NCBI RefSeq assembly: GCF_000182745.2
Contig: NC_016027.1
Span: forward strand, 2,076,001-2,140,000
DNA length: 64,000 bases
Reading direction: 5' to 3'
Source: Komagataeibacter medellinensis NBRC 3288
GTDB taxonomy: Bacteria > Pseudomonadota > Alphaproteobacteria > Acetobacterales > Acetobacteraceae
In this document: piece after piece, positions 1 to 64,000 of the stretch
How positions within the stretch are numbered: position 1 is the first letter of the stretch
Layout of the letters: each line of letters opens with the position of its first letter
The notes under the pieces: generated by a model
What the model was told of the DNA's origin: nothing
The model's input: only the letters and a program-made list of their open reading frames with translations
The model's database searches: none
Position numbers and translations under genes: made by a program

Positions 1-2
1 AA

Positions 3-536
3 TGGGGCTGGGAAATCGGAGAACATACATACGGTGCTCCAGGCTCTCCCATTGTCATAGAGACCGAATTTGCAAACCTTAAAATAGGAAAATATTGTTC
101 AATCGCACGTGAAGTACTCATGATTTTGGGCAACCATCGTGTAGATACGGTTACAACCTATCCTTTTAAGGCCCTGTGCGGTTTCTGGCCCGAATCGGTG
201 GATTCAACAGACGACCACTCAACAAAAGGGGATATCGTTATTGGCAATGATGTATGGATCGGCGCGCGGGCCAATATTATGTCCGGTGTGACTATTGGAA
301 CAGGCGCCGTTATCGCTACTGCTGCTGTAGTAACTAAGGACGTTCCCCCTTATGCCATTGTAGGTGGCAATCCGGCGCGAATCATCAAATATCGCTTTTC
401 CGAAAAAATCATTGAGCGATTATTAGCGGTCGCTTGGTGGGACTGGCCTGATGAAATGATACGCGAACGCATGAAGTTATTGATGAGTGATGATATCGAG
501 AACTTTTTGCAGGCATTTGAGAAGTTATCAAAATAG
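3..536 (+). CDS. CatB-like O-acetyltransferase, 5' end outside window
   Basis: The open frame already runs at base 3 and stops at 536, so the N-terminus lies upstream of the window. The 177 visible residues show the hexapeptide-repeat (left-handed beta-helix) acyltransferase pattern: [12 protein letters not shown] near the catalytic His, then IGNDVWIGA and GGNPARII, followed by a C-terminal helix with WWDWP. This is the CatB/xenobiotic acetyltransferase family, which moves acetyl from acetyl-CoA to hydroxyls. Next to polysaccharide genes it most likely O-acetylates a capsule or EPS sugar; that role is inferred. The coding DNA is less GC-rich than the core genes after 23 kb. A CatB resistance enzyme is possible but less likely here. 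Confidence 0.8.
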
Positions 537-651
537 AAGTATTTATCTACAAAAATTTTATTTATATTTGACGCACCCTTCTAAAATATAAATATTTTAA
601 AGTAGAGTCCGATAGGGAAGGGCACGGACGGATAAAACACAGCCGCTTTAC

Positions 652-710
652 GGCTTTGTTGCAGAAATAGCTTGTGCCTGGATTCACGAAATGAAACCAG
701 GGTGGTAGTT
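652..710 (+). mobile_element. Left-end remnant of an IS903-like (IS5 family) element
   Basis: The 59 bases start with an IS903-type terminal repeat (GGCTTTGTTGCAG) and match the start of the element at 20728-20786 almost base for base, ending at GGTGGTAGTT where ISa begins. No transposase sequence of this element follows, so only the end remains. The upstream 537-651 is AT-rich DNA with no gene that I can support. Confidence 0.75.
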
Positions 711-827
711 GGAGGGTTCGAAAAACCCCTGGTTCTGGCCCTCTGTGTGTGATTCCCTCTCTTCTGTGATGATTGAGGGAATGGCTCATGAAGCAGCCGG
801 GCTTCTTTGATGTGGACGAGCGACTAG

Positions 828-1653
828 GCTCAGGACTCATAGCCAGAAGATGACGGTTGCAGCGAGGCAGATGGCTGAGAAGAAGACAGTCGGGCATCTG
901 TCATAGCGTGTTGCGACCCGCCGCCAGTCCTTGAGGCGGCCGAACATGATTTCGATGCGGTTGCGTCTTTTGTATTTTCGCTTGTCGTATTTGACTGGTT
1001 TTCCGCGGGATATTCTTCCCGGAATGCAGGGCCTGATCCCTTTTTCCTCCAGGGCATCCCGGAACCAGTCAGCATCATAACCCCGATCCGCCAGCAACCA
1101 CTGTGCCATGGGAAGGTTGTCCAGCAGAGCAGAGGCTCCGGTGTAATCACTGATCTGTCCGGCTGTCATAAAGAAGCTCAGCGGTCGTCCGTTCTGATCG
1201 GTGACCGCATACAGCTTGGTGTTCATGCCCCCTTTAGTGCGTCCGATCAGGCGGCCTGGATCCCCTTTTTTAACCGCAGGCTTGAAGCCGTGCGGTGTGC
1301 CTTGAGATAGATCGCATCAATCATAATAGTCTGAGGCTCAGCCTTCACGGCAGACAGGCCATCATCATCCGCATGAAAATGCCCATGTCGCCCCAACGCT
1401 TCTAACGGTTGTAGAGCGTCTTGTGCGGACCGTATTCCCGGGCTGCATCACGCCAGCGCATACCATTGCGGTTCACAAAAATGATGCCGCTCAGCACGCG
1501 GCGGTCATCAACGCGAGGTTTACCATGGCTCTTGGGAAAAAACGGCCGCAGACGCTCCATCTGTTCATCCGTCAGCCAAAACAGGTCGCTCATCTTCAGT
1601 CTCCTTGCAGAGCCTGAAGCAAAATTCCCTACACAAATCAATGGGTCCTGAGC
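828..1653 (-). mobile_element. ISc copy A (IS1031-like, IS5 family)
   Basis: The ends GCTCAGGAC(T/C)CAT are inverted repeats, and the 826-bp element is flanked by CTAG on both sides (824-827 and 1654-1657). The same ends occur at 5955/8074 and 12293, flanked by YTAR tetranucleotides. It encodes a two-frame transposase on the minus strand. IS1031 and IS12528 from acetic acid bacteria are the relatives I recall; the exact family name needs a database check. Confidence 0.8.
837..1593 (-). pseudogene. ISc transposase (orfAB) with premature stop
   Basis: The first frame begins with ATG at 1593 (MSDLFWLTDEQ), preceded by AAGGAG at good spacing. After LYNR the tryptophan codon seen in copy B is TAG here, at about 1402, which ends orfA early. 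The second frame, ending at 837, carries GMNTKLYAV, the catalytic Asp of LLADRGYDADW and the RNRIEIMFGRLKDWRR Glu region. A run of six A followed by G suggests a -1 frameshift normally joins the two frames. This copy should not make an active transposase. Confidence 0.8.
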
Positions 1654-1657
1654 CTAG

Positions 1658-3068
1658 CACTACAGTTGCATTTTGTGTTGAGTTCTGAATCTATGGGTAA
1701 CCATGATTCAGGATATGATGAGTGGCGGTACGTCTGTTGAAGAGACGCTGGAATTATGGGCGCGCTCGCTTCGGTCCGCCAAGGATCGGATGGCGCCGCT
1801 GTTCACGCAAAAACGTGTCGTAGATTCGGCCTGTGCTTTTCTTGATGTTTTGATTGGCAATGAACCACGCAAGACGGGATGGATGCGAGCGGAAGCCGCA
1901 GGAGATCCTGGTCCATGGCGGCAGCAGGCGCTTCTGGGACGCGGGCACTGGGATGCCGATGCCCTTCGTGACGTCGTCAGGGATTATGTGATTGAGCATC
2001 TGGGCACTGAAGAGGGCGTGCTGGTCATTGATGAGACCGGTTTTCTGAAGAAGGGTCAGGCGTCCTGCGGTGTGGGGCGGCAGTATACGGGATCTGCCGG
2101 CAAGATCACGAACTGCCAGATTGGTGTGTTTGGCGCTTATGTTTCGGAACGGGGGCATGCCTTTATTGACCGCGCCCTGTATCTCCCGAAAGACTGGACA
2201 TCAAAGCCTGAGCGTCTGAAGCGGGCCCACGTTCCCGATGACGTGGTGTTTGCAACCAAACCGGCGTTAGCCTCGATGATGATTGAGCGAAGTATTGAGG
2301 CCGGTGTGCCGTTCCGCTGGGTTGCAGCAGACAGCGTGTATGGCGTGGGCGACGTAGAACGCACGCTTCGCCGGGCAGGAATTGGATATGTGCTTGGGGT
2401 CAAGGGCAATCACTGGTTCGGATCATGGGCAACGGAACCGCTGATTGCCGGAGAGGCGAAAGATATTGCAGCAGGACTGCCAGACCAGGCCTGGCGTCGT
2501 CTGTCAGCGGGGCACGGCACAAAAGGTGAGCGACTTTATGACTGGGCGTATCTTCCGCTTGCTGATCTGGATGCTGAAGAATTTGACTGCCCTATAGCCG
2601 GACCATGGACACGTGGCCTGTTGATCCGCCGAAACATCGCTGACGGGGACCTTGCCTATTTTACGACCTGGAGCCCGAAAGGGACAACCACGCAGGAACT
2701 GGTGAACGTTGAAGGGACGCGCTGGAGGATCGAAGAAGGGTTCGAGACGGCCAAAAACGAATTTGGTCTTGATCATAACGAGACCCGCTCCTGGCATGGT
2801 TGGCATCGGCACGTCTCTCTGGTCATGCTGGCCTATGCCGTCATGGCCAGTGTCCGTTACCAGGCAAACTCACTGAAACCGAAAAAAACACAACTCAGAA
2901 CACGACAGTCCTTGTCCGCTGGTCCATTCAGGAGATCAGGCGCCTCGTCGTAAAACTTGCACAACGCAGACTACCCGTCTCTCACATCCTCAGATGGTCC
3001 GTCTTTCGACGAACGCATCAGGCCAGTGCTATCCGCGCTCACTCACGACACAAAATGCAACTGTAGTG
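1658..3068 (+). mobile_element. ISb copy 1 (IS701 family, 1411 bp, IS1452-like)
   Basis: Perfect-looking ends CACTACAGTTGCATTTTGTG are inverted at 1658 and 3068, and the element is flanked by CTAG duplicates at 1654-1657 and 3069-3072. Its length is 1411 bp. From memory this is also the length of IS1452 of Acetobacter pasteurianus. It sits inside ISa, whose uninterrupted sequence at this point is CGACTAGCCCG. A second copy in the opposite orientation lies at 4540-5950. Confidence 0.9.
1703..2953 (+). CDS. IS701-family transposase (ISb copy 1)
   Basis: The 416-residue DDE transposase has its catalytic residues visible: Asp in VLVIDETGFLKKG, Asp in WVAADSVYG and Glu in the WRIEEGFETAKNEFGLDH region. 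The start ATG 1703 follows GGGTAACC. After an A7 run at 2882-2888 the reading frame ends in a non-conserved tail, while the -1 frame (to 3066) continues with VRWSIQEIRRL, the usual type of C-terminus for this family. The two copies share this feature. The enzyme may therefore be made in full only by frameshifting, or may be a defective lineage. Confidence 0.88.
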   Translation: MIQDMMSGGTSVEETLELWARSLRSAKDRMAPLFTQKRVVDSACAFLDVLIGNEPRKTGWMRAEAAGDPGPWRQQALLGRGHWDADALRDVVRDYVIEHLGTEEGVLVIDETGFLKKGQASCGVGRQYTGSAGKITNCQIGVFGAYVSERGHAFIDRALYLPKDWTSKPERLKRAHVPDDVVFATKPALASMMIERSIEAGVPFRWVAADSVYGVGDVERTLRRAGIGYVLGVKGNHWFGSWATEPLIAGEAKDIAAGLPDQAWRRLSAGHGTKGERLYDWAYLPLADLDAEEFDCPIAGPWTRGLLIRRNIADGDLAYFTTWSPKGTTTQELVNVEGTRWRIEEGFETAKNEFGLDHNETRSWHGWHRHVSLVMLAYAVMASVRYQANSLKPKKTQLRTRQSLSAGPFRRSGASS

Positions 3069-4244
3069 CTAGCCCGTTTGAGTGGCCTTGGCGATCAGCT
3101 CGAAGCGTTTTCTCGGACTGTGGATTTTGAGGTGTTCCGTCCTGATCTGGACAGGGCTCTGGCCTATGCGGACGGAAGTAAAGGTGGCCGTCCCCCGTTT
3201 GATCCGGTGCTGATGTTCAAGATCCTGGTGATCCAGACGCTGAACAATCTCTCCGACGAGCGAACGGAGTATCTGATCAACGACCGGCTGTCCTTCATGC
3301 GCTTCCTCGGCCTGGCGTTATCGGACCGGGTGCCTGACGCCAAAACGGTCTGGCTGTTCCGTGAACGGCTGACCGAGGCTGGCGCCATCCAGAAGCTGTT
3401 CGAGCGCTTTGACGCCACCCTGCGAAACGCCGGGTATCTGCCGATGTCCGGCCAGATCCTGGATGCCACGCTGGTGGCGGCGCCAAAGCAGCGCAATACC
3501 AACGCGGAGAAAGTTGATCTTCGGGAAGGCCGCATTCCGCAGGACTGGCAGGACAAGCCTGCCAAGTTGTCCCACAAGGATCGCCATGCGCGATGGACAC
3601 TGAAGTTCACGAAGGCAAAGCGGCAGGAGGACGGGACGCTCCCGTCCACGGACCTCGCCATCCCGTTCTTTGGCTACAAATCGCATATTTTCATCGATCG
3701 AAAGTTTCGACTGATCCGGAAATGGAAAGCGACGGATGCCGCCGCCAGTGATGGTGCCAGGCTGCGCGAGGGCTTGCTCGATAAAACCAATACGGCCTCA
3801 AGCGTTTGGGCCGACACCGCGTATCGCTCGAAAGCCAATGAGGACTTCATGGACAAAGAGGGTTTCGTCTCGAAGGTTCACAGGAAAAAGCCGCATCTCA
3901 AGCCCATGCCCCGCCATATCCAGCGCTCTAACGCAGGGAAGTCCGTCATCCGATCCCGCGTCGAGCATGTCTTTGCCGATCAGAAATCGCAGACGGGATT
4001 GTTCGTCCGGACCGTGGGCATTACCCGGGCCACCATGAGGATTGGCTTGGCCAATATCGTCTACAACATGCGCCGCTTCCTCTTCCTCGAGAGGTTGAAC
4101 GCGGCCGCGTAGCTATCCCATTGGCGACAGCGTCCGATCTGCTCAAGACGCAGATCAAAAGTCACCCCAAGAACCGTCAATCAGCACGACAAAAGCCTGA
4201 AATCAGGAACCACGCGCGCCAATCAACGGTTCTTCGATCCCTCC

Positions 4245-4430
4245 AGGTCACGCCAGGGGATGCCTGCACGGTAACGATACAACACGGCTTCCACAAACAG
4301 ACGGTTGTCCGCAGCCGTGCCGCCGACATGACCTTCACGACCGGGAAGAAGATCCTTTATCCGCTCCCACTGATCATCGCGTAACCGTAGCGCCGCATCT
4401 ATCTGCCTCCCAAAAAGAAGGAGAAACAAT
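4245..4430 (-). pseudogene. N-terminal remnant of an IS5-family transposase
   Basis: The minus strand encodes LRDDQWERIKDLLPGREG, then NRLFVEAVLYRYRAGIPWRDL, and is cut at the ISa end with AGGT. The pattern is the N-terminal half of an IS1031/IS427-type orfA. The rest of the gene is missing from this side. The following 105 bases (4431-4535) up to the CTAG of ISb copy 2 show no gene. Confidence 0.7.
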
Positions 4431-4539
4431 CAGCACAGAGAGACAGAAAGTACAACCCTCAGCCGTCAGGACCAGCGGTTAACTGACGACACGCAGTAAC
4501 AGGCCCGAGTGATGTTTATCAGGCGCGAATCGCCGCTAG

Positions 4540-5950
4540 CACTACAGTTGCATTTTGTGTCGTGAGTGAGCGCGGATAGCACTGGCCTGATGCGTTCGTC
4601 GAAAGACGGACCATCTGAGGATGTGAGAGACGGGTAGTCTGCGTTGTGCAAGTTTTACGACGAGGCGCCTGATCTCCTGAATGGACCAGCGGACAAGGAC
4701 TGTCGTGTTCTGAGTTGTGTTTTTTTCGGTTTCAGTGAGTTTGCCTGGTAACGGACACTGGCCATGACGGCATAGGCCAGCATGACCAGAGAGACGTGCC
4801 GATGCCAACCATGCCAGGAGCGGGTCTCGTTATGATCAAGACCAAATTCGTTTTTGGCCGTCTCGAACCCTTCTTCGATCCTCCAGCGCGTCCCTTCAAC
4901 GTTCACCAGTTCCTGCGTGGTTGTCCCTTTCGGGCTCCAGGTCGTAAAATAGGCAAGGTCCCCGTCAGCGATGTTTCGGCGGATCAACAGGCCACGTGTC
5001 CATGGTCCGGCTATAGGGCAGTCAAATTCTTCAGCATCCAGATCAGCAAGCGGAAGATACGCCCAGTCATAAAGTCGCTCACCTTTTGTGCCGTGCCCCG
5101 CTGACAGACGACGCCAGGCCTGGTCTGGCAGTCCTGCTGCAATATCTTTCGCCTCTCCGGCAATCAGCGGTTCCGTTGCCCATGATCCGAACCAGTGATT
5201 GCCCTTGACCCCAAGCACATATCCAATTCCTGCCCGGCGAAGCGTGCGTTCTACGTCGCCCACGCCATACACGCTGTCTGCTGCAACCCAGCGGAACGGC
5301 ACACCGGCCTCAATACTTCGCTCAATCATCATCGAGGCTAACGCCGGTTTGGTTGCAAACACCACGTCATCGGGAACGTGGGCCCGCTTCAGACGCTCAG
5401 GCTTTGATGTCCAGTCTTTCGGGAGATACAGGGCGCGGTCAATAAAGGCATGCCCCCGTTCCGAAACATAAGCGCCAAACACACCAATCTGGCAGTTCGT
5501 GATCTTGCCGGCAGATCCCGTATACTGCCGCCCCACACCGCAGGACGCCTGACCCTTCTTCAGAAAACCGGTCTCATCAATGACCAGCACGCCCTCTTCA
5601 GTGCCCAGATGCTCAATCACATAATCCCTGACGACGTCACGAAGGGCATCGGCATCCCAGTGCCCGCGTCCCAGAAGCGCCTGCTGCCGCCATGGACCAG
5701 GATCTCCTGCGGCTTCCGCTCGCATCCATCCCGTCTTGCGTGGTTCATTGCCAATCAAAACATCAAGAAAAGCACAGGCCGAATCTACGACACGTTTTTG
5801 CGTGAACAGCGGCGCCATCCGATCCTTGGCGGACCGAAGCGAGCGCGCCCATAATTCCAGCGTCTCTTCAACAGACGTACCGCCACTCATCATATCCTGA
5901 ATCATGGTTACCCATAGATTCAGAACTCAACACAAAATGCAACTGTAGTG
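4540..5950 (-). mobile_element. ISb copy 2 (IS701 family, 1411 bp), inverted
   Basis: The copy has the same ends and length as 1658-3068 but opposite orientation, with CTAG on both sides (4536-4539 and 5951-5954). The encoded 416-residue proteins are identical, so the two copies are recent or homogenised. With the neighbouring ISc copies they form the arms of a long inverted repeat. Confidence 0.9.
4655..5905 (-). CDS. IS701-family transposase (ISb copy 2)
   Basis: The 416 residues are the same as the protein at 1703-2953, including the DDE residues and the tail altered after the A7 run. In this copy the alternative -1 frame carrying the family-type C-terminus runs to 4542. The ORF starts with ATG at 5905. 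The element looks complete and, if the frameshift question is set aside, could be mobile. Confidence 0.88.
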   Translation of the reverse strand: MIQDMMSGGTSVEETLELWARSLRSAKDRMAPLFTQKRVVDSACAFLDVLIGNEPRKTGWMRAEAAGDPGPWRQQALLGRGHWDADALRDVVRDYVIEHLGTEEGVLVIDETGFLKKGQASCGVGRQYTGSAGKITNCQIGVFGAYVSERGHAFIDRALYLPKDWTSKPERLKRAHVPDDVVFATKPALASMMIERSIEAGVPFRWVAADSVYGVGDVERTLRRAGIGYVLGVKGNHWFGSWATEPLIAGEAKDIAAGLPDQAWRRLSAGHGTKGERLYDWAYLPLADLDAEEFDCPIAGPWTRGLLIRRNIADGDLAYFTTWSPKGTTTQELVNVEGTRWRIEEGFETAKNEFGLDHNETRSWHGWHRHVSLVMLAYAVMASVRYQANSLKPKKTQLRTRQSLSAGPFRRSGASS

Positions 5951-6578
5951 CTAGGCTCAGGACCCATTGATTTGTGTAGGGAATTTTGCTTCAGGCTCTG
6001 CAAGGAGACTGAAGATGAGCGACCTGTTTTGGCTGACGGATGAACAGATGGAGCGTCTGCGGCCGTTTTTTCCCAAGAGCCATGGTAAACCTCGCGTTGA
6101 TGACCGCCGCGTGCTGAGCGGCATCATTTTTGTGAACCGCAATGGTATGCGCTGGCGTGATGCACCCCAGGAATACGGTCCGCACAAGACGCTCTACAAC
6201 CGTTGGAAGCGTTGGGGCGACATGGGCATTTTCATGCGGATGATGGATGGCCTGTCTGCCGTGAAGGCTGAGCCTCAGACTATTATGATTGATGCGACCT
6301 ATCTCAAGGCACACCGCACGGCTTCAAGCCTGCGGTTAAAAAAGGGGATCCAGGCCGCCTGATCGGACGCACTAAAGGGGGCATGAACACCAAGCTGTAT
6401 GCGGTCACCGATCAGAACGGACGACCGCTGAGCTTCTTTATGACAGCCGGACAGATCAGTGATTACACCGGAGCCTCTGCTCTGCTGGACAACCTTCCCA
6501 TGGCACAGTGGTTGCTGGTGGATCGGGGTTATGATGCTGACTGGTTCCGGGATGCCCTGGAGGAAAAAGGGATCAGGT

Positions 6579-7867
6579 GGAGGGATCGAAGAACCGTTGA
6601 TTGGCGCGCGTGGTTCCTGATTTCAGGCTTTTGTCGTGCTGATTGACGGTTCTTGGGGTGACTTTTGATCTGCGTCTTGAGCAGATCGGACGCTGTCGCC
6701 AATGGGATAGCTACGCGGCCGCGTTCAACCTCTCGAGGAAGAGGAAGCGGCGCATGTTGTAGACGATATTGGCCAAGCCAATCCTCATGGTGGCCCGGGT
6801 AATGCCCACGGTCCGGACGAACAATCCCGTCTGCGATTTCTGATCGGCAAAGACATGCTCGACGCGGGATCGGATGACGGACTTCCCTGCGTTAGAGCGC
6901 TGGATATGGCGAGGCATGGGCTTGAGATGCGGCTTTTTCCTGTGAACCTTCGAGACGAAACCCTCTTTGTCCATGAAGTCCTCATTGGCTTTCGAGCGAT
7001 ACGCGGTGTCGGCCCAAACGCTTGAGGCCGTATTGGTTTTATCGAGCAAGCCCTCGCGCAGCCTGGCACCATCACTGGCGGCGGCATCCGTCGCTTTCCA
7101 TTTCCGGATCAGTCGAAACTTTCGATCGATGGAAATATGCGATTTGTAGCCAAAGAACGGGATGGCGAGGTCCGTGGACGGGAGCGTCCCGTCCTCCTGC
7201 CGCTTTGCCTTCGTGAACTTCAGTGTCCATCGCGCATGGCGATCCTTGTGGGACAACTTGGCAGGCTTGTCCTGCCAGTCCTGCGGAATGCGGCCTTCCC
7301 GAAGATCAACTTTCTCCGCGTTGGTATTGCGCTGCTTTGGCGCCGCCACCAGCGTGGCATCCAGGATCTGGCCGGACATCGGCAGATACCCGGCGTTTCG
7401 CAGGGTGGCGTCAAAGCGCTCGAACAGCTTCTGGATGGCGCCAGCCTCGGTCAGCCGTTCACGGAACAGCCAGACCGTTTTGGCGTCAGGCACCCGGTCC
7501 GATAACGCCAGGCCGAGGAAGCGCATGAAGGACAGCCGGTCGTTGATCAGATACTCCGTTCGCTCGTCGGAGAGATTGTTCAGCGTCTGGATCACCAGGA
7601 TCTTGAACATCAGCACCGGATCAAACGGGGGACGGCCACCTTTACTTCCGTCCGCATAGGCCAGAGCCCTGTCCAGATCAGGACGGAACACCTCAAAATC
7701 CACAGTCCGAGAAAACGCTTCGAGCTGATCGCCAAGGCCACTCAAACGGGCTAGTCGCTCGTCCACATCAAAGAAGCCCGGCTGCTTCATGAGCCATTCC
7801 CTCAATCATCACAGAAGAGAGGGAATCACACACAGAGGGCCAGAACCAGGGGTTTTTCGAACCCTCC
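6579..7867 (-). mobile_element. ISa copy 2 (complete, 1289 bp)
   Basis: The element has both inverted ends (GGAGGGATCG at 6579, CGAACCCTCC ending 7867) and a matching 4-bp duplication AGGT on each side (6575-6578 and 7868-7871). The duplication and the rejoined ISc sequence show a clean insertion into ISc copy B. This is the best reference copy of ISa in the window. Confidence 0.92.
6711..7805 (-). CDS. IS5-family transposase, intact (ISa copy 2)
   Basis: The 364 residues start at TTG 7805 (MREWLMKQPGFFD) or at ATG 7790. An N-terminal helix-rich region contains SKGGRPPFDPVLMFKILV and YLINDRLSFMRFLGL. The DDE domain contains DATLVAAPKQRNT (first Asp), VWADTAYRSKAN (second Asp) and SRVEHVFADQK (Glu), near the C-terminus IVYNMRRFLFLERL. 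All three catalytic positions are present and the reading frame is open, so this copy may be active and able to act on the other ISa ends in the region. Confidence 0.92.
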   Translation of the reverse strand: MREWLMKQPGFFDVDERLARLSGLGDQLEAFSRTVDFEVFRPDLDRALAYADGSKGGRPPFDPVLMFKILVIQTLNNLSDERTEYLINDRLSFMRFLGLALSDRVPDAKTVWLFRERLTEAGAIQKLFERFDATLRNAGYLPMSGQILDATLVAAPKQRNTNAEKVDLREGRIPQDWQDKPAKLSHKDRHARWTLKFTKAKRQEDGTLPSTDLAIPFFGYKSHISIDRKFRLIRKWKATDAAASDGARLREGLLDKTNTASSVWADTAYRSKANEDFMDKEGFVSKVHRKKPHLKPMPRHIQRSNAGKSVIRSRVEHVFADQKSQTGLFVRTVGITRATMRIGLANIVYNMRRFLFLERLNAAA

Positions 7868-8157
7868 AGGTCCTGCATTCCGGGAAGAATATCCCGCGGA
7901 AAACCAGTCAAATACGACAAGCGAAAATACAAAAGACGCAACCGCATCGAAATCATGTTCGGCCGCCTCAAGGACTGGCGGCGGGTCGCAACACGCTATG
8001 ACAGATGCCCGAACGTCTTCTTCTCAGCCATCTGTCTCGCTGCAACCGTCATCTTCTGGCTATGAGTCCTGAGCCTAAAGCAGCATAATGGACAATAGAA
8101 AATTATTGCCTATAATTGAAGGTACCTTACCCTAAATTATACAGAACTGTCAAAAAA

Positions 8158-9300
8158 ATGAGAAAAAATCATAAAATAGATAAAATACATTATGTTTTTA
8201 TTATTGATGGAGATGATTTTCCAGAGAATATTCCAGAATTTATAAAAATAAATATTGAATATTCTAGAGAAATTTACCCACATGCGGAAATAAAAATATG
8301 GAATGGTCGTGAATTAAAAAAATTTATTTCTGAAAATTTTCATCCTGATGTTTTGTGGGCCTATAATACGCTTACACCTTATGCCTTTCGGTGTGACTTA
8401 GCACGATATTGCTTACTATATATTTATGGTGGCATTTATATAGATTTAGGAGTCAGGCTGATAAATCCTTGGCAAATCCCGATCACAAAAGAGGTTGCCG
8501 CTTTTCGCGATGTGCCCTTTATAACAAATAGCTGGACTGCTTTACAAATTGGACTTCTATTTTCTATTCCTAGGCAAGAGGAATTTAAAAAAGCTATCGA
8601 TTTCATAATTGAGAATTGTCGTAATAAATATTATGGGAAAAATCCGCTTTATCCAACAGGTCCTGTTGTGCTGGGACGTGCATTTATTGCTACAATGGTT
8701 GCAAAAGGACAAAGCGTAGTTGCCGATAATCAGCACATTGGAAACTGCCGTTGTATTACCCCAGAGTCTCCTAAATTAAATATGACTTATGTGTCTAAAG
8801 AAGGTACAGTAGTTGCTCTTCGTAATAAACAAGCCGGAGGAGATCTTAAGCATATTGGAGTATCTGGGTCAAATAATTATAATGATATATGGCGAGCACG
8901 TCAAATATATTCTGAGCCTACGCAAATTTGGGATTTTAAATGTCATGAATTGCAAACCATCGGAGTATCACGCACATCATATGGAATATTTATTCCACTA
9001 AATACTAAAGGAAGAGTGATATTTGGTCCTTATTTTAAGATGAATAAAGGAAAGTATATTCTAGAGGTGTACTTTTCAGAAGAGACAAAATTCTCAAAAT
9101 TATGCATCGATATTGCTTGTGGAAATGATCATAAAACAATAAAAAAATTACGTTATTTTAATATTTTGAAAAAAAATATAAAAAAATTACGCTTTACATT
9201 TTCTACAAAGCGTAATTATGAAAATATAGAATTTAGACTTTATGTATATAAAAACTTTTCTGGTCATTTCTTAAAGTATAACCTTATAAAAATAAAATAA
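8158..9300 (+). CDS. DXD-type sugar transferase (capsular GT, OCH1-like)
   Basis: The gene is very AT-rich and stands out from all neighbours. The chosen start is ATG 8158, because IDKIHYVFIIDGDD right after it matches the usual N-terminal strand of this family; an in-frame TTG exists at 8116. Family features are the PHAEIKIWNGREL strand, the AFRCDLARYCLLYIYGGIYID segment near residue 85-105, and a middle part ending near residue 230, followed by a beta-rich C-terminal part (to residue 380) I do not recognise. Where relatives have DXD after GGIY, this protein reads IDLG, so the second Asp is missing. It probably adds a sugar during capsule synthesis and was probably acquired by transfer. Confidence 0.72.
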   Translation: MRKNHKIDKIHYVFIIDGDDFPENIPEFIKINIEYSREIYPHAEIKIWNGRELKKFISENFHPDVLWAYNTLTPYAFRCDLARYCLLYIYGGIYIDLGVRLINPWQIPITKEVAAFRDVPFITNSWTALQIGLLFSIPRQEEFKKAIDFIIENCRNKYYGKNPLYPTGPVVLGRAFIATMVAKGQSVVADNQHIGNCRCITPESPKLNMTYVSKEGTVVALRNKQAGGDLKHIGVSGSNNYNDIWRARQIYSEPTQIWDFKCHELQTIGVSRTSYGIFIPLNTKGRVIFGPYFKMNKGKYILEVYFSEETKFSKLCIDIACGNDHKTIKKLRYFNILKKNIKKLRFTFSTKRNYENIEFRLYVYKNFSGHFLKYNLIKIK

Positions 9301-9540
9301 TTTATATTTTATGAAAATTAATATATTAATTAAATAAAACAATATTATTGGTGATAAATAAATATTAATTTGCACGAAAATAGAGGGGTTGAAGAACCGT
9401 TGATTGAGGCACCAGTATCCCGATTTTGGGATCAACGAACAGGTATTGATGGTTCTGGATGATAATTTTCGCTCTGCGTCTGGGGGGAGAGCGGGGAGCG
9501 TTATAGCCTTGTTTTCTAAATTGGGTGCTGATCCACTCTA

Positions 9541-10354
9541 AGGTTTGTGGGGATTCATCGTGAATGAATGAAAGCTGCGACGAGATAGATCATGGCGCTG
9601 AAGCTTTTGTCTGTTTTGTCGGCCCGCATCGCGATACGTTTAAATTCCTTGAGTTTACAGAAGAAATTCTCGATCAGATGACGCCATTTGTATATTTCGC
9701 GATCCAGCGGCAGTGGCTTTGAGCGTCTTGGATGCTGGGAAATGACAACCGTGGCGCCCCTTTCATCAAGATCGACAATGATGCTGTTGCTGTCGAATGC
9801 CTTGTCTGCGATGAAAGCGTCGAATTCGAGACCGTCAATCAACGGTGGCACGTCCACGCTGTCAAAGCGCTGGCCGGGCATCAGGCGAAAGCGCACCAGA
9901 TTGCCCAGAGCATCCGTCAGCGCGAGAATCTTCGTCGTCATGCCGCCTTTCGAGCGCCCTATGGCCTGGCTCTGAGTCCCCCTTTTGCGCCCTGACCATG
10001 ACGGTGAACTTTCACGATCGTTGCATCGACCATGACATACTCCATGTCCGGATCACCAGACAGGGCATCGAAAATCCTTTTGAAGACATCAGCGTTCCGC
10101 CAGTCGCTGAAGCGACGGAAGGCCGTGCTCCAATTGCCAAATACAGCAGGAAGGTCACGCCAGGGACTGCCTGTTCTTACAATCCACAGCACTGCTTCCA
10201 TAAAAAGGCGGTTGTTTCGACCACTCCGTCCTGGATCAGTCGGTTTGCCAAGACAGTGAGGTTCAATCTGCGCCCATTGGGCATCCGTCAGTACAAAACG
10301 TTCCATCCAGAGCTTGAATCATATCTCAAGCTCTTTGTGAATCCCCACAGACCT
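9541..10354 (-). mobile_element. IS427-type element (IS5 family), 814 bp
   Basis: The ends AGGTTTGTGGGGATTC (9541) and its near-perfect inverse GAATCCCCACAGACCT (to 10354) are flanked by TA on both sides (9539-9540, 10355-10356). This is the 2-bp target typical of the IS427 group. It interrupts the decayed ISa-like relic. The element looks structurally complete. Confidence 0.8.
9555..10306 (-). CDS. IS427-type transposase, two overlapping frames
   Basis: OrfA starts with ATG 10306 (MERFVLTDAQWAQIEPHC) and contains the helix-turn-helix region, SPWRDLPAVFGNW and VMVDATIVKVHRH with the first catalytic Asp. OrfB, in the -1 frame, continues with GRSKGGMTTKILALTD, DKAFDSN (second Asp) and WRHLIENFFCKLKEFKR (Glu), ending at 9555. 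The frames meet at the run CAAAAGGGGG near 9985, a likely programmed frameshift site as in other members. With that event, the protein would be about 250 residues and complete. Confidence 0.78.
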
Positions 10355-10889
10355 TAGTGCGAAAGTTTTGCCGACCTGTCTCTCCAGCCGTCGGGGATAC
10401 GTCTTGCCCCGAGATCCGCCTTCTCCGCCTTGGTATTGCGCTGCTTTGACGCCTCTCACCAGCGTTGCATCCAGGATCTGGCCTTACATTGGCAGATAAC
10501 CAGCGTTCCGTAGTGTGGCATTGAAAACGCCCGGACAGTCTTTCAATCGCGCCGGCCTGTGTCAGACGTTCACGAAACAGCCAGATCGTTTTAGAATTGA
10601 GCACCCAATCCAACAGGTCCAGAGCAAGAAAACGCATAAAAGACAGGCGGTCACGGCCGCCTTTGCTTCCGTCTGAACAGACAAGAGCCTTCTCCAGATC
10701 AGGACGGAATACTTTCAAGTCTACAGTGCAGGAAAACGCTTCAAGCTACTCACCAAGACCACTCAGGCGAGCAAATCGCTTCTCAACATCAAAGAAACCA
10801 GGCTGCTTCATGCCACTACCCCCTCACCATGACACAAGGGAAGGAACCACAAAGGACTACTCAAAACCAAGGGGTTTTTCAAACCTTCC

Positions 10890-11068
10890 ATCTAGCAGTT
10901 CGTGATCTTGCGGACGGAACCCGTATACTGCAGCCCTACACCATAGGAGGCTTGGCTTTTCTTCAAAAACCAGTTTCATTGATGACCAGCACGTCATCCT
11001 TATCACCCAGATGTTCGACCACATGGCCCCGGATGATATCACAAAGGGCATAGGCACCCTATTGCCAA
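10890..11068 (-). pseudogene. Internal fragment of an IS701-like transposase
   Basis: The minus strand matches ISb at positions 5498-5675 with many substitutions, giving broken remnants of the VLVIDETGF and VGRQYTG regions. Both ends and most of the gene are gone. The fragment begins where the decayed ISa-like end stops, so ISa-like DNA had been inserted into an older ISb-like element. Confidence 0.65.
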
Positions 11069-11137
11069 CGTCAACCGGTCAGAGTAAAGGCAATATAAGC
11101 CTATCACAACCTTTATACATAGAATAAAAAAATAGTA

Positions 11138-12172
11138 TCAAATATTTACAAATTTTCCCATTGTACGATGATCGTAATGATTGGGCACTATCTTATACCC
11201 GTCAGGATTGTCCTGCCGCCATTTAAGGGCCGTTTCTACAATTACGTCAATGGTTTGATAGCGTGGAGCCCAACCGGTTTCTCGTCTCATATGACTAGAA
11301 TCTGCTACAAGTACAGCTGGGTCGCCTTGGCGACGAGGGGCCCATTCCCAAGGTAGTTTCAAACCACTAATACGCTCTACACTCTGTAGAACTTCCAAGT
11401 TGGTAAAACCAAGACCGTTTCCTAAATTATAGGTAACGGAACGATGGTCTAGTTGTTTTATTACCCGTATATGTGCATCAGCTAAATCAGTAACATGAAT
11501 ATAATCACGAATGCAGGTGCCATCTCGAGTTGGATAATCATTCCCAAAAAGTTTCAATTTAGGCCGTAAGCCCAACGCGGTATCGATGGTTAATGGGATA
11601 AGATGGGTTTCTGGCGTATGATCTTCTCCCAGTCGCCCCTGTGGATCTGCACCAGCCGCATTAAAATAACGCAGAGATGCACTGCGCATGCCGCATATTT
11701 GGTCAGCCCAGACTAGAGCCCGTTCAATCAAGAATTTACTTTCTCCATAAGGAGAATTGGGTTCAATCTGCGCATTGTCGGGAATTAAAGAAACGCGTTC
11801 TTTCCCTCCAAAAAGAGCGGCTGTAGACGAAAAAACAAAACGCTTGATGCCATTATTAGCACAAGTCTCGATCAAATTGAGCGCAGTAACATAATTTTGA
11901 CGTAGGTAATAAAAGGGATTACTCATAGATTCTCCGACAAGGGATAGTGCAGCAAAATGCAGCACGACGTCCCATTTTTCGCCAGAGACAATTTCATTTA
12001 TGGCTTGAATGTCCAGTAAGTCGATATGAAAGAAGCGTATATTATCTGGTAACGCCGCAAGATGCCCTGTGCTGAGATTGTCAATTACTGCGACCTCATG
12101 CCCAGCATCCAACAAACTGATCACAACATGGCTACCCACGTATCCTGCGCCACCGGTGACTAAACACTTCAT
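11138..12172 (-). CDS. galE: UDP-glucose 4-epimerase
   Basis: The 344-residue protein is an extended short-chain dehydrogenase. It has the N-terminal NAD-binding GGAGYVGSH, then NLSTGH, the catalytic Ser region (SSTAALFG) with YGESK for Tyr/Lys, LRYFNAAGADP and IRDYIHVTDLA. These are the standard GalE motifs. It interconverts UDP-glucose and UDP-galactose in the cytoplasm and would supply UDP-Gal to the surface polysaccharide made by the surrounding genes. It stands alone between IS blocks, so its former operon partners are probably lost or moved. AT-rich DNA follows its stop. Confidence 0.93.
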   Translation of the reverse strand: MKCLVTGGAGYVGSHVVISLLDAGHEVAVIDNLSTGHLAALPDNIRFFHIDLLDIQAINEIVSGEKWDVVLHFAALSLVGESMSNPFYYLRQNYVTALNLIETCANNGIKRFVFSSTAALFGGKERVSLIPDNAQIEPNSPYGESKFLIERALVWADQICGMRSASLRYFNAAGADPQGRLGEDHTPETHLIPLTIDTALGLRPKLKLFGNDYPTRDGTCIRDYIHVTDLADAHIRVIKQLDHRSVTYNLGNGLGFTNLEVLQSVERISGLKLPWEWAPRRQGDPAVLVADSSHMRRETGWAPRYQTIDVIVETALKWRQDNPDGYKIVPNHYDHRTMGKFVNI

Positions 12173-12292
12173 TTTAAAGACAATTCACCAAAAAATAACA
12201 GTTGGATCACTTTATGATTTTTTTTGAGTGGAATCAATATGTAAGAAAGTATTATTAATATCCTGATCATATATGAATGAATGTGGTTTTAG

Positions 12293-12734
12293 GCTCAGGA
12301 CCCATTGATTTATGTAGGGAATTTTGCTTCAGGTTCTGCAAGGAGACTGAAGATGAGCGACCTGTTTTGGCTGACGGATGAACAGATGGAGCGTCTGCGG
12401 CCGTTTTTTCCCAAGAGCCATGGTAAACCGCGCGTTGATGACCGCCGCGTGCTGAGCGGCATCATTTTTGTGAACCGTAATGGTATGCGCTGACGTGATG
12501 CGCCCCGAGAATACGGTCCGCACAAGACGCTCTACAACCGTTGGAAGCGTTGGAGCGACATGGGCATTTTCATGCGGATGATGGATGGCCTGTCTGCCGC
12601 GAAGGCTGAGCCTCAGACTATTATGATTGATGCGACCTATCTCAAGGCACACCGCACGGCTTCAAGCCTGCGGTTAAAAAAGGGGATCCAGGCCGCCTGA
12701 TCGGACGCACTAAAGGGGGCATGAACACCAAGCT
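12293..12734 (+). mobile_element. ISc copy C, 3' part missing
   Basis: The left end GCTCAGGACCCATTGATTT follows TTAG (12289-12292). The sequence matches copies A and B to GGCATGAACACCAAGCT and then is replaced at 12735 by the left end of ISa copy 3. The remaining half does not appear after ISa copy 3, so about 385 bp of this element are missing. Confidence 0.8.
12353..12734 (+). pseudogene. ISc transposase, truncated and with a stop
   Basis: ATG 12353 begins MSDLFWLTDEQM as in the other copies. The tryptophan codon of NGMRWRD is TGA at about 12491, ending orfA after 46 residues. The second frame is present only as GMNTKL before ISa copy 3. The gene is dead by both nonsense mutation and truncation. 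Confidence 0.8.
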
Positions 12735-14021
12735 GGAGGGTTCGAAAAACCCCTGGTTCTGGCCCTCTGTGTGTGATTCCCTCTCTTCTGTGATGATTGA
12801 GGGAATGGCTCATGAAGCAGCCGGGCTTCTTTGATGTGGACGAGCGACTAGCCCGTTTGAGTGGTCTTGGCGATCAGCTCGAAGCGTTTTCTCGGACTGT
12901 GGATTTTGAGGTGTTCCGTCCTGATTTGGACAGGGCTCTGGCCTATTCAGACGGGAGCAAAGGCGGCCGCCCCCCGTTCGATCCGGTGTTGATGTTCAAG
13001 ATCCTGGTGATCCAGACGCTGAACAATCTCTCCGACGAGCGAACGGAGTATCTGATCAACGACCGGCTGTCCTTCATGCGCTTCCTCGGCCTGGCGTTAT
13101 CGGACCGGGTGCCCGATGCCAAAACGGTCTGGCTGTTTCGTGAGCGTCTGACCCAGGCTGGCGCCATCCAGAAGCTGTTCGAGCGCTTTGACGCCATCTT
13201 GCGAAACGCCGGGTATCTGCCGATGTCCGGCCAGATCCTGGATGCCACGCTGGTGGCAGCGCCAAAGCAGCGCAATACCAACGGGGAGAAAGCCGATCTT
13301 CGGGAAGGCCGGATCCCTGAAGGCTGGGAAGACAAGCCGGCAAAGCTGTCCCACAAGGACAGGCACGCCCGCTGGACGCTGAAGTTCACGAAGGCAAAGC
13401 GGCAGGAGGACAGGACGCTCCCGTCCACGGACCTCGCCCCCGTTCTTTGGCTACAAATCGCATATTTTCATCGATCGAAAGTTTCGACTGATCCGGAAAT
13501 GGAAAGCGACGGATGCCGCCGCCAGTGATGGTGCCAGGCTGCGCGAGGGCTTGCTCGATAAAACCAATACGGCCTCAAGCGTTTGGGCCGACACCGCGTA
13601 TCGCTCGAAAGCCAATGAGGACTTCATGGACAAAGAGGGTTTCGTCTCGAAGGTTCACAGGAAAAAGCCGCATCTCAAGCCCATGCCCCGCCATATCCAG
13701 CGCTCTAACGCAGGGAAGTCCGTCATCCGATCCCGCGTCGAGCATGTCTTTGCCGATCAGAAATCGCAGACGGGATTGTTCGTCCGGACCGTGGGCATTA
13801 CCCGGGCCACCATGAGGATTGGCTTGGCCAATATCGTCTACAACATGCGCCGCTTCCTCTTCCTCGAGAGGTTGAACGCGGCCGCGTAGCTATCCCATTG
13901 GCGACAGCGTCCGATCTGCTCAAGACGCAGATCAAAAGTCACCCCAAGAACCGTCAATCAGCACGACAAAAGCCTGAAATCAGGAACCACGCGCGCCAAT
14001 CAACGGTTCTTCGATCCCTCC
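12735..14021 (+). mobile_element. ISa copy 3 (1287 bp)
   Basis: Both inverted ends are complete, with AGCT on each side (12731-12734 and 14022-14025). The left neighbour is ISc copy C, while the right neighbour is an IS1182-type gene, so the matching tetranucleotides do not come from one uninterrupted target. The copy is 2 bp shorter than copy 2 because of a deletion in its transposase. Confidence 0.88.
12797..13889 (+). pseudogene. ISa transposase, frameshifted (copy 3)
   Basis: The frame is open from TTG 12797 to TLPSTDLA near residue 213, where a 2-base loss (near 13437) relative to the other copies shifts it to a stop at 13528. The rest, from about YKSHIFIDRKF to FLERLNAAA, is intact in the next frame up to 13889. 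The first catalytic Asp is before and the others after the break. It also differs by scattered substitutions from copies 1 and 2, so it is a slightly older copy. Confidence 0.85.
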
Positions 14022-14405
14022 AGCTTCAATGGCTGTCCGGTTCATCCGCCGAAAAGTGGCAATCGTGTCGTGATCCGGATGCAGGTTCGCCGCCACGAAG
14101 CGCACCCCGATGTCGCGATATGTCGCCCGCTCGATCCGGCGTAAGGAAAACAATCCGTTCGCATGGCTGAAGATCAGAAGGGCCAGTATCAGGCGCGGAT
14201 GATACTGCGCCTTGCCTCCCGTGCGCACTGGCACGCAGAACGCATTCATCGGAACCAGCTCAACCGATGCAGCAACGAAATGCGCCATATCATCAGCCGG
14301 AAGCCACGACTTCAGATCAGGCGGAAGAAGATACGGCTGAGACCGGTCAAACGGGATGAAGCTGCTCATCTCACCACCCTTACAACCTCACCCCTTCACA
14401 GGGTG
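14022..14405 (-). pseudogene. IS1182-family transposase, N-terminal part
   Basis: ATG 14369 starts SFIPFDRSQPYLLPPDL, followed by LVPMNAF and the RATYRDIGVRF / HPDHDTIATFRR region that marks IS1182-type transposases. The gene is cut after NRTAIEA, at the ISa copy 3 junction. The DDE domain is absent from the window near here. Bases 14370-14405 probably hold the start region and the end of this element. Confidence 0.78.
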
Positions 14406-14478
14406 TCCCAACCCGACAGACTGTTAGGACCTGTTAGATCTTAAAATTCTTCCCATATCGTAGGGATGGAAGAAGGAG

Positions 14479-15250
14479 ATGGCACAGACACTTTTTACGG
14501 ATGAGACATGGGCGATCTGGGAACCTCTGATTGAGGCGGTCCGTCCACGAAGCAAGACGTCGCCCCATGATCTGCGGCGCACGATAGCAGCGATTTTCTG
14601 GCGTCATGAGAATGGTGCGAAATGGGGGAGTATCCCCGCTGAATTGGGTCCGTGGTGTCAGGCGGCACAGCTTTTTCATCGGCTGGGCGAAACCGGGTAT
14701 GTGGGAACGCCTGCTCGAACTGGTTCAGGACCAACAGGGAGTGGCACTCGGTATGACTTTTCTGGATTGCACAAACATCAGGACTCACCACAAAGTGGCG
14801 GGAGTTCAAAAAAGGACTTCTTTCGAAGGGCGAGACCATCGTGAAGCACCTGGCCGCTCTCGCGGCGGCTGTGGCACAAAAGTCTGCGTGATCGCTGATG
14901 GCATGGAAAAGCCTTCGGTTTTGCGCTGATCCCTGGACAGGCTCATGAACTGCCTCTGGCACCAGCCATGCTTGACAGCCTTCCCGCTATTCCCCTGTGG
15001 GTAGTGGCGGACAAGGACTACGCGTCGAACTCCATGCGTGAACGGATATGGGACGTGGGAGCGCGGTCGGCCATTCCCACAAAATGACGGGATGGGTTGG
15101 TCGCCTGCCCAAAATGGACCTATCGGTGTCGGCATCTCGTTGAGAACCTCTGGACTCGCCTCAAGGAGTGGCGCGCTGTCGCAAGCAGATATGAAAAAAC
15201 AGCAATGTCGTTTCTCGCGGTCATCCACAGCGCCGCCGACTGCCGGGCAT
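14479..15250 (+). pseudogene. IS5-family transposase with several frameshifts
   Basis: ATG 14479 begins MAQTLFTDETWAIWEPLIE, then RRTIAAIFWRHENGAKW. The conserved continuation is found in other frames: ERLLELVQDQQGVALGMTFLD (catalytic Asp region, 14690-14770), RGGCGTKVCVIADG (14860s), LWVVADKDYASN (about 15000) and HLVENLWTRLKEWRAVASRYEK (15125-15200). At least three frame changes and a stop separate the parts. The order and motifs fit the IS1031-type IS5 group, but this sequence differs from ISc. Confidence 0.75.
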
Positions 15251-15254
15251 TTCA

Positions 15255-15750
15255 ATCAGGACCTTATTGCGGGATTTGACAATATCGATGGCGACAAGGA
15301 CAGCAGTCATTGGTGTAGTATCGGATCTGGTCAAGGCCGGTTGTCTCCTCTGTGTGGCTGGACATCATCACTATGGAGACATGTCGCCTGGTCATGGCAG
15401 CCGATGCCGGCGCTTCCTAATGTGCTACGGGACGGAATTCACATCCCATACCATCCTGAAATAGACCAGCGGTATGCAGATCGAATGGCACTATATCGCC
15501 TTGGTGAAGCTGCAGCAGAATGGGTTTGTCGAAAGCTTCAATGGCCGCATCAGGGTATAAATGTCTCAACGGAACGTTGTTCACGTCCCTGGCGCAGGCC
15601 CGCCAGATCCTAGCTTATTGGCGGGAAGGCTACAATATGGTGTGCCCACATTCCCAACTGGATGGCAGGACACCGGATCAGGTCGTCAAACAAGAGTTTC
15701 GGGGGCATGTCCCCCGAAACTCTTGTCATTCCATCAACCCCAAGCCATAA
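15255..15750 (+). pseudogene. IS3-family orfB C-terminal remnant
   Basis: In shifting frames the plus strand gives CYGTEFTSHTILK, QQNGFVESFNGRIR, then LNGTLFTSLAQARQILAYW and PHSQLDGRTPDQVVKQEF. These are the Asp and Glu regions and the C-terminus of the IS3-family integrase. The N-terminal half and orfA are missing and frames are broken. It ends shortly before the start of the epimerase gene. Confidence 0.72.
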
Positions 15751-15888
15751 AAAACGGGAACTCTCCTTTTGGGTGGAGACAGAAAAGAGAGCACGTCAAT
15801 GGAAATGGTTCAAAAAAGAATTCTCTCATAAAAGGTTAATATTATATATTTACAAAATTTATAAAAAAACAAACAGGTTTATTTTGTT

Positions 15889-17040
15889 ATGGAAACCAGA
15901 TTTAACATAATAAAAAAAGAAGCTAATCACTGGTTCTTGACTTATGCCATTCCGATGTGGAGTAATAAAGATAGAACTTCTTCAGGTATGTTTGCAGAAC
16001 GTATAGGAATTGATGGGAATCCCAATAACGAATATTATAGAACTTTTGTGCAGGCGCGCCATATTTATTCGTTCATTGTAGCAGGACAACTTGGGTGGAT
16101 TGGACCGTGGCGTTCGCTGGTTACCGAGGGAATCCATAGGCTTATTACTGATTTCAAACGTCAGGATGGTTTTTATGTACACCGACTGGATTCCAATGCA
16201 GTCGTGCTCGATAGCCGGGCAGATCTTTATGATCAGGCATTTGTTCTATTTACTCTAGGACATGCTGGTATAGTACTTGAAGATGAGAATTTATTTGATG
16301 AAGCTGAATGCCTGCTTGATACTTTGAAAAACCATTGGGACCATCCACTGGGGGGATTTTGGGAAGGAGAGATTGCAGACCCTGTTTTTCGCCGACAAAA
16401 TCCGCATATGCACCTTCTTGAGGCATTTTGTATTCTATATGAGGGAAGTGGGCGTAAGCGTTTTGCAGATGCGGCAAATGGTATCGCAGCGCTCTGTCGT
16501 TCATGCTTCTTGGATATGACCTCAGGTGCTCTATTGGAATATTTTAATGAAGACTGGACACCGGTATCGGGACAGATTGGACAAATATCAGAACCCGGAC
16601 ACTGCTTTGAATGGGCATGGCTGTTTGAAGGAATGGCCACTTGCAGGGAGGATGCTATATTCCTGTCCGATACCTTGACCAATTTCGGACGTCGGCATGG
16701 AATTGACGAAAAGCGGGGTGTCGCAATCAATGAAGTGCTGACAAATGGCCAGATCATAAATGGCAATGCACGCCTATGGCCTCAGACAGAGCGTCTCAAG
16801 ATTGCAGTCGCGCGTTACCGGCGCACCGATAGTCTTGAAGAACTTAAGGAGATCATAGTTGCCTGGCAAGGCCTCTATCGTTATCTCCGACCTATGGAAT
16901 CAGGCTTATGGTATGATAAAATGAAAGAAGATGGCAAATTCATAAAAGAGATGGTACCAGGCAGTACATTATATCATATTGCCTGCGCTATAAAAGAAAT
17001 GTGTAGTATTGATGATTTTTGTTTGGAATCTTGCTCATAG
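15889..17040 (+). CDS. AGE-family epimerase/isomerase
   Basis: The 383-residue protein has the (alpha/alpha)6-barrel pattern of the N-acylglucosamine 2-epimerase / mannose isomerase family. Visible are QARHIYSF, RQNPHMHLLEAF, EPGHCFEWAWL, a helix with RLWPQTERLKI, and GSTLYHIACAI. The His residues in HMHLLEA, EPGHCFEW and TLYHIACAI fall at the usual catalytic positions. It probably isomerises a free or phosphorylated hexose, such as mannose/fructose, for nucleotide-sugar supply; the substrate cannot be read from sequence. It ends 6 bases into the end of kpsT on the other strand (tail to tail). Confidence 0.83.
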   Translation: METRFNIIKKEANHWFLTYAIPMWSNKDRTSSGMFAERIGIDGNPNNEYYRTFVQARHIYSFIVAGQLGWIGPWRSLVTEGIHRLITDFKRQDGFYVHRLDSNAVVLDSRADLYDQAFVLFTLGHAGIVLEDENLFDEAECLLDTLKNHWDHPLGGFWEGEIADPVFRRQNPHMHLLEAFCILYEGSGRKRFADAANGIAALCRSCFLDMTSGALLEYFNEDWTPVSGQIGQISEPGHCFEWAWLFEGMATCREDAIFLSDTLTNFGRRHGIDEKRGVAINEVLTNGQIINGNARLWPQTERLKIAVARYRRTDSLEELKEIIVAWQGLYRYLRPMESGLWYDKMKEDGKFIKEMVPGSTLYHIACAIKEMCSIDDFCLESCS

Positions 17041-17697
17041 GGAGTGATATAAATCTATTCCTTCTTGAACACTACTGCACTCTATCATCTTTCTATTATG
17101 TATTACCGCGCTTCTGTCACAAATTTCCTTAATAAAATTCATATCATGAGAGACAATAATCAATGCGCGGTCTGCGCGCTTTATAAATAATTCTTCTCGA
17201 CAGCGTTCATAAAATCGGGCATCGCCCACCATAATGACTTCATCGATAAGGTAACAATCAAACTCGATTACAACAGATAGAGCAAAGGCAAGTCGTGCCC
17301 GCATACCAGAGGAGTAAGTTTTAACGGGGTCGAGAAGCTGTTTTCCCAATTCAGCAAAATCATCTACATATTTACGCGTTTTTTTATAATCCAGATTATA
17401 AATACGACAGATAAAAAGAAGATTATCCAAGCCGCTCAAGCTTCCTTGGAAAGCACCACCAAATGCTAAGGGCCATGAAACGGACATATTTCTTTCAATA
17501 CGTCCGGATGTTGCCAGTTCTACACCGCCAACAATCTTAATCAATGTTGACTTGCCGGCACCATTCCGTCCTAGAATACCCAGCTTCTCACCGCGTTCGA
17601 CCTGGAAGCTGACACGGTCAAGAATTCGACGCATGCCTTTGTCTACATGATAATCTTTTACAATATCTATACAGCGCAACATTATAGGTTTTCTCAC
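17035..17697 (-). CDS. kpsT: Capsule-export ABC transporter ATP-binding protein
   Basis: The 220 residues have the full ABC signature set: Walker A LGRNGAGKSTL, signature YSSGMRARLAFAL, Walker B CYLIDEV and the SHD switch His. The short length and the GRI/NMSVSWPLAFGG insertion are those of the KpsT/CtrD/BexA polysaccharide-export group. It powers export of a lipid-linked capsule through the permease KpsM. The start is GTG 17697 right after the kpsE stop, or ATG 17682, which better fits family N-termini. It is last in the order kpsD-kpsE-kpsT. Confidence 0.9.
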   Translation of the reverse strand: MRKPIMLRCIDIVKDYHVDKGMRRILDRVSFQVERGEKLGILGRNGAGKSTLIKIVGGVELATSGRIERNMSVSWPLAFGGAFQGSLSGLDNLLFICRIYNLDYKKTRKYVDDFAELGKQLLDPVKTYSSGMRARLAFALSVVIEFDCYLIDEVIMVGDARFYERCREELFIKRADRALIIVSHDMNFIKEICDRSAVIHNRKMIECSSVQEGIDLYHSL

Positions 17698-18933
17698 TTA
17701 ATGGAGATTGCGTTCTTGAGCACTCGCAATTAACAGTTTACCCATGATGTAAAGTCCAAGCGTAGATATGAACACGATAGTCAGGATAATCAGGTTGCGT
17801 GGATATTCGGGCCAGTCGGGCGCGTTTGGTTGTGCAACTTCATCAACATAGATCATCTGCTGATTTGCTTGCTGTTTGGCAGCTTCAAGCGATGCAACAT
17901 TACTGGCTAAGATGCGCTGCTGCATTTCACGTTGTATCATTAAGTCTTCATAACCTGTGATTTTTGGTACAAGAGACTCATTAGAGCCCGTAATAAGCTT
18001 GCCAGACTGTTTTATCTGTTCTTCCAGAATACTGGCTTGCCGCTGGTACGCTGCAATCAACGGACTGTTGGGAGCGGACTCCTTTAACTGATTCAGCTGC
18101 ATGTTTGTAGAAGTAAGCATATTTTGCAGGCTAGTCACAAAACTGATCATTGGGGTTGATTGCCGCAAGGGATCGATTAATGCCACGACATCACGGTATT
18201 CAGCCAGTTTCTGGTTAATGCCACGCAGTTTTGTCTCTGAGGCCTGTACTTCCAGTGACGTAGCATGGATCAGATTATCACGCTGCCGACGATTGATTTC
18301 GTTTACAAGGTTTTCACCGGCGTCCAGAAGAGCACGAGCAACCTTCTGGGAATCTGTTGCACGAAAGGTACGGACTGTAAGAATTGAAATACTAGTTTCC
18401 GAATCCTGTTCGACCAGTACATGTTTCTTATAGAATTTATAAAAATGCTCGAAATTTTTTGAATAACCGAATGATGGAAACCTGGCAAGAAAATCCGCTT
18501 CGGGCCGAGAATAGACATCGAATAGATTATCTTGTTTGATCAAGAGTTCGGCCGCATCGCGGGATTGCAGATAGTCCTGTACTACATATGTATTTTCCGA
18601 AGAAGCACCACCCCCGGCACCACCACTGGCTTGCAGAATATTACTGAGAGAAATGCCTGACTGTGATGACCGTCCACGTACTACAAAATGTGCTTCTGAT
18701 ATGTATTGCGGTGTCGCGATAAACATCAGGTAGAAGGCAGTAAGTAAGGTTGGAACAAGAACGAATATTGTAAAATATAGGTTATTGCGAATCTTGTTTC
18801 GGAATTCATTGAATACCCGTGTCAACATAGAAGTATCCTCCGGGCGATATGGCCCGTTATCGGGAGTATGAAGTTCGGTATTCATCAAACGGGGTTCCGG
18901 AACAAGATGGAGAGAAACATCTGGATGTAACAA
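17698..18933 (-). CDS. kpsE: Capsule-export inner-membrane/periplasmic protein (KpsE/CtrB-like)
   Basis: The 411-residue protein has a cytoplasmic N-terminus, a first membrane segment near residues 55-75 (NLYFTIFVLVPTLLTAFYLMF), a long periplasmic coiled-coil-rich region with ARALLDAGENLVNEINRRQR, and a second membrane segment near 385-403 after PDWPEYPR. This is the PCP-3/KpsE family, which bridges the ABC exporter to the outer-membrane OPX protein. ATG 18885 (MNTELHTP) is an alternative start. It lies directly between kpsD and kpsT with near-touching ends, so the three are probably co-transcribed. Confidence 0.88.
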   Translation of the reverse strand: MLHPDVSLHLVPEPRLMNTELHTPDNGPYRPEDTSMLTRVFNEFRNKIRNNLYFTIFVLVPTLLTAFYLMFIATPQYISEAHFVVRGRSSQSGISLSNILQASGGAGGGASSENTYVVQDYLQSRDAAELLIKQDNLFDVYSRPEADFLARFPSFGYSKNFEHFYKFYKKHVLVEQDSETSISILTVRTFRATDSQKVARALLDAGENLVNEINRRQRDNLIHATSLEVQASETKLRGINQKLAEYRDVVALIDPLRQSTPMISFVTSLQNMLTSTNMQLNQLKESAPNSPLIAAYQRQASILEEQIKQSGKLITGSNESLVPKITGYEDLMIQREMQQRILASNVASLEAAKQQANQQMIYVDEVAQPNAPDWPEYPRNLIILTIVFISTLGLYIMGKLLIASAQERNLH

Positions 18934-18973
18934 GAACTAACACAGAAAATGTTGTTATTTATGAAGGGGCATT

Positions 18974-20236
18974 TTATCTAACAATCCATGCTGCCGTAAT
19001 TCCCGGTGCAATGATTGTGCTGACCAGACCAAAGAATTTATAGAATTTATTACTCCGGGAGCTTGCCACGTAGATCAGATCCTTGTCACGCATCATGAAT
19101 CTCTGCGCTAGGAAATAATTGCTGGGGTTCATCATATCTATCTGATAGATAATCGGTGCTGTAGGTGCATTTTCATCGACTGCTATACCTAAGCGCCGCA
19201 GGATATCTGTGTGCTCAAACCGAAAGAGATATACGGCGTTTGGATCTGCACGTGAATCTATTGGCCCTCCCGCTAGGGAAATAGCCTCTGCCATTGTCAG
19301 AGTTGGTGTTGCAAACTGGATTTGGTTCACATGTTCGCTGGCACCAAAAACGGTGAAGGTACGGGGCTCGTATGTTAATTGGATTCGATCACCAGGTTGC
19401 ACCATAATATTCTGGTTAGGGTCATCCTCAACTGTCTTGAGCGGAAGTTCGGTAACCCGGCCATTACGGGTCAACCGTACCATATAATCCTCATCCATCT
19501 GATTTTGAACTTGATTTTGAGTCTGGCTTACATGCTCCTGTCCGCCTGCAAGCGCAATGACATCTAGGATATGTTCCCGGTTAGGCGTTAGGGGAATGCG
19601 GCTTGGGCGTCGGACCCCGCCATAGACCATCACCGAATTGGCGATGTCTGTTGCAATCCTAACCATCACCTGCGGGGCCGCAGATTTCTGCTTCAGTCGG
19701 TCCAGGATCGCATGGGCAACCTGACTCGTGGTCATGCCCCACACATTAATCTGGCCAGCAAATGGAATCTGGACATTCCCGTTACCATCTACGCCCAACA
19801 AGGGTAGACTGGAGGGGGTTGAGGGACTGGGCATATTATTACTACTGCCCATAGCGTTCCCGCTACCGCCTGAGCCACCGGCCATGGTGGTGCTGGTCGG
19901 ACTGAAAAGTGACGTGCCCACTTCGTATATGGCAACCTGAAGGACATCGCCGGGTGCGACCGTGTCATTGGCGTTTTTGAGCGGATGCGTATCACTGTTA
20001 TCCAGACTGCTGAAAAGAGGCGGTGCCTTGCTTTCCAGCAGACCGACTAATTCTGGCGTAATCGGAATTATACCGTAGCCTATGGTATTTTTTTTTGGAT
20101 TACGCTGGGCATGATTGACCTGCGTTTCTGTTGGACCACTATCTGGCAGTGCGCTGCATCCTGTCAGCAACAGGAGCCCTCCGATTAGCGCAATGCTTCC
20201 TCTCCTGTTTTGAACACGACGTTGAAATAAATTCAA
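18974..20236 (-). CDS. kpsD: Polysaccharide export outer-membrane lipoprotein (OPX, KpsD/Wza-like)
   Basis: The frame is open from ATG 20341, but only a start at TTG 20236 puts the lipobox LLTGC about 26 residues in, giving a normal lipoprotein signal (GGLLLLTGCSAL). The mature part contains the Poly_export domain (NDTVAPGDVLQVAIYEVG), two SLBB-like repeats (VMVYGGVRRPSRIPL and FTVFGASEHVNQIQF) and a C-terminal amphipathic region. It forms the outer-membrane exit for capsule, working with KpsE and KpsM/T. The upstream DNA is an IS relic, so the native promoter may be lost or supplied from elsewhere. Confidence 0.88.
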   Translation of the reverse strand: MNLFQRRVQNRRGSIALIGGLLLLTGCSALPDSGPTETQVNHAQRNPKKNTIGYGIIPITPELVGLLESKAPPLFSSLDNSDTHPLKNANDTVAPGDVLQVAIYEVGTSLFSPTSTTMAGGSGGSGNAMGSSNNMPSPSTPSSLPLLGVDGNGNVQIPFAGQINVWGMTTSQVAHAILDRLKQKSAAPQVMVRIATDIANSVMVYGGVRRPSRIPLTPNREHILDVIALAGGQEHVSQTQNQVQNQMDEDYMVRLTRNGRVTELPLKTVEDDPNQNIMVQPGDRIQLTYEPRTFTVFGASEHVNQIQFATPTLTMAEAISLAGGPIDSRADPNAVYLFRFEHTDILRRLGIAVDENAPTAPIIYQIDMMNPSNYFLAQRFMMRDKDLIYVASSRSNKFYKFFGLVSTIIAPGITAAWIVR

Positions 20237-20394
20237 ATCTTTAGGGGAACAGGAGATTGTCAATGTGGCACCGCAGCTAAGGGTTATGGGATAATAAGAC
20301 AGTCGGGGGAGGTAGCCCACACATATCAAGCATACAATCAATGATCATAGCGGACAGTCTTTTATCAGATACTTTCTAGGCTGACCATACGCAG

Positions 20395-20727
20395 AGTAGT
20401 GGGGCGTTCATATAGTCTCCTGACGCTTGTATGGCACTGTGGTGCCTACGTCGCAGACCGCACCAGAATGTGCTCGTGCATGTTGTCGTTCGGTTTGCTA
20501 ACCTGCCGTTCCTTTCTGGAGGATTGCCACATAGTTGTTCATTCGCTGGTCGAAGCTTGGTGTGTGGCAGCACTTTTTTGAAAAAGTCAAAGGCAAGAAC
20601 ACGGCATTGGGTATGGTCTTTCTTGATGGCACGGCGATCCGTGCCCATCACAAGGCGGCCGGAGCAGCAAAATAAAGGAAATGCAGAGAACGTAGAAGTG
20701 GTCCCGTTCGTTCGGACAGTTTTTGGT
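20395..20727 (+). pseudogene. IS5-type transposase relic, first part
   Basis: The plus strand near 20600-20680 reads ALGMVFLDGTAIRAHHKAAGA, the catalytic Asp region of an IS1031-type transposase, then a frameshift and stop. Upstream of this only weak traces are visible. The relic is broken at 20728 by the IS903-like element and appears to resume at 21687. Confidence 0.6.
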
Positions 20728-21686
20728 GGCTTTGTGGCAGAAATAGCTTGTTCCTGGATTCACGGAATGAAACCAGGGTGGTAGCTGATTATGATGAGCA
20801 AGCCGCCATCCCCGATCTACCGCACGACGAACTGGCCTTCGTATAATGCCGCGCTGAAGCAGCGAGGCTCGCTGACGGTGTGGTTTGACCCGGCCATGGT
20901 CTGGAACGGGCTACCGACGGGACGCCGCGGTCGCAAACCCGACTATAGCGATGTCGCCATCCAGACCTGTCTGACACTGAAGGTTTTGTTTGGCATGACT
21001 CTGAGGCAGGCGACGGGCTTTGTCGAAAGTCTGCTTCGTCTGCGTGGTCTGTTCCGGATTTCAGCACTCTGGGCCGTCGGCAGAAATCCCTGACGGTCGA
21101 CATTCCCTATCGTAACTCGAAACGCAGGATCTGGCGCAAGCTTCACATCGGTATTGATGAGCGAACATTGGAAATCCAGGCTGCCGAAATCACCGGTAAC
21201 GACGTTGGTGACGCGCCGGTTCTGCCGATGTTGCTGGCGCAGATCCCCCAGGATGAAGAGAGTGGCAGCGTGACGGTTGACGGCGCCTATAACACCCGAA
21301 GCTGCCACAACATCATCGTAAAACGAGGTGCCGATGCAATCATTCCACCCCGACAAAATGCAAAACCGTGGCGCCCGACAATGCCTGACGCCCGAGCCAG
21401 AAATGAGGCCATACGGGCTTCAGAATGCTTCGGGCGGGCGATCTGGCGACGCTGGAGCGGGTATCACCGCCGAAGCCGCGTCGAGACGAAAATGCACTGC
21501 ATCAAACTGCTCGGTCAGCGCCTCACGGCGAGAGACTTTGATCGTCAGGTCACGGAGTTCTTCGTGCGTATCGCGATCCTCAATCAGTTCACCGCGCTCG
21601 GAATCCCACTCACCGCGGCTATTCAGTAAATCATAAGTCCCAGAATGGGAGGTCCATAACCAAAACTCCATTTGTGCAACAGAGCC
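20728..21686 (+). mobile_element. ISe: IS903-like element, 959 bp
   Basis: The left end GGCTTTGTGGCAGAAAT and right end (complement GGCTCTGTTGCACAAAT) are IS903-type inverted repeats. I see no 9-bp direct repeat at the edges. The element lies inside a decayed IS5-type gene between kpsD and kpsM, and its left 59 bases recur at 652-710. Confidence 0.75.
20791..21629 (+). pseudogene. IS903-like transposase, frameshifted with internal loss
   Basis: The first part (20791-21093) has TNWPSYNAALKQRGSLTVW and QTCLTLKVLFGMTLRQATGF. The frame then changes and continues with STLGRRQKSLTVDIPYRN, directly followed by SKRRIWRKLHIGID, so the segment with the first catalytic Asp is deleted. The rest, VTVDGAYNTRSCH and a Glu-containing region ending TALGIPLTAAIQ, reads to 21629. 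With the first Asp lost it cannot be active. Confidence 0.75.
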
Positions 21687-22005
21687 CTCTTGCGCGTAAC
21701 CTTGCCCATAAAACCCGTCCTCTCTCAGGCCAGATTATAGCTTATCGCCCTGTCCGAGAAACGGGGTTTACCTCCCGTCACCAGGGATCATGAGGTGCTT
21801 GGCCTCACATGGATGCTTGGGACAGCAAGACTGAGTAGCCGTAGATGGTTATGGCTGGGCGCATTCCTTTATGCTTATGCTGTTGCCCGGACAGGTGCAC
21901 GAATTGCCATACGCTACGAAAAGACAGCTGCGCCCTTCCTCTCCGTCATGCTCATTGCGGCTACGCAGTCTACATCAAGATTTAACAGGCTTAGCAGTTT
22001 TTCTA
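21687..22005 (+). pseudogene. IS5-type transposase relic, C-terminal part
   Basis: Around 21880-21965 the plus strand reads ARIAIRYEKTAAPFLSVMLI, the typical C-terminal end of IS1031-group transposases (compare RYEKTAMSFLAVIHSAA at 15185). It is probably the other half of the relic at 20395-20727 that ISe entered. No gene is open here. It ends about 20 bases before the end of kpsM. Confidence 0.55.
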
Positions 22006-22026
22006 TCACATCAATGGAGAGCATGG

Positions 22027-22839
22027 TTACTGAACAAGTATATATTTACGAACGCGAAGAGTTAGATATAGACCTATAATAACAAGAAGAAGATTTACAA
22101 ACAAACAATAAGATATATCGTAATGGGCATGTGCGTTTAAGCCAAATTGGCCTTCGCGTATCATTTCTATATTATCTACGCTAGGGGAAAGCATCATGTA
22201 CCAGCGATATTTCGGAGGAAGCCAGTCGACCATGGTAAATGCGCCTGTAAAGGGAAGCGTCAGATAGCTGAAAACTCCCATTATTTTTTCAACAAATTCA
22301 GACATTTCGCTAAGCGATGCGAAAATCATGGCTGTCGCCGTACAAAAGACGGCATGAAAAATTAGCCCCAGATAGAGTATGCCGTAAAACTGGGGGGGCT
22401 TCATGAAACCCAGGAAATTTGCCCCACAAGTTACAAGCAGTCCGGCCATCAAGGTGCCGATGATCTCTAGGCTAGCGCGTGCCAGAATAATAGTCATCGG
22501 GGTAACCTGGCGATGGAATAGCAGGCTGCCGTTGGCTTCAAAAGCTTTTACGGCCTGTCCAAGGCAATGCCGCCACATTGTAAGGGGAACATATCCCGTA
22601 ATCACGATGGCCGTCATGGGCAAGCCGTGTTCATGCGAGGGGCGTATGGCTGTCCATAGAATCGCAACGCCGGCACAGAACAGGATGGGTTCTCCCAGTA
22701 CCCAAAGAAAGCCGATGTTTTCGCGCCCGTACCGGGTGTGGATTTCGCGCATTATCAGGGCATAGATAACACGTAACTGACGGCCGAAATCAGCTTTTAA
22801 ACGTTGATAAGTGCTCTGCATGGCTTCGGATGTCTGCAT
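22027..22839 (-). CDS. kpsM: Capsule-export ABC transporter permease
   Basis: The 270-residue ABC-2 type permease has an N-terminal amphipathic stretch, the REIHTRYGRENIGFLWVLGEP segment typical of polysaccharide exporters, and about six membrane segments (for example ILFCAGVAILWTAI, LEIIGTLMAGLLVTCGA, FHAVFCTATAMIFASL and CLFVNLLLVIIGLYL). The TMVDWLPPKYRWYMMLSP loop is also family-like. It forms the membrane channel driven by KpsT. It points the same way as kpsD-E-T but is separated from kpsD by 1.7 kb of IS relics. The gap to rho upstream (22840-23237) holds its own promoter region. Confidence 0.9.
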   Translation of the reverse strand: MQTSEAMQSTYQRLKADFGRQLRVIYALIMREIHTRYGRENIGFLWVLGEPILFCAGVAILWTAIRPSHEHGLPMTAIVITGYVPLTMWRHCLGQAVKAFEANGSLLFHRQVTPMTIILARASLEIIGTLMAGLLVTCGANFLGFMKPPQFYGILYLGLIFHAVFCTATAMIFASLSEMSEFVEKIMGVFSYLTLPFTGAFTMVDWLPPKYRWYMMLSPSVDNIEMIREGQFGLNAHAHYDISYCLFVNLLLVIIGLYLTLRVRKYILVQ

Positions 22840-23035
22840 CGAGTGTGTACTTTCGTATATGTACCAACAGAGTTATCGCTGACTTATCAGTGTATTGCTC
22901 CACGCCAAACGCATCCACATTCGTGAGGCGGGGCAAGGGGAATTAGGCAGGAGTATGTCCGTCATTGGCAAACCAACACGTCAGGCAGCGAATTGCACGC
23001 TTTTATGGCAATTTCTTGCAAATCTGTCGAGAGGC

Positions 23036-23062
23036 TTGACGGCAATCAGTTGAAGGTATAAC
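23036..23062 (+). promoter_or_regulatory. Putative promoter of rho
   Basis: TTGACG (23036-23041) and TATAAC (23057-23062) are separated by 15 bases; a 17-base reading with TAACCT is also possible. It lies about 175 bases before the chosen rho start, leaving a long leader in which Rho autoregulation is possible. In the rest of the 398-base gap I see no gene. Confidence 0.45.
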
Positions 23063-23237
23063 CTTCCTGCATTCTGAAAAATATTTTTCGGAATCCCCGC
23101 CTTTACCTGTTAAGCTATATCAATCATTTGGATCATGGTGTGATCCATGCAGGCGTGCGCCAGATGCGTCTCGTGTCAATTGATTGCTGGTTTAACCTAT
23201 CCCTTCCGTGAACTGCCCACTTATAGGCATATCCTGC

Positions 23238-24548
23238 ATGCAACTCGCCGAACTCAAGGCCAAATCTCCTGCAGACCTTTTAGCCTACGCTGAAAGTCTG
23301 AACATTGAAAACGCATCATCTCTTCGCAAGCAGGAGCTGATGTTCACGATCCTCAAGACCCTGGCTGATAATGATCAGGCGATCTACGGGGACGGCACGC
23401 TCGAAATCCTGTCCGACGGTTTCGGTTTTCTCCGCTCGCCGGAAGCCAATTACCTGCCCGGACCGGATGACATCTACATTTCTCCCAGTCAGGTCCGTCG
23501 TTTTGGTCTGCGCACCGGTGATACGGTGGAAGGCCAGATCCGCGCTCCGCGTGATGGCGAGCGGTATTTTGCTCTGCTCAAGGTCAATGCGATCAATTTC
23601 GAGCCGCCCGAGGCGGTGCGCCAGCGCATTAATTTTGACAACCTGACCCCGCTTTATCCGGAACGCCGGTTGAAGATGGAAGTCGAGAACTCGGCTATTG
23701 GTGGTGCGGACGAAGCCCTCACTAATGGCAAGGGGAAGGGCAAGACGCCTAACCGGGATTTCACGTCGCGTGTGATCGATCTGGTCTCGCCCATCGGCAT
23801 GGGCCAGCGTGCGCTGATCGTTGCCCCGCCGCGTACCGGCAAGACGGTGATGCTGCAGAGCATCGCCTCCTCTATTTCCGCCAATCATCCCGAAGTTTTT
23901 TTAATTGTGCTGTTGATTGATGAGCGCCCGGAAGAAGTGACGGATATGGCCCGCTCCGTGCGGGGGGAAGTGGTGTCCTCCACCTTTGATGAGCCCGCGA
24001 CCCGCCACGTGCAGGTAACGGAAATGGTTCTGGAAAAAGCCAAGCGTCTGGTCGAACACAAGCGTGACGTTGTGATTTTGCTTGATTCGATTACGCGTCT
24101 GGCACGTGCTTACAACACCGTTGTGCCCTCATCGGGTAAGGTGCTGACCGGTGGTGTGGATGCCAATGCGCTGCAACGCCCCAAGCGCTTCTTCGGTGCA
24201 GCCCGTAATATCGAGGAAGGCGGCTCATTGACCATCATCGCCACCGCCCTGATCGACACCGGTAGCCGTATGGATGAGGTCATCTTTGAAGAGTTCAAGG
24301 GCACGGGTAACTCCGAACTGATCCTTGACCGCAAGCTGGCTGACAAGCGGACGTTCCCCGCCATCGACATCACCAAGAGCGGCACCCGTAAGGAAGAACT
24401 GCTGGTTGATCGTGCCGATCTGGCCAAGATGTGGGTCCTTCGTCGTATCCTTGCGCCCATGGGCACGATGGATGCGATGGACTTCCTGCTCGACAAGCTC
24501 AAATACAGCAAGACCAACCACGACTTCTTTGATGCGATGAACACCTGA
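23238..24548 (+). CDS. rho: Transcription termination factor Rho
   Basis: The protein is 436 residues from ATG 23238 ([15 protein letters not shown]); the in-frame GTG 23208 would add ten residues with no family match. The order is the N-terminal helix bundle, the cold-shock RNA-binding domain ([21 protein letters not shown]), and the RecA-like motor with Walker [10 protein letters not shown] and Walker [17 protein letters not shown]. The hexamer binds C-rich RNA and ends transcription. The length and motifs are normal. The rho-mnmE-mnmG-rsmG-parAB order is typical for Alphaproteobacteria, though here qor and ogt-like genes sit between rho and mnmE. Confidence 0.98.
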
Positions 24549-24571
24549 TTGCGCTGGATTATCGTGACGAC

Positions 24572-24603
24572 AAAAACCCCGGCCTTTTCGCCGGGGTTTT
24601 TTA
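24572..24603 (+). terminator. Rho-independent terminator after rho
   Basis: A strong hairpin AACCCCGGC-(CTTTTC)-GCCGGGGTT is followed by a T run, 24 bases after the rho stop codon. The stem is G/C-rich and flanked by A and T runs. Confidence 0.9.
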
Positions 24604-24620
24604 TGTCCTGATGATTCATA

Positions 24621-24699
24621 GAAGTTTTTGGGTGCTGTCTTTTTTCAAAAAGGCGGCATTCTTTTGAAGCTTTTTGAAAAAAGCTTCACCAAAAACTTC
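24621..24699. repeat. 79-bp palindromic intergenic repeat, copy 1
   Basis: The unit starts GAAGTTTTTGG and ends CCAAAAACTTC. Inside are an A/T-rich stretch with AAAAAGGCGGC and a near-perfect hairpin GAAGCTTTTTGAAAAAAGCTTC. Similar units lie at 43625-43700 and 59096-59172. It is between rho and the convergent qor gene. Confidence 0.75.
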
Positions 24700-24711
24700 T
24701 TTATGAAAGGC

Positions 24712-25683
24712 TCAGGGTAACAGGATGGTGCTGCCCGTGGTCTTGCGTGATTCCAGGGCAATATGCGCCTGTGCCGCGTCCTTCAACGCAAAGGACTGGC
24801 CGATAAGGGGTTTGATCACGCCCTTTTCCACCAGACCAAACAGCTCCCGTGCGGCATGGAGCAGGGCAGGGCGCTGGGCAATGTAGGTCATGAGCAGGGG
24901 GCGGGTCAGGTACAGGCTGCCATGGGCCGCCAGGGTGCCGACATCCACCCCGGTCACGGCACCAGATGCATTGCCGTAGCTGACCATCAACCCCCGTGGG
25001 GCAAGGCAGGACAGGCTGCTCTCGAATGTTGCTTTGCCAATGCTGTCATAGACCACTTTCAACATGCGACCATCCGTCAGGTTACGCACCTGGTCAGCTA
25101 CGTTTTCAGTGCCGATAATGACATTCGCCGCCCCGTTGGCCCGTGCCAGTTCGGCTTTGGCTTCGGTCGAGACCACGCCAATGACACGGGCCCCGAGATG
25201 CCGCGCCCACTGACACATGAGCAGGCCCACGCCACCGGCGGCGGCATAGACCAGGATGTCTTCGCCTGGCTGCACACGATAGACCTCGCGCAGCAGCATG
25301 TGCACGCTCAGACCACGCAGCATGATGGCGGCAGCGGTATCGAACCCGATGGTATCGGGCAGTGGAACAACGCGATCGGCCGCGATAGTGCGGAATGTGG
25401 CGTAGCCGCCCGGTGTGGCAGGATAGGCCACGCGCATGCCGGGCTGCATACCCTGTACATTGACCCCGACCGCCGTGACCGTGCCTGCACCTTCCATGCC
25501 CGGAATGGCGGGCAGGGCAGGGAATTTGTACAGGCCGCTGCGGAAATAGGTGTCGATGAAATTGACCCCAACCGCTTCCTGCCGCAATACGATTTCGTTG
25601 GGTGCCGGTGTGGGCACGGGCAGGGATTCAAGTCGGAGAACCTCTGGCCCCCCATATTCATGCACGCGGATGACTGTGTTCAT
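24712..25683 (-). CDS. qor: Quinone oxidoreductase (MDR superfamily, Qor-like)
   Basis: The 323-residue start is ATG 25683 (MNTVIRVHEYGGPEVLRLE); longer readings of the frame run into the upstream gene and are not family-like. It has the GroES-like N-terminal domain (NFIDTYFRSGLY, IPGMEGAGTV, no zinc ligands) and a Rossmann domain with YAAAGGVGLLMCQWA for NADPH. Such enzymes reduce quinones or enones with NADPH in the cytoplasm. It is downstream of and in the same direction as the alkyltransferase-like gene, 23 bases away, suggesting a two-gene unit. Confidence 0.9.
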   Translation of the reverse strand: MNTVIRVHEYGGPEVLRLESLPVPTPAPNEIVLRQEAVGVNFIDTYFRSGLYKFPALPAIPGMEGAGTVTAVGVNVQGMQPGMRVAYPATPGGYATFRTIAADRVVPLPDTIGFDTAAAIMLRGLSVHMLLREVYRVQPGEDILVYAAAGGVGLLMCQWARHLGARVIGVVSTEAKAELARANGAANVIIGTENVADQVRNLTDGRMLKVVYDSIGKATFESSLSCLAPRGLMVSYGNASGAVTGVDVGTLAAHGSLYLTRPLLMTYIAQRPALLHAARELFGLVEKGVIKPLIGQSFALKDAAQAHIALESRKTTGSTILLP

Positions 25684-25706
25684 GGCATTGGTCCCGGAAA
25701 ACTGGA

Positions 25707-26177
25707 TCAGGATTTGGATGTGACGGAAAGCGTTTCCAGATTGCGGAGAAACTGCCGGTCGCGTGCGCCTTCTTCTCCCGGATAACTCTCGGGGTCGTAT
25801 TCGGGGCAGTCTTCCAGGTCGATGCGGTGGCAGGGGATGAGAATGGGGATAGGATTTTCCCCACATGCGCTGACAATGTCTTCGGGTGTGACATCGGCCA
25901 GGCGGGCCGCATCTTTCCAGTAAATCTGCTGGCCTGCGGGTATGGTCAGCATGAAGCGCCATGCCTTGACCTGTTCCGGTGTGCCGTAGGGTTCCAGCGG
26001 CAGGGTGCACGGTGCGGTATCACCATCAAAATAGGCGTCCAGCCACGTACGTGCCTGCTGCAGCACGGGTGTTTCTTCCTGATCCCGGCCCCAGCCCCAG
26101 TCCAGTGCGACGATTTTCTCGTCTTCAACCGATATGGTCAGCGGCGCCAGTGGCGAATGCATTGAAAGTTGTGGCAT
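25707..26177 (-). CDS. ogt: Methylated-DNA--cysteine methyltransferase-like protein
   Basis: The 156 residues have an Ogt/MGMT fold: an N-terminal strand domain ([17 protein letters not shown]), [24 protein letters not shown], and [10 protein letters not shown] with the active-site Cys of PCHR. The family's later G-hG-G-Y loop is missing; instead there is an acidic tail ([25 protein letters not shown]). It would remove alkyl groups from O6-guanine, or act as an alkyltransferase-like protein. It is transcribed away from mnmE. Confidence 0.72.
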
Positions 26178-26262
26178 GAGTCACCTTGATCAGGACAAAG
26201 AGGTGAACGATAACGCCGTTCCCGCTACTGGCAAAATGATGATGGGCGTTATGGAGATTTTC

Positions 26263-27570
<1,308 letters not shown>

Positions 27571-27582
27571 GAGTAAGGCGGG

Positions 27583-29454
27583 ATGAAGCGCGCATATGAT
27601 GTGATTGTCGTGGGTGGGGGGCATGCAGGGTGCGAAGCTGCCGCTGCCGCCGCGCGCGCCGGTGCCCGCACGCTGCTGCTGACCCACCGCTTTGATACGA
27701 TTGGCGTCATGTCCTGCAATCCCGCCATTGGGGGGATTGGCAAGGGGCATCTGGTGCGCGAGATCGATGCGCTTGATGGGTTGATGGGCATTGCCGCCGA
27801 TCGGGCGGGCATCCACTTCAAACTGCTTAACCGTTCCAAGGGGCCTGCGGTGCATGGCCCGCGCGCACAGGCGGACCGTACGCTTTACCGGCAGGCCATT
27901 CAGGATATGCTGACCCGGACCGAAGGGCTGGACATTATCGAGGGTGCGGCAGGCGACCTGTTGGTGGACAGGCAGGGCCGTGTTGAAGGCGTTGTGTGCG
28001 AGGACGGTCGCAGCTTTGCCTGTGGTGCCGTGGTGCTGGCGACTGGCACGTTCCTGCGCGGCACGATCCATGTCGGTCATGAGAGTGAACCGGCAGGCAG
28101 GGTAGGGGACAGACCTGCCAATGCGCTGGGCCAGCGTCTAGCGGCATTGGGGTTGCGAATGGGTCGCCTCAAGACCGGAACGCCTGCCCGTATTGCGCGC
28201 GACAGCATTGATTGGGATAGTCTGGCCGAAGATAAAGGTGACGCGGTTCCCGAACCCTTCAGTCGCATGACGGATGTGCTCACCAACCCCATGGTGTCGT
28301 GTCGTATCACAGCAACCACGCCGCGCACGCATGAGATCATTCGGGAAAACCTTCAGCTTTCAGCACTTTATGGTGGTGCTATTTCGGGGCGTGGGCCGCG
28401 GTACTGCCCGTCTATTGAGGACAAGGTCGTGCGTTTCGCCCAGCGTGAATCGCACCAGATCTTCCTTGAACCCGAAGGCCTGCCCGGTAACCCCGATGGC
28501 GCGCTTGTCTATCCCAATGGCATTTCCACCAGCCTGCCGGCGCATGTGCAGCTTGAAATGCTACGCAGTATTCCTGGTCTGGAAAACTGCCGCATGGTGC
28601 GGCCGGGCTATGCGGTGGAATATGACTATGTTGACCCGCGTGAACTCGCACCCACGCTGGAACTCAAGAACCTCCCCGGCCTGTTCCTTGCGGGGCAGGT
28701 GAATGGCACCACAGGGTATGAGGAAGCAGGTGCGCAGGGCCTGATTGCGGGCATCAACGCCGCCCGGCATGCCATGGGTCAGGAAGGGGTGACCCTGGCC
28801 CGTGGGCAGGCCTATATAGGCGTGATGATTGATGACCTGACAACGCAGGGCGTATCGGAACCCTACCGTATGTTTACCTCGCGTGCGGAATACAGACTGA
28901 CCCTGCGGGCGGATAATGCTGACCTGCGTCTGACTCCGCTTGGGCTGGAATGGGGATGTATAGGACCCGCGCGCGCGGCCCGCTTCCAGTCCGATCATGC
29001 TGCGATTGACGCCGCCATGGCTCGTGCCAGCAGCGAAACCTGCACCCCGGATGTGTTGCGGCGCGAGGGTGTGAATGTCTCCGCCGATGGCCGGGCGCGC
29101 TCGCTCATGGATGTGCTGGCAACAGATGCTACGCCCGAGATCATCACCCGTATCGCACCATGGTTTGCGGACCTACCGCCCCGCGTGGCGCAGCATCTGA
29201 TGACCGAAGCCCGCTACAGTGGCTATATAGCCCGGCAGGAGCGCGAAATCCGCCAGCTTGCCAGCGAAAGCCGGATCGTGCTGCCGACCGACCTCGATTA
29301 TCGCCAGATCGGCGGCCTGAGCACGGAAATGCAGGAGCGTCTGGCGCAGGTCCGTCCTGTCACTTTTGGGGCGGCGCAGCGTATTCCCGGCATCACGCCC
29401 TCTGCTCTTGTTGCGGTGCTGGCGCATGTACGCCAACGGCAGGTAGCAGCATGA
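27583..29454 (+). CDS. mnmG: tRNA uridine modification enzyme MnmG (GidA)
   Basis: The 623-residue flavoprotein starts [20 protein letters not shown], the FAD-binding fold, followed by [42 protein letters not shown] and [13 protein letters not shown], and a C-terminal helical domain. It works with MnmE to install carboxymethylaminomethyl on wobble U34. It is 12 bases after mnmE and its stop overlaps the rsmG start (ATGA), so the genes are translationally coupled. Confidence 0.98.
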
Positions 29455-30077
29455 TGGTGGCCCCGACCATGCCGAAGGGGCTGGATGTTTCACGTGAAAC
29501 ACGCGAGCGGCTTGAGCGCTATGCCGATATCCTGTTGCGGTGGAGCCAGAAGATCAATCTGGTCTCCCCACATGATCTGCCGCATCTGTGGTCGCGCCAT
29601 ATTGCCGACAGCCTGCAACTGGCGACACTGATCCCCGCAGGTGGTGTCAGTCTTGTGGATATGGGCTCCGGTGGGGGTTTCCCTGGCCTGGTTATTGCCT
29701 GCGCCACGGATGCGCATGTAACCCTGATCGAGTCCGACCAGCGTAAGGCAGCCTTTTTGCGGGAGGCCGCGCGCGTAGCGGGTGTGCAGGTAACAGTTTG
29801 CGCGCAGCGACTGGAAGTGGCGGATGTGCCGCCCGCGCAGGTGGTGACCGCCCGCGCACTGGCCCCGCTGCCGCTGTTGCTGGAATGGGGCACGCGTTTC
29901 CTGCGGCCCGATGGTTTCTGCCTGTTTCTGAAAGGACGCAATGCGGAAGAAGAATTGACGGCAGCCGATGCCGATTGGCACATGACGACAACCCGGATCC
30001 CGAGCCGTACGAATGTGGATGGCGTGATCCTAGAATTGAGCGATATCAGGCGTGTCAGAGACCTTAACAATGAATGA
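29451..30077 (+). CDS. rsmG: 16S rRNA (guanine527-N7)-methyltransferase
   Basis: From ATG 29451, overlapping the mnmG stop, 208 residues are encoded. The SAM-binding fold shows [15 protein letters not shown] and [13 protein letters not shown]; the N-terminal [10 protein letters not shown] and the R-HIADSLQL region are family-typical. It methylates G527 of 16S rRNA. A parS site lies at 29486-29501 within the early coding region, read as VSRET. The gene overlaps parA by a few bases. Confidence 0.97.
29486..29501. promoter_or_regulatory. parS site 2 (ParB-binding, perfect 16-bp)
   Basis: A second TGTTTCACGTGAAACA, inside rsmG near its start, identical to site 1 and about 2.3 kb away. Two parS sites in this cluster suggest the chromosome's centromere-like loading zone. 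Confidence 0.92.
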
Positions 30078-30891
30078 TACGGGAAGCGGGACCACATCTT
30101 CCCCCCGCATTATCGCGCTGGCCAACCAGAAGGGTGGTGTCGGCAAGACCACCACGGCCATCAACCTCGCGGCTGCCCTGGCGGCTTCGGGGCTGAAGGT
30201 CTTACTGGTCGATCTGGACCCGCAGGGCAATGCCTCCACCGGGTTGGGTGTGGGCTACGACGCCCGGCGCAGCGGCACTTACGCCATGCTGGAAGATGGT
30301 GATCGCGCCGCCAGCGTGGTGCAGGACAGTGCTGTGCCCAACCTGTCACTGATCGCGGCGGACACGGAGCTGGCCGGGGCGGAACTGGAACTGGTCATGG
30401 CTGAGCGGCGCGAATACCGCCTGCGTGAGGCACTGGAGCAGATCGGGGCTGCGTATGACGTGGTGCTGATCGACTGTCCGCCCAGCCTTGGCCTGCTTAC
30501 GCTCAATGCGCTGGTGGCCGCGCAGTCGGTCATCGTGCCGCTGCAATGCGAGTTCTTTGCCCTTGAAGGGATCAGCCAGTTGGTGCGGACCGTCAACAGT
30601 GTGAGGCAGTCGCTCAATCCGGCCCTGAAGCTCGATGGTATTGTCCTGACCATGTACGACCGGCGCAACAACCTGTCGGAACTGGTGGCGGATGATGCTC
30701 GTAGCTTCTTTGGTGACAAGGTGCTCGAAACCCTGATCCCGCGTAATATCCGTATTTCGGAAGCGCAGAGTCACGGGCAGCCGGTCATGAATTATGACCA
30801 GCGTTCATCAGGCAGTCAGGCCTATCAGACGCTGGCGGCCGAAGTCTCGGACCGTCTTGCCCTGCGTGGGGCACGTAAGGGGAAGGCATAG
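30070..30891 (+). CDS. parA: Chromosome partitioning ATPase ParA
   Basis: The 273 residues start at ATG 30070 (MNDTGSG); a GTG at 30052 is in frame. The deviant Walker [20 protein letters not shown] is near residue 16, with DLDPQGNAS (switch), [14 protein letters not shown] and the [13 protein letters not shown] segment. Chromosomal ParA forms an ATP-dependent gradient on the nucleoid that moves ParB-parS. It begins inside the rsmG end and lies 2 bases before parB. Confidence 0.97.
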
Positions 30892-30893
30892 TC

Positions 30894-31793
30894 ATGAAAA
30901 CCAAAAAGGACGCCAGTCGCCCCCGTCTCGGGCGCGGGCTTGCTGCATTGCTGGGCGAGCAGGTTAACATGCTGCCCGCGGCCCCCGCCGTGGAAGGGCG
31001 CAAGGCATCGGACGTAATTGCCAGCCTGCCAGTCGATGTGATGGAACCCAGTCCCTTTCAGCCGCGTCAGCAGATGGAGCCTGAAGCACTGGAAGAACTG
31101 GCCAGTTCCATCCGTGTGCGCGGCATCCTGCAGCCCATTCTGGTGCGTCCGCACCCGCAGCGCGCAGGCATTTACCAGATCATTGCAGGCGAGCGGCGCT
31201 GGCGTGCCTCCCAGATTGCGGGTCTGCATGATGTGCCCGTCCATATCCGCCCGCTTGATGATGGTGATGCCATGGCCGCTGCCCTGGTGGAAAATCTCCA
31301 GCGCGCCGACCTGAATGCCATCGAGGAGGCGGAAGGCCTCCAGCGCCTGCTTGATGACTACGAATTGACACAGGATGAACTGGCCAGCGCGATTGGCAAG
31401 TCCCGCCCGCATGTGGCCAACATGGTGCGCCTGCTGCAACTGCCCGCACCCGTGCGTGATGCCGTGCGTCACCAGAGCCTCTCGGCCGGTCACGCCCGTG
31501 CCTTGCTGGCCCATGCCGACCCGGTCGCTGCCCTGAAGGTGGTGCTGGCGCAGGGGCTTAACGTGCGCCAGACCGAAGCCTTGGCGAAGCAGCAGGAACG
31601 CAAGAGTAATGCTGCGCGCGATAGGGCGGAAAAAGCCGCCCGTAACCCGGAAATCGCCTCACTGGAACGTGATCTTGCAGCCCGGCTGGGCCTGAAGGTC
31701 CAGATCAGCTTTGACGGTAAGGGGGGGAGTATTCGGATCGACTATCGCTCGCTTGAACAGTTCGATGGCCTGCTACGACTGCTGCAGCAGTAG
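30894..31793 (+). CDS. parB: Chromosome partitioning protein ParB
   Basis: The 299-residue protein has the N-terminal RPRLGRGLAALLGE (ParA-interacting), the CTP-binding domain with PFQPRQ, GILQPILVRP and AGERRWRASQIAG (C motif), ALVENLQRADLNAIEEAEG, a helix-turn-helix (TQDELASAIGKSRPHVANMVRLL), and a C-terminal dimerisation domain. It loads at parS as a CTP-dependent clamp. The two parS sites are just upstream in mnmE and rsmG. Confidence 0.97.
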   Translation: MKTKKDASRPRLGRGLAALLGEQVNMLPAAPAVEGRKASDVIASLPVDVMEPSPFQPRQQMEPEALEELASSIRVRGILQPILVRPHPQRAGIYQIIAGERRWRASQIAGLHDVPVHIRPLDDGDAMAAALVENLQRADLNAIEEAEGLQRLLDDYELTQDELASAIGKSRPHVANMVRLLQLPAPVRDAVRHQSLSAGHARALLAHADPVAALKVVLAQGLNVRQTEALAKQQERKSNAARDRAEKAARNPEIASLERDLAARLGLKVQISFDGKGGSIRIDYRSLEQFDGLLRLLQQ

Positions 31794-31820
31794 AAATTTC
31801 CACAAAATTGCAAAAACCCC

Positions 31821-31849
31821 TTGTCAGCCAGTAGGGTGACTGCTAGAAG
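31821..31849 (+). promoter_or_regulatory. Putative promoter of tRNA-Lys
   Basis: TTGTCA (31821-31826) and TAGAAG (31844-31849) have 17 bases between them, ending 28 bases before the tRNA. Confidence 0.45.
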
Positions 31850-31877
31850 CCCTCTCACCCGAGAGGGTAAACCCTGT

Positions 31878-31953
<76 letters not shown>

Positions 31954-31976
31954 CCGGGTTTAACAGGAATAGACAA

Positions 31977-32010
31977 GTCCCCATCCAGGCTTCGCCGATG
32001 GGGATTTTTT
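31977..32010 (+). terminator. Terminator after tRNA-Lys
   Basis: TCCCCATC and GATGGGGA form a hairpin around CAGGCTTCGCC, with six Ts immediately after. It is 24 bases after the tRNA end. Confidence 0.85.
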
Positions 32011-32122
32011 GTGTCTCGTGCCCCGGCTTCATTTCGCGCTACGGTTTCCCTTGCGCACATAGGGAAGGGATCATCATGACCTGTCCATTTCCTTCGGACA
32101 GCCTGCGTGCCCTGGGGCTGGG

Positions 32123-32863
32123 ATGAGCGCCCGGCTTCCCCTGATTGGCGTCACGCTGGATAGTGAACCCCCGGCCCCACAGGGCACGGGCGGGTATTCG
32201 CGCTTCCCTTGGTATGCCATCCGGCAGAACTACATGGACATCATTGCCGCCTGTGGTGGCCTGCCGGTCGCTCTCGGGCACGATCCGGCCATGGCTGCGG
32301 CGATGGTGGCGCGGCTGGATGGGCTGGTTGTCACGGGCGGGGCCTTTGATGTGCCACCTGACCTGTATGGCGCGCCTGATGTGCATGCCAGCGTCCAGAC
32401 CAAGCCACGCCGGACAATGGCCGAAGCAGCCCTTGTGGAAGCCGCGATGGCGAAAAGCATGCCCATCCTGGGCATATGTGGCGGCATGCAGTTGCTGGCC
32501 GTGCTGCTTGGCGGTACACTGGTGCAGCATATTCCTGATACTTATTGTGCCGCACTGGCGCATGAACAGCCCAACCCGCGTGACGAGGCGGGGCATGACG
32601 TGTACATCATGGCAGGCACGCAACTGGCGCGGCTGGTTGGGGCGGGGCGCCTGCCGGTTAATTCGTCGCATCATCAGGCGGTGCGCGATGCCGGGCGCGG
32701 GGTCATATGCGCGCGGGCACCCGATGGGGTGGTGGAAGCGTTGGAGTTGCCCGGCTATCCTTTTTGTATCGGGGTGCAGTGGCATCCCGAATTTGGCATA
32801 TCGGCAGGGGACCGTCTCCTGTTTGAAGGTTTGATCGACGCCGCAAGGCAGGCAGGAACATGA
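32123..32863 (+). CDS. Class I glutamine amidotransferase-like hydrolase (peptidase C26)
   Basis: The 246-residue protein has the triad positions of gamma-glutamyl hydrolases: Cys in ILGICGGMQLLAV, His in GVQWHPEFG and the nearby Glu. VTGGAFDVPPDLYG fits the PuuD-like subgroup, which cleaves gamma-glutamyl amide bonds such as gamma-glutamyl-GABA. The precise substrate is not readable. Its stop overlaps the start of the next gene (ATGA), and it begins an RNA-modification cluster. Confidence 0.85.
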   Translation: MSARLPLIGVTLDSEPPAPQGTGGYSRFPWYAIRQNYMDIIAACGGLPVALGHDPAMAAAMVARLDGLVVTGGAFDVPPDLYGAPDVHASVQTKPRRTMAEAALVEAAMAKSMPILGICGGMQLLAVLLGGTLVQHIPDTYCAALAHEQPNPRDEAGHDVYIMAGTQLARLVGAGRLPVNSSHHQAVRDAGRGVICARAPDGVVEALELPGYPFCIGVQWHPEFGISAGDRLLFEGLIDAARQAGT

Positions 32864-33639
32864 CACAGGACCATTCTTCTTCCGCATCCCCCGAAAGGGG
32901 CGACCGTATCGCCAAGTGGCTGGCCCGTTCGGGTGTGGCCAGCAGGCGGGATGCGGAACGCATGATTGTCGAGGGCAGGGTGCAGCTTAACGGTGCGGTC
33001 GTGAACCATCCGGCTACCTTCGTGGGGGCAGGAGATATCGTGCAGGTCGATGGTAGCGTGGTCAGCGCGCCTGACCGCACGCGGCTGTGGCGCTACCACA
33101 AGCCCGACGGGCTGGTCACCACCCACCGTGACCCCGAAGGTCGCCCCACCGTGTTCGAGTCCCTGCCGCCCGGTCTGCCGCGTGTTGTCAGTGTGGGGCG
33201 GCTGGACCTGAATAGCGAGGGGCTGCTGCTGCTGACCAATGATGGCGAACTGGCCCGCAAGCTGGAATTGCCCAGCAATGGCTGGATCCGCCGCTACCGC
33301 GTGCGCGTATTCGGTGTGGTGGATGAACGCCTGCTGGCTTCCCTTGCCAGGGGTAGTGAATTCGACGGCGTCCGCTACGGTCCGATCGAGGCGCAACTGG
33401 ATTCGGTCAAGGGAGACAACGCTTGGCTGAGCGTGTCATTGCGTGAGGGCAAGAACCGTGAGGTGCGCAGGGTCATGCAGGGGCTTAACCTGCATGTCAG
33501 CCGCCTGATCCGTACATCCTACGGGCCGTTCCAGCTTGGTACGCTTACAAAGGGCGAACTGGAAGAAGTCACTGGCAAGGTCATCCGCGAACAGGTGCCC
33601 GGCGGCCTGTCTGGCGGCAAGTTCCAGCGCAGGCCGTAA
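32860..33639 (+). CDS. Pseudouridine synthase, RsuA/RluB/RluE type
   Basis: The 259 residues start with an S4 RNA-binding domain (RIAKWLARSGVASRRDAERM, GRVQLNG) and continue with the catalytic domain having GRLDLNSEGLLLLTNDG (catalytic Asp) and REGKNREVRRVM. The family makes pseudouridine in rRNA, most likely at 23S 2605 (RluB), but the target is inferred. The start overlaps the preceding stop and the stop overlaps the rsmD start. Confidence 0.9.
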   Translation: MTQDHSSSASPERGDRIAKWLARSGVASRRDAERMIVEGRVQLNGAVVNHPATFVGAGDIVQVDGSVVSAPDRTRLWRYHKPDGLVTTHRDPEGRPTVFESLPPGLPRVVSVGRLDLNSEGLLLLTNDGELARKLELPSNGWIRRYRVRVFGVVDERLLASLARGSEFDGVRYGPIEAQLDSVKGDNAWLSVSLREGKNREVRRVMQGLNLHVSRLIRTSYGPFQLGTLTKGELEEVTGKVIREQVPGGLSGGKFQRRP

Positions 33640-34217
33640 TGCGGATCATTGCGGGAGAATGCCGGGGGCGGAGCCTGCGCGCGCCGGCAGGGCACGCCAC
33701 ACGCCCTACGGCCGACCGTGTGCGCCAGGCCCTGTTTGATACGCTTTCCCACGCATCATGGGCCGGGCTGGATTTCCTGCGCGGCGCGCGTGTGCTGGAC
33801 GGGTTTGCTGGCACCGGCGCGCTGGGGCTGGAAGCCCTGTCACGCGGTGCGGCCAGTGTGTGCTTTGTCGAGCGCGATCGTGCCGCCCTGCGCGCCCTGC
33901 GGGAAAATATTGCGGGCTGTGGCATGAATGCGCGCAGCACGGTACGGGCGCTCGACCTACTGCGCCTGCCGCCTGCGGGGGCTGCCGGGTCGGTCGATCT
34001 GGTCTTGCTGGACCCGCCTTATGGCCATGACCTGCCAGCACAGGCGCTGGCCGTGCTGGAACGCGGTGGCTGGCTGGGGGGCAGCACCCTTGTGGTGGTG
34101 GAAACGGGGGCTGCGGAAAATGCCCCGGTGGCGGCAGACAGGCTGCTGCTTACACGCCGGCATGGGGCCGCTCACCTGTATGTCTGGCGGCATGGGGCGG
34201 AAATAGGGGGTCATTGA
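33639..34217 (+). CDS. rsmD: 16S rRNA (guanine966-N2)-methyltransferase
   Basis: The 192 residues start MRIIAGECRGRSLRAP and contain RPTADRVRQALFDTL, SAM motif VLDGFAGTGALGLEALSRG and catalytic DPPY (LVLLDPPYGHDLP). This is RsmD, acting on the 30S subunit. It overlaps the pseudouridine synthase by one base, so the two are co-translated. 122 bases follow before ftsK, with no clear terminator. Confidence 0.95.
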   Translation: MRIIAGECRGRSLRAPAGHATRPTADRVRQALFDTLSHASWAGLDFLRGARVLDGFAGTGALGLEALSRGAASVCFVERDRAALRALRENIAGCGMNARSTVRALDLLRLPPAGAAGSVDLVLLDPPYGHDLPAQALAVLERGGWLGGSTLVVVETGAAENAPVAADRLLLTRRHGAAHLYVWRHGAEIGGH

Positions 34218-34339
34218 TACCCTATTTTATGCAAGTGGCCTTCTTTCCGTCCCGTGGACGGGGTTATAGTCAGCCTGTTTGATGGGAATGGGCGGGTAAG
34301 ACATGCGCTGTCCCTGCCTGTTGCACCTTTGGTCCATTC

Positions 34340-37210
34340 GTGCGCGCAGGCAGGTGGACCTTAAGATCAGGATATGGATTTTTGGCGATCTTCAGCCGTT
34401 TTGTCCCTGACTCGCTTTCCTCTGGATCGGTGCCTTCGCGCCTGCGCGAACGGTTGACGGAAGCGGGGGGGCTTGGGCTATGGATCGTGGCACTCTGCCT
34501 GACACTGGCATTGTGGAGCTACGACCCGCGTGACCCTTCGGCCAATACCGCCAGCAGTCAGCCGCCGGACAACCTGCTGGGCAGGCCGGGTGCCTATCTG
34601 GCGGACTTCATGCTCCAGGATTTCGGGATCGTGGGCATGCTGGCCATCTTTTGTCTGTTGGCATGGGGGTGGCGTCTGATCCGCCACCATGGCCTGGCAT
34701 CGGCCATGCTACGTTTCATCGCCCTTGTCTGCGGCCTGCCGGTCATTGCGGCCGATATCGCGGCCCTGCCGCTACTACTGCCGGGACTGCACGCGCCATT
34801 GTGGCCAACCGATGCAGGGGTAGGGGGTGCGGTCGGCCTGTCGGTGGCGCATATGTCCATTCAGGCAGCAACCGTGTTCATTGGGCACTGGGGCCCACTG
34901 CTGGTCTGGCTGCTCGGACTGGTTCTGGGCGGCCTGCTGCTGCTGCTGGCCATGGCGCTGTCTCTGTCCGAATGGAAGGCGCTGGGCCGGGCCATCCGCT
35001 TTGCCGTGCGCCAACCCGTGGTGCTGGTGCGCTGGCTGCAGCACGTAAAGCATCGCACGGCCCCGCAGGCACATGATGACACGACTACGGATACTTATCC
35101 CGCTTATCTGACACGCAAGGCGGAGCCAGCGGCCGCGCGCGCGGCGGACACTACGGGTCGGGAGCCATCCTCCCCATTCCGCACCCCTTTTAATGCAACG
35201 CCTCCTGCGCCGGTCGTCACCGCACCCGGCACGGCCATGATGCCCGTAGACAGCACGCCGCCGGCAAAGACTGTTGCAGCGCCGGAAACCCGTCCCGTTG
35301 CCCTTGCCAAGACGGAGGCCCCTTCGCAGGCCCTGCCGGGCCGTAAGGTGGACGCCCCAAGGCCCGCACAGGTTTCGCTTCAGACCAGCTGGATGCACCC
35401 GCCGGGCATGGATGAAGAGGTTTCGCCCCCGTTGCTCGGGCCCGCCCCCACCTCGGACCGCGCGCCGTGGCATGAAGAACCGCCCGTAACCGAGCAGAAA
35501 CCCTTTATCGTCATGCCCGAGGATGAGGACGACCTCCCATATTTGCTCCCTGAGCCTGCGAAGCCGACCTTCCTGTCGCGCCTGTTCTCTGGCGGTGGGA
35601 GCCGCGTGGCCGAAGACCCTCATGCCGCACCGGAAGAGGTCGCTCCCCCGGTCGTGCTGCCCGTCGAGGAGGAAAGCTACACCCCGCCACCCCAGCCGGA
35701 ATGGCAGTTTCCGCCGCTATCGCTGCTCAAACCACCACCGTCCGATGCCGCGACCAAACCAACTGAAGAACTGCTCAGGGCCAATGCTGCCCACCTGGTG
35801 ACCGTGTTGTCTGAATATGGGGTGCAGGGCGAGATCAAGGCCTACCATGCTGGCCCGGTTGTTACGCTATATGAACTTCAGCCTGCCCCCGGCATCCGCG
35901 CGGCGCGCGTGATCGGTCTTGCGGATGATGTGGCGCGTTCGCTCTCGGTGCTCAGCGTGCGTATCGCCACAGTGCCGGGACGTAACGTGATCGGGATCGA
36001 GGTACCCAACGAACGGCGTGAGACGGTCTATTTCTCCGAACTGTTGAGTGACCCGCAATGGGCGCATTCACGCAACCGGCTCAACCTTGCGCTGGGCAAG
36101 GATATTGCGGGCGAATCGGTCTACAGCGATCTTGGCGCCATGCCGCACCTGCTGATCGCGGGTACCACCGGGTCGGGCAAGTCGGTGGGCGTGAACTCCA
36201 TGATCCTCTCGCTGCTCTATCGCCTCTCGCCCGAACAGTGCCGCCTGATCCTGATCGATCCCAAGATCCTTGAGCTTTCGATCTATGAGGGCATTCCCCA
36301 CCTCATGACGCCGGTCGTGACGGAACCGGCCAAGGCGGTAGCCGCCCTGAAATGGGCAGTGCGCGAGATGGATCGCCGTTACCGCGCCATGGCCCATCTG
36401 CAGGTGCGTAACATCGCCAGCTATAATGAACGTGTGGCCGAAGCCCGTGCGCGCGGCGAGATCGTGACCCGCCGCGTGCAGACCGGCTACGACCCCGAAA
36501 CCGGTAAGCCCACGTTCGAGGAACAGCAGCTTGCGCTGGATTCGCTGCCCTATCTCGTCATTGTGGTGGACGAGATGGCCGATCTCATGATCGTGGCGGG
36601 CAAGGAGATCGAAGCCCTGCTGCAACGCCTGGCGCAGAAGGCGCGCGCGGCGGGCATTCACCTGATCCTGGCCACCCAGCGGCCATCGGTCGATGTGATT
36701 ACTGGCACCATCAAGGCGAACTTTCCCACCCGTATCTCCTTTCAGGTCATCAGCAAGTTCGACAGCCGTACCATTCTGGGCGAGCAGGGGGCCGAACAGT
36801 TGCTGGGGCGTGGTGACATGCTGTTCATGCAGGCGGGTGGGCGGATCATGCGTGTGCACGGTCCGTTCGTGGATGACAGTGAAGTCGAGGCCGTGGTCGC
36901 CTTCCTGTGTGCACAGGGCGAACCGATCTATGATGATGATGTCATCTCCCCGCAGGATGAGGATAGTGCCGCCAAACCCTTCTCCGCCCCCGCCGGAGGG
37001 GCCGAGGAAGACGGCCTGTTTGCCCAGGCGGTGGAAGTCGTGGCGCGCGAAGGCAAGGCCTCGACCTCCTTCATCCAGCGTCACCTTTCGATTGGCTATA
37101 ACCGGGCTGCCAAGATCATCGAACAGATGGAAAAGGAAGGTCTCGTCAGCGAGGCCAACCATGTTGGTCGGCGTGAAGTCCTGATGCGCCGCACCGCGGA
37201 AGACGAATGA
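34340..37210 (+). CDS. ftsK: DNA translocase FtsK
   Basis: The 956-residue protein has four N-terminal membrane segments (residues about 47-65, 90-110, 120-150, 175-220), a Pro-rich linker, and the motor from about residue 470 with Walker A GTTGSGKSVGVN (about 610) and Walker B LVIVVDEMADLM (about 742). The C-terminal gamma winged helix (about 892-950) contains the GYNRAAKIIEQME recognition helix. It pumps DNA toward the septum and activates XerCD at dif. The start GTG 34340 is uncertain. Its stop overlaps the next start. Confidence 0.97.
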   Translation: MRAGRWTLRSGYGFLAIFSRFVPDSLSSGSVPSRLRERLTEAGGLGLWIVALCLTLALWSYDPRDPSANTASSQPPDNLLGRPGAYLADFMLQDFGIVGMLAIFCLLAWGWRLIRHHGLASAMLRFIALVCGLPVIAADIAALPLLLPGLHAPLWPTDAGVGGAVGLSVAHMSIQAATVFIGHWGPLLVWLLGLVLGGLLLLLAMALSLSEWKALGRAIRFAVRQPVVLVRWLQHVKHRTAPQAHDDTTTDTYPAYLTRKAEPAAARAADTTGREPSSPFRTPFNATPPAPVVTAPGTAMMPVDSTPPAKTVAAPETRPVALAKTEAPSQALPGRKVDAPRPAQVSLQTSWMHPPGMDEEVSPPLLGPAPTSDRAPWHEEPPVTEQKPFIVMPEDEDDLPYLLPEPAKPTFLSRLFSGGGSRVAEDPHAAPEEVAPPVVLPVEEESYTPPPQPEWQFPPLSLLKPPPSDAATKPTEELLRANAAHLVTVLSEYGVQGEIKAYHAGPVVTLYELQPAPGIRAARVIGLADDVARSLSVLSVRIATVPGRNVIGIEVPNERRETVYFSELLSDPQWAHSRNRLNLALGKDIAGESVYSDLGAMPHLLIAGTTGSGKSVGVNSMILSLLYRLSPEQCRLILIDPKILELSIYEGIPHLMTPVVTEPAKAVAALKWAVREMDRRYRAMAHLQVRNIASYNERVAEARARGEIVTRRVQTGYDPETGKPTFEEQQLALDSLPYLVIVVDEMADLMIVAGKEIEALLQRLAQKARAAGIHLILATQRPSVDVITGTIKANFPTRISFQVISKFDSRTILGEQGAEQLLGRGDMLFMQAGGRIMRVHGPFVDDSEVEAVVAFLCAQGEPIYDDDVISPQDEDSAAKPFSAPAGGAEEDGLFAQAVEVVAREGKASTSFIQRHLSIGYNRAAKIIEQMEKEGLVSEANHVGRREVLMRRTAEDE

Positions 37211-37962
37211 CCCGTCCCATCCCTCCGCCTGGTCTAGCACTGCCAGCAGGCGTCCTGCCTTTTACGGTGCTTTACCGTGACAACAGGTTTGTTGTGCTGG
37301 ACAAGCCACCCGGCCTGCCGGTGCATTCAGGGCGTGCGGGCGGTCCCAGTGTCGAGGACTGGTTTCCCCTGCTGTCGCGGCATCGCAACGGCCCGTGGCT
37401 GGCCCACCGGCTGGACCAGGATACGGCGGGTTGTCTTGTGGTGGCATTGCGCAAGCAGGCCCTTGTGGCGGCGCAGGAATGCTTCGCGGCAGGGCGGGTA
37501 GACAAGACATACTGGGCCATTGTGCAGGGCGCGCCAGCCGGTCCATCCGGTGTGGTGGACGCACCGCTTGCGCGCGTGGAGCAGGGGCGGCAGTGGCGTA
37601 TGCAGGTCGCCCGTGACGGACAGCCTGCCCGCACGCGCTGGCGCGTTCTGGCCACGGGGCGCGATGATGCGGGCCACCCGATCAGTTGGCTGGAACTGGT
37701 GCTGGAAACCGGGCGCACCCATCAGGCCCGTGCTCATTGCGCGGCCCTGGGGTGCCCCATACTGGGTGATGGCCGCTATGGCGCGCGGCAGGCGGGGGCG
37801 CTACACCTGATGAGCCGGAGCATCCACCTGCCGCTGGACGTTCCCGTACATGCCATGGCCATGCCCCCTGCGCATATGCGCCGCACCATGGCACAGGCTG
37901 GCTGGACCCTTGCGTCCGGTAACGTGGAAAAGGAAGCGACACGGTGTTTGCCCACACATTGA
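37207..37962 (+). CDS. Pseudouridine synthase, RluA family
   Basis: The 251 residues show the RluA signature HRLDQDTAGCLVVA with catalytic Asp, YWAIVQG and ELVLETGRTHQARAHCAALG. RluA-type enzymes modify rRNA or tRNA uridines; the substrate cannot be told here. No S4 domain is present. It overlaps the ftsK stop by four bases and the next gene by 19, so it is in the ftsK unit. Confidence 0.9.
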   Translation: MTRPIPPPGLALPAGVLPFTVLYRDNRFVVLDKPPGLPVHSGRAGGPSVEDWFPLLSRHRNGPWLAHRLDQDTAGCLVVALRKQALVAAQECFAAGRVDKTYWAIVQGAPAGPSGVVDAPLARVEQGRQWRMQVARDGQPARTRWRVLATGRDDAGHPISWLELVLETGRTHQARAHCAALGCPILGDGRYGARQAGALHLMSRSIHLPLDVPVHAMAMPPAHMRRTMAQAGWTLASGNVEKEATRCLPTH

Positions 37963-40049
37963 CGCAGGAACTGCTGCGCGTTCTGGACCGTCCCGACCTA
38001 CGGGTGATTGCAGGCGAGCGGCAGATTATGCTGGACCCCGCGCTCGACCTTCCTTTCCGTATCCTGCCGGGTGGTGCCATCGTACTGGGGCTGCCCGCCC
38101 AGGGGCAGCAGGAGGAGACGGCTTTTTTCCTACGCCATGCCCTTGAACTGGCCCCGTTGCTGGGACTGGCCCCGCATGATCCCCTGTGCGCTGGCTTCTG
38201 CGCCGCCCGCACGGCGGCCCTGTTCTGGTACCTTGATACCGGGCGCGCGGAGACAGACGCGCCTGCCGTCTGGGTACCGGACATGGCGCGGGCCGATGTA
38301 CCCACGCCCGAGTCCCTGCGCCTGATCTGGCCCCACCTTGCGGTCCTGCAACCCACGCTGGACCCTGATGTTGCACCCGCTTCTTTTGGTGCACTCCATG
38401 CCGCGCTACGTGCCCTGTGGCCCATGCTGGGACCGACCGAAAACCTGATGGCCACGGGGGGGGACGCCCGGCTGGCCGTGGATGCGGCGACCGGCCTTAA
38501 CCATTATGGCTGCTCGCACCGGCCCCGGCCATGGGCCATCACCTTTGCATCCTCCACGGCGTCATCACTGTCCGAACGTGGCTTTGCCGGGGCGGAGAAG
38601 GCACGGCTGTCGTTGCTGGCGGGTGCCCTGCAGGGCCGGGCGGAAGCTGCCGCACGGCAGCTTGATGGCGACATACAGACCCGGATCGCGGCCCATTTCG
38701 GCCTGACGGCGGAAGAAGGGGTGGTCCTTGCCCCATCGGGCACGGATTGCGAACTGTATGCGCTGGCGCTGGCCGCCCTTGCGCCGGGAGGCCGCCCGGT
38801 CAGCAATATCCTGCTGGCACCGGAGGAGACCGGCAGCGGCGTACCCCTGGCTGCGATGGGCTGCCATTTTGCCAATGATACCGCCCTTGGTCAGTCAGTG
38901 ACCAAGGGGGCGCGGATAGAGGGATTTGCACACGATACCCTTGTCATCAACGTGCCCATGCGCGACGGGGCGGGCCATGTACGCCCGCCTGCGGATGTGG
39001 ACGACGAGACCTGCCGCCTGACATGGCGGATGCGCCATGCGGGCCAGCATGTGCTGCTGCATCGCCTCGACCTGTCCAAGACCGGGCTGCTGGCGCCCGG
39101 CCTTGCCGCTCTTGAGCACGCCTGTGCGCCGGAAGAAGGCGAAAGCTGCCCCCCCGATGTAGTGGTGGATGCCTGTCAGGCCCGTCTGGACCCGCTGCGC
39201 GTGCGGGCCTATCTGGATATGGGGTGGATGGTCATGGTGACCGGCTCCAAATTCTTTACTGGCCCGCCGTTCTGTGGCGCATTGCTGCTGCCTGCGGCCG
39301 TGCGCCGCAGGCTGGATGGCCCCCGGTCGCTGCCTGTCGGGCTGGGCGCTTACAGCTATCGCCATGCCTGGCCTGCGGGCCGGGCCTGCGGCATCCTGCC
39401 GGAAGGACACAATATCGGTCTGATCCTGCGCTGGCAGGCGGCACTGGCGGAAATGGCCGCGCTCAGCGCCATTCCGCGCGTGCTGGTCCATGACCGGCTT
39501 AAGGGATTCCTGTCCGCTGTTGCTGGCCGTATCACGGCGGACCCTGCGCTGGAACTGCTGCCCCCCGTAGCCCCCGAGCGGCCCGTGCTGGATAATGCAT
39601 GGGACTGCCTGCCCACCATTCTGAGCTTTTTTGTTCGGGCACCCGGCACGCAGGGCACCTTTCGCCCGCTGGCCCTGCCACAGGCGCGCCAGCTTTATGC
39701 GTGGCTCAATACCGATCTGTCCGGCCTTGTTCCGGTCGATGACCCCGATGCGGGCCTTGCCGCCGTGCTGTGCCATATTGGCCAGCCGGTGCCGCTGGCC
39801 CATCCCAACCTGCCCGGTGCGATTGCGGGGGCACTACGTATTTCAGCCGGTGCGCGGCTTGTCTCGGGCGAGCCGTCGCATGCGGGCATGGACCCTACCG
39901 AGCGGCTTGGGCGTGAAGTCCGCAATGTGGGCCAGGTCCTTGCCAAGATCAGCCTGATCCTGCGTCACTGGTCCCGTCTGGGCAGCGCCGCTCCGGTCCA
40001 GACGTATCTGCCGCGTGGCTGGCAGGCGCAGGCCATCCTGCCTGCCTGA
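37944..40049 (+). CDS. PLP-fold (aminotransferase-like) protein of unknown role, 701 aa
   Basis: I do not recognise a named family. The N-terminal 150 residues show no motif I know. From about residue 180 the sequence follows fold-type I PLP enzymes: VVLAPSGTDCELYALALAA (cofactor phosphate region), VVVDACQARLDPLRV (Asp for the pyridine nitrogen), then VMVTGSKFFTGPPFCGALLLP, in which Lys436 is the likely Schiff-base lysine. It may act on an amino-acid-like substrate. The GTG 37944 start has AAGGAAG upstream and overlaps the RluA-type gene. It lies directly before the phosphatase-FtsK-gamma gene. Confidence 0.6.
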   Translation: MFAHTLTQELLRVLDRPDLRVIAGERQIMLDPALDLPFRILPGGAIVLGLPAQGQQEETAFFLRHALELAPLLGLAPHDPLCAGFCAARTAALFWYLDTGRAETDAPAVWVPDMARADVPTPESLRLIWPHLAVLQPTLDPDVAPASFGALHAALRALWPMLGPTENLMATGGDARLAVDAATGLNHYGCSHRPRPWAITFASSTASSLSERGFAGAEKARLSLLAGALQGRAEAAARQLDGDIQTRIAAHFGLTAEEGVVLAPSGTDCELYALALAALAPGGRPVSNILLAPEETGSGVPLAAMGCHFANDTALGQSVTKGARIEGFAHDTLVINVPMRDGAGHVRPPADVDDETCRLTWRMRHAGQHVLLHRLDLSKTGLLAPGLAALEHACAPEEGESCPPDVVVDACQARLDPLRVRAYLDMGWMVMVTGSKFFTGPPFCGALLLPAAVRRRLDGPRSLPVGLGAYSYRHAWPAGRACGILPEGHNIGLILRWQAALAEMAALSAIPRVLVHDRLKGFLSAVAGRITADPALELLPPVAPERPVLDNAWDCLPTILSFFVRAPGTQGTFRPLALPQARQLYAWLNTDLSGLVPVDDPDAGLAAVLCHIGQPVPLAHPNLPGAIAGALRISAGARLVSGEPSHAGMDPTERLGREVRNVGQVLAKISLILRHWSRLGSAAPVQTYLPRGWQAQAILPA

Positions 40050-40085
40050 CGTTTTCGTGCACCTTTCACCTGACGGATTTCAAGC

Positions 40086-41060
40086 GTGAGCAAACACACC
40101 AACCACGGCAATTTTCTCGATACCCCTCAGCTACAAAAAGGTGTCACCCGATTCTGGCTGATCCGGCACGCGCTGGTGGAACAGAATGCCCGCATGCGGC
40201 TGTATGGCACGATGGATGTGGCGTTGTGCCCCGACAGCTTAAAGGCTCAGCGCTGGATGTACGAAGCTCTGGCCCGCCGCCTGCCGCAGCAGGCCCTGTG
40301 GTTCACATCCCCTCTGTCGCGCACGCAGCAGACGGCACACGCCATACAGGAAGCGGGTTACGGCCCGCACGCGATGCATGTCGAGCCGGACCTGATCGAA
40401 CAGTCACTGGGGGAATGGCACGGGATTGAACACCATACCCTGCCAGACAGGCTGAGCCTGCCCGCCCATCCGTTCTGGTCCGTCAGTGCCACCGAACAAC
40501 CGCCGCAGGGTGAAAGCATGGTGCAGGTCTGTGCCCGTGTGGGGGCGTGCCTGGACCGTCTGGCCGCACGCCATGTGGGGCAGGACATGGTTGTGGTCAG
40601 CCATGGTGGGGCCATCCGTGGCGCGCTGGCCCATGCGCTGCGCATCCATGCCGATACGGCGCTGCATTTCTCCATCCAGAACCTGTCGCTGAGCGTGATC
40701 GAACGTCTGCCCGAAGGGTGGCGGATCGTGACCGTGAACGAACTGCCCCAGCCTCCGGTAGTGGTCCAGCGGCCCGTCAACCTTGCCGCAGTGGACAGGA
40801 TGCTGGCCGGGTCCGGTATCGACCTGGACCGGGAGGAGGACGAAACCTATACCGAAGCCCTTTACGCCCAAGCGGTTGCCCTTGTGGCTGCCGAGCGCGA
40901 GGTATCGGCTTCTTTCCTCCAGGGCATCCTGTCCGTCGACTATGCCTGTGCTGCCCGGATGATCGCGCAGATGGAAAAAGAAGGGCGGGTCAGCGGACCC
41001 AACACCGTAGGACAGCGTGACGTGCTTATGCCCAATACGGTGGTGCAGGAGCCACGCTGA
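40086..41060 (+). CDS. Histidine-phosphatase-like protein fused to an FtsK-gamma domain
   Basis: Residues about 20-225 are a histidine phosphatase (phosphoglycerate-mutase superfamily): LIRHA with catalytic His28, LYGTMDVALCPDS, TSPLSRTQQTA, QSLGEWHG and VVVSHGGAIRGA with the second His near 173. The usual RHG reads RHA. Residues about 258-314 (YAQAVALVAAEREVSASFL to VGQRDVLM) match the gamma winged helix of FtsK at 37016-37189, with 33 of 57 residues the same by my count. The recognition-helix NR of FtsK (GYNRAA) is AC here (DYACAA). The GTG 40086 start has a weak ribosome site. Its role is unknown; a DNA-linked phosphatase is inferred. Confidence 0.75.
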   Translation: MSKHTNHGNFLDTPQLQKGVTRFWLIRHALVEQNARMRLYGTMDVALCPDSLKAQRWMYEALARRLPQQALWFTSPLSRTQQTAHAIQEAGYGPHAMHVEPDLIEQSLGEWHGIEHHTLPDRLSLPAHPFWSVSATEQPPQGESMVQVCARVGACLDRLAARHVGQDMVVVSHGGAIRGALAHALRIHADTALHFSIQNLSLSVIERLPEGWRIVTVNELPQPPVVVQRPVNLAAVDRMLAGSGIDLDREEDETYTEALYAQAVALVAAEREVSASFLQGILSVDYACAARMIAQMEKEGRVSGPNTVGQRDVLMPNTVVQEPR

Positions 41061-41063
41061 CTT

Positions 41064-41201
41064 TCAGCGTGCGCTGGCGTGCAGCATGCAGGTCAGCACG
41101 CAACTGTCGCCAGACTGGCTGCGTGCAGGGCGTAAGCCGTTTGATGTGGCCATGCCCGCCACGATGGCGGCCGTGGCAAGAACAAGCGTGAGCGTATGCA
41201 T
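41064..41201 (-). CDS. Small secreted Cys-containing peptide, hypothetical
   Basis: A 45-residue ORF begins at ATG 41201 after the ribosome site GGAAGGACAGG. It has a hydrophobic signal-like segment (LTLVLATAAIVAGMA) and a basic tail with two cysteines in CVLTC. It is convergent with the phosphatase-fusion gene. Between 41202 and 41428 I see no other gene. Confidence 0.4.
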   Translation of the reverse strand: MHTLTLVLATAAIVAGMATSNGLRPARSQSGDSCVLTCMLHASAR

Positions 41202-41428
41202 GACCCTGTCCTTCCCCCGATAGGCCGACTGCATGCGCCATGGCAGCAGGAACGGCCCGTATGCGTATCTGCCAGCGTACGGGCCTGCATGCCTCTGCGC
41301 GCTGATGTCAGTCTGTAACGATGTTGGCAGGTTGAAGTGGCATTGATCCACAAAAAAAGTCGTCATGCCCTATATTCGGGTTGAGGTGACACCTTGCCGG
41401 GGCAGGGGGCGCTGTTATCGTATCGGGC

Positions 41429-41896
41429 ATGACAGGTTTTAAGGCTTGCCCGGCTGACTTCATGGATATTGCGATGGAGGAAGCCCGTGCCGCAGCGATT
41501 CGGGGGGAAGTACCGGTCGGCGCTGCCCTTGCGGGGCCGGATGGACGGCTGCTGGCGCGCGCGGGCAACCGGGTGGAGGCATGGCACGACCCTTCTGCCC
41601 ATGCGGAAATGCAGGTGATGCGTGAGGCGACCCGTCTGCGCGGTGGCGCGCGACTGGCGGACTGCACGCTGTACGTAACCCTTGAACCATGTCCGATGTG
41701 TGCGGCTGCGGCCATCCATTTCCGTATGGGGCGGATTGTGTTCGGGGCCTATGATCCCAAAGGTGGTGGGGTGGAGCACGGGCCGCGCCTGTTTGCCCAT
41801 CCGCGCTGCCTGCACCGGCCCGAGACGGTGGGCGGCGTGCGTGAGCGCGAGGCGGGTGCGCTGTTGCGCGATTTCTTCCACCGCTTGCGCGCCTAA
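41429..41896 (+). CDS. tadA: tRNA adenosine(34) deaminase
   Basis: The 155 residues carry the zinc deaminase signature: HAEMQVM with catalytic Glu and PCPMCAAAAIH with the zinc cysteines. EVPVGAALAG and RMGRIVFGAYDPKGGGVEHG are typical of TadA, which makes inosine at the wobble position of tRNA-Arg(ACG). The length is normal. It stands alone, with the protease gene 120 bases downstream. Confidence 0.93.
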   Translation: MTGFKACPADFMDIAMEEARAAAIRGEVPVGAALAGPDGRLLARAGNRVEAWHDPSAHAEMQVMREATRLRGGARLADCTLYVTLEPCPMCAAAAIHFRMGRIVFGAYDPKGGGVEHGPRLFAHPRCLHRPETVGGVREREAGALLRDFFHRLRA

Positions 41897-42017
41897 CCTA
41901 TTTGTCATGCAACGGTATAACACGGGTCGGCTCTCTTGCGGCACAATGCAGGGGATGGGACTGTAAAGCCACGGCGGTCAGTCCCGCCCGTATGTTCAGA
42001 GTTTCAGCAGGACCATT

Positions 42018-43601
42018 ATGTTCAGGGATGCCATGTCAGACGTATTGCGGTCGCACACCCCCAATCCCCGCCGGTTTCGTAGCAGGCTGCTGGCTTCACT
42101 GGTGGCCAGCACGGTCGCGGGTGGCTGCCTGCTGGCCGCCCCTGTCGCGCGGGCAGATGATACCGGGGTGATCCGCCCTGATACCCAGATCCAGCAGCTG
42201 CCGAACTTCGTGCACCTGGTCAAGCAGGTCAAGCCTGCCGTGGTCTCCATTACCGCGCGCATCAAGGATGCCGATACGGGTGAGGATGGTGGCCCCGGCG
42301 GCATGCCCGGTGGCTTTCCCTTCCCCTTTCCCTTCCAGATGATGCCGCAGCAGGCGCACCGGACGGTGGAAGCCCGTGGCTCGGGCTTTGTTATCTCGCC
42401 CGATGGGTACGTCGTGACCAATAACCATGTGGTCAAGGGTGCGACCAAGGTGACTGTCACGCTGGATGACGGCACGGCGCTGCCTGCCAAGATCGTGGGT
42501 CGCGATTCCAAGACCGACATCGCCCTGCTCAAGGTCTCGCCCTCGGGTAAGCTGCGTTTCATCGAACTGGGGGACTCCGACAAGGTTGAGCCGGGTGAGT
42601 GGGTGGTGGCCGTGGGCAACCCCTACGGCCTTGGTGGCACGGTAACCGCCGGTATCGTATCCGCCCGTGGACGCGATATCGGTGATGGCCCCTATGACTC
42701 TTTCATCCAGGTCGATGCTCCCATCAACCGTGGTAATTCGGGCGGTCCGCTGTTCACGCAGGATGGCAAGGTGGTGGGGGTGAACACCGCCATCCTCTCG
42801 CCCTCCGGCGGGTCGATCGGCATTGGCTTTGCCATCCCCTCCGATACCGTCAAGAACATTGTCGACCAGCTTGAAAAGACCGGCCACGTCACGCGCGGCT
42901 ACCTTGGGGTAACGGCGCAGGCCATCACGCCCTCCATGGCCAGCGCGCTTGGTATGAAGCCTTCGGCCTCGGGCGCACCGGCAACCGGCGCGCTGGTGGC
43001 CAGTGTCAGCGCTGGCAGTCCGGCGGAAAAGGCGGGACTGAAGGCAGGTGACGTGGTGACCGACCTGAATGGCCAGCCCGTTGACACTCCACATACGCTG
43101 GCAGTCAAGGTCGCCACCATCGTGCCGGGCACGAAGGCCACCCTGTCCTACCTGCGCAACAACAAACCACAGACGGCCACGGTCGTAATTTCCACCCTTG
43201 GCAAGGGCGGCACGGCTGATGGCACGGTGGGCGATACCGCCCACGATGCCGACAAGGGCCCGAAGCTGGGTGTGACCCTGGCCCCGCTTACGCCTGACCT
43301 GCGTCAGCAACTGGGGCTTGAGGAAAGCGTACGCGGTGTCGTGGTGAGCGATGTGCAGCCCGGGTCCTCGGCTGAACAGGCTGGCATTCATGCGGGTGAT
43401 GTGATTCAGGCCGTGGGTGAGGTGCCGGTGGAAAACCCGCGCGCCACAGTTTCCGCCATCCGGCAGGCGTTACAGACCAACCATTCCGTGCTGCTGCGTG
43501 TGGTGCGTAACGGGCAGAGCGTGTTCGTGGCGGTCAGCCCCAACAGTGATGACGCTGATAGTGCCAGCCAGGATGATGACGACCAGCAAGAGATCAATTA
43601 A
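42018..43601 (+). CDS. degP: Periplasmic Do-family serine endopeptidase (DegP/HtrA)
   Basis: The 527-residue protein has a signal peptide (about residues 17-45; RSRLLASLVASTVAGGCLLAAPVARA), a trypsin-like domain with VTNNHVV (His), DSKTDIALLKV (Asp) and INRGNSGGPLF (Ser), and two PDZ domains (GYLGVTAQAITPSMA and LGVTLAPLTPDLRQQL). It degrades or refolds misfolded proteins in the periplasm. A Gly/Pro/Phe-rich loop follows the signal region. A terminator lies after it at 43752. Confidence 0.93.
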   Translation: MFRDAMSDVLRSHTPNPRRFRSRLLASLVASTVAGGCLLAAPVARADDTGVIRPDTQIQQLPNFVHLVKQVKPAVVSITARIKDADTGEDGGPGGMPGGFPFPFPFQMMPQQAHRTVEARGSGFVISPDGYVVTNNHVVKGATKVTVTLDDGTALPAKIVGRDSKTDIALLKVSPSGKLRFIELGDSDKVEPGEWVVAVGNPYGLGGTVTAGIVSARGRDIGDGPYDSFIQVDAPINRGNSGGPLFTQDGKVVGVNTAILSPSGGSIGIGFAIPSDTVKNIVDQLEKTGHVTRGYLGVTAQAITPSMASALGMKPSASGAPATGALVASVSAGSPAEKAGLKAGDVVTDLNGQPVDTPHTLAVKVATIVPGTKATLSYLRNNKPQTATVVISTLGKGGTADGTVGDTAHDADKGPKLGVTLAPLTPDLRQQLGLEESVRGVVVSDVQPGSSAEQAGIHAGDVIQAVGEVPVENPRATVSAIRQALQTNHSVLLRVVRNGQSVFVAVSPNSDDADSASQDDDDQQEIN

Positions 43602-43624
43602 CCTATTGATAATAAAATATAAAA

Positions 43625-43700
43625 ATATTTTTGGTACCGTCTTTTTTTAAAAAGGCGGTATTCTTTTCAGCGTTTGGGAAAAGATTTACCAAAAATTTTC
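43625..43700. repeat. 79-bp palindromic intergenic repeat, copy 2 (diverged)
   Basis: ATTTTTGG at the left, AAAAAGGCGGTATTCTTTT in the middle and ACCAAAAATTTTC at the right match the units at 24621 and 59096, but with more changes. It is in the gap behind degP. Confidence 0.6.
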
Positions 43701-43751
43701 TGATGTTTGGCTTCTGCTGTTTCGCGTCATCATTTCTCCATGAACGCCCTG

Positions 43752-43782
43752 TGGCCGCGACAGTCATGTCGTGGCCATTTTT
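43752..43782 (+). terminator. Putative terminator of degP
   Basis: TGGCCGCGAC and GTCGTGGCCA pair around AGTCAT and are followed by five Ts, about 150 bases after the degP stop. With the repeat before it, this fills most of the 303-base gap to folD; the remainder shows no gene. Confidence 0.65.
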
Positions 43783-43903
43783 ATGAAAAAACAGCGGTCG
43801 GGTGTATTTTTTCTACTCTTTGGGCAAAAAACCGGGAGGTGATGATTGTGGCGGGCGGCCATCTTGCCTTATCTGCACGCATTGCCTTGTTTGTCTTGGA
43901 GGG

Positions 43904-44821
43904 ATGATGACCGGTCCAGCACTATCCAATGCGTACGCATCCCCGGGCGCGCGCCTGATTGATGGCAAAGGGTTTGCCGCACGCCTGACGCAGGATATCG
44001 CAACCGATGTCAGCGCGTTCTATGACCGCCACCACATCACCCCCGGCCTGGCCGTGGTACTGGTGGGCAATGACCCAGCCAGTGAGGTGTATGTGCGCAA
44101 CAAGGCGCTCCAGACCCATCGCGCGGGTATGCGTTCGTTCATGCATATGCTGCCTGCCACCACATCGCAGGAAGAACTGCTGGGCCTGATTGCCCGGCTC
44201 AATGTCGATCCCGAGATCCATGGCATCCTTGTCCAGTTGCCCCTGCCAGCCGGGCTGGACCCGGTGGCGGTGACCAACGCCATCGTGCCGGAAAAGGATG
44301 TGGATGGGCTGGGTGTGGTCAATGCTGGCAGGCTGACGTTGGGTCTGCCGGGCATTGTGCCGTGCACGCCGCTGGGCTGCCTGCTGCTGCTGCGCCATTA
44401 TGTGGGGGACATGCGGGGGCAGGACGCGCTGGTCATCGGGGCATCCAGCCTTGTAGGTCGGCCCATGGCGCAACTGCTCCTGCAGGAAGGCTGCACCGTC
44501 ACCGTGGCGCATATCGACACGCGTGATACGGCAGCCCTTGCCCGGCAGGCCGATATCGTGGTGGTGGCGACCGGCGTGCGTGAACTGGTACGCGGTGATT
44601 GGATAAAGCCCGGCGCAACCGTGATTGATGTCGGTATTTCCCGCGTTACGCTGCCCGGAGGCAAGACGCGGCTGGTGGGCGATGTGAAGTTTGACGAGGT
44701 CGCCCCCCATGCCGGGCTGATCACACCGGTGCCGGGCGGGGTGGGGCCCATGACCATCGCTTGTCTGCTGCGCAATACCCTTGATGCGGCGCGCACCATA
44801 GTGGAAGGCCGCGCGTGCTGA
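43904..44821 (+). CDS. folD: Methylenetetrahydrofolate dehydrogenase/cyclohydrolase
   Basis: ATG 43904 or 43907 starts after GGAGGG; the longer frame has no family match. The 305 residues contain [14 protein letters not shown], the Lys of YVRNK that is catalytic, [51 protein letters not shown] and [12 protein letters not shown]. FolD interconverts methylene- and formyl-THF with NADP in the cytoplasm. It is 28 bases ahead of the MetF-like gene, so both are folate C1 enzymes in one unit. Confidence 0.96.
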
Positions 44822-44849
44822 AGCATAATGACCGGAAGGGAATGAAAAC

Positions 44850-45587
44850 ATGGGCCTGACGGCTGTTGAACTGATCCCGCGTGATGCGGAAACCCTGCTG
44901 CGCGATGCGGGGGAAGTCAGTCGCCTCTTCCCCGATGCGCAGGTGATCAACATTCCCGACCTGCTGCGCTTTCCCCTGCGTAGCTGGGAGGCAGCGCGCC
45001 TGATTCGTCCCATCTTCCCGCGTGTAATCCCGCATATCCGCGCCATCGACATTGCCCCCGATGCCCCCCTGCCGGGGGCGGATGATCCGGCCTTGCGTGA
45101 AGTGCTGGTTGTGCAGGGTGATCCGCCAACCGACCTACGCCACCGCACGTACCCCAATACCAGCGAGAGCGTGATTGCCCGCTACCGGCGTGAAGCGCCG
45201 CATCTGGCAGTCTATGCCGCGTTCGATCCCTACCGCCGTGCGCCCTACAAGGAAATGCAGGCTATTGCGCGCAAGAAGGAAGCAGGTGCGGCCGGGTTCT
45301 TCACCCAGCCGATATTTGATATGCGCATGCTGGACCTGTGCATGAACTGGTTGGCGGGAGAGAACGTATTCTGGGGCATCTCGCCCGTTATTGGCCCCAA
45401 GTCACGTTCGTACTGGGAGACGACCAACCACGTCATCTTCCCCCATGATTTCGATCCCACCCTTGAGGCTAACATCGCCTTTGCCCGGCAGATGATGGAT
45501 GTGGTGACACAGGCGGGGGGAAATACCTACCTCATGCCGCTGCGGGTCAATCTGGAGCGCTATCTTACCCCCCTGCGCCGCCAGTAA
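44850..45587 (+). CDS. Short methylenetetrahydrofolate-reductase-like protein
   Basis: The 245-residue protein follows the MetF/MTHFR barrel: VELIPRDAETL near the N-terminus, VLVVQGDPPTDLRHRTYPNTSE, IARKKEAGAAGFFTQPIFDM and ENVFWGISPVI. The usual length is about 290, and the classic N-terminal sheet with the catalytic Glu pattern is altered. It may be a MetF variant or a related methylene-THF enzyme. Its position right after folD supports a folate role. Confidence 0.72.
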   Translation: MGLTAVELIPRDAETLLRDAGEVSRLFPDAQVINIPDLLRFPLRSWEAARLIRPIFPRVIPHIRAIDIAPDAPLPGADDPALREVLVVQGDPPTDLRHRTYPNTSESVIARYRREAPHLAVYAAFDPYRRAPYKEMQAIARKKEAGAAGFFTQPIFDMRMLDLCMNWLAGENVFWGISPVIGPKSRSYWETTNHVIFPHDFDPTLEANIAFARQMMDVVTQAGGNTYLMPLRVNLERYLTPLRRQ

Positions 45588-45631
45588 GCGGCGTGCTGGG
45601 CCTGCCATGCAAAGGGCAGGTCCAGTCGGGA

Positions 45632-46207
45632 TCAGATCCAGCCACGGGCGCGGATCAGCCCGAATGTCGCGATTGTGACCATGCAGGTAATCCGGCCGTC
45701 GATGATCATCTCCTGCATCTCGGGCAGGGTCACGGTATGGCAGGTAATGTCTTCTTCCGTATCCTCGCGCTGATGCGGACCCTGGCGCAGGCCGGTGGCA
45801 AGATAGGCGCGGCCCTTCTGTGTGGTGTAGCCCGCCCCCTGATACATCAGTCCGGCATCACGCATGCAGTCGGCCACAAGCCCGGTTTCTTCACGCAGTT
45901 CACCGCGTGCCACGTCTTCCGGTGTGGCGTCGGGGCTATTTTCCCACATGCCCATAGGGAGTTCCCACATCCGCTTTTGTATGGGATAGCGGTACTGGCG
46001 GATCAGTGTTACGCGAGGGCCGTCCGGTCCTTCCCACAGGGGCAGGATCACGACAAAATCACCCCGTTCCACCACACCGTACAGGCCCTGTCTGCCGTTG
46101 GGACGGATGATGATGTCCTCGCGTACGCGGGTCCATGGGTTTTCATAGGCGGTTCTGGTAGAAATTGTTGCATAGCCGCCTGCATCTGGCGGGGGGGAAT
46201 GTGTCAT
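45632..46207 (-). CDS. Nudix hydrolase, ADP-ribose-pyrophosphatase-like
   Basis: The 191 residues have the Nudix strand-loop-helix near residues 80-110: WELPMGMWENSP, then PEDVARGELREETGL. The usual REL of the Nudix box reads GEL and two residues are inserted before it, although the E-E pair is present. Members cleave nucleoside diphosphates linked to other groups, such as ADP-ribose. It is convergent with the MetF-like gene. Confidence 0.82.
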   Translation of the reverse strand: MTHSPPPDAGGYATISTRTAYENPWTRVREDIIIRPNGRQGLYGVVERGDFVVILPLWEGPDGPRVTLIRQYRYPIQKRMWELPMGMWENSPDATPEDVARGELREETGLVADCMRDAGLMYQGAGYTTQKGRAYLATGLRQGPHQREDTEEDITCHTVTLPEMQEMIIDGRITCMVTIATFGLIRARGWI

Positions 46208-46411
46208 GGAATGCCATCCTTACTGATCGTGTCTGCCAGGTCTGCATGCGTTACACACGGTACTGTGGTGCGGGAACGAATGTACGGCGTGGTTTTTTCT
46301 ATTTTTCCATAAACGGTGTCAAAGATCGTTCCAAAAGCATTCTGCCTGCCATCTGGCATGATCCCCATTCATGACCGGGCAGGGCACGTATTTTTTTAAA
46401 CTCTGGAGTTT

Positions 46412-47614
46412 ATGCGTATTATGACCGGGCAGCAGGCGTCATCGGGGTCACCTACACGGCGGATACTGCCCGTCGTACTCTTCAACCTCCTGTGTTACAT
46501 CGATATCGGGCTGCCGATGGCGGTCATTCCCGTCTTCGTGCATCAGGTGCTGGGCTATAATACGGTGCTGGCGGGGCTTGCGGTCTCGCTGCAGTACCTG
46601 GCCACCTTTGCCTCGCGCGCCAGCGCCGGGCGGCGTGCGGACCGGCATGGAGCCAAGCCCACGGTGGTGGCGGGGCTTGCGATATGCACCCTGTCGGGGG
46701 TGGCGCTCATGCTATCGGGGATCATGCTGCATTTTGCGGCCCTGTCCATCGGATTGCTGATCATCAGTCGTATCCTGCTCGGGATCGGGGAAAGCTGGAC
46801 CGCAACCGGCGCCATCATGTGGAACATCGGTCGCGTGGGCGCGGCGCGGACCGCGCAGGTCATCTCATGGAACGGAGTGACCTCCTATGGTGGCATCGCG
46901 CTTGGTGCACCGGTGGGGCAGTTGCTGGCAGGGTTGCCGCTGCCCTATGGGGGGCTGACCGTGGTGGGCCTGCTCTCGGCGGGGCTTACGCTGTTTGGCT
47001 TCGTACTGGCGCGACAGTACGCACCCGTGCCGCCCGTGGCGGCCAAGGGGCCACCCATGTCGTTCGGTGCCGTGTTCATGCGCGTGCTGCCCCATGGCGC
47101 GGTGCTGGCATGCGGGTCCGTGGGTTTTGGCACGATCTCGGCCTGCCTTGCGCTGTTCTATGCCCATAACAACTGGAATGGCGCAGCGATGGCGTTGGCC
47201 GGATTTGGTGTGAGCTTCATGCTCATGCGTTTTATCTTTGCCCGGCAGATCGACCGCTATGGCGGACTGGTCGTGGCATTGGTCTCGTTGCTGGTGGAAA
47301 CGCTGGGGCTGCTGGTGCTGTGGCGGTGTACCACCGTGGCAGGTGCCGCACTGGGGGCGGCGCTGACGGGGGCGGGCTTCTCGCTGGTCTTTCCCGCAAT
47401 GGGGGTGCTGGCCGTGGCGCGCGTGGGGCCGGAAAATCGCGGTGCGGCACTGGGTGCATTCTCGGTTTTTCTTGATATTGCCGTGGGCCTGTCCGGCCCG
47501 CTGCTGGGGCTGGTGATCCAGACCATGGGATATGGCGCGCTGTTTGTGGTGTCCGCCCTGTTTACGTTGGCGGGCGTGGGTGTAACCATTGTGCTGAAAT
47601 TCCTGCCACGCTGA
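46412..47614 (+). CDS. MFS transporter
   Basis: The 400-residue protein has twelve likely membrane segments, and the MFS loop-2 signature GRRADRHGAKPTVVAGL after the second. The first half resembles the YfcJ/YhhS group of small-molecule exporters (VIPVFVHQVLGYNTVLAGLAV). Substrate and direction cannot be read. The start ATG 46412 or 46421 cannot be settled. A LOG-family gene follows 45 bases later. Confidence 0.85.
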   Translation: MRIMTGQQASSGSPTRRILPVVLFNLLCYIDIGLPMAVIPVFVHQVLGYNTVLAGLAVSLQYLATFASRASAGRRADRHGAKPTVVAGLAICTLSGVALMLSGIMLHFAALSIGLLIISRILLGIGESWTATGAIMWNIGRVGAARTAQVISWNGVTSYGGIALGAPVGQLLAGLPLPYGGLTVVGLLSAGLTLFGFVLARQYAPVPPVAAKGPPMSFGAVFMRVLPHGAVLACGSVGFGTISACLALFYAHNNWNGAAMALAGFGVSFMLMRFIFARQIDRYGGLVVALVSLLVETLGLLVLWRCTTVAGAALGAALTGAGFSLVFPAMGVLAVARVGPENRGAALGAFSVFLDIAVGLSGPLLGLVIQTMGYGALFVVSALFTLAGVGVTIVLKFLPR

Positions 47615-47659
47615 AGAGCATGGCGAACTGATATTCTTGCAGGGAGCAGAGTTGGGTCT

Positions 47660-48244
47660 ATGCAGATTTCATCCGTTGCCGTTTTTTGTGGGTCGCGCTT
47701 CGGCTCGCGGTCGGAATATGCAGCACAAGCCCGCGCGCTGGGGGCCGCACTGGGGCACGCCGGCATCAGGCTTGTCTATGGCGGGGGCCATGTGGGGCTT
47801 ATGGGCACGGTGGCGGATGCGGCCCTTGCCGCCGGTGGCGCGGTGACGGGCATCATTCCCGCCTTCCTGCATTCGCGTGAGATCATGCATGAAGGTGTGA
47901 CCGACCTGACCGTGACGGAGGGCATGCATGACCGCAAGGCGCGCATGTTCGCGCTATCTGATGCTTTTGTGGTGATGCCGGGTGGCCTTGGTACGTTTGA
48001 CGAGACGATCGAGATCATGACCTGGCGGCAGTTGCGCCAGCACGACAAGCCGATCTACATCGTCAATATCGCGGGCTGGGCCGATTCTCTGCTGGCCATG
48101 ATCGAGAGTTGCATCACCGACGGGTTTGCCGCCCCCACTGTGCGTAACCTGTTTGCCGTCGTGCCCGATGTGCCCGCCCTTATGGCGGCACTGGAAAGCC
48201 TGCCGGTGCAGTCCAATGCGCGCGATACGGTGCCGACACTGTAA
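47660..48244 (+). CDS. LOG family nucleotide phosphoribohydrolase-like protein
   Basis: The 194-residue protein has the LOG motifs PGGLGTFDETIEIMTWRQL and the GGGHVGLMG loop with a normal length. The family cleaves the ribose-5-phosphate from nucleotides, including cytokinin nucleotides in plants and some bacteria. The real substrate here is not known. It is followed by tRNA-Pro. Confidence 0.88.
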   Translation: MQISSVAVFCGSRFGSRSEYAAQARALGAALGHAGIRLVYGGGHVGLMGTVADAALAAGGAVTGIIPAFLHSREIMHEGVTDLTVTEGMHDRKARMFALSDAFVVMPGGLGTFDETIEIMTWRQLRQHDKPIYIVNIAGWADSLLAMIESCITDGFAAPTVRNLFAVVPDVPALMAALESLPVQSNARDTVPTL

Positions 48245-48261
48245 AACTTTCATCTATCCCC

Positions 48262-48290
48262 TTGCCTAAATCCTGATGGCCTTGTATAGC
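48262..48290 (+). promoter_or_regulatory. Putative promoter of tRNA-Pro
   Basis: TTGCCT (48262-48267) and TATAGC (48285-48290) with 17 bases between, 10 bases from the tRNA start. Confidence 0.5.
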
Positions 48291-48299
48291 CGCCTGCAA

Positions 48300-48376
48300 C
48301 GGAGTGTAGCTCAGCCTGGTAGAGCACTGTGTTCGGGACGCAGGGGCCGGAGGTTCGAATCCTCTCACTCCGACCA
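48300..48376 (+). tRNA. tRNA-Pro (anticodon CGG)
   Basis: A complete cloverleaf with acceptor CGGAGTG/CACTCCG, D-arm AGCTCAGCCTGGTAGAGC, anticodon loop TTCGGGA (anticodon CGG), T-arm GGAGGTTCGAATCC and encoded CCA at 48374-48376. Confidence 0.97.
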
Positions 48377-48384
48377 GATTTTCA

Positions 48385-48415
48385 AGCCGGATGCCCTATG
48401 GTGTCCGGCTTTTTT
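48385..48415 (+). terminator. Terminator after tRNA-Pro
   Basis: AGCCGGA and TCCGGCT form a hairpin followed by T6. Confidence 0.8.
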
Positions 48416-48564
48416 CTGTTTCATGTCGTAACACCCCTGGTATTGCGGCCTTAGGGGAAATCCTCTATTTCCGGTTTCCGGCGGGGGATGGTCTGCATGC
48501 GGGGTGTCCTTGACCTGCATCGCCATCTGATCCGCCCTACAAGCCTCCGGGACCATGACCAAGT

Positions 48565-49359
48565 ATGCAAATTTCTTCAGTCGTCGCGCATTCTGATACG
48601 CATGACAGAGGGGAGGCCCAGCCGGGGCCGGTCCTGAGCATCATCATTCCCTGTTACAATGAACGGGGCAATGTGGAACCCCTGGTCCGCGCCGTGGAAC
48701 AGGCAGTGACACACCCGCATTGGGAACTTATATTCGTTGATGACAACTCCCCTGATGGCACCATTGGGGAAATCTGGCGTCTGGCGCAGCTAGACAGTCG
48801 GGTGCGCGGCATCCTGCGTGTGGGCCGCCGTGGCCTGTCCTCTGCCGTGATCGAGGGGGTATTGTCGTCATCCGCGCCGATTGTTGCCGTGATGGATGGT
48901 GACATGCAGCATGATGAACGGCTGCTGGAACAGATGTTCGATGCCATCCACAACCAAGGTTACGATGTAGCGATTGGCAGCCGCCATGTCGAAGGGGGTG
49001 ATAACAGTGGCCTTGCCAATGCCTGGCGGTTATTCCTGTCCAATACCGGCATCCGTATTGCCCAGTGCTTCCTGTCCGTGCGGGTCAGTGATCCGATGAG
49101 CGGGTTCTTTGCCGTCCGGCGCGACCTGTTCGTCAACTCTGTCGCCAATCTTTCCGGCACGGGATTCAAGATCCTGCTTGATATGCTGATGGCGCAGAAA
49201 ACCACCCCACGGGTCATTGAACTGCCATTTGTTTTCCGTTCACGCCATGAAGGGGAAAGCAAGATGGACAGCAAGGTGCTTGTGCAGTTCGGGCAGATGA
49301 TTCTGCAGCATATGCTCAAGAAAAAAAAGCGTTCTCTTTCCGCTGTTTCCTCATCGTGA
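48565..49359 (+). CDS. Family-2 glycosyltransferase, dolichol-phosphate-mannose-synthase-like
   Basis: The 264 residues have LSIIIPCYNERGNVEPLV, FVDDNSPDGT, GRRGLSSAVIEGVLSS and the DXD-type VMDGDMQHD, then the SDPMSGFFAVRR segment, ending without membrane segments. This is the DPM1 pattern: it moves mannose (or another sugar) from a nucleotide sugar to a polyprenol phosphate in the membrane. The following genes are GT-C-like transferases that use such lipid-linked sugars. Confidence 0.85.
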   Translation: MQISSVVAHSDTHDRGEAQPGPVLSIIIPCYNERGNVEPLVRAVEQAVTHPHWELIFVDDNSPDGTIGEIWRLAQLDSRVRGILRVGRRGLSSAVIEGVLSSSAPIVAVMDGDMQHDERLLEQMFDAIHNQGYDVAIGSRHVEGGDNSGLANAWRLFLSNTGIRIAQCFLSVRVSDPMSGFFAVRRDLFVNSVANLSGTGFKILLDMLMAQKTTPRVIELPFVFRSRHEGESKMDSKVLVQFGQMILQHMLKKKKRSLSAVSSS

Positions 49360-49387
49360 AAACAGGCTTCGCCGTAGCCTGTTTTTC
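49360..49387 (+). terminator. Terminator after the DPM1-like gene
   Basis: ACAGGCT and AGCCTGT pair around TCGCCGT, and T-rich sequence follows. The rest of the 306-base gap up to 49666 shows no gene that I can support. Confidence 0.7.
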
Positions 49388-49665
49388 TCTGCTCCAGGCG
49401 CATAATTCCTACCCGTAGCAGCGAATGTTCCGGCTCCCGGAGCAAAATCTGGTTTTCGGCTCTCGATGTGTCATGACCGCGCACGCCATGGAGATCCCCG
49501 AAGGTTTGATGGTAGCGTCAGAAGCATGTCTGTTTACATGGTGCGGGGCCGACTGGATGGATAGCCCCCAAGGGAACGCCAGGCCGTTCAAGGTTGAGTA
49601 ACGTTCTGTCTCATGGGGGGAGTCAGGCAGACGGGCTACGATGACGAAACGGGATTTCCTTTGGC

Positions 49666-51192
49666 ATGTTCGGTCCGATGGATATGAAGATGATAAAAAA
49701 CAGCAGGTTGTCAGTGCCGTTCATAGTCTTCATATTCATTATTTCGTTCCTTTACCGCTTTGCCATCCCCTGTTTTTATCCCTCGGCCCTGCGTGCGGAT
49801 GAAATATTCCAGGTCCTCGAACCTGCCCATCGCCAGTTGACCGGCCACGGCGTGACAACCTGGGAATGGCAGGCCGGTATCCGTAACTGGGCCTTTCCTG
49901 ATCTGATCGCGGATGTATGGCGCGTAACCGATGCTCTGGGGCTGGGGCATTCGCCGCTTTGGATACAGGGTATCTTGTGTTTTTTTTCGCTTGGTCTCGT
50001 TGCAGTCTTCATGGGACTGGGCAGGATTGCGGCGGGGCGCACCGGGCTGGTTGCTTGTGGTCTCATGGGTGCGTTATGGCCAGATCTCGTGCTGGGGGCC
50101 TCCCGTACCGCAACCGAGATGGTAGGGGGTAACCTGCTGGCGCTGGGCACAATTATGGGAATGATTGCGCGTATGGCGCAGGGCAGCCAGCCTGGCTTGT
50201 CTCTTTCCCGTGTGGCAGGTCATGGCATTACCGGTCTTTATACGGGCTCGGCATTTTTTATCGGCTGTGGCGCAGGGTTGCGTTTCCAGCTTATGCCCGC
50301 TGCCGTTCTGACGCTGGTATGGATGGTATGGTGGTGCAGGCGGCAACTGGTCCGGGTCGTATTGCTGGCTACGGGTTTTGCCCTGCCTGTGCTGGTATAT
50401 GGTCTCGTTGACCTGCGGACATATGGTACACTGTTTGGTTCTGTTTTCCGTAACGTGCATGCCAATATCGGGCAGAATATTGCTGCCAGTTATGGAACGG
50501 CGCCCTTCTATTTCTATATCATCGACCTGCTGGGGCGCTGGCAGGTGGCTTTTGTGCTCGTCATCGGCTTTTTCATATATGGGTTCCGTCAGTTTTCCAT
50601 GCCAGCCATGGTGGCGGTGGCGGTCATTCTGTCCCATTCCTTGATCGGTCATAAGGAACCGTCCTTCATTTACGGTGCCATCCCGTTACTGCTGGTCGTG
50701 GCGACAGTGGCGTTCAGCCAGTGGGTAAACCAGGATCCACTTCTGTGGTCAGGGCGCAGGGTCATGTTGGGGCTTGTCATGATACCATTGCTTGGCTTTG
50801 TGCAAGAACTGTCCCTGATCCATATCCGTAACAGTGATGCCCTGATCCGCCTGCAGCAGATTGCAGCGCGGCAGCCCGATATCTGCGGCCTGGCATTTCC
50901 CATTCGGGGGGAGTGGTCCCATGTGGGGGGGTACTCCTATTTTCCCCATCATGACGTGCCGCTCTATTTTGCTTATGATACAGCCTCTATGGCGCAACTG
51001 GCTGGACGGTACAACTACCTCATCACATATGGTAAAACGTGGTCCGCACCACCCGAGGATAAGAGTGTCGCCTGCTTGCGGGAGTTCTGTCTTTTCCGCG
51101 TGGAATCCCACTGTAGTGCCCCGCCGGATTATGAACAGTTCGGACAGGTGGTAAGGCAGTATGAAGCAGCTACCCATGCTGGTCACGATTAG
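49666..51192 (+). CDS. GT22-type (Alg9/GPI mannosyltransferase-like) membrane glycosyltransferase
   Basis: The 508-residue polytopic protein starts at ATG 49666 or 49678 and has a first membrane segment at about 12-32. The first luminal loop reads ADEIFQVLEPAHRQLTGHG, then TWEWQAGIRNW, the GT22 pattern with its conserved Asp-Glu. About ten further membrane segments follow. Enzymes of this type move mannose from polyprenol-phosphate-mannose to lipid-linked glycans on the periplasmic side. The DPM1-like gene upstream can make the donor. The acceptor is unknown. Confidence 0.78.
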   Translation: MFGPMDMKMIKNSRLSVPFIVFIFIISFLYRFAIPCFYPSALRADEIFQVLEPAHRQLTGHGVTTWEWQAGIRNWAFPDLIADVWRVTDALGLGHSPLWIQGILCFFSLGLVAVFMGLGRIAAGRTGLVACGLMGALWPDLVLGASRTATEMVGGNLLALGTIMGMIARMAQGSQPGLSLSRVAGHGITGLYTGSAFFIGCGAGLRFQLMPAAVLTLVWMVWWCRRQLVRVVLLATGFALPVLVYGLVDLRTYGTLFGSVFRNVHANIGQNIAASYGTAPFYFYIIDLLGRWQVAFVLVIGFFIYGFRQFSMPAMVAVAVILSHSLIGHKEPSFIYGAIPLLLVVATVAFSQWVNQDPLLWSGRRVMLGLVMIPLLGFVQELSLIHIRNSDALIRLQQIAARQPDICGLAFPIRGEWSHVGGYSYFPHHDVPLYFAYDTASMAQLAGRYNYLITYGKTWSAPPEDKSVACLREFCLFRVESHCSAPPDYEQFGQVVRQYEAATHAGHD

Positions 51193-51307
51193 GCAGGGAA
51201 GGGACGAAGCTACCGCTGGGAAGTCGGTCTTTCTACAAAGAAGAAGATACAGAAGATGGCCCTGAAGCGTTCTTGTTTTTCAATTATTTCAAGGCAGGCT
51301 CGATGAT

Positions 51308-52975
51308 ATGAGCGTAAACGGCAAATATATTTATCTTATTCTGATATTTTCTTTTATGTTACTTGGGGGAATTTCGTGTTATCATTACGGTTTGCGGTTT
51401 TTACCTGATTCAGATCAGGCCAATGCTCTGTTCGAGGCGCAAGATATTGCGCAAGGAAATGTGTTTCTGAAGGGATGGGTCAACTCCCCCGATAATTTCT
51501 GGTTGATAGACCTGCTGAGCATGGCTGGTTTGCTCAAAATCATACCAGATGGCGTGACTGTGTTGCATCTTCTGCCGGCCCTGTGGTGGGGAGGAATCAT
51601 CGGAGTTGCATCATGTCTGGCGTGCAACGGCAGGGGGGGCAGATCATGGCGATGCCTGCTGCCAGTTGTGGCCTTTATTGCCATCATTCCTCTGTATGAG
51701 CAGGGGGCGCTCGCGTTCGTTACTTATACGCCTTATCACGTGGGGACGATGTTCGTTGCGCTGCTTGGTATCATGGCAACAGGGCGGGTGTTGGACGGAA
51801 CAGGTGGAAAGCTGGCGCAGGCCAGTCTGTTTGGGATCGTTAGCGTTATCTTTATTAGTGACCCGTTTGCCGTATGCTGTTTTGTCATGCCGGCCTGTCT
51901 TGTCAGTCTGTGGCGGGTCTGGACGGGGGATAAACCCGCCAGCGGCGTACGCTGCTTCGTGCTTATGGTTCTCGCCTTTGTAGTAGCTACGGGTATCAAG
52001 ACCGGCATCCGTGAGGCAGGAGGCTTTCGGTCCATGCACGCTGCGGCACATTTTCTGCCGCTGTCCGAGCTGCCTCGGCATCTGATATTTTCGCTTATGT
52101 CTGTGCTTGATCTGTTTGGTGTCAACTTTTGGGGCAAGACTATTGCTGGGCGCGCTAACCACAATGCCCTGACAGATATGGTACGCTTGGTACCGTTTGC
52201 GCTCATCGTGCACTATGTGTGGCGTTATGTCCGTAACCGGCTGGATGAGGTTAGACAGAACCGGTCTTTTTCTGGTGGCGATGCTGTCTCGGATATTCTG
52301 GTGCTGGGCCTTGTCATGGATGCCGTTGCGGCCTCAGTACTGAATTTCTATATCCCGGGAGAGGACATTATTCGTTATTTTCTGCCGGTCCTGCTGTTTG
52401 CTCCCATCGTTTATGCCCGTTCTGGCAATGCTGAAAAGACATCCGGCTTATTTTTGGGCGTGATTGTGTGTTCATCATTGGCCTGTGTACTGACATGGAA
52501 TCCGCGACAGGATGTGGATGTGGATATCGATCCATATCAGGTCGGTCATCAGTTGGATGTGCGGCCTCTGGTGGAGCTGCTGCGCCAGCAGCACCTTACG
52601 CATGGGTATACAGATTATTGGCATGCCTCGCTTACAACATTGGTCAGCGGGGATGAGATAAGACTGCGGGCAATTACGGATAGCCCGGATACATTTGGCC
52701 CGAAGCTTGGTGCGTGCACCCTGCAGGCCCGTCCGTGGCTGAGCAAAAGGCAGTGGTATCTGCCCGAAGATTTGCAGGGTACGGACCGGGTCTTTTTCCT
52801 GGTCTATTCCCATGCCCTTCAGAGTGACGATCACCTAACGCGAGCTGTCATTGTGAAAAACCTTGGAACACCCAATCTGGTTCTGCCCGTAGACGACTCA
52901 CTGTCGCTGCTCATATATGACCGTCAGAGAGTCATGCCATGTCATGGTCTATTTGAGTGGAAAGAGAATAGATAA
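51308..52975 (+). CDS. Polytopic GT-C-like membrane protein, unassigned
   Basis: The 555 residues start with one membrane segment (residues 8-28), then the loop LRFLPDSDQANALFEAQDIA, which places acidic residues where GT-C enzymes have their metal/donor site. About nine further membrane segments follow, and a 150-residue soluble C-terminal part. I do not recognise a named family. The location between GT22-like and PIG-V-like genes supports a role in the same glycan pathway. Confidence 0.55.
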   Translation: MSVNGKYIYLILIFSFMLLGGISCYHYGLRFLPDSDQANALFEAQDIAQGNVFLKGWVNSPDNFWLIDLLSMAGLLKIIPDGVTVLHLLPALWWGGIIGVASCLACNGRGGRSWRCLLPVVAFIAIIPLYEQGALAFVTYTPYHVGTMFVALLGIMATGRVLDGTGGKLAQASLFGIVSVIFISDPFAVCCFVMPACLVSLWRVWTGDKPASGVRCFVLMVLAFVVATGIKTGIREAGGFRSMHAAAHFLPLSELPRHLIFSLMSVLDLFGVNFWGKTIAGRANHNALTDMVRLVPFALIVHYVWRYVRNRLDEVRQNRSFSGGDAVSDILVLGLVMDAVAASVLNFYIPGEDIIRYFLPVLLFAPIVYARSGNAEKTSGLFLGVIVCSSLACVLTWNPRQDVDVDIDPYQVGHQLDVRPLVELLRQQHLTHGYTDYWHASLTTLVSGDEIRLRAITDSPDTFGPKLGACTLQARPWLSKRQWYLPEDLQGTDRVFFLVYSHALQSDDHLTRAVIVKNLGTPNLVLPVDDSLSLLIYDRQRVMPCHGLFEWKENR

Positions 52976-53084
52976 TACTTTCCCTTCGACGAGGGGCACT
53001 GAGGTATGCGTTCTCCCACGTTGATGCATAGTCGTTTCTACTTTCTGTTCTTATAGAATAATGTGCGATCCAGCCAGGACACAG

Positions 53085-54188
53085 ATGAAAACCAAGATAT
53101 GGGCATTTCTTCTTTTCGTGCATGCTGCCGTACTGGGCTGTATTGTATGGCTTGCCCGTTCCTATGGCGGAATAGCGGCGGCTTCGTGCCACTGGGACTG
53201 TTCGGATGCTTATATGCGCATCGTGGACCAGGGTTATGATCGGACATCGTCCCTTGCCGCCCAATGGCTGGGAGAGGCAAATTGGGCTTTTTTTCCCGCT
53301 TTTCCCCTGACCCTGCGCACCATAAGGGATCTGACCGGATTACCCGCGCCCGATGTGGGTATCATACTGAACGCCGTTCTGCTGCCGATGTTGGCCTGGT
53401 TATGCTACCAGTACCAAAACAGGAAATGGGGACCGGTCGATTATCGGCTTTACTTCCTGTTCTTCTTTACCTTTCCAGCTACCCTGTGGTTCAGGGTCCA
53501 GTATACTGAATGCATGTTCGGCCTGTTCCTTATGGGTATGGCCTGGGCCGTTCTGAACAGCCGGTTCTATGTGGCGTCGCTGTCCGCCCTGCTGTTATGT
53601 CTCACCCGGCCAACGGGCATCCTATGTGTGCTGGTCTTCGCCGCGTTTCATATATTCATGTCCTGGCGGCGGAATGTCGGCTACCGGGGAAGGGAGCGTC
53701 TCCAGGCCCTGGCCGCATCGGTGATGGACAGCAGCCTGCTGGTTCTGGCTGGTGGGACCGGTATCTCGTTGTTTATGATCTATCTGTATCGTCTGACTGG
53801 CGACAGTCTGGCTTTTTCCCACGTACAGATTGCCTGGCATCGTGTATTCCATTTTCCGGGCTATTGGGTGTGGTTCAATCTGGAACACAAGACCCACGTC
53901 AACCTGGTAGTGGCGGCAATTCTGGACATGATCGTGATTTACAAGGGTTTCCAGAAGAAGCTCTATCTTGAAACGACCGTCCTGCTGGTTACGTTCATGG
54001 TTGCGTTTTCCTCAAGCCTGCTGTCGATCCATCGCATCATCATGGCTAATCCATTCTTTTTCATGATTGTCTATGCATGTCTGATGGATATGCGGCCTGC
54101 CGTGCGCAATGCGTTCATTGCCTTTTTTTCTGTTACCCTGCTGGTGATTACGGTCTTGTGGTTCCATGATACCAACCTGCTTTATTAG
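53085..54188 (+). CDS. PIG-V/GT76-like membrane mannosyltransferase
   Basis: The 367-residue protein starts at ATG 53085 (MKTKIWAFLLFVHAAV); the frame is open to 53061. The loop after the first segment has WDCSDAYMRIVDQGYD, then LGEANWAFFPAFPLTLR and later TLWFRVQYTECMFGLFLMG and LSALLLCLTRPTGIL. These are the features of the PIG-V family, which adds mannose to GPI anchors in eukaryotes and has bacterial relatives. The substrate in this bacterium is inferred. Confidence 0.68.
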   Translation: MKTKIWAFLLFVHAAVLGCIVWLARSYGGIAAASCHWDCSDAYMRIVDQGYDRTSSLAAQWLGEANWAFFPAFPLTLRTIRDLTGLPAPDVGIILNAVLLPMLAWLCYQYQNRKWGPVDYRLYFLFFFTFPATLWFRVQYTECMFGLFLMGMAWAVLNSRFYVASLSALLLCLTRPTGILCVLVFAAFHIFMSWRRNVGYRGRERLQALAASVMDSSLLVLAGGTGISLFMIYLYRLTGDSLAFSHVQIAWHRVFHFPGYWVWFNLEHKTHVNLVVAAILDMIVIYKGFQKKLYLETTVLLVTFMVAFSSSLLSIHRIIMANPFFFMIVYACLMDMRPAVRNAFIAFFSVTLLVITVLWFHDTNLLY

Positions 54189-54194
54189 GCTACA

Positions 54195-54434
54195 ATGAAC
54201 ACTCGCTCTCCTACTGTCCGGTTGGGGTATACGGTACGGTGGTACCTTGTACGTCTGGTACTGATTGCGCTATTGGGCGGCATCAATCTGTTTGCTTTCA
54301 GCCTGCGTTGGTATCCGCATGTGAGTGATAATTACCGCGATTTCTATATGCGACACGATATAACGCTGGGAGAATACGAGGCTAACGAAATCCGTGGTGT
54401 TTATGCCAGCCATCAAGATCGCTGGAGACGGTAG
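54195..54434 (+). CDS. Small membrane protein, 79 aa, hypothetical
   Basis: One membrane segment (about residues 15-37, YLVRLVLIALLGGINLFAFSL) is followed by a charged tail with many Asp, Glu and Arg. It begins 6 bases after the PIG-V-like gene, so it is probably co-transcribed and may be a partner of the membrane enzymes. No family recognised. Confidence 0.5.
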   Translation: MNTRSPTVRLGYTVRWYLVRLVLIALLGGINLFAFSLRWYPHVSDNYRDFYMRHDITLGEYEANEIRGVYASHQDRWRR

Positions 54435-54607
54435 CTGTGGCTGGTCATGCCTTTATTCGGGAGCCTTGCCGCCCGTCTTGTCAGCACGGGTATGGGTCTG
54501 ACCGGTGTCGCTCCAGCCTGTGGCGGAGCGTCTCTGTTATTCGGGCTTCCCCTGCCTGTTCAGGGATAGTCTGATAGGCAGGGAGAAGCCCCATGACCCC
54601 AGCATGT

Positions 54608-57373
54608 TTACTGCGGAGCTTGGGGACTGCCACTTTCGGCAGGTTTCTGTTCCGTGACGTGCGTATTGTTGCCTGAGGGAACGGCTGTCTCGGTGGGTTG
54701 TGCAGCCGGAGCGGGTGGAGTGATTGCATTCCCCGCAGGCTGCGGTGCGGGCGGCGCAGAGGGGGGCGTCGCAGGCAGAGCGGCTGCGGCTGGCGCTGCG
54801 CCATCATGCGGTTCCGGTGTTCCTGTCTGCGTGTCTGTCGATGCCGGTGTTGTCTGGATAGGGGGAGCGACAGGTGTGGCAGGTTGTGGTGGCGTGAGCG
54901 TTGGGGTCTGGGCCGGTATCTGTGTCGCGGAGGTAGGTGCACTTGCCCCCACGGTGGACATCTGCGGCAGGGCTGGGGTCGGGGCAACCGGGCGGGGCGT
55001 GAGTGTAACAGTGGGCTGGCTGTAGCGGTTCAGGACATCATTGTCGCTCTGCACGCCATAGGCGTTCATGGGCGGCAGGGGCTGGGGGGATGGCTGGTCG
55101 GCGGCCGGGTTGCGGTCCAGCACCACGCGGGTGTTCTGCGGGTAGCGGTTCATCAGGCCGAGCAGCGTGCCATTGGTCCAGCCAAAGCCGATCTGCATGG
55201 GGTATTCACCGCCACCCTTGCCGCCCTTGGGGCTGATGAAGGGATTGACCACGTCATATTTCTCCAGCAGCACGCCGGATTTTTCATACGTGCCGATTAC
55301 GCGCCCCATCCACCGCGCCGCGATGTCGCTGGCCAGGGCGTCGTAGCCATACTGGTTCAGACCCTTGACCGCCATCCACTGCAGGGGGGCCCAGCCATTG
55401 GGTGAATCCCACTGCTGCCCGCTACCCGTGCGCTCGGTGGCGATCAGGCCACCGACCTTGAGCAGGTTCTTGCGGATGGTTTCGGATACGGCCTTGGCCT
55501 GTTCTGGTGTTGCCATCTGCAGGAACAGGGGTACGGCGGTTGCACCTGAGAGGATGGAGGTCGATTCCCCCTTCTTCCAGTCATAGTCGATAAAGGCCGC
55601 GCGCCGTTCATCCCACAGCACGCGCCGGGCGGCTTCCACGCGCTCCTGCGCCAGATGGCTGTAGTGGGCGGCGGCTTCCTTGTTGCCTTTCAGTTCATAG
55701 GCGTGGGCCAGCGTCTGTTGCAGGTGCGGGATCAGGAAGTTGAGTTCCACCGTCAGCAGGTCGGTGGTGTGAATGGTGGACAGGGTATGCCCGTCGGCCA
55801 GCCAGCGTGAGGAGAAGTCCCACCCCGTTTCCGATCCCGCGCGCAGATCGCGGTAGACCTCTTCCTTCGGGCGGCCGGACTGGGCGGCAGTGGCGATGTC
55901 CTCCGGGTAGCTTTCATCGCGCGGGGTATCCATGTCATCCCAGTGGCGATTCATGATCGTGCCATCGGGCAGGCGTACCACATGGCGGTAGGCCCCACCG
56001 GGGGGGACGGAATCCTGCCCATCCATCCAGTAATCATATTCCGCCTGCAGTTCGGGCAGGAAAGTGGTGTAGGCCACCTGCCCGTCATGCATGGCCAGCA
56101 GGTCCACCATAAGCGAGAAGAACGGTACCTGCGAACGGCTGAGGTAATAGGTCCGGCTGCCGTTGGGAATGTGGCCGTAGCGGTCGATCATCGAAGCCAT
56201 GTCGCGGATCATGTCGCGCATGAGGTCGATCTTCTGGTTCTCGTACAGCCCGATCATGGTGAAGTAGCTGTCCCAGTAATACAGTTCACTGAAACGGCCA
56301 CCCGGCACCACATAGGTATAGGGCAGCGGTAGCTGGGAGGAATAGGCCACCTGCGTATCGGGCGGGCGGCTCAGCACGTCCCACATGCCGTTGATGTAGT
56401 CGCGTACGTTTTCATCGGGACTGCGCTGGTACGATACGGTCTTGCGCTCGGGCAGGGTGAAGTGCCGGGCGACGAAATCCTTCAGCGAGAAATCAGGCCG
56501 CAGCCGGGCGGTATTGTATTCCGCCATCAGGTCGGCCGGAGCCTCGTCGGGTATGGCGTCGGCCGCGGTCTTGGCGTCGGTATAGATATGGGCCTCGCCA
56601 ATGGCCTCGAACAGACCTGCCAGCACGATGGAGGGTGGCCGCAGATCCTGCGCCAGCGCCGCTGGTGCCGCCGCGTCGGACAGCAGGGCCGTAGCGGGGG
56701 GGACCGGCGTACTACCGCTGGAAACTGGTCCATCTTTGTGTATGACCTGCGCGGATTGGGTGCCCGGTGCGGGTGGCGTGGCTGGAGCGGCCTGTTCGAC
56801 ATCGGAAGGCGTGGCCGTTCCAGCATGGACGGGGGCTGGGGAAGGCGCTGCCGGTGCACCTTTATCCTGTGGCGGGACCGGGGCTGCCGGGGTGTCGGGC
56901 TGCGTTGCCGTAGTGGCTGGCGCCGTTACCGCAGGCGTTGCGGCTGCCGGGGCGGCAGGTGGCGCAGGCTGAACCTGCGGTGTTCCGGTTGTGCTCACCG
57001 CAGGCTGCGCGGGTGCGGCCTGTGGCGCTGGGGCCGGGGTCATATTCTGTGGCGCGGATGGCATGCTGCCGCTCCCCGAGAGTGGTTCGGGTGTGGGGAC
57101 GGAATAGGTCTGTTCGTCTGCATCGGCGGCAGGGACCGGAGTGGAGGGCGGCGGCGTGGCTGGAGCGGGTGCCGCTGCCGCTGCCGTTCCATCCGTATCG
57201 TGCGGTGCAGATGAGACGGACGCGGGCGTACTCGCCAGATCCGCCTGTGCGGGGGCAGACGCTGTCTGGGCCAGGGCGGGTGCGGCAGCGTACAGGAGGC
57301 TGGCCAGCACAAGCCCGGCCTGACGGGGCGCGGACCGGGACAGGGTTGAACCGCACAGGAGGGAAACTTTCAC
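54608..57373 (-). CDS. treA: Periplasmic trehalase (GH37) with Pro/Ala-rich arms
   Basis: The frame is open from 57520, but GTG 57373 directly starts a signal peptide (RQAGLVLASLLYAAAPALAQ). A 200-residue Pro/Ala/Thr arm precedes the GH37 domain, which carries the signatures PGGRFSELYYWDSYF and QWDSPNGWAPLQW, the catalytic Asp of ETGWDFSSRW and the Glu in LLEKYD. A second Pro-rich arm of about 110 residues ends the protein. It splits trehalose to two glucose in the periplasm. The chain is far longer than the usual roughly 550-residue trehalase. Confidence 0.88.
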   Translation of the reverse strand: MKVSLLCGSTLSRSAPRQAGLVLASLLYAAAPALAQTASAPAQADLASTPASVSSAPHDTDGTAAAAAPAPATPPPSTPVPAADADEQTYSVPTPEPLSGSGSMPSAPQNMTPAPAPQAAPAQPAVSTTGTPQVQPAPPAAPAAATPAVTAPATTATQPDTPAAPVPPQDKGAPAAPSPAPVHAGTATPSDVEQAAPATPPAPGTQSAQVIHKDGPVSSGSTPVPPATALLSDAAAPAALAQDLRPPSIVLAGLFEAIGEAHIYTDAKTAADAIPDEAPADLMAEYNTARLRPDFSLKDFVARHFTLPERKTVSYQRSPDENVRDYINGMWDVLSRPPDTQVAYSSQLPLPYTYVVPGGRFSELYYWDSYFTMIGLYENQKIDLMRDMIRDMASMIDRYGHIPNGSRTYYLSRSQVPFFSLMVDLLAMHDGQVAYTTFLPELQAEYDYWMDGQDSVPPGGAYRHVVRLPDGTIMNRHWDDMDTPRDESYPEDIATAAQSGRPKEEVYRDLRAGSETGWDFSSRWLADGHTLSTIHTTDLLTVELNFLIPHLQQTLAHAYELKGNKEAAAHYSHLAQERVEAARRVLWDERRAAFIDYDWKKGESTSILSGATAVPLFLQMATPEQAKAVSETIRKNLLKVGGLIATERTGSGQQWDSPNGWAPLQWMAVKGLNQYGYDALASDIAARWMGRVIGTYEKSGVLLEKYDVVNPFISPKGGKGGGEYPMQIGFGWTNGTLLGLMNRYPQNTRVVLDRNPAADQPSPQPLPPMNAYGVQSDNDVLNRYSQPTVTLTPRPVAPTPALPQMSTVGASAPTSATQIPAQTPTLTPPQPATPVAPPIQTTPASTDTQTGTPEPHDGAAPAAAALPATPPSAPPAPQPAGNAITPPAPAAQPTETAVPSGNNTHVTEQKPAESGSPQAPQ

Positions 57374-57613
57374 GAGACGCCATTTCTCCGAACAATGAAA
57401 ACCTGAGCTTTGCACAATGCCCTGCCTTGGTCTGGTATCACAAAGGGAAACCGTGCGGATGGAGGGAAGTTCATTTTCAGGCATGGTGGCTGTCATGAAC
57501 AGGCACCAGCTTTCCACCATGGGCTGAAACCAGCTATGGTGGGTGCCCTTTTGGGCCTACATGGGCCGAATGGTCGTGTTTTTTCCTGTTCCGTTAACCG
57601 GAGTCGCCACTTC

Positions 57614-59074
57614 ATGCCCTCATCCCTTCAGGGTCTTACCCCGCTGGCTGCAACCGATGCCCTGTTCTTTGAACGCGCCGGTGTCCGCCTTGGTCGCCCG
57701 GATGCCGAGCGCCTGGTCAACCAGGCGCTTACGGGCATGGATGATGGCGAGCTTTTCTTGGAATATCGTGAAAGCGAGGCGATTTCCCTTGATGAAGGCG
57801 TGATCCGCTCCGCAACCTTCGATACGTCATCCGGCTTTGGTCTGCGTGCCGTGCTGGAGGAGGAAACCGGCTTCGCCCATTCCGATGAAATCAGTGAAAA
57901 TGCGATCCGCCGCGCGGCCGAGACCGTAACCCAGATCCGCGCCGGGCGCAGCGGCACGCTGGCTGCTGGCCCGCGCGCGACCAACCACCGCCTGTATCCT
58001 GACATCAACCCGCTGGGGGAGGGCACGTTTGCCTCCCGCGCGGCCATGCTGTCCGAGCTTGATGCCTATGCCCGTGCGCGTGACCCGCGCGTGGTGCAGG
58101 TCATGGCATCGCTTTCGGCGGAATGGCAGGCCGTGCAGATTATCCGCCCCGATGGCCAGCGCATGGCCGATATCCGCCCGCTGGTACGCATGAACGTATC
58201 GGTGGTGGTGGAGCACGACGGGCGGCGCGAAAGTGGTGGCCATGGACTGGGCGGGCGTTATGCCTATACCCGCCTATTGGCGCCACAGGTGTGGCAGGGC
58301 GCGGTGGACGAGGCCCTGCGTATGGCACTGGTCAACCTGGAAGCCCGGCCAGCCCCTGCGGGTGAGATGGAAGTGGTGTTGGGGGCCGGGTGGCCCGGCA
58401 TCCTGTTGCATGAGGCCGTGGGTCACGGGCTGGAGGGTGATTTCAACCGCAAGGGCACCTCGGCCTTTGCCGGGCTGATGGGCAAGCGCGTGGCAGCAGC
58501 AGGTGTGACCGTGGTGGATGACGGCACCCTGCCTGAACGCCGGGGCAGCCTGACCATTGATGATGAGGGCACGCCGACCAGCCGCACCGTGATGATTGAG
58601 GATGGCATCCTGACCGGCTACCTGCAGGACCGGCTCAATGCCCGGCTGATGGGAGTGCCGACCACGGGCAACGGGCGGCGGCAGTCCTATGCCCATGCGC
58701 CCATGCCGCGCATGACCAACACCATTATGCTGGGTGGGGACGCCACGACCGAGGACATGATCCGCAGCACGAAGCGCGGGCTGTACGCGGTCAATTTTGG
58801 TGGCGGGCAGGTCGATATCACGTCGGGCAAGTTCGTGTTTGCCGCGTCCGAAGCCTACATGATCGAGGATGGAAAGGTCACATATCCCGTGCGTGGCGCC
58901 ACCCTGATCGGCAATGGCGCGGATGCCATGACCAAGGTCACCATGATTGGGGGCGAACCCGCACTGGACCCCGGCATAGGCACCTGTGGCAAGTCGGGAC
59001 AGGGGGTGCCGGTGGGTGTTGGCCAGCCTACGCTCAAGATGACCGGCCTGACTGTGGGTGGTACGGGCGGTTGA
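57614..59074 (+). CDS. tldD: Metalloprotease TldD
   Basis: The 486-residue start is ATG 57614 (MPSSLQGLTPLAATD); the longer frame is unrelated. The HExxxH motif is HEAVGHGLEGDF, followed by the family's C-terminal GGGQVDITSGKFVFA segment. TldD works with TldE/PmbA on small peptides or modified peptide precursors. It is divergent from the trehalase gene. A tldE/pmbA gene is not in the window. Confidence 0.94.
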   Translation: MPSSLQGLTPLAATDALFFERAGVRLGRPDAERLVNQALTGMDDGELFLEYRESEAISLDEGVIRSATFDTSSGFGLRAVLEEETGFAHSDEISENAIRRAAETVTQIRAGRSGTLAAGPRATNHRLYPDINPLGEGTFASRAAMLSELDAYARARDPRVVQVMASLSAEWQAVQIIRPDGQRMADIRPLVRMNVSVVVEHDGRRESGGHGLGGRYAYTRLLAPQVWQGAVDEALRMALVNLEARPAPAGEMEVVLGAGWPGILLHEAVGHGLEGDFNRKGTSAFAGLMGKRVAAAGVTVVDDGTLPERRGSLTIDDEGTPTSRTVMIEDGILTGYLQDRLNARLMGVPTTGNGRRQSYAHAPMPRMTNTIMLGGDATTEDMIRSTKRGLYAVNFGGGQVDITSGKFVFAASEAYMIEDGKVTYPVRGATLIGNGADAMTKVTMIGGEPALDPGIGTCGKSGQGVPVGVGQPTLKMTGLTVGGTGG

Positions 59075-59095
59075 GCCATGAAAAATAAGGAATAA

Positions 59096-59172
59096 AAGTT
59101 TTCGGGTGCCGCCTTTTTTTAAAAGGCGGCGTTCTTTGAAGCTTTTTGGGAAAAAGCTTCACCAAAAACGTC
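59096..59172. repeat. 79-bp palindromic intergenic repeat, copy 3
   Basis: GTTTTCGGGTGCCGCC, AAAAGGCGGCGTTC and GAAGCTTTTTGGGAAAAAGCTTC are followed by ACCAAAAACG. It fills the gap between tldD and convergent pdxJ and contains hairpins that could serve as terminators in both directions. Confidence 0.75.
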
Positions 59173-59174
59173 TC

Positions 59175-59921
59175 TTACTTTCGTGCGGCGGCAATCACAT
59201 CCTTCATGTGGTGGATGACTGCGGGCAACCCATCAAAGATGGCCTGACCGATCAGGAAATGCCCGATATTCAGTTCCATCACCTGTGGCAGGGCGGCGAC
59301 CGGGCTGACATTCGCATAGGTCAGGCCATGGCCCGCATGAACCTCCAGCCCGCAGCGTGCCGCGTGGTCCGCCCCCGTGGTCAGGCGGCCGAGTTCCACG
59401 GCGCGCGCGGTGTCATCCACTGCATCGGCATAGGCACCAGTGTGCAGTTCCACCACGGCGGCCCCCAGTTGCGCTGCGGATTCGATCTGCGCGGCATCAG
59501 GGTCGATAAACAGCGAGACCCGGATTCCCGCATCCCGCATGCGGGCAATGCGCGGCGCAAGGCTGGCTACCTGCCCGCGCACGTCAAGCCCGCCCTCGGT
59601 CGTGACTTCCTGCCGCCGCTCGGGCACCAGGCAGCAGGCATGCGGGCGCAGGCGGGTGGCGATGGCGGTCATTTCTTCGGTAGCCGCCATTTCCATGTTC
59701 AGTGGAATGGCCAGTTCCGCGCGCAGGCGCTCAAGGTCGGTATCGCGGATGTGGCGGCGGTCCTCACGCAAATGGGCGGTAATGCCATCCGCCCCGGATT
59801 TCTGGGCCAGCAATGCCGCCAGTACCGGATCGGGATGCGGGCCGCCCCGTGCGTTGCGCACGGTGGCAACATGGTCGATGTTCACGCCCAGCCGGATCGG
59901 GATGGAGGAGGAAGCGCTCAT
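59175..59921 (-). CDS. pdxJ: Pyridoxine 5'-phosphate synthase
   Basis: The 248-residue PdxJ barrel has [54 protein letters not shown] and the C-terminal [10 protein letters not shown]. It joins DXP with 3-amino-2-oxopropyl phosphate to make PNP, in the DXP-dependent vitamin B6 route. It overlaps pdxA and is the last of the operon. Confidence 0.97.
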
Positions 59922-60907
59922 GTCTGGTTCCTGTGTTGGGCCATCTGCCGTGCCATATCCAGGGCGGCCACAAGGCTGGCCGGGTCGGCCACGCCGCGCC
60001 CGGCTATGTCAAAGGCAGTGCCGTGATCGGGTGATGTGCGGATGATCGGCAGCCCCAGCGTGGTATTGACCCCGTTTGCCATGTCGATGGTCTTGAGCGG
60101 GATCAGCGCTTGGTCATGGTACATGCACATCGCTACATCGTAGCGCGCGCGGGCAGGGGGCGTGAACATGGTGTCCGGTGGCCAGGGGCCGGTGATATCC
60201 ATGCCTTCGGCACGCAGGGTCTTCATGGCGGGGATGATGATCGTCTGCTCCTCCGTGCCCATACTGCCATCCTCGCCCGCATGCGGGTTCAGCCCGGCCA
60301 TGGCGATGCGCGGGGCCGCAATGCCAAAATCCCGGATCAGGGCGGCATGGGTGGTACGGGTGGCGGTCATGATGCCCTCGGTCGTGAGTTCATCCAGCGC
60401 ACGCCGCAGGCCGACATGGATGGTGATGGGCACCACGCGCAGTTCGGGGCAGGCCAGCATCATAACCTCGCGCCCCGGCACGTTGCACAATGCGGCAAGG
60501 TATTCGGTATGGCCGGGATAGGCGAAACCCGCTTTCTTCAGCACGATCTTGCTGATCGGGTTGGTCACCACAGCCCCTGCCTGCCCGTTGCGCGCCAGTT
60601 CCACCGCTCGTGCGATGGATGTGGTGATGGCGCCAGCATTGCGGCTGTCCGGTTCCCCGGCAATGGCCGGGGCGGCAAGGGGGATTGGTAGCACAGGCAC
60701 CGCATGGGCAAACACATCCGCCGTCTGTCCGATGGTATCAATCTCACGCACCGGCACGCCAGAGCGCGCGATCAGCGCCGCATCGCCCAGCACGGCAAAG
60801 CGCAGACTGCTTTCGTGTAGGCTGCGCCACGCACCTGCCGTGATTTCCGGCCCGATCCCCGCCGGGTCCCCCATGGTCAGGGCAAGGGGACGGCTTTCCT
60901 CAGCCAT
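59918..60907 (-). CDS. pdxA: 4-hydroxythreonine-4-phosphate dehydrogenase
   Basis: The 329 residues start with [17 protein letters not shown], and show VTNPISK, the zinc-binding YPGHTEYLA and [12 protein letters not shown], and the C-terminal [17 protein letters not shown]. It oxidises 4-phosphohydroxy-threonine for PNP synthesis by PdxJ. It overlaps pdxJ by four bases and the M20 peptidase gene by eight, so translation is coupled. Confidence 0.97.
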
Positions 60908-62303
60908 CCTTGCGCGCCATGGCGTGCAGGATGCGGACCCATGAGCGCATGCCCTTGTGGAAGGAAGTCAGCTCATATTTTTCGTTGGGGGAATGGGCGC
61001 GGTCGTCATCCAGCGCAAAACCCACCAGCAGGGCGGGCATGCCCAGTATGCGCTGCATGTCGCCCGCCACCGGGATCGAGCCGCCACAGCCGATGGTCAC
61101 GGCCGGGGTATCCCATTCCGCGCTCAGTGCGCGCAGTGTTGGTTGTAGTCCGAAGGCATCATTGGGCAGCGCGCTGGCGGTCGAGCCGCCACAGGGGGTA
61201 AAGGTCACCGTGCAGTCATCGGGCAGCATGGCGCGCACATGGGCACAGAAAGCCTGCCGGATATGAACGGGGTCCTGCCCCGCCACCAGCCGGAACGAGA
61301 CCTTGGCCACCGCCTCGCCCGGCAGTACGGTCTTGAACCCTTCGCCGGTATAGCCGCTGGAAATGCCGTTGATCTCGAAGCTGGGGCGGCACCATGTCTG
61401 TTCGATGGCGGTGTAGCCTTTCTCGCCCGCTGGGACGGACAGCCCGACCTCACCCAGGAAGGTCGCGTCATCAGGTGCAATTTCGCGCCAGCGCGCGCGC
61501 AGGGCGGGAGCAGGCTCTTCCACGCCCGCGTAAAAGCCGGGCAGTACGACACGGCCGTCCCCATCGCGGATGGAGGACAGGATGCTGCACAGCAGTTCCG
61601 CCGGGTTGCGCGCAGCATTGCCGTATACGCCTGAATGCAGGTCGCGGGTTGCACAGCGCAGGTGGATTTCCTCGCCCAGCATGCCGCGCAGCGTGGTGGT
61701 TACGGCGGGTACGCCGGGCAGCATGGCGGTGTCGCAGATCAGTCCCACATCGGCGCGCAGTTCATCCCGGTGGCTGTCCATGAAGGGGACAAGGCTTGGG
61801 CCGCCGCATTCTTCCTCGCCCTCGATCAGCAGCGAGATATGCACCGGAAGCGTGCCCGTGGTGGCGCGGATGGCGCGGATGGCCTCGATGAAGGTCATCA
61901 CCTGACCCTTGTCGTCCGATGCGCCGCGCGCCACGATGCGCGTGGTGCCATCAGCACCCGTTACCAGCTTCGGCTCGAACGGGCCGCTCTCCCACAGGTT
62001 CAGCGGATCGACAGGCTGGACATCGTAATGGCCATAGAACAGCACATGTGGCCCTTCGGGGGGCGTGCGGTCATGGGCAACCAGAATGGGGTGGCCGGGT
62101 GTTGCATGCAGCGTTACGTCAAACCCGAGTTCATCGAGTTGCGCATGCAGCCATTCCGCTGCCCGCCTGCAGTCATCTGCATGTTCGGGCTGGGTGGAAA
62201 TGCTGGGAATGCGCAGGAAGGCAAACAGCCGTTCCAGCGCTGCATCAAGTGTGCGGTCCGCCTGTTCCAGAACGGGAGAAAGGGAAGGGGGGATACTGGT
62301 CAT
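60900..62303 (-). CDS. M20-family dipeptidase/metallohydrolase
   Basis: The start is ATG 62303 ([16 protein letters not shown]); 467 residues. Metal-site motifs are [35 protein letters not shown] and the later CGGSIP and HSPNEKYE. The dimerisation domain with [14 protein letters not shown] is inserted. It is the CNDP-like dipeptidase subgroup, cleaving dipeptides or acylated amino acids. It is the first gene in the unit with pdxA and pdxJ; the link to vitamin B6 is by position only. Confidence 0.9.
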
Positions 62304-62697
62304 GCATTCTCCGTCATGTGACAGGCATCGGGCGGCCCGGATGGGATGAAAGGGATTTTGCCTGTTATGAAGCCAAAAGCAACGTGTCCCTGCGGGGCAC
62401 GAAACTGGTTTGAGGAATATGCCTGCGTTTTGATGGGATAGGTCCACGCCGTACAGTCAGATCATGACCGGCCATGCAAAAGAATGTACGGAACATGCCA
62501 GCTCCTTACTTTTATTGATGACGATCAGGAAGACCTGAAGCCATTGTACAGTGAATATGGGGTCGTCTACCCATGTCCTGCACTGCCCTGAAGCGGATAT
62601 TGTGGTATTTGATCAGCAGATTTAGGATGCAATGATCCTGCCTGCTGCCGCAGTGAGTTTTCCATAAAACTACGGATGGTGTGCAACGCCCGCGTGC
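62304..62697. other. 394-base gap
   Basis: It probably holds the promoter of the M20-pdxA-pdxJ unit, but I see no clear -35/-10 pair, RNA or gene. Confidence 0.4.
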
Positions 62698-62982
62698 TCA
62701 GCTCTGCCCGTGCAGGAACCCCAGCGCGGGCAGTGGCCGCCATGCGCGCGGCAGGTCCGCGCGGCGGTAGGGGCGGATAGTGTAATGGGGGATCGCAGTT
62801 TCATTGCGTTCAAGAAAATTGCGGTAGGCCGCGACCTGGCGGTTGCGCCATTCGCAATCCGCCTGGGCGGCGGTACGGGTGGGATAGATGCTGGCGATGC
62901 GCGTTTCGCGCCCGGTGGAAGTCACGACCGCCCATGATTCATCATGCCGCGCAGTGGTCCGGAATGCGACAACCTTGCCCAT
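62698..62982 (-). CDS. Hypothetical protein, 94 aa
   Basis: The frame starts with ATG 62982 and has an alpha/beta look (GKVVAFRTTARHDESWAVVTS, then RETRIASIYPTRTAAQADCEWRNRQ). It has no membrane segment. I do not recognise the family. The GC content is like its neighbours, and it stands divergent from the LapA-like gene. Confidence 0.6.
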   Translation of the reverse strand: MGKVVAFRTTARHDESWAVVTSTGRETRIASIYPTRTAAQADCEWRNRQVAAYRNFLERNETAIPHYTIRPYRRADLPRAWRPLPALGFLHGQS

Positions 62983-63113
62983 CTGCTTTGCCCCTGTTCC
63001 AGTTTACGGTAGCGTTCATGCAGGCAAGCATGGTCGTGGTCTGCAGTGCAAGCAGCGCGCTGATGAATTGATTTTCTTGCAGGTGTCCGTTGTTGGGGGT
63101 AGGGAACAGGATC

Positions 63114-63536
63114 ATGATACGTCTTTTCATTACCCTGCCCGTGATCGTGGCACTGATCATTTTCGCGGCCTGCAATCAGGCGCCGGTGGAACTGTCATGG
63201 CTGCAGTGGAAATGGACGTCATCGCCCGGCGTGCTGGCCCTGCTGGTGGCCGCCCTGTTCTATGCCACCGGGTCAGCCAGTGTATGGATCGTGGTGCTGC
63301 GTCAGATGCGTCGTGCCCGCCGGGCTGAACAGGAACTGCGCGCCCTGCGCGCCAGCCTGCCAGCGGATGATGCTGCCGTTGCCCGCCCGGTAGGTCTGGC
63401 TTCCGCCCCGACCAGTTCCCCCATGGTGCAGGCCTATGCGGCGGCCCAGCCCGTAGCAGTGCACTCGCCCCCGGCTGCCGCAGGCACGGCTATGACCGAA
63501 GCCCCCCCTACACCGGAACGCCCTTCGGAATCCTGA
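63114..63536 (+). CDS. LapA-domain membrane protein
   Basis: The 140-residue protein starts at ATG 63114, after GGAACAGG. Two membrane segments (about 4-20 and 38-60) flank a short periplasmic loop (NQAPVELSWLQW), followed by a basic and then Pro/Ala-rich cytoplasmic tail. The two-segment pattern matches LapA/YciS, a factor of LPS assembly. In other bacteria lapA lies next to pyrF, as here. Confidence 0.78.
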   Translation: MIRLFITLPVIVALIIFAACNQAPVELSWLQWKWTSSPGVLALLVAALFYATGSASVWIVVLRQMRRARRAEQELRALRASLPADDAAVARPVGLASAPTSSPMVQAYAAAQPVAVHSPPAAAGTAMTEAPPTPERPSES

Positions 63537-63588
63537 ACCCTTCCGGTCGCCCTGCCACAACCTGCTGTCTGTTTCTGGAGTACCGCCA

Positions 63589-64000
63589 ATGCGTGGACGG
63601 TCCACCCGCCTGATTGTTGCCCTCGATACCAAGGACACGGCGCAGGCCGAGGTCCTGCGGCATGTAACTGCCCCTTATGTCGGGGCGGTCAAGCTGGGGC
63701 TGGAGTTCACTTATGCAAGCGGGCTGGAGGCGGTGCGCGCGGTGGCAGGGGACAGTCCGCTGTTCCTTGACCTGAAACTGCATGATATTCCCAACACCGT
63801 GGCTTCCGCCATTGGTAGCCTTGCTGCGGTCCGACCCGCCATGCTGACCATTCATGCATCGGGTGGTCGCGCCATGATCGCGGCGGCACGAGCGGCAGTG
63901 GATGCAACCTTTCCGGCACAGGCCCGGCCGTTGCTGCTGGGTGTGACGGTGCTGACCAGCATGGATGAAGCGGCCCTGCATGAAACAGGCGTTGCGGGCA
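63589..64000 (+). CDS. pyrF: Orotidine 5'-phosphate decarboxylase, 3' end outside window
   Basis: ATG 63589 follows CTGGAG. The visible 137 residues have RLIVALDTKD (first Asp), GAVKLGLEF, FLDLKLHDIPNTV with the catalytic Lys/Asp pair, and TIHASGG. PyrF makes UMP. The gene runs off the window. It is 50 bases after the LapA-domain gene, with which it is probably co-transcribed. Confidence 0.95.
   Translation, partial: MRGRSTRLIVALDTKDTAQAEVLRHVTAPYVGAVKLGLEFTYASGLEAVRAVAGDSPLFLDLKLHDIPNTVASAIGSLAAVRPAMLTIHASGGRAMIAAARAAVDATFPAQARPLLLGVTVLTSMDEAALHETGVAG

Follow-up and report, generated by a model that had tools for sequence, protein, structure and literature searches.

The ftsK locus and the fusion gene

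The window, i.e., the whole analysed stretch of 64,000 nucleotides from Komagataeibacter medellinensis NBRC 3288, carries ftsK and, a short distance beyond it, a gene that joins a histidine phosphatase to a C-terminal FtsK-gamma domain. The features of this region are as follows:

34,340 to 37,210, + strand: ftsK, 956 amino acids, with its own gamma domain (ORF call, Pfam)
37,004 to 37,186, + strand: gamma domain of FtsK, residues 889-949, from which the copy presumably derives (Pfam, blastn, identity counts)
37,207 to 37,962, + strand: pseudouridine synthase gene, separating ftsK from the fusion gene (Pfam PseudoU_synth_2)
37,944 to 40,049, + strand: gene for a 701-amino-acid protein, ending 36 bases before the fusion gene
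40,086 to 41,060, + strand: fusion gene, histidine phosphatase with a C-terminal FtsK-gamma domain, 324 amino acids, GTG start
40,152 to 40,742, + strand: His_Phos_1 domain, residues 23-219 (Pfam), with orthologues 82-89% identical in the other 18 genomes of the genus
40,743 to 40,853, + strand: linker, residues 220-256 (protein and DNA alignment)
40,854 to 41,030, + strand: FtsK_gamma winged-helix domain, residues 257-315 (Pfam, phmmer, Foldseek)

The open reading frame is as the first-pass annotation gave it. That annotation also placed the gene just after ftsK. The gene does lie near ftsK, but the two do not directly adjoin, since the pseudouridine synthase gene and the 701-amino-acid gene intervene. 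The latter is possibly co-transcribed with the fusion gene. Pfam, NCBIfam, and PDB sequence searches with its product returned no match; by inspection, the product contains a stretch resembling a fold-type-I PLP enzyme (TGSKFFTGPPFCGALLLP).

The reading of a histidine-phosphatase fold and an FtsK-gamma domain in one protein is borne out by both Pfam profiles. His_Phos_1 scores 153 bits (E 9.8e-45) and is covered from position 1 to 193 of 194, and FtsK_gamma (PF09397) is found in the C-terminal part with 56.7 bits and E 2e-15, above its gathering score of 30.6. In phmmer, residues 256-318 match two FtsK gamma domains of known structure, 2j5o and 2ve8, with E of about 1e-6. The tail thus belongs to the same sequence family as the gamma domains of Pseudomonas aeruginosa (2ve8/2ve9) and Escherichia coli (2j5p), and a three-helix core like theirs is predicted. 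A model of the tail only has pLDDT of 82-88 across the three helices and about 43, i.e., low confidence, in the wing. Among PDB structures, 2ve8, 2ve9, and 2j5p make up its top eleven Foldseek matches (prob. 1.00, TM 0.5-0.6, E-values of at least 0.016). The full-length prediction, based on a two-sequence alignment, has a mean pLDDT of 41 and was left unused.

The RecA-type motor and the membrane domain of the FtsK/SpoIIIE translocase are absent, by Pfam, from the 324-amino-acid fusion protein. A six-frame search of the window's assembly places PF09397 at exactly two sites, ftsK and the fusion gene. The GC content by codon position in the tail is similar to that in the remainder of the gene. 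The linker varies in length between the fused proteins of the genus described below, and alignment of the three shows a common acidic, EDE-type stretch at its end, which has a source other than FtsK.

The phosphatase domain

The N-terminal half of the protein is, as judged from its sequence, a branch-1 histidine phosphatase of the CobC/PspA/PhoE type. Residues R27, H28, R79, E105, and H173 line up with their counterparts in 1ebb, a phosphatase of solved structure. We take them to be the catalytic RH pair, the second Arg, the Glu, and the second His of the branch-1 enzymes. The replacement of the RHG motif by RHA, pointed out in the first-pass annotation, is real (LIRHALVE) and ordinary; it is no warning sign because RHA is found as well in 4ij5 (deposited as phosphoserine phosphatase 1), the solved protein nearest in sequence. 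The phosphatase half very probably still works. The fold family and the aligned catalytic residues are shared with the known members of the type (4ij5, 1h2e, TIGR03162). In contrast to them, the fusion protein bears a gamma tail and scores under every NCBIfam equivalog cut-off. The alpha-ribazole phosphatase model CobC (TIGR03162), for example, gives 104.8 bits, below its curated cut-off of 162.9. The substrate is left unassigned because every one of these cut-offs is missed.

Distribution among related genomes

The phosphatase gene is present in 19 of 19 Komagataeibacter genomes, approximately 3.1-3.6 kb beyond the ftsK gamma match, so that comparison of synteny and architecture identifies it as an ancestral neighbour of ftsK. 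The graft is confined to three species: that of the window (G000), K. rhaeticus LMG 22126 (G008), and G011. In the other 16 genomes, the phosphatase ends at about residue 221 or after an extension of 24-34 residues, without gamma. The fused species form one clade, with support of 100/99 in the phosphatase tree and 98/100 in the tree of ftsK-region DNA. Of the matches listed for 397 Acetobacteraceae genomes, the same three proteins alone reach the end of the model; in those listed for 299 Pseudomonadota genomes, phosphatase and gamma are hit as separate matches, the window species excepted. Both sets are samples, and an independent fusion elsewhere is possible.

The recurrence of the fusion in the same place in two further species also answers the concern of the first-pass annotation that the join might be a frameshift or an assembly artefact. 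Such an error is hardly conceivable for an architecture found in three separate assemblies with diverged sequences, in a frame that is open and coding-like in composition. The fusion gene is a real domain graft. A literature search for the combination of a histidine phosphatase with FtsK-gamma found none, and a plasmid search gave no matches.

Origin of the tail

The FtsK gamma protein sequence is identical (57/57) in the Komagataeibacter genomes compared, and its synonymous sites differ by 20-57%. The three tails retain 45 (G011), 36 (G008), and 33 (window species) of the 57 residues; the last value is exactly the count given in the first-pass annotation. The tail of G011, compared with FtsK of other genera, shares at most 40 residues of 57, except with that of L093, a near neighbour (45). 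As the FtsK of the genus itself is their nearest match, the tails are best read as descending from one intragenomic copy made from the local ftsK, in line with the origin first proposed, a duplication of the ftsK end onto a neighbour. The 3′ end of ftsK, from gamma to about the stop codon, would have been copied within the genome of a Komagataeibacter ancestor to the 3′ end of the histidine phosphatase gene, three genes downstream.

Two other routes from ftsK were considered and rejected. A tandem duplication that left pseudouridine synthase remnants downstream is not seen, as the tail and the DNA beyond it are matched to the ftsK locus by blastn over the gamma segment only. A recent conversion event between tail and local ftsK disagrees with the tail DNA of G011, which is 79% identical to its own ftsK and 82% to that of G012.

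A source outside ftsK would be a gamma-like protein of a mobile element. Free-standing gamma-like proteins do exist in the family, and they resemble the tail in carrying a gamma-like winged helix outside FtsK. Their partner domains are others than a phosphatase, and FtsK resembles the tail more than either of the two that were compared (22-29 of 57, against 33-45 for the genus's own FtsK). The tail of G011 also contains the genus-type SEANHVGRR stretch, and a mobile-element source is accordingly very improbable.

The free-standing loci, found by a six-frame HMM search in other Acetobacteraceae, are L086:6033-6479 and L101, L102, L103, L104, and L105. In L103-L105, the gamma-like helix is seemingly paired with a C-terminal LHPD-type, J-domain-like stretch. 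A further gamma match (G617:C1:127627-127803) lies in a 287-amino-acid open frame, apparently non-FtsK, of another alphaproteobacterial family. Separately, short and similar stretches that translate to KLFSKSF or KLFAKSF recur in the intergenic DNA of several Komagataeibacter genomes (seen in the downstream regions of G014, L059; G010, L058; and G018, L086) and look like an interspersed repeat.

Remnants in the sister species

Alignment of the DNA that follows the phosphatase shows that G002, G010, and G014 have a piece of gamma that can still be recognised but lies out of the phosphatase frame, e.g., LISGIVEIVVREGGTTTAFTRHDLLISH in G002. These out-of-frame decayed remnants in sister species are new here. 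Their scores against the gamma segment of their own ftsK are 43, 44, and 46, and none of 3000 shuffles for each reaches them (maximum 34.5-36). Other stretches of the same ftsK, aligned with the remnants, never exceed 32. The three remnants share one diagonal; G001 falls on the same one with a score that alone is not significant. No significant gamma remnant was found in the ten species with a short phosphatase or in G007 and G003.

As the remnants occupy the same site in sister species, the graft is older than the separation of these lineages and was disrupted in the sister one. There, the tail would have passed out of frame within the linker, so that a short extension became the end of the protein and the remnant was left to decay. 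Monophyly of the fused and remnant species is neither favoured nor rejected by the tree tests (AU p 0.42), and the six sisters group with support of 87/89 in the phosphatase tree.

Contact residues for KOPS and XerD

In FtsK, one face of gamma serves both XerD and KOPS (PMC5052618). XerD contacts the domain via Q1288, R1289, R1292, I1293, G1294, and N1296, with R1289 as the critical residue that forms a salt bridge, and KOPS loading involves three gamma domains on the hexameric motor (PMC5052618). The tested E. coli residues that contribute to KOPS recognition are R1300, E1303, and E1306; the E1303A change alone leaves KOPS reading partly kept and Xer support full (PMC2680272).

At the six XerD-contact positions, the window tail reads Q, G, S, V, D, and A where the local FtsK reads Q, R, S, I, G, and N. 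The set of XerD-activating contacts is thus incomplete in the tail, with R1289 replaced by Gly, G1294 by Asp, and N1296 by Ala. For this species, this gives no support to the suggestion in the first-pass annotation that XerD contacts could remain when KOPS binding is altered, as both use the same face (PMC5052618). Among the KOPS residues, R1300 corresponds to Arg in the window tail (Lys in the local FtsK), two of the tails have a basic residue there, and all three retain E1306. E1303 is lost throughout, with Ala in the window tail and either Gly or Ala in the remaining tails, and it is here that the window tail departs from the KOPS-reading set. The change of NRAA to ACAA first noted in the recognition helix is present, but the tested KOPS residue that is lost is E1303 rather than the Asn-Arg pair. 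KOPS reading by the window tail is therefore probably weakened or lost. N1296 is lost in two tails; G011 keeps both R1289 and N1296.

Selection on the tail

The tail is under purifying selection and far less constrained than FtsK gamma. Among the three fused species, dN/dS is 0.23-0.28 in the tail and 0.07-0.08 in the phosphatase, with zero non-synonymous changes in FtsK gamma; the ratios are rough, as they come from pairwise counts at high synonymous divergence. Non-synonymous changes in the tail are fewer per site than synonymous ones (Fisher p 6e-5 to 3e-4). The probability that the frame stayed open in a neutral simulation is 0.10-0.25 per lineage, which is weak alone.

The distribution of the changes is consistent with a preserved fold whose binding face has been released. 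The tails keep 18-19 of 19 hydrophobic positions, and the reported KOPS/XerD positions are changed in 15 of 27 cells, against 42 of 144 elsewhere (Fisher p 0.013). Counted by position, the excess on the contact face is modest (7 of 9 against 22 of 48 changed, p 0.14), and the test is small, with related species and residue roles transferred from E. coli by alignment.

Possible roles of the tail

The reading that is somewhat favoured regards the tail as a folded passenger on a working phosphatase, which has lost the KOPS and XerD jobs of FtsK. The hydrophobic core and the open frame would be kept by selection because a misfolded tail would destabilise the phosphatase, and the DNA/XerD face would be free to drift. 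Several observations fit such a passenger less well. A neutral tail need not have lasted, at a dN/dS near 0.25, in three species that are well separated, and a positive use is possible. The contact-face excess fades when counted by position, G011 retains R1289 and N1296, and the remaining KOPS residues (a basic R1300 in two tails, E1306 in all) are to be set beside the partial KOPS reading of E. coli E1303A (PMC2680272).

Alternatively, the tail may have been repurposed. Its winged helix would then bind DNA or a protein that is new to it, or drive oligomerisation, and thereby localise or regulate the phosphatase. In favour of this reading, purifying selection acts across the tail, three species have retained it where their sisters lost it, and some features are tail-specific in all three fused proteins (e.g., LYA, loss of E1303, loss of the Gly before Tyr). 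On the other hand, the tails are strongly diverged (68% between the window species and G008 in the tail region) and show no obvious conserved surface motif, and the sister lineage could do without the domain. That the FtsK-derived helix has become, in one Komagataeibacter clade, a new module that targets or regulates a metabolic phosphatase through a partner distinct from KOPS and XerD is a tentative alternative. Retention of the FtsK-like function is unlikely. In this case, the phosphatase would be brought to XerD/dif or KOPS DNA, or would compete with FtsK, which would provide the tie to segregation raised in the first-pass annotation. The gamma fold is retained, the tail of G011 keeps 45 of 57 residues together with R1289 and N1296, and E. 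coli E1303A gives partial KOPS reading with full Xer support (PMC2680272). Nevertheless, E1303 is gone from all three tails, the window species has Gly for R1289 and Ala for N1296, and, given that FtsK gamma is invariant in the genus, a copy that still worked should have diverged far less. The fusion protein also lacks the hexameric motor used for KOPS loading (PMC5052618). No evidence linking it to segregation was found.

The fusion protein can be compared with engineered fusions of XerC or XerD with FtsK gamma, in which gamma is likewise attached via a linker to the C-terminus of another protein (PMC5052618). The engineered fusions keep the contact residues and activate recombination (PMC5052618), whereas the natural one has lost several of them. 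Relative to the gamma domain of FtsK itself, the fusion tail is without a motor and evolves far faster, and its losses are shared unevenly: E1303 in three species, N1296 in two, R1289 in that of the window.

Implications

The locus provides a clean natural case of a protein that gained a domain when the end of a nearby gene was copied; the source gene still lies in the neighbourhood, unchanged. Intermediates are available in three species, with 45, 36, and 33 of 57 residues kept, along with the decayed remnants in their sisters. In such a system, one can ask directly whether a grafted domain persists for its function or only because its misfolding would harm the host protein. It also indicates that an FtsK_gamma annotation by itself is no basis for reading a KOPS or Xer function into a protein.

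Follow-up and report, generated by a model that had tools for sequence, protein, structure and literature searches.

We propose that a gene cluster of Komagataeibacter medellinensis NBRC 3288, lying in a 64,000-nucleotide stretch of contig NC_016027.1 (hereafter the window), is part of a modular system in which undecaprenyl-phosphate-mannose would decorate a periplasmic glycan, probably LPS, and in which the small membrane protein P0005 would be a subunit of a PIG-V-like enzyme; we put the probability of this reading at about one half. The features concerned are listed below by window position.

48300..48376 (+): tRNA-Pro (CGG), found by ARAGORN and as Rfam tRNA, directly upstream of P0001
48565..49359 (+): P0001, 264 aa, very probable GT2 polyprenyl-phosphate-mannose synthase, DPM1-like, without a C-terminal transmembrane domain
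49358..49386 (+): hairpin that overlaps the P0001 stop codon and has a T run within the 3' arm; perhaps an intrinsic terminator
49666..51192 (+): P0002, 508 aa, GT22 (Alg9-like) GT-C glycosyltransferase
51308..52975 (+): P0003, 555 aa, membrane protein with several spans and a C-terminal part outside the membrane region
53085..54188 (+): P0004, PIG-V-like GT-C glycosyltransferase; its ORF opens at 53061 (375 aa)
54195..54434 (+): P0005, 79-residue single-span membrane protein beside P0004

The donor synthase

The original prediction of a DPM1-like gene was borne out for P0001, which matches PF00535 of Pfam (E 8.1e-31) and, in the PDB, the dolichol-phosphate-mannose synthase 5mlz (E 2.7e-39), ArnC (2.3e-8) and sll0501 (6.3e-8), so that by PDB E-values its GT2 domain is nearer to DPMS than to GtrB/ArnC. 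All ten active-site residues of PfDPMS that we checked in the alignment (D89, D91, Q93, H94, R117, R131, S135, K178, R202 and K208; offset of 22 set by the DADLQH motif, with which Gly158 agrees) are identical in P0001, and these residues serve in binding GDP-Man, metal and lipid phosphate (PMC5526996, excerpt). At the His of DADLQH, which P0001 keeps, GtrB carries Asp. On these comparisons P0001 very probably acts as a polyprenyl-phosphate-mannose synthase, and its product is predicted to be undecaprenyl-phosphate-mannose. The hairpin at the end of the gene (-14.1 kcal/mol, z -3.7, 2 of 200 shuffles equally good) was not listed by a pattern scan; together with the 306-base gap that follows P0001, it suggests separate transcription of the synthase.

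The synthase is a core gene of the family, being found in 19 of 19 Komagataeibacter genomes and in 100 of 120 genomes of the family (E<=1e-40, own genome included). The GtrA/DPMS transmembrane domain, absent from P0001, is present in the six family orthologues scanned. Of 30 family loci, 23 have a PMT_2 (GT83-type) gene in the 1.5-kb flank of the synthase; this gene is complete in 17 of the 19 Komagataeibacter genomes and partial in G123, G129 having just a weaker paralogue. In our own genome this gene is not linked to the P0001 locus, and the synthase has apparently moved to its present place within Komagataeibacter.

The GT83-type genes bear on another reading, in which P0001 and this old partner would add the 4'-mannose of lipid A and the cassette would extend the mannose of lipid A (or of a hopanoid), not the O-polysaccharide. 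Besides the frequency of PMT_2 genes near the synthase and in the genus, it draws on lipid A of Acetobacteraceae: in Granulibacter bethesdensis it has an alpha-Man at position 4', and its sugar backbone is described as identical to the A. pasteurianus one (PMC8036547, excerpt); a mannosylated lipid is thus not new in this family, contrary to what had been supposed. In this published structure, however, the 4'-mannose is terminal (PMC8036547, excerpt), nothing links P0002-P0004 with lipid A, the weaker paralogue of G129 fits poorly, and the literature matches listed included no lipid A structure from Komagataeibacter, so that we regard this reading as unlikely. The old synthase-GT83 pair as such could make the lipid A 4'-mannose of acetic acid bacteria.

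The glycosyltransferase genes behind the synthase

P0002 is a GT22 enzyme as judged from its sequence, in agreement with the original prediction: it matches PF03901 (Glyco_transf_22, Alg9-like) with 104 bits against a cut-off of 23.8, its profile (A3) matches human ALG9 (9s6s, E 5.3e-7) and chicken ALG12 (9s6t, E 2.3e-5), and R43, D45, E46, H329, K330 and E331 are invariant in ten sequences. For P0003, predicted as an extra GT-C-like protein, the ORF exists and is multi-spanning in a simple hydrophobicity scan; it has no Pfam or NCBIfam match and no meaningful PDB match, and its profile does not match the GT22 profile, so that the likeness is one of topology and genomic company. P0003 has a match in 7 of the 120 family genomes (own included).

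PIG-V is the family GT76. P0004 has no match to PF04188 (Mannosyl_trans2, 'PIG-V') or to any other Pfam family at E<=1; PF04188 matches 4 of the 17 members of the P0004 alignment (P0004 and 16 relatives; best E 1.1e-7), P0004 not being among them, and we therefore call it PIG-V-like and not PIG-V, in which form the earlier assignment holds. Its AlphaFold2 model (pLDDT 94.7) has a GT-C fold, aligning with ALG12 at Z 20.8 over 314 residues (3.9 A), and D46, E150, R183, D248 and R325 are invariant in 51 sequences. The relatives and this confident predicted model together show P0004 to be a PIG-V-like GT-C enzyme. Its start is likelier at 53085 than at 53061, because the ATG there is common to the relatives. 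A PIG-V-like gene occurs in 14 of the 120 family genomes (own included).

Twelve of the 19 Komagataeibacter genomes have the locus, eight with GT-C genes behind the synthase in varied combinations and four (G120, G123, G132 and G060) with nothing between the synthase and the next conserved gene. The synthase is followed by GT22, P0003, PIG-V-like and small-protein genes in our own genome and G121 (whose contig stops before the right flank), by GT22, PIG-V-like and small-protein genes in G128, by PIG-V-like and small-protein genes and a further ORF in G129, by a 108-aa ORF, P0003 and two GT22 genes in G122, and by a second GT2, other genes on both strands and one GT22 in G127 and G130; the cassette of G126, whose locus is split by contig ends, is reconstructed and possibly has more genes. 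G122 and G129 are close in the synthase tree (clade 100/99), yet they have different gene sets. GC contents are 0.50-0.55 for the four accessory genes, 0.60-0.66 for nine flanking genes, 0.56 for P0001 and 0.574 for the whole window. This comparison of gene orders shows the synthase as the constant part and the GT-C genes behind it as interchangeable accessories. In loci fetched from other family genomes with GT22 or P0003-like genes, no DPM1-like gene was nearby, and the link of GT-C genes to a DPM1-type synthase is thus largely peculiar to Komagataeibacter.

The set had been likened to GPI or N-glycan assembly of eukaryotes, and this likeness is weakened by the contrast between a core donor gene and exchangeable GT-C genes. 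A fixed eukaryote-like pathway was rejected, since the GT-C genes differ among related genomes. Mannosylation of proteins (O- or C-linked) or a glycolipid pathway of the eukaryotic GPI type appears very improbable to us: eukaryotic PIG-V does act in GPI assembly (PMC7125958, excerpt), and ALG9 and ALG12 (GT22) act in N-glycan assembly according to their structure titles, but changing subsets of GT-C genes are unlike a fixed pathway. As to acetan or cellulose genes, the alternative named in the original prediction, the cluster itself bears no evident mark of them, and the two GDP-mannose pyrophosphorylase genes of the genome, each with GT2 neighbours, lie hundreds of kilobases away.

We found no support for deriving the cassette from a phage or plasmid. 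P0003 has no match to phage records at E<=0.01, and its PHROG matches are function-unknown families (best 2e-5, residues 424-545); P0004 matches six records of a plasmid collection at 26-29% identity.

A putative small partner of PIG-V-like enzymes

The 79-residue membrane protein, P0005, exists as had been noted, with one hydrophobic segment in a hydrophobicity scan. It has no match in Pfam, NCBIfam or PHROG, and its family is new to these libraries. We examined 80 PIG-V-like loci (the best 80 of 147) with a profile trained on 11 small proteins, and a small protein adjoins the PIG-V-like gene in 53 of them under a lenient, strand-blind rule of adjacency, some matches being weak (15-25 bits) and some falling within long ORFs overlapping the enzyme gene (e.g. 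L160, L161, L177 and L187). When the seven loci from training genomes (L113, L114, L115, L124, L128, L148 and L156) are excluded, the count is 46 of 73. One of the 55 small-protein ORF matches is away from the enzyme (L180:1994-2491, 15 bits), just upstream of a stronger, adjacent match; apart from this weak extra match, the small protein occurs only beside PIG-V-like genes within the 80 loci. Of the 27 loci without a match, one (L190) has a small protein by eye. In L144 the small ORF is on the opposite strand, convergent with the enzyme gene.

In the co-occurrence analysis, which had been proposed originally, P0005 pairs with P0004, and the GT-C set behind the synthase varies among genomes of the genus. 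The small protein is present in 9 of the 120 family genomes, all nine within the 14 that have a PIG-V-like gene (own included; hypergeometric 1.9e-10, kinship of genomes ignored), and the other five gave no match, with at most 50 candidates scored in most genomes. The motif P.[VTA][ST]..[YW] was seen in 39 of the 55 ORFs of small proteins, as against 85 of the 7,887 other ORFs, a descriptive count and not an independent test, as the ORFs were preselected by the profile. Longer members carry an extra carbohydrate-binding-type domain, the long partner combining a single membrane helix with a beta-rich domain that lies outside the membrane; the predicted domain of L172 is nearest to CBM35/CBM22 modules. 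The family, with short and CBM-bearing long forms, is found in Proteobacteria and in Lachnospiraceae and other Eubacteriales. By gene linkage, proteins of the P0005 family are conserved and usual companions of PIG-V-like enzymes, and we infer that P0005 forms a complex with P0004.

Sugar donor and proposed pathway

A supply of GDP-mannose is indicated by the bifunctional GDP-mannose pyrophosphorylase gene found in 19 of 19 Komagataeibacter genomes. Our own genome has two genes of this family, both above the cut-off; they lie some 970 and 485 kb from the cluster, and each has GT2 genes no more than about 5 kb away.

A GT2 gene (DPM1 profile) adjoins the PIG-V-like gene in 16 of the 80 loci. Among these, the GT2 of L114 is orthologous to P0001 and that of L172 is DPM1-like (217 bits), and the six classified further are all GtrB/ArnC-like, below curated cut-offs; the GT2 of L132 has sll0501 as its best PDB match (E 5.5e-61, vs 4.4e-6 for DPMS). 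Seven such GT2 genes (six from the 80 loci, one from G060) have PgfS/ArnC-like best models, again below cut-off. As the adjacent GT2 genes are mostly GtrB/ArnC-like where classified, the sugar of P0004 need not be mannose. This PIG-V-like enzyme and P0003 could then use another sugar from another lipid donor, their position behind the mannose synthase being incidental. Several distant PIG-V-like genes beside GtrB/sll0501-type GT2 genes speak for this, as do a further GT2 gene adjoining a PMT-family gene in our own genome and the GT22 and P0003-like genes outside the genus that have no DPM1-like neighbour in the loci fetched. Against it, no GtrB-type synthase was found in our own genome at E<=1e-8, the query returning just P0001 at 29% identity, and a GtrB-type gene is present in one of the eight genomes with GT-C genes behind the synthase vs 10 of the 11 others (Fisher p 0.0012, kinship ignored). 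When G134 and G136, which have both GT-C genes near the synthase and a GtrB-type gene, are moved to the GT-C group, the counts are 3/10 vs 8/9 (p 0.020, kinship ignored); in G121 the GtrB-type gene is in pieces. We consider this alternative rather doubtful, with a minor share of the probability.

In the reading that we prefer, P0001 would transfer mannose from GDP-mannose onto undecaprenyl phosphate at the cytoplasmic face, and the lipid-linked mannose would be flipped to the periplasmic face. None of the five locus proteins matches PF04138, i.e. there is no GtrA-type flippase gene at the locus, and the one GtrA gene of our own genome is elsewhere; 3 of 8 tested genomes with the short synthase have no GtrA at all. 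The idea that a standalone GtrA is the broken-off membrane domain of P0001 was rejected, as seven of eight fused-domain genomes tested have a second GtrA match. In the periplasm, the GT22, the PIG-V-like enzyme and probably P0003 would pass mannose on to a glycan of the cell surface, for which LPS polysaccharide or core is the likeliest candidate, and the side-chain pattern would thereby be specific to the species; we infer the sugar of P0002-P0004, the acceptor and the linkage. P0005, with one helix and a short periplasmic tail, would dock on the PIG-V-like enzyme as its subunit, and the synthase would be the constant part of a mix-and-match system, with GT-C genes exchanged behind it. The original idea, GT-C enzymes served by a polyprenyl-phosphate-mannose donor, holds in this form. 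It would point to genes that are candidates for the transfer of mannose in acetic acid bacteria; the matches listed in searches of titles and abstract starts, mainly of non-subscription literature, included no paper on Komagataeibacter mannose synthase genes and none on a small protein paired with PIG-V-like enzymes in bacteria.

Comparison with known systems

The P0005-P0004 pair is parallel to the yeast pairs Gpi18-Pga1 (PIG-V type) and Gpi14-Pbn1, each a GT-C enzyme with a membrane partner (PMC7125958 and PMC12653191, excerpts), with no homology detected. Pbn1 resembles the bacterial long partner in its single membrane helix and beta-rich extramembrane domain, whereas the L172 domain is nearest to CBM35/CBM22 and a GPI-like acceptor has no support here. 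Ten bacterial partners matched no GPI-related Pfam family (Pga1, Pbn1, PIG-X) at E<=1, and Pga1, Pbn1, PIG-X and PIG-T were not among the matches listed for the long partner (Foldseek and VIA, 50 structures listed in each). That bacterial PIG-V-like enzymes are two-subunit enzymes, with the small family as counterpart and possibly ancestor of the partners of eukaryotic GPI mannosyltransferases, in a design that predates GPI anchors, is a speculation to which we give little credence. Why yeast Gpi18 needs a partner and mammalian PIG-V does not is stated to be not known (PMC7125958, excerpt), and the bacterial pair may serve as a simple model for this question of the GPI literature.

P0001 shares the GT2 domain and the checked active-site residues with the Pyrococcus and human DPMS (PMC5526996, excerpt), and differs in having no GtrA/DPMS transmembrane domain. 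In the three-component GtrA-GtrB-Gtr system (PMC11127046, excerpt), as in our model, a GT2 enzyme loads undecaprenyl phosphate, the periplasmic GT-C is exchangeable and a change of GT-C changes the glycan. Here, in contrast, the donor synthase is DPM1-like and not GtrB-like, the locus has no flippase gene, and several GT-C genes stand together, with GT22 and PIG-V-like families and a small partner; the bacterium may thus alter its surface sugars by swapping enzymes behind a fixed donor synthase.

Layout and identity of the five genes

The five ORFs of the original prediction, P0001-P0005, were all found, on the + strand, and the cluster and its neighbour are as follows.

48565-54434, + strand, cluster of five ORFs between tRNA-Pro and a convergent trehalase-like gene
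54608-57520, - strand, trehalase-like ORF (named by eye), 970 residues

The trehalase-like ORF has very long Pro/Ala-rich stretches at each end. By eye, we take the flanking genes to be FolD, MTHFR, NUDIX, MFS, LOG, TreA, TldD, PdxJ and PdxA. GC content is 0.50-0.55 in the accessory genes P0002-P0005, as against 0.60-0.66 in nine flanking genes, 0.56 in P0001 and 0.574 in the whole window. A hairpin at the 3' end of P0001 and the 306-base gap behind it suggest that the core synthase is transcribed separately; P0004 and P0005 are spaced by 6 bases.

P0001 is a GT2 enzyme that, among solved structures, best matches the dolichol-phosphate-mannose synthase of Pyrococcus (E 2.7e-39), the matches to the ArnC and GtrB-like sll0501 structures being weaker (E about 2e-8 to 9e-8), and it keeps 10 of the 10 checked residues that the structure paper, in the excerpt used, assigns to metal, donor and lipid phosphate (PMC5526996). 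P0002 is a GT22 protein with a Pfam score far over the cut-off, and its profile matched the ALG9 and ALG12 structures. P0004 itself had no Pfam match, but of the 17 aligned sequences (P0004 and its relatives) 4 matched the PIG-V Pfam; as modelled by AlphaFold2 (mean pLDDT 94.7), it is a complete GT-C (multi-spanning glycosyltransferase) fold. In a hydrophobicity scan, P0003 has about 10 hydrophobic segments followed by a C-terminal tail some 160 residues long, and searches of Pfam, NCBIfam and PDB gave it no known family. P0005 has a single hydrophobic segment.

Constant synthase and variable neighbours

What stays constant is the donor synthase: all 19 Komagataeibacter genomes, our own included, have a P0001 orthologue. 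It sits in the tRNA-Pro locus in 12 genomes and in other surroundings in 7, two of which (G134 and G136) have a GT22 or PIG-V-like gene nearby. Among the 12, four (G120, G123, G132 and G060) have no gene between the synthase and the trehalase-like gene, and eight carry GT-C genes 3' of the synthase, as listed below.

Genes 3' of the synthase at the tRNA-Pro locus
Own genome and G121: complete set P0002-P0005
G128: GT22, PIG-V-like, small protein (the last found by tblastn)
G129: PIG-V-like, small protein, one further ORF
G126 (fragmented assembly): PIG-V-like and small protein, on a separate contig reaching into the right flank
G122: 108-residue ORF, P0003-like, two GT22
G127 and G130: second GT2, GT22, further ORFs on + and - strands

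The synthase tree groups G122, G126 and G129 in a single clade (100/99), although the gene content of G122 differs from that of G129. At the variable locus of G127 (L075:5834-7320) the second GT2 is followed by a VTT-domain membrane protein.

In the wider family Acetobacteraceae, 100 of 120 genomes, including our own, have one synthase match each (E<=1e-40), with an open frame of at least 350 residues in 85 of the 100. A GtrA/DPMS transmembrane domain follows the GT2 domain in all six scanned family orthologues (L207, L209, L214, L218, L223, L226); P0001 has no such fused domain. A PMT_2-family gene lies within 1.5 kb of the synthase in 23 of 30 fetched family loci; this partner, which we call GT83-type, flanks five of the six fused orthologues, the exception being L226. 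Its own-genome counterpart is at G000:C3:915012, beside thioredoxin-reductase-like, response-regulator-like and NUDIX-like genes (by eye), as in two relatives that still hold the synthase there. Because the counterpart keeps the neighbour kinds of synthase-bearing relatives, the synthase was probably transferred, in Komagataeibacter, to the tRNA-Pro locus, its former partner staying in place. A 4'-mannose of lipid A is known in Granulibacter and A. pasteurianus, according to an excerpt of PMC8036547, and the pair of synthase and GT83-type gene is a good candidate for its maker; G129 apparently lacks a full GT83-type partner gene, which counts against this assignment.

Sugar donor

A GT2 matched by the DPM1 profile adjoins the enzyme in 16 of the 80 PIG-V-like loci analysed (best 80 of 147). 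Seven such GT2 (six of the 16 and one from G060) were classified and all resembled PgfS/ArnC models, below cut-offs; one, compared with solved structures, fell to the GtrB (sll0501) type, whose in vitro donor is UDP-glucose (PMC5526996, in excerpt). A further two GT2 were DPM1-like: that of L114 is the P0001 orthologue, and that of L172 scores 217 bits. Since both types occur beside PIG-V-like genes, the PIG-V-like family as a whole is not tied to mannose.

For the cassette P0002-P0005, sequence evidence favours mannose, because a GtrB-type query against our own genome matched P0001 alone (29% identity), because the GtrB type occurs in 1 of the 8 genomes with GT-C genes behind P0001 at the tRNA-Pro locus versus 10 of the 11 others (3 of 10 versus 8 of 9 with G134 and G136 regrouped), and because every one of the 19 Komagataeibacter genomes has a GDP-mannose pyrophosphorylase gene. 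Against mannose, none of the loci with GT22 or P0003-like genes that were fetched outside Komagataeibacter had a DPM1-like gene nearby.

At L204:7956-10415, beside ATP-synthase-like genes (by eye), a GT-C gene of the PMT family is accompanied by a GT2 of 259 residues. This GT-C gene was found in all 19 Komagataeibacter genomes, and with the GT2 it may possibly form a second lipid-linked sugar system.

Small partner protein

P0005 had no match in Pfam, NCBIfam or PHROG, and its partner protein family, not met with in any of the libraries searched, is the most interesting element of the locus. Its members lie directly 3' of several distant PIG-V-like genes. A profile built from 11 of the proteins was run on every ORF of the best 80 of 147 PIG-V-like loci, and matched in 53, adjoining the PIG-V-like gene in 53 of 53; L180 has one weak additional match, one gene away from the enzyme. 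The small protein is 5' of the enzyme in the Lachnospiraceae loci L170, L180, L186 and L188, and 3' in L192 (Eubacteriales) and, by eye, L190 (Lachnospira). Among the same 80, loci titled Neisseriales, Neisseriaceae or Burkholderiales gave no match, and Paraburkholderia L160 gave one. In L146, L152 and L162 the PIG-V-like gene is broken into two ORFs, perhaps through decay or a frameshift. When the 120 family genomes were searched with A6, an alignment of small proteins, nine had the protein. Each of the nine is one of 14 genomes in which a PIG-V-like gene was found, and the matches listed included none from the other five.

Short forms (about 50-130 residues) have one hydrophobic helix, then the common pattern P-x-V-S-x-x-Y-R-x-Y/F-Y/F-I, of which Tyr is the sole position invariant in A6. 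Long forms (about 190-320 residues) are found in Devosia (L172, L184), gammaproteobacterial (L158, L159), myxobacterial (L189) and lachnospiral (L180) loci, in Acidisoma (L157) and in other genomes. That of L172 (10947-11588) was modelled (pLDDT 79.6) as a helix and a beta sandwich outside the membrane, the closest among the matches listed being CBM35 and CBM22 (Z about 11; also in the Foldseek list). Ten partners searched against Pfam gave none over a cut-off; DUF6023 was matched weakly at E 0.014, a CBM-like domain at E 0.0083.

Predicted mode of action and known systems

P0001 is predicted, with strong support, to load mannose onto undecaprenyl phosphate on the cytoplasmic side; the lipid-linked mannose would then cross the membrane, and GT-C enzymes would transfer it in the periplasm, P0004 acting with P0005. 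That the cassette enzymes share this donor is moderately supported. By analogy, and only so, with the exchangeable Gtr systems described in an excerpt of PMC11127046, the acceptor might be an LPS glycan. Our own genome has one GtrA gene, outside the locus, and all 19 Komagataeibacter genomes carry a GtrA gene; none was found in 3 of 8 tested relatives with a short synthase. One standalone gene is given below.

L243:5731-6258, - strand, standalone GtrA gene, no GT2 among the fetched neighbours (by eye)

The original prediction read the DPM1-, GT22- and PIG-V-like genes as a set resembling the donor synthase and mannosyltransferases of eukaryotic GPI or N-glycan assembly. This reading is partly supported: the likeness holds family by family, but the set is not a fixed one, as the GT-C genes vary between genomes. 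In design, the P0004-P0005 pair is like Gpi18-Pga1 and Gpi14-Pbn1, as these appear in excerpts of PMC7125958 and PMC12653191; a homology of the partners was not detected, ten of them matching no GPI-related Pfam family (E<=1). The cassette would work like three-component periplasmic glycosylation. Unlike that system, it has a donor synthase of the DPM1 type and multiple GT-C genes, and its locus contains no flippase gene.
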